Shown here: in pieces, positions 1 to 11,891 of the stretch
Layout: every line of letters starts with the position of its first letter
How positions within the stretch are numbered: position 1 is the first letter of the stretch
Assembly: GCA_938021445.1 (NCBI GenBank)
Contig: CALIGR010000010.1
Span: forward strand, 1-11,891
Source of the DNA: an uncultured Candidatus Altimarinota bacterium
GTDB lineage: Bacteria; Patescibacteriota; Gracilibacteria; UBA4473
Length of the DNA: 11,891 nt
Direction of reading: 5' to 3'
Made by a program: the position numbers and the translations under genes
The notes under the pieces: model-generated
The model's input: the letters and a program-made list of their open reading frames with translations, nothing else
Told to the model about the DNA's origin: nothing
Database searches by the model: none

Positions 1-331
1 TACTGACTCAGCCGTTCGGATCACGTATCTTCCGCTTAACTTAGTCGTCACGTGCCAAAACGAGCGCTCCCAGCAACAGAATAAACAAAATGCACTCAAG
101 GTCTTAAAATCAAGACTCGCCCAGCTGCAGCTAGAACAACAAGCGGAAAAAATAGACCAACTTCGAGGTGGTAAATTAGATGCTAATTTTGGCTCTCAGA
201 TTCGGACTTACACCCTCCAGCCCTATAAACTCGTCAAAGATCACCGGACTGATTATGAAGAAAGCAGTCCCGAAAAAGTCTTTGATGGTCACCTCGAGGG
301 CTTTGTGAAAAATTTCTTACAGAAAAGTTAG
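1..331 (+). CDS. prfB: Peptide chain release factor 2, C-terminal part (5' end outside window)
   Basis: RF2 enters the ribosomal A site at UAA or UGA and triggers release of the finished protein. The visible 109 residues (frame starting at base 2) are the end of domain 3 and the C-terminal tail. They show the family landmarks just after the GGQ loop: TDSAVRITYLP, then VVTCQNERSQQQNK, a basic helix ALKVLKSRLAQLQLEQQ, GSQIRTYTLQPYKLVKDHRT, and the ending VFDGHLEGFVKNFLQKS. The spacing and GSQIR..TL..Y.LVKD.RT segment fit RF2 better than RF1. The GGQ and the tripeptide anticodon, as well as any programmed frameshift site, lie upstream of the window. It ends in TAG one base before the stop of the convergent methyltransferase. 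Having RF2 means UGA should be read as stop, which argues against the UGA-glycine code of Gracilibacteria and Absconditabacteria. Confidence 0.95.
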   Translation, partial: TDSAVRITYLPLNLVVTCQNERSQQQNKQNALKVLKSRLAQLQLEQQAEKIDQLRGGKLDANFGSQIRTYTLQPYKLVKDHRTDYEESSPEKVFDGHLEGFVKNFLQKS

Positions 332-332
332 T

Positions 333-1166
333 TTATCTTAAAGCCGCTAAAAAGTGCCTGAAGTTTATAAAATGACGATCATGGTCTACCAACTCACGAT
401 CCCAGCCAGCAAAGTTTTTAACGGTCCTCTCTTCATCTAACCCAGCCAGTAAAAAAGGATTTTCTACAGCCTCAAATTCTTCTTGCCTACAAACACCTTC
501 TTTCTCATAACTAGCCGCTGTAAAATACTCTGTGCACTTGCCCTGATATCCCATTTTACTTCTTCCGTGCTTGACTGAAAAAACCCTACGGTAAGGCGTT
601 AGTAATTTTGAATCTGGCTTATCCAGTGGAACACGATCTATAATCAGCTTATTAATAATCGTAATTGAGTCCCTCATCTCTGGGGAATTATCACAAATAG
701 ACTTAAAGCTTTCCCCCACAAATGGAATCGTCGGGTTATAATAATCCCAAAGAAAAACGCCCCCTGGCTTTATTACCCGATGCGCTTCTTTTATCGCCTC
801 AAGTGGGTCATCTAAGTATTGTAAGGTCTGCACTGAATAACCAAAATCAATGCTATCATCTTCCAGTTCCAATTTTTCAGCCGCTCCTTTCTTGAGCTCT
901 ATCAAACCTCCACCTCCACTGAGCGGATTAACATCGACTCCCACACCGGAAACTCTAGCTACTCGGCTAGAGAGCACTTTAACTAAATCTGAAATAGTTT
1001 GCCCCGTTCCACACCCGACATCTAAGACTCTAAGTTCTTCTGGTTCTTTTGCGAGTACCGCTTTGACCAACGACCACAAATTCCCTCTGAGCATATTACC
1101 ACTCTCTCGAAAAGATCGACTCAACTGAGCATTCTGTAAAGTACTTTGAAGAGGCGTTTTCATCAT
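333..1166 (-). CDS. Class I SAM-dependent methyltransferase
   Basis: Predicted cytoplasmic enzyme moving a methyl group from S-adenosylmethionine to an unknown acceptor. Motif I, VLDVGCGTGQ (about residues 47-56), is the glycine-rich SAM loop. It is followed by GVGVDVNPL (the acidic residue binding the ribose), GAAEKLELEDDSIDFGYSVQTLQYLDDP (motifs II/III) and HRVIKPGGVFLWDYYNP (about 129-145), the usual Methyltransf_11 layout. The C-terminal third (about 150-277) is a variable substrate region with no motif I can assign. The frame can be extended to a TTG at 1172, but two ATG codons follow at 1166 and 1163. I prefer ATG 1166; neither has a clear ribosome binding site. It is convergent with prfB (one base between stops) and divergent from the exchanger gene, so probably a single-gene transcript. 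Family is firm, substrate unknown. Confidence 0.85.
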   Translation of the reverse strand: MMKTPLQSTLQNAQLSRSFRESGNMLRGNLWSLVKAVLAKEPEELRVLDVGCGTGQTISDLVKVLSSRVARVSGVGVDVNPLSGGGGLIELKKGAAEKLELEDDSIDFGYSVQTLQYLDDPLEAIKEAHRVIKPGGVFLWDYYNPTIPFVGESFKSICDNSPEMRDSITIINKLIIDRVPLDKPDSKLLTPYRRVFSVKHGRSKMGYQGKCTEYFTAASYEKEGVCRQEEFEAVENPFLLAGLDEERTVKNFAGWDRELVDHDRHFINFRHFLAALR

Positions 1167-1242
1167 TCTCAATAATGTCTAAATTATTTACGAAAAAAGT
1201 CAAGCTCCTCTTATTCCCTTAATGACCTTATTAAATAAATTC

Positions 1243-1250
1243 GGGGAGAA
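1243..1250 (+). promoter_or_regulatory. Shine-Dalgarno-like site for the exchanger gene
   Basis: GGGGAGAA lies 11-13 bases before the ATG at 1262, separated by a run of T. The spacing is longer than ideal. It is the only clear purine-rich ribosome binding site seen before any start in this window. Confidence 0.5.
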
Positions 1251-1261
1251 CTTTTTTTACT

Positions 1262-2197
1262 ATGGAACTCCTTCAATGGGCTGGTGTCTTGGGACTTTCG
1301 CTTTTCGGTCTCGTCAAAGCTGCAGACTACTTTACGCATGGAGCGGAAAATATCGGAAAGTTTTTTGGGCTCTCTAGTTTTATTGTAGGGGCGACGATTG
1401 TCTCTATTGGGAGTTCTCTGCCAGAAATTGCGACTTCTATCATGGGGGTTTTAAATGGTGATCCGAGTTTTCCAATTAATAATATTATCGGTTCTAATAT
1501 CGCCAATTGTCTACTCGTAGGAGGCATCTGTGCCATTGCCGTCAAGACCTTGCGGGTCAAACAGAGACTCATCGATGTCGATCTGCCCTTCTTCTTTATG
1601 TCTTCAGCTCTGTTTTTACTCTTCTGTCTGGATCGCCAGTTTACCGTTTATGAAGGGCTCTTTTGTTTGTTGTTATTAGGTATTTTCATCTTTTATACGA
1701 TCTATGATTCTGAAGATGAGGATGATGAAGCTCAAGAGGAAAAGGTAAAGCTTAGCTGGAGAGAGCCGATTTTTATCATCGCGGGAGTTATTGGGATCTA
1801 CTTTGGAGCCCAGTATACAATCCAGTCAGTGAGTAATATCGCGACTATTTTAAATATCAGCCCCTCTATCGTGACGATGCTTGCCGTCGCTATCGGGACG
1901 AGTCTCCCCGAGCTGGTTGTTTCGGTCAAAGCCGCTATGGGGGGAAAACACTCTATTGCCCTTGGAAACATCTTTGGTTCTAATACCTTTAATGCTCTTG
2001 CGGTTTCCTCTATCCCCGCTTTCTTTGGGACACTTACGGTTTCCGAAGACGCCTGGAATATCGGGATCCCCTTTCTGATCGTAACAACCCTCGCCTTTAT
2101 TTTTACGACTTCTGATGATCGTATCCAAAAATGGGAAGGTCTCGCCCTTCTTGTCCTGTATGGAGCTTTTGTTGGGAAATTGACGGGAATACTCTAG
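1262..2197 (+). CDS. CaCA-family Na+/Ca2+ (cation/H+) exchanger, YrbG type
   Basis: Integral membrane antiporter, expected to extrude Ca2+ in exchange for Na+, K+ or H+. At 311 residues it has the usual size of bacterial YrbG-like members, with about ten hydrophobic segments in two inverted halves. Both diagnostic alpha repeats are intact: GSSLPEIATS (50-59) with NIIGSNIAN (74-82), and GTSLPELVVS (212-221) with GNIFGSNTFN (235-244). The two glutamates of the SLPE motifs are the ion ligands in this family. A short, very acidic loop (DSEDEDDEAQEE, 149-160) joins the halves and could sense or buffer cations. Start ATG 1262 lies after a GGGGAGAA site. The DUF1801 gene follows 17 bases later on the same strand and may be co-transcribed. 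The exact counter-ion cannot be read from sequence. Confidence 0.92.
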   Translation: MELLQWAGVLGLSLFGLVKAADYFTHGAENIGKFFGLSSFIVGATIVSIGSSLPEIATSIMGVLNGDPSFPINNIIGSNIANCLLVGGICAIAVKTLRVKQRLIDVDLPFFFMSSALFLLFCLDRQFTVYEGLFCLLLLGIFIFYTIYDSEDEDDEAQEEKVKLSWREPIFIIAGVIGIYFGAQYTIQSVSNIATILNISPSIVTMLAVAIGTSLPELVVSVKAAMGGKHSIALGNIFGSNTFNALAVSSIPAFFGTLTVSEDAWNIGIPFLIVTTLAFIFTTSDDRIQKWEGLALLVLYGAFVGKLTGIL

Positions 2198-2214
2198 TGT
2201 GTTAGCTTTAAGTC

Positions 2215-2631
2215 ATGGCTTACAAATTAAAGACTACTGCTACCGATGAGAACGTTGTGGGATTTTTAAATACCGTCGACCCCAAAGAAAAACGAGAAGA
2301 CTGTCTAAGACTTCTAGATATGATGCAGGATATAACTGGTGAAAAAGCCGTTCTTTGGGGAAAGATAATCGGATTTGGAAAGTATAAATATAAAGCCAGT
2401 AGCTATGACGCTGAGTACCTCAAAACCGGTTTTGCACCAAGAGCCGCTGGAATCTCGGTCTACCTCATGACCGGCTATGAAGATTACAGTAAATACTTAA
2501 CCAAACTGGGAAAACATAAAAAAGGAAAATCTTGTCTTAATATAAAAAAACTAGAAGACCTAGATCTTGAGGTTTTAAAAACCATGATAAAACTTGATTG
2601 GGATAAAATGAGTGAGCGCTATCCCGACTAA
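2215..2631 (+). CDS. DUF1801 (YdhG-like) domain protein
   Basis: Small soluble protein of 138 residues covering one complete DUF1801 domain. Signature pieces visible are AVLWGKIIGFGKYKYKASSYDAEYLKTGFAPRAAGISVYLM (about 45-85) and LTKLGKHKKGKSCLNIKKLEDLDLEVLKTMI (about 95-125), matching the family pattern of W-G-x-x-GFG-x-Y, GF-x-PR, LGKHK-x-GKSCL and KKL-D-D. The biochemical role of this family is not established. Proteins of this fold are common in bacteria and sometimes sit near stress or regulatory genes. It has no signal peptide or membrane segment. It begins 17 bases after the exchanger gene with no good ribosome binding site, so it may be translated from the same mRNA. Its TAA stop overlaps the TAG stop of the convergent 530-aa gene by two bases. 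Confidence 0.88.
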   Translation: MAYKLKTTATDENVVGFLNTVDPKEKREDCLRLLDMMQDITGEKAVLWGKIIGFGKYKYKASSYDAEYLKTGFAPRAAGISVYLMTGYEDYSKYLTKLGKHKKGKSCLNIKKLEDLDLEVLKTMIKLDWDKMSERYPD

Positions 2632-4220
2632 GCTGCTATCGCTTGAGGTTTTGTAAGGTTTCCACGTACATGAGCCGCTGCAGCTTTTACATCTTCAGGA
2701 TTGGCGGAGTAAATCGAGTTACTTGAGAATTTTTCTGGATCAACCACAAACGCATACGACATCAAAAGAAGCATTGGATGCTTGCTTTCCATATAAGCTG
2801 AGCAGCTTAACACTTTTTGGGCTTGTGCGACTGTAAAATTATCCTGAGAAAGTGAAAAACCATTGAACGCAAAGTGGTCATTGGGATTTTTAAGCTTCTT
2901 GTCATCTTTCACATTATCGTTGGCAATGATCTGCAAATAATCTTGATACATCGTTCCCTCTCCCCCCTCCAGGCTTGGCTGGGCTTTCATCCAATTCACT
3001 TTGGCCTGTGAACCATAATTAATAAACGCATAGATCTTATCGGGGCTCGTAAATCCATATTTAGCGAGCTGGTTTGTCATCTGATCACACATCGCGGGGA
3101 TTTTATCCAACGCTTGCAGTTTTAAGCCCAAGGCCTCTGGCGATTCTTCAGCAATCTCCGCTTGATTGTCATTCGCGGCTAAAGGCACTGCGTTGTCATT
3201 AGCGGCTTTTTTATTAACTGGCACTTTTCGACCAGTCATCGCTTTAAACTTATCCTGAAGCTCATTAACTCGGTTTTTAGCCGTATCTCTTATTTCGCGA
3301 GTCTTTTCAATTTCCTGCTTTATATCCCGAGCCTCTTCTAGCTCAGCTTTAAGTGACTGAACCGGTTCACTTTGATACGCCGCTTCACCTAGATGTGTAT
3401 ATATGAGCGTCAAGGCTTCCAGGCCATCCTTTGGGAAAAATAATTTTTTTCGAGCATTCTTTAAAAACGCATGAAAGTTCTTCTGCCTGGTATTAAATTC
3501 TTTTACCAGCTGCGCATAAAGCTTCTTCATATAACTCTGACTCTGGGCGGCCGCAAAACGGATATGCCAGTCATTGGCTTCTTCTGCGTTGAAAAAAGTG
3601 TTTTCATATTTCTGAGAGGCATACTCTCTATATCGATCTAAATTGACCATATCGACGATCCGAAAAACACGGATCTTCTCATTAAGGTCCTTGATTCGCT
3701 TTTCATAATCATCAAAGGGAACCGCCTCTAACTCTTTCTGAAGTTTTGCTACGTGTCTTGGGTCAACTTCTTCTAGTAATTTTCCTTTGGTCTCATCTAA
3801 TAGTGTCTTCCTGTTTTTGGCCCTCTCAATAAGCCCCAAAATAGACTGTTCGTACTTTTTAAAATCACCGGTGTGGAAATCGTTTCGATCAAATCCTTCT
3901 AGCTTATCTTTCAGTATAGAAACAACACTCGCTTCATCCAAACCTGGATGTTCTGCCCGAAAAGCCTTAATCGCCACAACGATTTGGTTGAACTTTAGAA
4001 CCAAGTTATCAATAGCTCCTCGCTTCTCCGCTTCCGTCAGTCCTTCGCCTTCTGCAAAGTTTTCTAATAACCCCAAAGTTTCTCCTATAAGTATCTCTGG
4101 TATTTTGAGGAGTGACTGCTGGGTTTGAACCTCCTGTTTAGTTTTAAACAAGAAGGCCTCAAAGTCAGGAGACTTCGCCGTCAGATCATCTTCAATGGTT
4201 TCCGCTGCACTTTGGGACAT
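2628..4220 (-). CDS. Hypothetical 530-aa coiled-coil protein with ANDN linkers
   Basis: I do not recognise a family. The 530-residue product has no signal peptide or membrane segment and is rich in charged residues, so probably cytoplasmic. The N-terminal part (1-280) looks alpha-helical, with repeated K/E-rich helices. A coiled-coil-like stretch spans about 285-327 (LKAELEEARDIKQEIEKTREIRDTAKNRVNELQDKF, described here in part). A flexible linker follows with two AANDN motifs (339-343 and 348-352), and another ANDN lies at 433-436. A C-terminal globular part (about 365-520) contains KIPAMCDQMTNQLAKYGF and KVLSCSAYMESKHPMLLLMSYAF, perhaps a small helical domain. ATG 4220 is the only reasonable start and has no Shine-Dalgarno site. 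The gene is convergent with DUF1801 and divergent from the large RNA. It could be a lineage-specific structural or scaffold protein, but that is a guess. Confidence 0.8.
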   Translation of the reverse strand: MSQSAAETIEDDLTAKSPDFEAFLFKTKQEVQTQQSLLKIPEILIGETLGLLENFAEGEGLTEAEKRGAIDNLVLKFNQIVVAIKAFRAEHPGLDEASVVSILKDKLEGFDRNDFHTGDFKKYEQSILGLIERAKNRKTLLDETKGKLLEEVDPRHVAKLQKELEAVPFDDYEKRIKDLNEKIRVFRIVDMVNLDRYREYASQKYENTFFNAEEANDWHIRFAAAQSQSYMKKLYAQLVKEFNTRQKNFHAFLKNARKKLFFPKDGLEALTLIYTHLGEAAYQSEPVQSLKAELEEARDIKQEIEKTREIRDTAKNRVNELQDKFKAMTGRKVPVNKKAANDNAVPLAANDNQAEIAEESPEALGLKLQALDKIPAMCDQMTNQLAKYGFTSPDKIYAFINYGSQAKVNWMKAQPSLEGGEGTMYQDYLQIIANDNVKDDKKLKNPNDHFAFNGFSLSQDNFTVAQAQKVLSCSAYMESKHPMLLLMSYAFVVDPEKFSSNSIYSANPEDVKAAAAHVRGNLTKPQAIAA

Positions 4221-4327
4221 GCGGAGACAATTCTAGTACTTTTAAAAAAGTCGTCACGAAAAAATCGCACAAACCCGCTCTTACAAACAAAGTCGAAATA
4301 CTTTCTTACTTTTTTACATAAAAAGTT

Positions 4328-4356
4328 TTGACAAAACTATGCTGCCCGATTAAGAT
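4328..4356 (+). promoter_or_regulatory. Near-consensus sigma70 promoter of the large RNA
   Basis: TTGACA (4328-4333), an exact 17-base spacer, then TAAGAT (4351-4356; five of six match TATAAT). This is the best two-box promoter in the window. Transcription should begin near 4363. No start codon with a credible gene follows, but the structured repeats and a terminator do. Confidence 0.75.
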
Positions 4357-4461
4357 ACTCTGAACACTTCGCTCTAAAAGAAAAAACGAGCTCAAGTCCC
4401 TTCACAAGAAAAAACTGATCTTTGACACAAACAACCAACCAAAACAAAAAGAAACTCCTGA

Positions 4462-4758
4462 AGTGGAGAGGAAGAAGGCTTCTAGCCTCGAATTCTTCTT
4501 TCTCTCCGCTCGGCGATGAGGTTCCTAAGAATGCGTTCTTAGAAATCCCCATTACAATTCGATTGATCGATTGAGACTAGTCTTTGAAAAAAGACATTAC
4601 AGATTGCAATGTCTCTTTCTGACCAATCAACAAGCGTTGTAAAGGTTTTAAAACTTCTGATTTGTAATTTAAGCATTTTGACCTTGTTGTCAAAATCAAA
4701 ATTACCCATAAATCCCGTAGGATCTTCGGTTATAGATACCAAAGCCTTGGCGAGAGTT
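4462..4758 (+). repeat. RNA domain copy 1
   Basis: Landmarks in order: stem AGTGGAGAG/CTCTCCGCT (4462-4470, 4502-4510) capped by its own arm; hairpin CTAAGAA-TGCG-TTCTTAG (4525-4542) leading to AATCCCCAT; CTAGTCTTTGA (4577-4587); hairpin AGACATT/AATGTCT with 9-nt loop ACAGATTGC (4592-4614); GACCAA (4621-4626); the 16-mer AAGGTTTTAAAACTTC (4642-4657); hairpin ATTTTGAC/GTCAAAAT around CTTGTT (4675-4696); TCCCGTAGG (4713-4721), whose last bases open the bulged hairpin GGATCT/AGATACC (4720-4740); GGCGAGAGTT (4749-4758). Each has a counterpart in copy 2, 405-431 bases downstream. Confidence 0.8.
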
Positions 4759-4869
4759 TCCTCTCGGGGCAAATACAAGTCTCTCAATTACAACCTGAGT
4801 CTCGACTTTACATTTTGCCCTGAGAAAACTTTTCTACTGATAGAACGACTTTTTGTTAACCACTATAAC

Positions 4870-5188
4870 AGTGGAGAGAAAGAAGCACTTATTGGAGTGC
4901 TTGTTCCTCTCCGCTCTGCGACGAGGTTTCTTAAGCTTAAACTATTTAAGGAATCCCCATCACACCGCGGTTAGGAAAGAACGCTAGTCTTTGATCCAAT
5001 CAAACGACATTCCAGATTGAAATGCCGTTTCAGACCAACCACTAAGCGCTGTGAAGGTTTTAAAACTTCAGAAATTAATACAATTTCAAACGACTCGTTT
5101 AAAGATTTTGTTAACTTGTTAATGAAAATTTTAGACATATGAGTCCCGTAGGTACTTCGGTAAAAGTAGCCAGAGCAAGGCGAGAGTT
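4870..5188 (+). repeat. RNA domain copy 2
   Basis: Same order as copy 1: AGTGGAGAG/CTCTCCGCT (4870-4878, 4907-4915) with apical arm AAGCACT/AGTGCTT; hairpin TTCTTAA/TTAAGGAA (4928-4953) leading to AATCCCCAT; CTAGTCTTTGA (4984-4994); 10-bp hairpin AAACGACATT/AATGCCGTTT with loop CCAGATTGA and one mismatch (5002-5030); GACCAA (5033-5038); AAGGTTTTAAAACTTC (5054-5069); hairpin ATTTTGTTAA-CTTG-TTAATGAAAAT (5105-5129); TCCCGTAGG (5144-5152); bulged hairpin GGTACT/AGTAGCC (5151-5171); GGCGAGAGTT (5179-5188). The offset from copy 1 drifts from 405 to 431, so the copies have gained and lost bases outside the conserved blocks. A competing short stem CCACT/AGTGG (4860-4874) could mask the first stem. 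Confidence 0.8.
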
Positions 5189-5215
5189 AAAAAATGCGGA
5201 TTGGTTGTCCGTTTT

Positions 5216-5283
5216 AACTTCTGATTCAACTTATGATCTCTCTTATACGAGTAACGATCTAAACCGAATCAGAAGTTTTTTTT
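5216..5283 (+). terminator. Intrinsic terminator of the large RNA
   Basis: A perfect 12-bp stem, AACTTCTGATTC (5216-5227) with GAATCAGAAGTT (5266-5277), encloses a 38-nt loop and runs into eight T (5276-5283). The unusually long loop may fold further. The left arm repeats an 11-mer of copy 1 (4652-4662). Confidence 0.85.
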
Positions 5284-5297
5284 GTATTTATATACTG

Positions 5298-5404
5298 GTT
5301 TGCCCTTAAAACTTCGTTTTAGCAAACATAGAATGACGTCGATTGCACGCTTCGCGTAGTAGAAAAACTATATTTTTCTCCAAATAATTTCTTCGAAATT
5401 GTTT
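5298..5404. other. Intergenic row of hairpins with TTC loops
   Basis: The stretch 5284-5538 between the large RNA and the SLH gene has no gene. It contains GTTTGC-CCT-TAAAAC/TTC/GTTTTA-GCAAAC (5298-5327), ACGC/TTC/GCGT (5347-5357), AGAAAAA/CTATA/TTTTTCT (5361-5379), and a stem of about 10 bp centred on AATTTC/TTC/GAAATT (5382-5404). Three of the four have the same C-TTC-G turn. From 5405 to 5538 the DNA is very A/T-rich. TATAAA (5416-5421) is a weak -10 candidate without a good -35, and I see no convincing promoter or ribosome binding site for the SLH gene. Confidence 0.6.
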
Positions 5405-5538
5405 TTTAAATCTAGTATAAAAGAGCACAATTTTAAAACAAAAACACTTTTTTTGTTCACAAAAATTGGACACAAATCGTCTCATAATAAAACTACTCTC
5501 TGTAAAGAGTTTACATTTTAAACATTGATTTAAAAAAA

Positions 5539-6594
5539 ATGAACATTCATAAAAAAGTTATTAGTCTCCTCTCTCTTAGTGCTTTATGCCTAACACCACT
5601 AAACTCCCAGGCCTATTTCACCGATATTGGGCTGGCTGACCCGCACTACACTGCCATTGGTTATCTGAAGGAAACTGGTGTCTTCAAGGGCTACCAAGAC
5701 GGGAGCTTTGGACGCGATAAAATCATTAATCGAGCTGAAGCCCTTAAAGTTATTTTAGCCTCAGCAGAAATCAGCACGAAAACTGGACTTAACTCTAAAT
5801 TTGCAGATGTACCAAAAGGTATCTGGTTCCACGATGTAGTTACGACCGGCGCAGCAGAAGGGATTGTTTCAGGAGATGGAAATGGGACTAACTTTGTTCC
5901 TGGGCGAACGGTCAATAAAGCAGAATTCATGAAAATGCTCATGAAGGCTTTTGCTATTGACCCCAATAGTGACGCCTTCACCTTGACCAAAACCGCTTCG
6001 GATCTACCTGACAATGCTTGGTTTACGCCTTATATGAAGTTTGCCCTTCAGTTCAACATTATGCGAACCGATGCGAACAACAACACACAACCCGCTCGTG
6101 AGCTCACTCGGGCTGGAGCCGCACAGTTGATCTTCAATACGATGCATAAAGGCCAAGGCCTTTCGCCTCAAGACCTACTTAATATTGGCGAAAGACATCT
6201 CGCCACTGCGTATGACGAACTCAATAAAGAAACCCCTGACCTTAAAGTCGCGGCTGTACTTGTGGCTCTCGCAAAAAACTACCTGAACTACGCGGATGAA
6301 AGAGTGGCTGACTCGGACACAACCAATCAAAACATTGTCTACTCGGCTCAAAAAATTAGCAACGCTACCGAAGATCTGATAAAGTCCTTGGTGCACCTGA
6401 CAACGAGTGTGTCTCCTGCAGGGCAAACCGCAAAGTATGACTTTGATGAAGTTATCGCGGCGACAAAACGATCATGGGCTTTCGCTCAAGAAGCACGAGA
6501 ACTTAACCCAAAAAGTGAAGCCTCGGCGCTTAAGATTCAAGATCTTTCTAAAAATATAGCTGATAAGGCTCGAGAAGCAAAATCGAGTCAGTAA
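5539..6594 (+). CDS. Secreted SLH-domain (S-layer homology) protein
   Basis: Predicted cell-surface protein held to the wall by three SLH repeats, which in characterised proteins bind pyruvylated secondary cell-wall polysaccharide. A signal peptide (M, KK, hydrophobic SLLSLSALCLTPL, then SQA) should be cut after about residue 25. SLH1 is at about 26-73 (YFTDIGLADPHYTAIGYL, GYQDGSFGRD, INRAEALKVI), SLH2 about 88-140 (FADVPKGIWFHDVV, VSGDGNGTNFVPGRTVNKAEFMKML in part) and SLH3 about 153-201 (ASDLPDNAWFTPYMKFAL, ELTRAGAAQLIFN). Residues 205-351 are alpha-helical, without motifs I recognise, and end in a lysine- and serine-rich tail. The start codon sits in an A-run with no Shine-Dalgarno site. 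It is transcribed alone and ended by the terminator at 6656-6691. It may be a surface anchor or S-layer accessory; at 351 residues it is small for a main S-layer protein. Confidence 0.9.
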   Translation: MNIHKKVISLLSLSALCLTPLNSQAYFTDIGLADPHYTAIGYLKETGVFKGYQDGSFGRDKIINRAEALKVILASAEISTKTGLNSKFADVPKGIWFHDVVTTGAAEGIVSGDGNGTNFVPGRTVNKAEFMKMLMKAFAIDPNSDAFTLTKTASDLPDNAWFTPYMKFALQFNIMRTDANNNTQPARELTRAGAAQLIFNTMHKGQGLSPQDLLNIGERHLATAYDELNKETPDLKVAAVLVALAKNYLNYADERVADSDTTNQNIVYSAQKISNATEDLIKSLVHLTTSVSPAGQTAKYDFDEVIAATKRSWAFAQEARELNPKSEASALKIQDLSKNIADKAREAKSSQ

Positions 6595-6606
6595 CCGATA
6601 TAACCA

Positions 6607-6636
6607 CCAGACCTTCCTTTGCTTTACTCAGTCTGG
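6607..6636 (+). other. Small hairpin after SLH stop
   Basis: CCAGAC (6607-6612) pairs with GTCTGG (6631-6636) across an 18-nt pyrimidine-rich loop. There is no T-tract, so it is not a terminator by itself. It may protect the 3' end of the SLH mRNA. Confidence 0.35.
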
Positions 6637-6655
6637 AATAAACACAAAAACGTTC

Positions 6656-6691
6656 CCACCCCAAGTGCTTGCACCTGGGGTGGATTTTTTT
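6656..6691 (+). terminator. Intrinsic terminator of the SLH gene (possibly bidirectional)
   Basis: CCACCCCA (6656-6663) pairs with TGGGGTGG (6676-6683), extended inward by GTGC-TT-GCAC, then ATTTTTTT. It is a very stable stem with a 7-T tract on the + strand. The stop codon of the convergent MFS gene (6690-6692) lies in the T-tract. Read on the minus strand the same hairpin is followed, after five bases, by TTTTT, so it may also stop MFS transcription. Confidence 0.9.
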
Positions 6692-7883
6692 AATTCCAGT
6701 ATTTAAAACTCCCCCACAAAGTAATGCTGCCCAAAACAAGGAGCAAAACCGCTAAGATCAGAAACCCGGTGAGTAAACTATAGAGATCCGCTACCACACC
6801 GAAGAGTGGAAGCACTATCATCTGTCCTCCTTGCCTCATGAAAGACGACAGACTCAGCATTGTGGCTCGATAATGGCTTTCTGACTTTCGATTTAAGGCG
6901 TCATCTACAATTAAAGGAAACAACGCTCGTTGGATCTGAAAGAAAGCCGGAAATAACATCGCGAATAAAATTCCTAAATCTAAAACCGATAAGAGCGTGA
7001 AAGTCACGACTCCAAGCCCGGTGAGAATGAGCATCAATTTTCTGTCTCCAAAGTAGCCCAAGATCTTAGAAGCGTTGAAGCTGACCAACGCCGCTATTAA
7101 ATTATGACTCGCTAAGGCTACGCCGAAGAAGATAATCGGAACCCCCATTAGATCCCAGTAAGGATTGAGTGTATGAAACCCGAGCTTAACGGAAATACTG
7201 GTCACGACCCCCCAAGCGACCACAAGCCATAGTATTTTTTGAGATAAAAAATAATTAACAGTTGTGCTTAAGTGCTCGTAAAAGTGAGTCTCTATTGAAA
7301 TTTTTTTATGCTTCGTTTCGGTTAAGAAGAAGATATTGATAAAAGCACAAAAACAGAAAACACTCGCCAGCCAGACGGCTATCCTCATATCAAACCACCA
7401 AGCGACAAGCCCAGCACTGATATTACTCAGTATAGACATCGAGAACGTAATCGTATTAAGACGACTTAAGAGACTCTTGTACTCTCCCTCTCGCTTTAGT
7501 TCTTGCAGTGAGTCGTAAATCAACGCATCTTTTGCCCCAGAAGCAAAAGCTAAGCCAATCCCGATCAAAATTTGGCCACATATAACTTGCCAAAACTCAG
7601 TCGCTATAGCCAAAATTCCAAAACAGATCGTTGTACAGGCTTCTGCCATGATAAGACAGTTTTTACGGCCATACTTATCCGCAAAGACCCCGCTGGGGAT
7701 CTCCATTACCAAAACCGCTAGCGCGAACAAGGCTTCACCGATTAAAACTTCTGTCAGAGATAAACCGATTACCTGAAGTTGGTAGATCACAATGATCGGG
7801 CCAATGATCGCGATCAGCCCATTGAAAAAACTATTCAAATAGAAATGTTTCAAATTGCGTTCGACGAGTTGTGGGTACGACAT
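6690..7883 (-). CDS. Major facilitator superfamily (MFS) transporter
   Basis: Inner-membrane secondary transporter, 397 residues with about 12 hydrophobic segments, the standard MFS size. The loop between helices 2 and 3 carries motif A, GVFADKYGRK (65-74), fitting G-x-x-x-D-x-x-G-R-K, and is preceded by VMEIPSG, a frequent sequence in drug/proton antiporter-like members. The second half repeats the pattern less strictly (ASKILGYFGDRKLMLIL at about 268-284). Substrate cannot be told; efflux of small molecules is the usual guess. ATG 7883 lies 11 bases after a perfect TATAAT, so the mRNA should have a leader of only a few bases and no Shine-Dalgarno site. It is separated from the upstream lyase gene by a terminator. 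The stop codon is shared with the T-tract of the SLH terminator. Confidence 0.92.
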   Translation of the reverse strand: MSYPQLVERNLKHFYLNSFFNGLIAIIGPIIVIYQLQVIGLSLTEVLIGEALFALAVLVMEIPSGVFADKYGRKNCLIMAEACTTICFGILAIATEFWQVICGQILIGIGLAFASGAKDALIYDSLQELKREGEYKSLLSRLNTITFSMSILSNISAGLVAWWFDMRIAVWLASVFCFCAFINIFFLTETKHKKISIETHFYEHLSTTVNYFLSQKILWLVVAWGVVTSISVKLGFHTLNPYWDLMGVPIIFFGVALASHNLIAALVSFNASKILGYFGDRKLMLILTGLGVVTFTLLSVLDLGILFAMLFPAFFQIQRALFPLIVDDALNRKSESHYRATMLSLSSFMRQGGQMIVLPLFGVVADLYSLLTGFLILAVLLLVLGSITLWGSFKYWN

Positions 7884-7894
7884 GGTATCTGAGC

Positions 7895-7900
7895 ATTATA
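7895..7900 (-). promoter_or_regulatory. Extended -10 box for near-leaderless MFS transcript
   Basis: Perfect TATAAT on the minus strand (ATTATA on +), preceded by TGA. It ends 11 bases before the ATG, so the transcript would start about 4-7 bases before it. No good -35 box exists: the spacer region is the U-tract of the preceding terminator. Confidence 0.65.
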
Positions 7901-7909
7901 TCATAAAAT

Positions 7910-7941
7910 AAAAAAAACCGCTCTGTGATTGGATAGAGCGG
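7910..7941 (-). terminator. Intrinsic terminator downstream of the lyase-like gene
   Basis: On the minus strand CCGCTCT (7935-7941) pairs with AGAGCGG (7918-7924) over a 10-nt loop and runs into eight T (7917-7910). It would end transcription coming from the flavoenzyme/lyase operon or from a short RNA starting near 8060. Confidence 0.85.
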
Positions 7942-8089
7942 CTTATAAATTATTTGTTGAACTATAAATTTATTCAATAATCACCACTCTCTCGGGCGAG
8001 CACGCCTGAGAAAAAATAAGAAGTAAAAATCGAAATAAGATAGTTCATATATTTGGTAAAACTAACTATTATTTTAAAATAATAGTTTG
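7942..8089. other. AT-rich intergenic stretch with hairpin and perfect palindrome
   Basis: No gene is visible. It contains a GC-rich hairpin CTCGGGCG/CGCCTGAG (within about 7990-8011, one mismatch) in otherwise AT-rich DNA. It also contains a perfect 24-base palindrome, AACTATTATTTT (8064-8075) with its complement (8076-8087), directly after the lyase stop. On the minus strand the palindrome is preceded by TTGACA (8087-8092), with a poor -10 (TAATAG) at 16 bases spacing. A roughly 150-nt minus-strand transcript to the terminator is possible but unproven. Confidence 0.5.
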
Positions 8090-8806
8090 TCAAAAAACAA
8101 TCTTATCTCGATTATATTTAGCGTAAAGAACACTTAATGGATTCTTAAAATCATGTGTTGTATAAGCTCCAAATTTAAAATAAGGCCCAAAGTAATCATT
8201 CTCATAACCAATTGGACCATGATAGTCAGCGAAAATTGTACCGCCAAGCCAAATTTTAACTTGCCCATCCAGACCAGCTTCCCATTTTACTTCAACTCTA
8301 AAACTAGTTAAGTCTCTAAGTACCGAAGCTTCTAGGCTTCCTAGGATTAAGCCTTTCCCGTCTGGATCATCATTAAAAACTTGGTCATTAAACATCGAAA
8401 CAATTAGTTTTCCTTCAAAAAGTCTCAAAGCCAAAGGTGGCCGTGCTGCTGGCACTCCGTCTATTTTTCGATCATGCCATTGTGCTATTACTAATTGCGG
8501 ATTTTCATTCAGCGTAGACTCTGGGATCGCTAATAAAAGATCATATCTGATACTGTCACCAGGCATTGCGATAAAAGGATCTCTTAGCTCTGACTTAAAC
8601 CCACCATGGTATAAGGTGTCACTTGGCTCAATAGTAAAACGTGCACAAGGAACTTCATCGACGGCAACAAAAGAAAGAGAATGATCTCCTCCTATTCTCT
8701 TAGTGGAGAATCCACTTAAATCTCTTTGTGAAAAATCACCTAAAGGCTCTATAACTAAAGATTCATTTGCCGATAGATAAGATAAATCCGTATTCAGAAC
8801 TTCCAT
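8090..8806 (-). CDS. Polysaccharide-lyase-like jelly-roll protein (heparin lyase I / alginate lyase fold)
   Basis: At 238 residues this looks like a single concanavalin-type jelly-roll domain of the Polysacc_lyase (PF14099) kind, related in fold to PL7, PL13 and PL20 enzymes that cleave uronic-acid polysaccharides by beta-elimination. Supporting motifs in family order are KSELRDP (71-77; compare R-S/T-E-L-R), IAQWHDRKIDG (107-117; compare Q-x-H), PPLALRLFEGKLIVSMFND (123-141 in part) and the terminal strand GPYFKFGAYTTH (207-218; compare YFKFG/AGxY). The candidate catalytic histidine is H111, and the late strand carries the tyrosines. No signal peptide is seen, which is odd for a lyase. It starts 12 bases after the flavoenzyme stop and is probably co-transcribed. 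By eye it is more AT-rich than its neighbours and is the only gene here ending in TGA, so acquisition by transfer is possible. Activity is not assured. Confidence 0.72.
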   Translation of the reverse strand: MEVLNTDLSYLSANESLVIEPLGDFSQRDLSGFSTKRIGGDHSLSFVAVDEVPCARFTIEPSDTLYHGGFKSELRDPFIAMPGDSIRYDLLLAIPESTLNENPQLVIAQWHDRKIDGVPAARPPLALRLFEGKLIVSMFNDQVFNDDPDGKGLILGSLEASVLRDLTSFRVEVKWEAGLDGQVKIWLGGTIFADYHGPIGYENDYFGPYFKFGAYTTHDFKNPLSVLYAKYNRDKIVF

Positions 8807-8818
8807 CAGAGCAAAAAA

Positions 8819-9907
8819 TTATTGATACTTTTCCTTCGATCTAACCGCGATCCATGGATCCCACATGACCGCTGTGGCAGACATGGCGATATCGGCACCG
8901 GTTTCTAAACGAGACTGGAAATCATCTTCGTTCATGATGCCACCAACCCCACAAATCACAAAATCGCCACCTAATTCTTCTCTAATCTTGACCATATTTT
9001 CGGTGAAAAGCTGAGATTCTGATTGGATCTTTGCACCGCAAATTCCAGATTGCAGTCTCCCCTCTCCCGGCAGAGCCTGATGACCGTCTGGGGTTCTTAC
9101 ATGCGCGGGGATAGTGTTGATCCCCGCAAAACCATCAACATAAGGGCTATTGGCTTTGACAACTTCTTTTAGTTTTTGATACGGAAGATTCCCAATTTTT
9201 ATCATCAATGGGACTGATGCGCCTACGGCTTTTCTCATAAGTCTTGAAGTTTCAGCCGAGCCCGCTGGATCAGTATATAAGTCCCCTTCTGCATCACCTC
9301 CACAGAGATTTGGACAAGAGTAGTTAGCCTCAATGATCACCGCTCCCGCTTCTTTTGCCATCGCGGCGGTGTAGGCAAAATCATCGATAAGGTTTCGCCC
9401 TTCGGCTCCACCTGTCCCGGTTATAGAAGTAATCACCAGCTGTCCTTCTCCAATCGCCTCATGAGCCTTCCCTAAGTCTTCCTGCCAAATACTCGGGCTC
9501 ACCGCTGGGATGCCAAACGAGTTTGTAATCGTCAGGTCTTCTACAAACTCGGGTTCTCGAGTTACGATTAGCTCTGGTTTATTTTTAAGGTCTGTTTTTA
9601 ATTGGGTTTCTGGATTTACATAGAGACAATTAGGAAACGGGTTACAGGGTTTCTCTATGCTTCTGACGGTCTTATAGACCAAGACATCAAAACCAAACTG
9701 AGCGTAAAATTTTAGCCAGTTGCTATTAAACAGTGGTCCAGCCGGGATCCCGAGTCTTGAGTTTACTTCAAAATCCCAGAGTTTAATTTTCGTTTTAGGG
9801 ACTGGCAGCTTGCCTGGAAAATCTCCGTCATAAAAAGGCCCTTCTGCATAGTTTTGCTCAAAGGTCTTCTTCACGTCGTAGATCTCGTGCTGGAGTGGAT
9901 GTTTCAT
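8819..9907 (-). CDS. pyrD: Dihydroorotate dehydrogenase-like flavoprotein
   Basis: FMN-dependent TIM-barrel enzyme of the DHOD family, expected to oxidise dihydroorotate to orotate in pyrimidine synthesis. Visible motifs are LGIPAGPLFNSNWLKFYAQFGFDVLVYKTVRS near the N-terminus (substrate/FMN entry), NSFGIPAVSP, and IIEANYSCPNL, with the catalytic-loop cysteine at about residue 198 (the Cys base of class 1 enzymes). Others are PLMIKIGNLPY (FMN lysine), FAGINTIP and the phosphate-binding VICGVGGIMNEDDFQSRLETGADIAMSATAVMWDP. Length of about 362 is somewhat above class 1A/1B enzymes, due to an N-terminal extension. The frame opens with GTG at 9910 directly followed by ATG at 9907; I choose ATG. 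A TATAAT box lies 7 bases upstream, so the mRNA is probably leaderless. The lyase gene follows in an operon. No pyrK or other pyr gene is in view, so a related dehydrogenase specificity is possible. Confidence 0.8.
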   Translation of the reverse strand: MKHPLQHEIYDVKKTFEQNYAEGPFYDGDFPGKLPVPKTKIKLWDFEVNSRLGIPAGPLFNSNWLKFYAQFGFDVLVYKTVRSIEKPCNPFPNCLYVNPETQLKTDLKNKPELIVTREPEFVEDLTITNSFGIPAVSPSIWQEDLGKAHEAIGEGQLVITSITGTGGAEGRNLIDDFAYTAAMAKEAGAVIIEANYSCPNLCGGDAEGDLYTDPAGSAETSRLMRKAVGASVPLMIKIGNLPYQKLKEVVKANSPYVDGFAGINTIPAHVRTPDGHQALPGEGRLQSGICGAKIQSESQLFTENMVKIREELGGDFVICGVGGIMNEDDFQSRLETGADIAMSATAVMWDPWIAVRSKEKYQ

Positions 9908-9914
9908 CACGCCG

Positions 9915-9920
9915 ATTATA
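9915..9920 (-). promoter_or_regulatory. -10 box for leaderless flavoenzyme transcript
   Basis: Perfect TATAAT on the minus strand, ending 7 bases before ATG 9907 (4 before the GTG at 9910). TTAGAA at 17-base spacing is a partial -35. Transcription would begin at or next to the start codon. Confidence 0.65.
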
Positions 9921-9939
9921 CACTTTTTTTATATATATT

Positions 9940-11370
9940 CTAATCATGTGCCGGAAGAAAGAGTCTCGGATCTAAAAACTCGCCGCCTTTAAATACCTCA
10001 AAGTGCAGGTGGGGGCCTGTGGTGAAGTATCCCGCACCACGAGTACCGGGAGTCCCTCCTGACTGGGCAATAATCTGTCCCTGGTAGACCGTACTGCCGA
10101 CCTCGACGAGCATCTTGCTCAAGTGGCCATAGACCGTATAAAAACCATTCTCGTGCTTGAGAATGATGTAAGAATATCCAAAACCGTTGTCAGAGACTTT
10201 TTCGACACGACCGTTCGCAGCGGCCAGAAGATTTGTGCCCTGTGGCGCTGGAAGATCTATCCCATCATGCTCTCGTCCAAACTGCTCAGCGTAAGCTTCA
10301 TCATGGAAATGCGCTGAGACTTCTCGTTTTTCTTGTTGAACGGGCCAGACAAAAAGACTTGGCTTAATCACCGCGAGCCCCATCTCATCGACCTCAGCTT
10401 CTGGATCTTGAGGCACTAAAACCGCTGGAGTACCAGCTGACAAATTTTGTGCGAGTTTCAAATTTGCATTTGTTTCTCCCAGCGACCGTCTTAGATTTCG
10501 AAGGTAGCTCGTAGAATCTGACTGGCGTTGTCTCGCTTGAGAAAGTGATGTGGATCGAGACTGACTATCTTGCTTTAGTCTCTCAAGCATAACGAGCTGA
10601 GCCTCGGCCATTTGTTTAAGTCCTGATCGTTCTCGCTGCTCTTTAGTGAGGAGTTTTGTCAGTTGTGAGTAGAGAATCGCCGTTTGCCGTTCCTCACTCT
10701 CTAGTTTTGTTTTGAGTGACTTTATCTGATTGAGGAGTGTTTTTTTACGAATTAGATCATTTCTCTGTCTTTGATTGTCTTCCAGTATTTCACTTACGGT
10801 TCGTTTGGAGAGCAGCCAATAAACCGTTTGAAAGTATGGATCCTGACGATTTTCGAGTCTCAAATATTCCTGCGAAGCAATTGAGGCGTACTCTCTTTGG
10901 TACACTCTCAGTTTGGTCTTAAGTGATTCTCTTTCTCGACTGAGGTCTTCCAGTGATTTTTTCCAGCGCTTTGTCTGCCCAATATAAGACTCGATTCGCT
11001 TTTTATTAAGCCCTATCTGGGCATCAACGAGCTCTAACTGCCTCTGGAGTCGCGCGGTCTCGGTATTCGCGGATCTGAGACTCATCTGAACTGACTTAAC
11101 ACCGCTTCTATGCGCTTCTAATTTTGATTCCTCTTCCCAAATGGCTTGTTGCAAACGTTCTATATCCTCACGTAACTCTTCTTCTGAAATATCACCAAAT
11201 CTTTCATTTTCAAGCGTCTCAACCGATTCAGGGTCAATGTCTATTTGGTAATCAATAGGCGTCTGACCTGAACCAAAAAATTGTTCAAGAAGCGAGTCAA
11301 TGCTCTCTCCTACGTCTTGAGCGAAGACGAGAGAAGGGATAAAAAATAAAGCGAGTAAATATCTCGTCAT
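9940..11370 (-). CDS. Secreted coiled-coil M23 peptidase (EnvC/NlpD-like murein hydrolase)
   Basis: Exported peptidoglycan peptidase or hydrolase activator acting in the wall during growth or division. MTRYLLALFFIPSLVFA is a signal peptide, cut before QDV. Residues about 55-305 form long coiled coils, as in EnvC (REDIERLQQAIWEEESKLEAH and later segments). The C-terminal LytM/M23 domain (about 345-475) keeps all zinc and catalytic positions: HDGID (H368, D372), YGHLSK, and PHLHFE (H454, H456). Unlike EnvC, which has a degenerate site, this domain should therefore be an active metal endopeptidase. Length of 476 fits the coiled-coil M23 family. ATG 11370 has no evident Shine-Dalgarno site, and its 5' region runs through the palindromic repeat shared with the nth promoter. 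The stop (TAG 9940) is only 20 bases before the -10 box of the next gene, and I see no terminator between them. Confidence 0.93.
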   Translation of the reverse strand: MTRYLLALFFIPSLVFAQDVGESIDSLLEQFFGSGQTPIDYQIDIDPESVETLENERFGDISEEELREDIERLQQAIWEEESKLEAHRSGVKSVQMSLRSANTETARLQRQLELVDAQIGLNKKRIESYIGQTKRWKKSLEDLSRERESLKTKLRVYQREYASIASQEYLRLENRQDPYFQTVYWLLSKRTVSEILEDNQRQRNDLIRKKTLLNQIKSLKTKLESEERQTAILYSQLTKLLTKEQRERSGLKQMAEAQLVMLERLKQDSQSRSTSLSQARQRQSDSTSYLRNLRRSLGETNANLKLAQNLSAGTPAVLVPQDPEAEVDEMGLAVIKPSLFVWPVQQEKREVSAHFHDEAYAEQFGREHDGIDLPAPQGTNLLAAANGRVEKVSDNGFGYSYIILKHENGFYTVYGHLSKMLVEVGSTVYQGQIIAQSGGTPGTRGAGYFTTGPHLHFEVFKGGEFLDPRLFLPAHD

Positions 11371-11381
11371 AACTCAGATTC

Positions 11382-11442
11382 ATGCTGACTTGTCCAGCAT
11401 CCTGTACTCTAAAATAGTACCTGATTCCGGACAAGCCGGAAT
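11382..11442. repeat. Composite palindromic repeat of three hairpins
   Basis: Three consecutive inverted repeats: ATGCTG/CAGCAT (11382-11400, loop ACTTGTC), GTACT/AGTAC (11404-11420, loop CTAAAAT) and ATTCCGG/CCGGAAT (11424-11442, loop ACAAG). The loops of the first and third are complementary (CTTGT with ACAAG), allowing a kissing contact. The ATTCCGG...CCGGAATGAC and ATGCTG...CAGCAT cores resemble interspersed palindromes common in other bacterial genomes, for example Rickettsiales. Only one copy is in this window. Confidence 0.7.
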
Positions 11443-11469
11443 GACTTTTTCCAACTTTTAATCTAAAAT
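11441..11469 (+). promoter_or_regulatory. Promoter of nth, partly inside the palindromic repeat
   Basis: ATGACT (11441-11446; TGAC core of TTGACA), 17-base spacer, TAAAAT (11464-11469; five of six). The -10 ends nine bases before ATG 11479, predicting a leader of one to three bases. The -35 overlaps the end of the third hairpin. Confidence 0.55.
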
Positions 11470-11478
11470 CTGTCCTGC

Positions 11479-11891
11479 ATGACGAAAGGCATTAATCCCA
11501 AAATTTTTACCGATAAGATAACGGACTATTATCAAGATGAGATTTGTCATCTTACGTGGGACCGCGAAAAACCCTGGACGTTACTTTTTGCGGTCATTTT
11601 GTCAGCGCAGTGTACCGATGATCAGGTCAATAAAGTCACGCCCGATCTTTTTAAGAATTTCCCAGACCTAGAAGCTTTTGTCGCTAAACCCATAGAAATA
11701 CTTGAACAACAAATTTATTCGACAGGATTTTATAAAGCTAAATCTAAAAATCTAAAAAAATGTGCTGAGCAACTTTTACTTGAACACGATGGACTGGTCC
11801 CCGATCATATGAGCGCGCTGGTAAAACTCGCTGGGGTTGGAAGAAAAACAGCCAATGTCATCCTCTGGAACGTCTTTGAAAAAAATGAAGG
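11479..11891 (+). CDS. nth: Endonuclease III, N-terminal part (3' end outside window)
   Basis: Bifunctional DNA glycosylase/AP lyase that removes oxidised pyrimidines in base-excision repair. The 137 visible codons cover the six-helix barrel start and the helix-hairpin-helix: PWTLLFAVILSAQCTDDQVNKVTPDLF (about 32-58), IYSTGFYKAKSKNLKKCAEQL, HDGLVPDHMSALVKLAGVGRKTANVILWNVF (about 103-133). K123 in GVGRKTA corresponds to the catalytic lysine of E. coli Nth (K120). The catalytic aspartate and the [4Fe-4S] cysteines would lie beyond the window end. The start is fixed by an in-frame TAA at 11464-11466, with ATG 11479 the first good codon after it. There is no Shine-Dalgarno site; a -10 box nine bases upstream suggests a leaderless mRNA. 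Divergent from the M23 gene. Confidence 0.95.
   Translation, partial: MTKGINPKIFTDKITDYYQDEICHLTWDREKPWTLLFAVILSAQCTDDQVNKVTPDLFKNFPDLEAFVAKPIEILEQQIYSTGFYKAKSKNLKKCAEQLLLEHDGLVPDHMSALVKLAGVGRKTANVILWNVFEKNE

Follow-up and report, generated by a model that had tools for sequence, protein, structure and literature searches.

Large structured RNAs are few in bacteria, and those with solved structures proved to be unusual RNA assemblies, according to one report (PMC12286853). OLE RNA, a large stand-alone bacterial RNA of ~600 nt in the abstracts that describe it, is called dimeric there, and GOLLD and ROOL are called phage or prophage borne (PMC12286853). The raiA motif, or ModT RNA, is a conserved structured RNA of many bacterial species, according to another report (PMC11706538).

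The RNA described here resembles OLE RNA in being a large, stand-alone, structured bacterial RNA with no assigned function; it differs in having no Rfam match, other hosts, a boxA-like leader and a tandem-domain version. GOLLD and ROOL are also large ornate noncoding RNAs without an assigned function, but the present RNA has no Rfam match, and its relatives in a second bacterial family share chromosomal neighbors. The raiA motif is reported from Bacillota and others, whereas our RNA again matches no Rfam model. Like rRNA leaders, it carries a boxA-like element close to the 5' end, and this element resembles the one in 16S leaders of its own family; unlike rRNA leaders, it is not followed by rRNA and has its own structured core and a terminator-like end. 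Judged by sequence comparison, it is a new RNA family, outside Rfam 15 and common to two families of Gracilibacteria. Among the matches listed by a search of the open-access literature, none described an RNA of this kind from Gracilibacteria.

The window, which is the whole 11,891-nt stretch of DNA analyzed, is C10, one of the 192 contigs of genome G000 (1.04 Mb, 75% complete). Its family is designated f1 (20 genomes, G000 included) and a second family of the same class f5 (74 genomes); G numbers denote genomes and L numbers loci.

The probable RNA gene and its two domains

A 1.3-kb stretch separates a gene for a 530-aa protein (2628-4220, minus strand) from an SLH-domain gene (5539-6594). The 530-aa protein, encoded by the divergent neighbor of the RNA, has no Pfam match. 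Positions 4360-5283 of this stretch have the appearance of a self-contained RNA gene (Table 1). A preliminary description of this DNA had placed the RNA at 4363..5283; its end was retained, and its start was moved to about 4360, at the leader element CTGAACACTTCGC. The near-consensus promoter it had named is present, with promoter-like sites in 4200-5600 numbering 6 versus 2.5 in shuffles, and most f1 homologues have the form AAGTTTTGACA-N17-TAnnnT. The strong terminator it had claimed was also recovered, as fully paired arms running into T8, terminator-like by sequence. This hairpin was absent from the list returned by a terminator scan of the window, probably because its arms lie 38 nt apart and the loop limit of the scan is 8.

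The predicted folding energy of the 921-nt region is -250.8 kcal/mol, as opposed to -202.6 ± 7.9 kcal/mol for 20 shuffles, none of which was so low (z = -6.1). The open reading frames inside it are 121, 82 and 71 aa long. The preliminary description had seen no credible protein gene here and had proposed looking for a protein frame conserved among homologues. In the RNA of the window and in 14 homologues, the longest frame without a stop ranges from 72 to 157 aa and keeps neither the same frame nor the same strand, and no conserved protein frame was found in the 1.3-kb stretch, in keeping with that view.

Table 1. Coordinates and strand of the features of the RNA gene in the window.
Feature	Position	Strand	Details
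RNA gene	4360-5283	+	promoter, boxA-like leader, two diverged domain copies, terminator-like hairpin
Promoter TTGACA-17-TAAGAT	4328..4356	+	10/12 matches; TTGACA at 4328, TAAGAT ends at 4356
5' leader element CTGAACACTTCGC	4360..4372	+	likely transcript start; kept in homologues
boxA-like element GATCTTTGACA	4417..4427	+	f1 leader pattern; similar element in 16S leaders
Domain A hairpin P1	4463..4509	+	GTGGAGAG... / ...CTCTCCGC (4502-4509)
Domain A hairpin P2	4522..4545	+	covariation, alignment A8
Domain A long-range helix P3	4552..4642	+	4552-4561 / 4634-4642, encloses hairpin 4588-4617; arms chosen by eye
Domain A H-type pseudoknot	4715..4740	+	CCG 4715-4717 / CGG 4727-4729; GGATC 4720-4724 / GAT(A)CC 4735-4740
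Domain A 3' strand GGCGAGAG (4749-4756), then TTTCCTCTCG	4749..4766	+	sequence; R2 match 4708-4769
Linker hairpin between domains	4762..4825	+	arms 4762-4773 / 4814-4825; exclusive of upstream fold-back
Domain B hairpin P1	4871..4914	+	CTCTCCGC at 4907-4914
Domain B hairpin P2	4927..4953	+	arms 4927-4935 / 4945-4953; alignment A8
Domain B helix P3	4961..5053	+	CACACCGC / GCGCTGTG, encloses hairpin 5002-5030; arms chosen by eye
Domain B H-type pseudoknot	5146..5171	+	CCG 5146-5148 / CGG 5158-5160; GGTAC 5151-5155 / GTA(G)CC 5166-5171
Domain B 3' strand GGCGAGAG	5179..5186	+	possible alternative partner of CTCTCCGC
Hairpin hp2	5196..5212	+	domain B only
Terminator-like hairpin and T8 (5276-5283)	5216..5283	+	arms 5216-5227 / 5266-5277, 12/12 paired

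The two domain copies share direct repeats that stay in register at a spacing of ~405-431 nt (45 nt at 84% and 37 nt at 81% identity), with further in-register repeats of 38 nt at 74% and 23 nt at 87%; GGCGAGAGTT is identical in copies A and B. Identity between the copies is 70% in the 5' core and 59% in the 3' core. The 5' core of the single-domain homologue in G009 has an identity of 0.67 to copy A and 0.73 to copy B, compared with 0.70 between the copies themselves; the duplication is therefore not recent. A large RNA with internal duplication, as proposed earlier, is supported by the repeats, the fold energy and the homologues. The further proposal of two diverged domains with the same order of hairpins agrees with the in-register repeats, except that hp2 of copy B has no clear counterpart in copy A. 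No second copy of the motif was found within the same RNA in the 15 other f1 RNAs read: the two-domain form is peculiar to the window's genome, and the other f1 RNAs read consist of a single domain.

Homologues in f1 and f5

The RNA was found in 15 of the 20 f1 genomes, G000 included and G015 being the fifteenth, and was sought and not found in five. A blastn search over 60 relatives detected it in G007, G009, G016 and G019; on reading, no such RNA was seen at two initial matches of this kind, L007 (in G020) and L008 (in G001). In G014, a complete, diverged homologue was located through a match to the promoter. Related genomes were also searched with covariance models, as the preliminary description had suggested, and homologues were found; the models R1, R2 and R3 were built from at least seven copies rather than from the window's two. 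Searches over more than 40 genomes used stricter filters. Over 353 genomes of the class, R1 returned six f1 genomes plus a second copy in G014, with nothing outside f1 and no f5 member, and R2, applied to all 20 genomes of f1, added G005. A pattern for the leader, allowing up to three mismatches, matched 9 of 20 f1 genomes (reversed control, 0), adding G006, G011 and G018, and the motif CTCTCCGCTKTGCGAYGA with one mismatch matched 14 of 20 f1 genomes and 0 of the 333 others of the class (reversed control, 1/353).

R1 gave E values of 6e-11 for G011, 3e-8 for G017 and 6e-5 for G010, none of which had gone into the model, and R3 gave 5.8e-6 and 1.1e-5 for the held-out genomes G006 and G004. At default filters R1 missed G004, G006, G013 and G018 even at E ≤ 10, and the true place in G015, with an R3 E value of 0.046, ranked under two chance places of that genome. 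R3 hits in G001, G002, G003, G008 and G012 (best E from 0.018 to 0.96) were at noise level; the one in G001 was read and rejected, and the stretches in G003 and G012 were without the motif. Genome contigs contained 13 stretches that matched the motif, 7 of them the RNA; the 6 others (L032, L033, L036, L037, L040 and L041) had no R1 or R2 match. Two copies were found in G014, on different contigs (L006 and L044), and in G006 (L066 and L068, one of them truncated by a contig end).

Over 379 genomes of the phylum, R3 at E ≤ 0.01 matched 16 genomes: 2 of f1, 7 of f5 and 7 others. All seven f5 loci had the motif CTCTCTGCTCTGYGAYGWCG, P2, the pseudoknot and a terminator-like end. Six of the matches outside both families (G373, G389, G429, G519, G630, G634 and G653) were read and contained no such RNA; the one in G653 had no locus to read. 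The pattern CTCTCYGCTYTGYGAYGNCG, with one mismatch, matched 62 of 353 class genomes, 15 of f1 and 47 of f5, and 0 of the 259 class genomes outside the two families, as counted from the listing (reversed control, 0/353). A motif hit in G235 (L189) had neither pseudoknot nor P2 and was taken as chance. In the form of a shorter relative, the RNA occurs in 46 of 74 f5 genomes, the pseudoknot having been seen in 35 genomes and, for each of 11 more, in one locus or both; it was not found in 28. A T run follows the motif at 245-291 nt in 34 of 37 f5 rows; L143, L144 and L155 differ.

Eleven f5 genomes had two motif hits, and in seven of these (G195, G203, G204, G219, G230, G238 and G252, which have two copies of the RNA) both loci carry the pseudoknot. 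In the second copies L191 (G236), L192 (G237), L208 (G220) and L209 (G221), the motif is accompanied by a P2-like stem, with no pseudoknot detected by script. Double copies in f5 often differ in motif, being of GCGAYG versus GCAAYG types.

A gene for a TPR protein is the common downstream neighbor at 24 of 35 f5 loci, on the opposite strand in 23 of the 24, and 17 of the 35 loci have a common upstream neighbor, also on the opposite strand; the one example compared with Pfam gave no match. These shared neighbors fit vertical inheritance. Five of 15 f1 loci are divergent from a gene that we take to be ruvB, and 3 of 15 share a gene that is presumably yebC. Taken as gene order, the neighborhood would fit a vertically inherited, independent RNA gene.

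Predicted base pairing within the RNA

Base-pair covariation, assessed by shuffles, slides and swaps that ignore kinship among the sequences, was strong and supports P2 and the H-type pseudoknot. Of the five measures used, two were less striking for both elements. For P2 we used A8, a sequence-only MAFFT alignment of 14 f1 copies (13 distinct). Its covariation was 0.621, compared with 0.227 ± 0.040 in shuffles (0/500 as high), with 80% of cells pairing, and slid versions gave 0.08-0.23 (maximum, 0.226). The less striking measures were pairs changed on both sides (6 versus 5.1; 153/500 shuffles) and further pair types (19 versus 15.1; 12/500). For the pseudoknot in 35 f5 rows, covariation was 0.240 versus 0.126 in shuffles (0/500), with 95% of cells pairing and less striking measures at 3/500 and 27/500; one pair was U-A in 19 rows, C-G in 13, A-U in 2 and other in 1.

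The layout in these 35 f5 sequences is YUCG/CGAG enclosing GGUU, which pairs with a downstream AACC. When fixed windows in f5 were swapped between sequences, the own partner was better in 5,000 swaps for P1 (-27.8 versus -20.6 kcal/mol), for P2 (-10.9 versus -5.0 kcal/mol) and for the pseudoknot (0/5000 in each). The f5 sets exclude L127 and L131, the same places as L135 and L161. Alignment A10, which left out L128 and L157, was not used for counts because its P2 arms were shifted. A permissive script, run without a control, found the pseudoknot stems in 14 of 17 f1 copies (CCG/CGG with GGUAC/GUACC, GGUAA/UUACC, GGUGA/UUACC or GGAAAU/AUUUCC, for example), with the first stem in another register in G009, G016 and G019, and none in G010, G013 and G017, the last of which shows one by eye. 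It also found one in G015, which a stricter script had missed.

The evidence for P3, the inner hairpin and hp2 is a pairing test whose arms were picked by eye; this choice biases the test, which also included P1 and P2. For P1, G013 and G017 were lost (the typed arm was not found) and G004, G006, G007 and G014b were omitted; for P2, G006, G014b and G016 were omitted; for hp2, the arm in G007 was located at the wrong place. By eye, the inner hairpin (4588-4617 and 5002-5030 in the window) keeps A.C mismatches at two places in many homologues while its pairs change; A.C mismatches are also seen by eye in the GGACGACU...AGCCGCC version in other genera.

The middle strand CTCTCYGC can pair with the 5' arm, forming P1, or with the strand after AAGG, which is GGCGAGAG in f1 and GGCAGAGA in f5; the two pairings are mutually exclusive. 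In domain A, TTTCCTCTCG could also fold back on the 3' strand GGCGAGAG. Swap tests of the 3' pairing gave 9/5000 in f1 (moderate) and 316/5000 in f5 (not significant). All three strands differ jointly in G015 (GTAGAAAG, CTTTCTGC and GGCGAAAG), and the middle and 3' strands change together where CTCTCTAC occurs with GTAGAG (L151 and L156) and CTTTCTGC with GCGAAAG (G015). In L153 and L160 the 3' strand does not fully track the change in the middle strand, and L163 pairs with a gap. The 5'-arm pattern had no match in G004, G006 and G007. The alternative 3' pairing is possible, with weak to moderate support, and not proven.

The boxA-like leader and candidate explanations

An element like the boxA of the host rRNA leader was found in 13 of 15 f1 leaders, as TCTTTnACA or TCTTTnAAA (0.08 expected by shuffling, for a pattern picked after reading them), and in 25 of 35 f5 leaders by a loose pattern without a control, 19 having TTCACA (TCCTTCACA, for example) and 10 being without a match. 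Some leader ends were set by hand, and the G010 stretch begins too late. In 16S leaders of f1, GYTCTTTTnCATTTCG was present in 8 of the 8 that were long enough; in those of f5, GMTCnTTCACA followed by nnATCG was present in 10 of the 10 shown. As read from these patterns, the leaders of the RNA resemble the 16S leaders closely in f5 and more loosely in f1, a likeness from which we infer that the RNA would be made by antiterminated polymerase. The 16S element is itself family-specific, GYTCTTTTnCATTTCG in f1 and GMTCnTTCACAGCATCG or close to it in f5. Several 16S matches were split or overlong (L093-L098 in G010, G012 and G013; L176 and L177; L178-L185 in f5), which may reflect insertions in rRNA genes or broken contigs.

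In the reading that we consider probable, the locus is an independent gene whose product, a large structured noncoding RNA from a family outside Rfam 15, is antiterminated, adopts two states and acts in trans. Comparison of sequences backs its promoter- and terminator-like ends, conserved fold, homologues in two families and boxA-like leader. The boxA would recruit Nus factors, letting RNA polymerase complete the long untranslated transcript without early termination by Rho. Hairpin P1 would form first; the emerging 3' strand GGCGAGAG could then invade it, taking CTCTCYGC as its partner, so that the core would be closed over P2, P3 and the pseudoknot and the RNA would have two mutually exclusive states. 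Once mature, the RNA may act in trans, either as a structured RNA or as an RNP, and the internal duplication would have yielded the two-domain version in the window. A bolder form, which we entertain tentatively as rather unlikely, is a Gracilibacteria housekeeping RNA machine: antiterminated, passing by strand exchange from P1 to a pseudoknotted core, working as an RNP or ribozyme, and probably a dimer of which the window RNA is a covalent fusion.

Divergence from one of the established housekeeping RNAs (RNase P RNA, tmRNA, SRP RNA or 6S RNA) could account for the wide spread within two families, the strong conservation and the rRNA-like leader element, and yet is highly improbable. An unrecognized class had been suggested, with a comparison to all Rfam models proposed as a check; cmscan of the window with Rfam 15 (4227 models) at E ≤ 5 gave no match overlapping the RNA and two weak matches, both outside it. 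At 34 fetched RNA-bearing loci, which represent 33 distinct places (7 f1; 7 f5 among 13 sources; 20 f5), no match within the RNA was above cut-off, which supports the suggestion for the window and its homologues alike. Below cut-off, matches touching or adjoining the RNA were to Histone3 (L136, the best at E 0.0066, and L142), MIR2118 (L143) and SNORD105 (L131). For SRP RNA and 6S RNA, the comparison covered the RNA loci themselves, where neither gave an Rfam match above cut-off. RNase P RNA class A (RF00010) has a copy elsewhere in 9 of the 9 genomes searched, 7 over cut-off (G000, at E 6.9e-31, and G014, at 2.2e-30, fell under it), and for tmRNA (RF00023) a copy scoring over cut-off lies at another place in 19 of the 20 f1 genomes, including G000; the best match in G017 was a 77-nt stretch under cut-off.

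The RNA might instead be a long structured leader regulating the downstream gene in cis, which in the window is the gene for the SLH-domain protein at 5539; a similar SLH-type gene follows it, by eye, in G009 and G019. We give this very little credence, since that gene is separated from the RNA by a terminator-like end, neighbors differ by eye in G007, G013, G014 and G016, and the shared f5 downstream gene is nearly always on the opposite strand. The closeness of the boxA-like element to that of 16S leaders would also suit a decoy that titrates antitermination factors (NusB/S10) and so tunes rRNA synthesis, an option of low probability: one short element leaves several hundred structured bases unexplained, and rRNA itself bears the same element. 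Large size, internal duplication and two copies in some genomes would suit an RNA that, like GOLLD or ROOL, is mobile or phage borne, a reading to which we assign scarcely any probability. The covariance models of GOLLD and ROOL, and likewise that of OLE RNA, had no match above cut-off to the RNA in the window or at the 34 RNA-bearing loci. Two pattern scans of viral contigs gave 0 matches and 1 match, the latter inside a 132-aa ORF; neither these scans nor the neighbors in 50 loci revealed a phage or prophage context, and f5 loci have chromosomal neighbors in common.

For the stand-alone RNA gene, presence in two uncultured families with small genomes, together with conserved neighbors in one of them, suggests a basic cellular role. 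The rRNA-like leader offers a handle on how the RNA is made, and the two-domain copy allows one to ask, with a naturally occurring RNA, whether the single-domain RNAs work as dimers. Elsewhere in the window, 7907-8016 matched DUF3800-I RNA weakly (27 bits versus a cut-off of 44.2), probably as a terminator-like hairpin.
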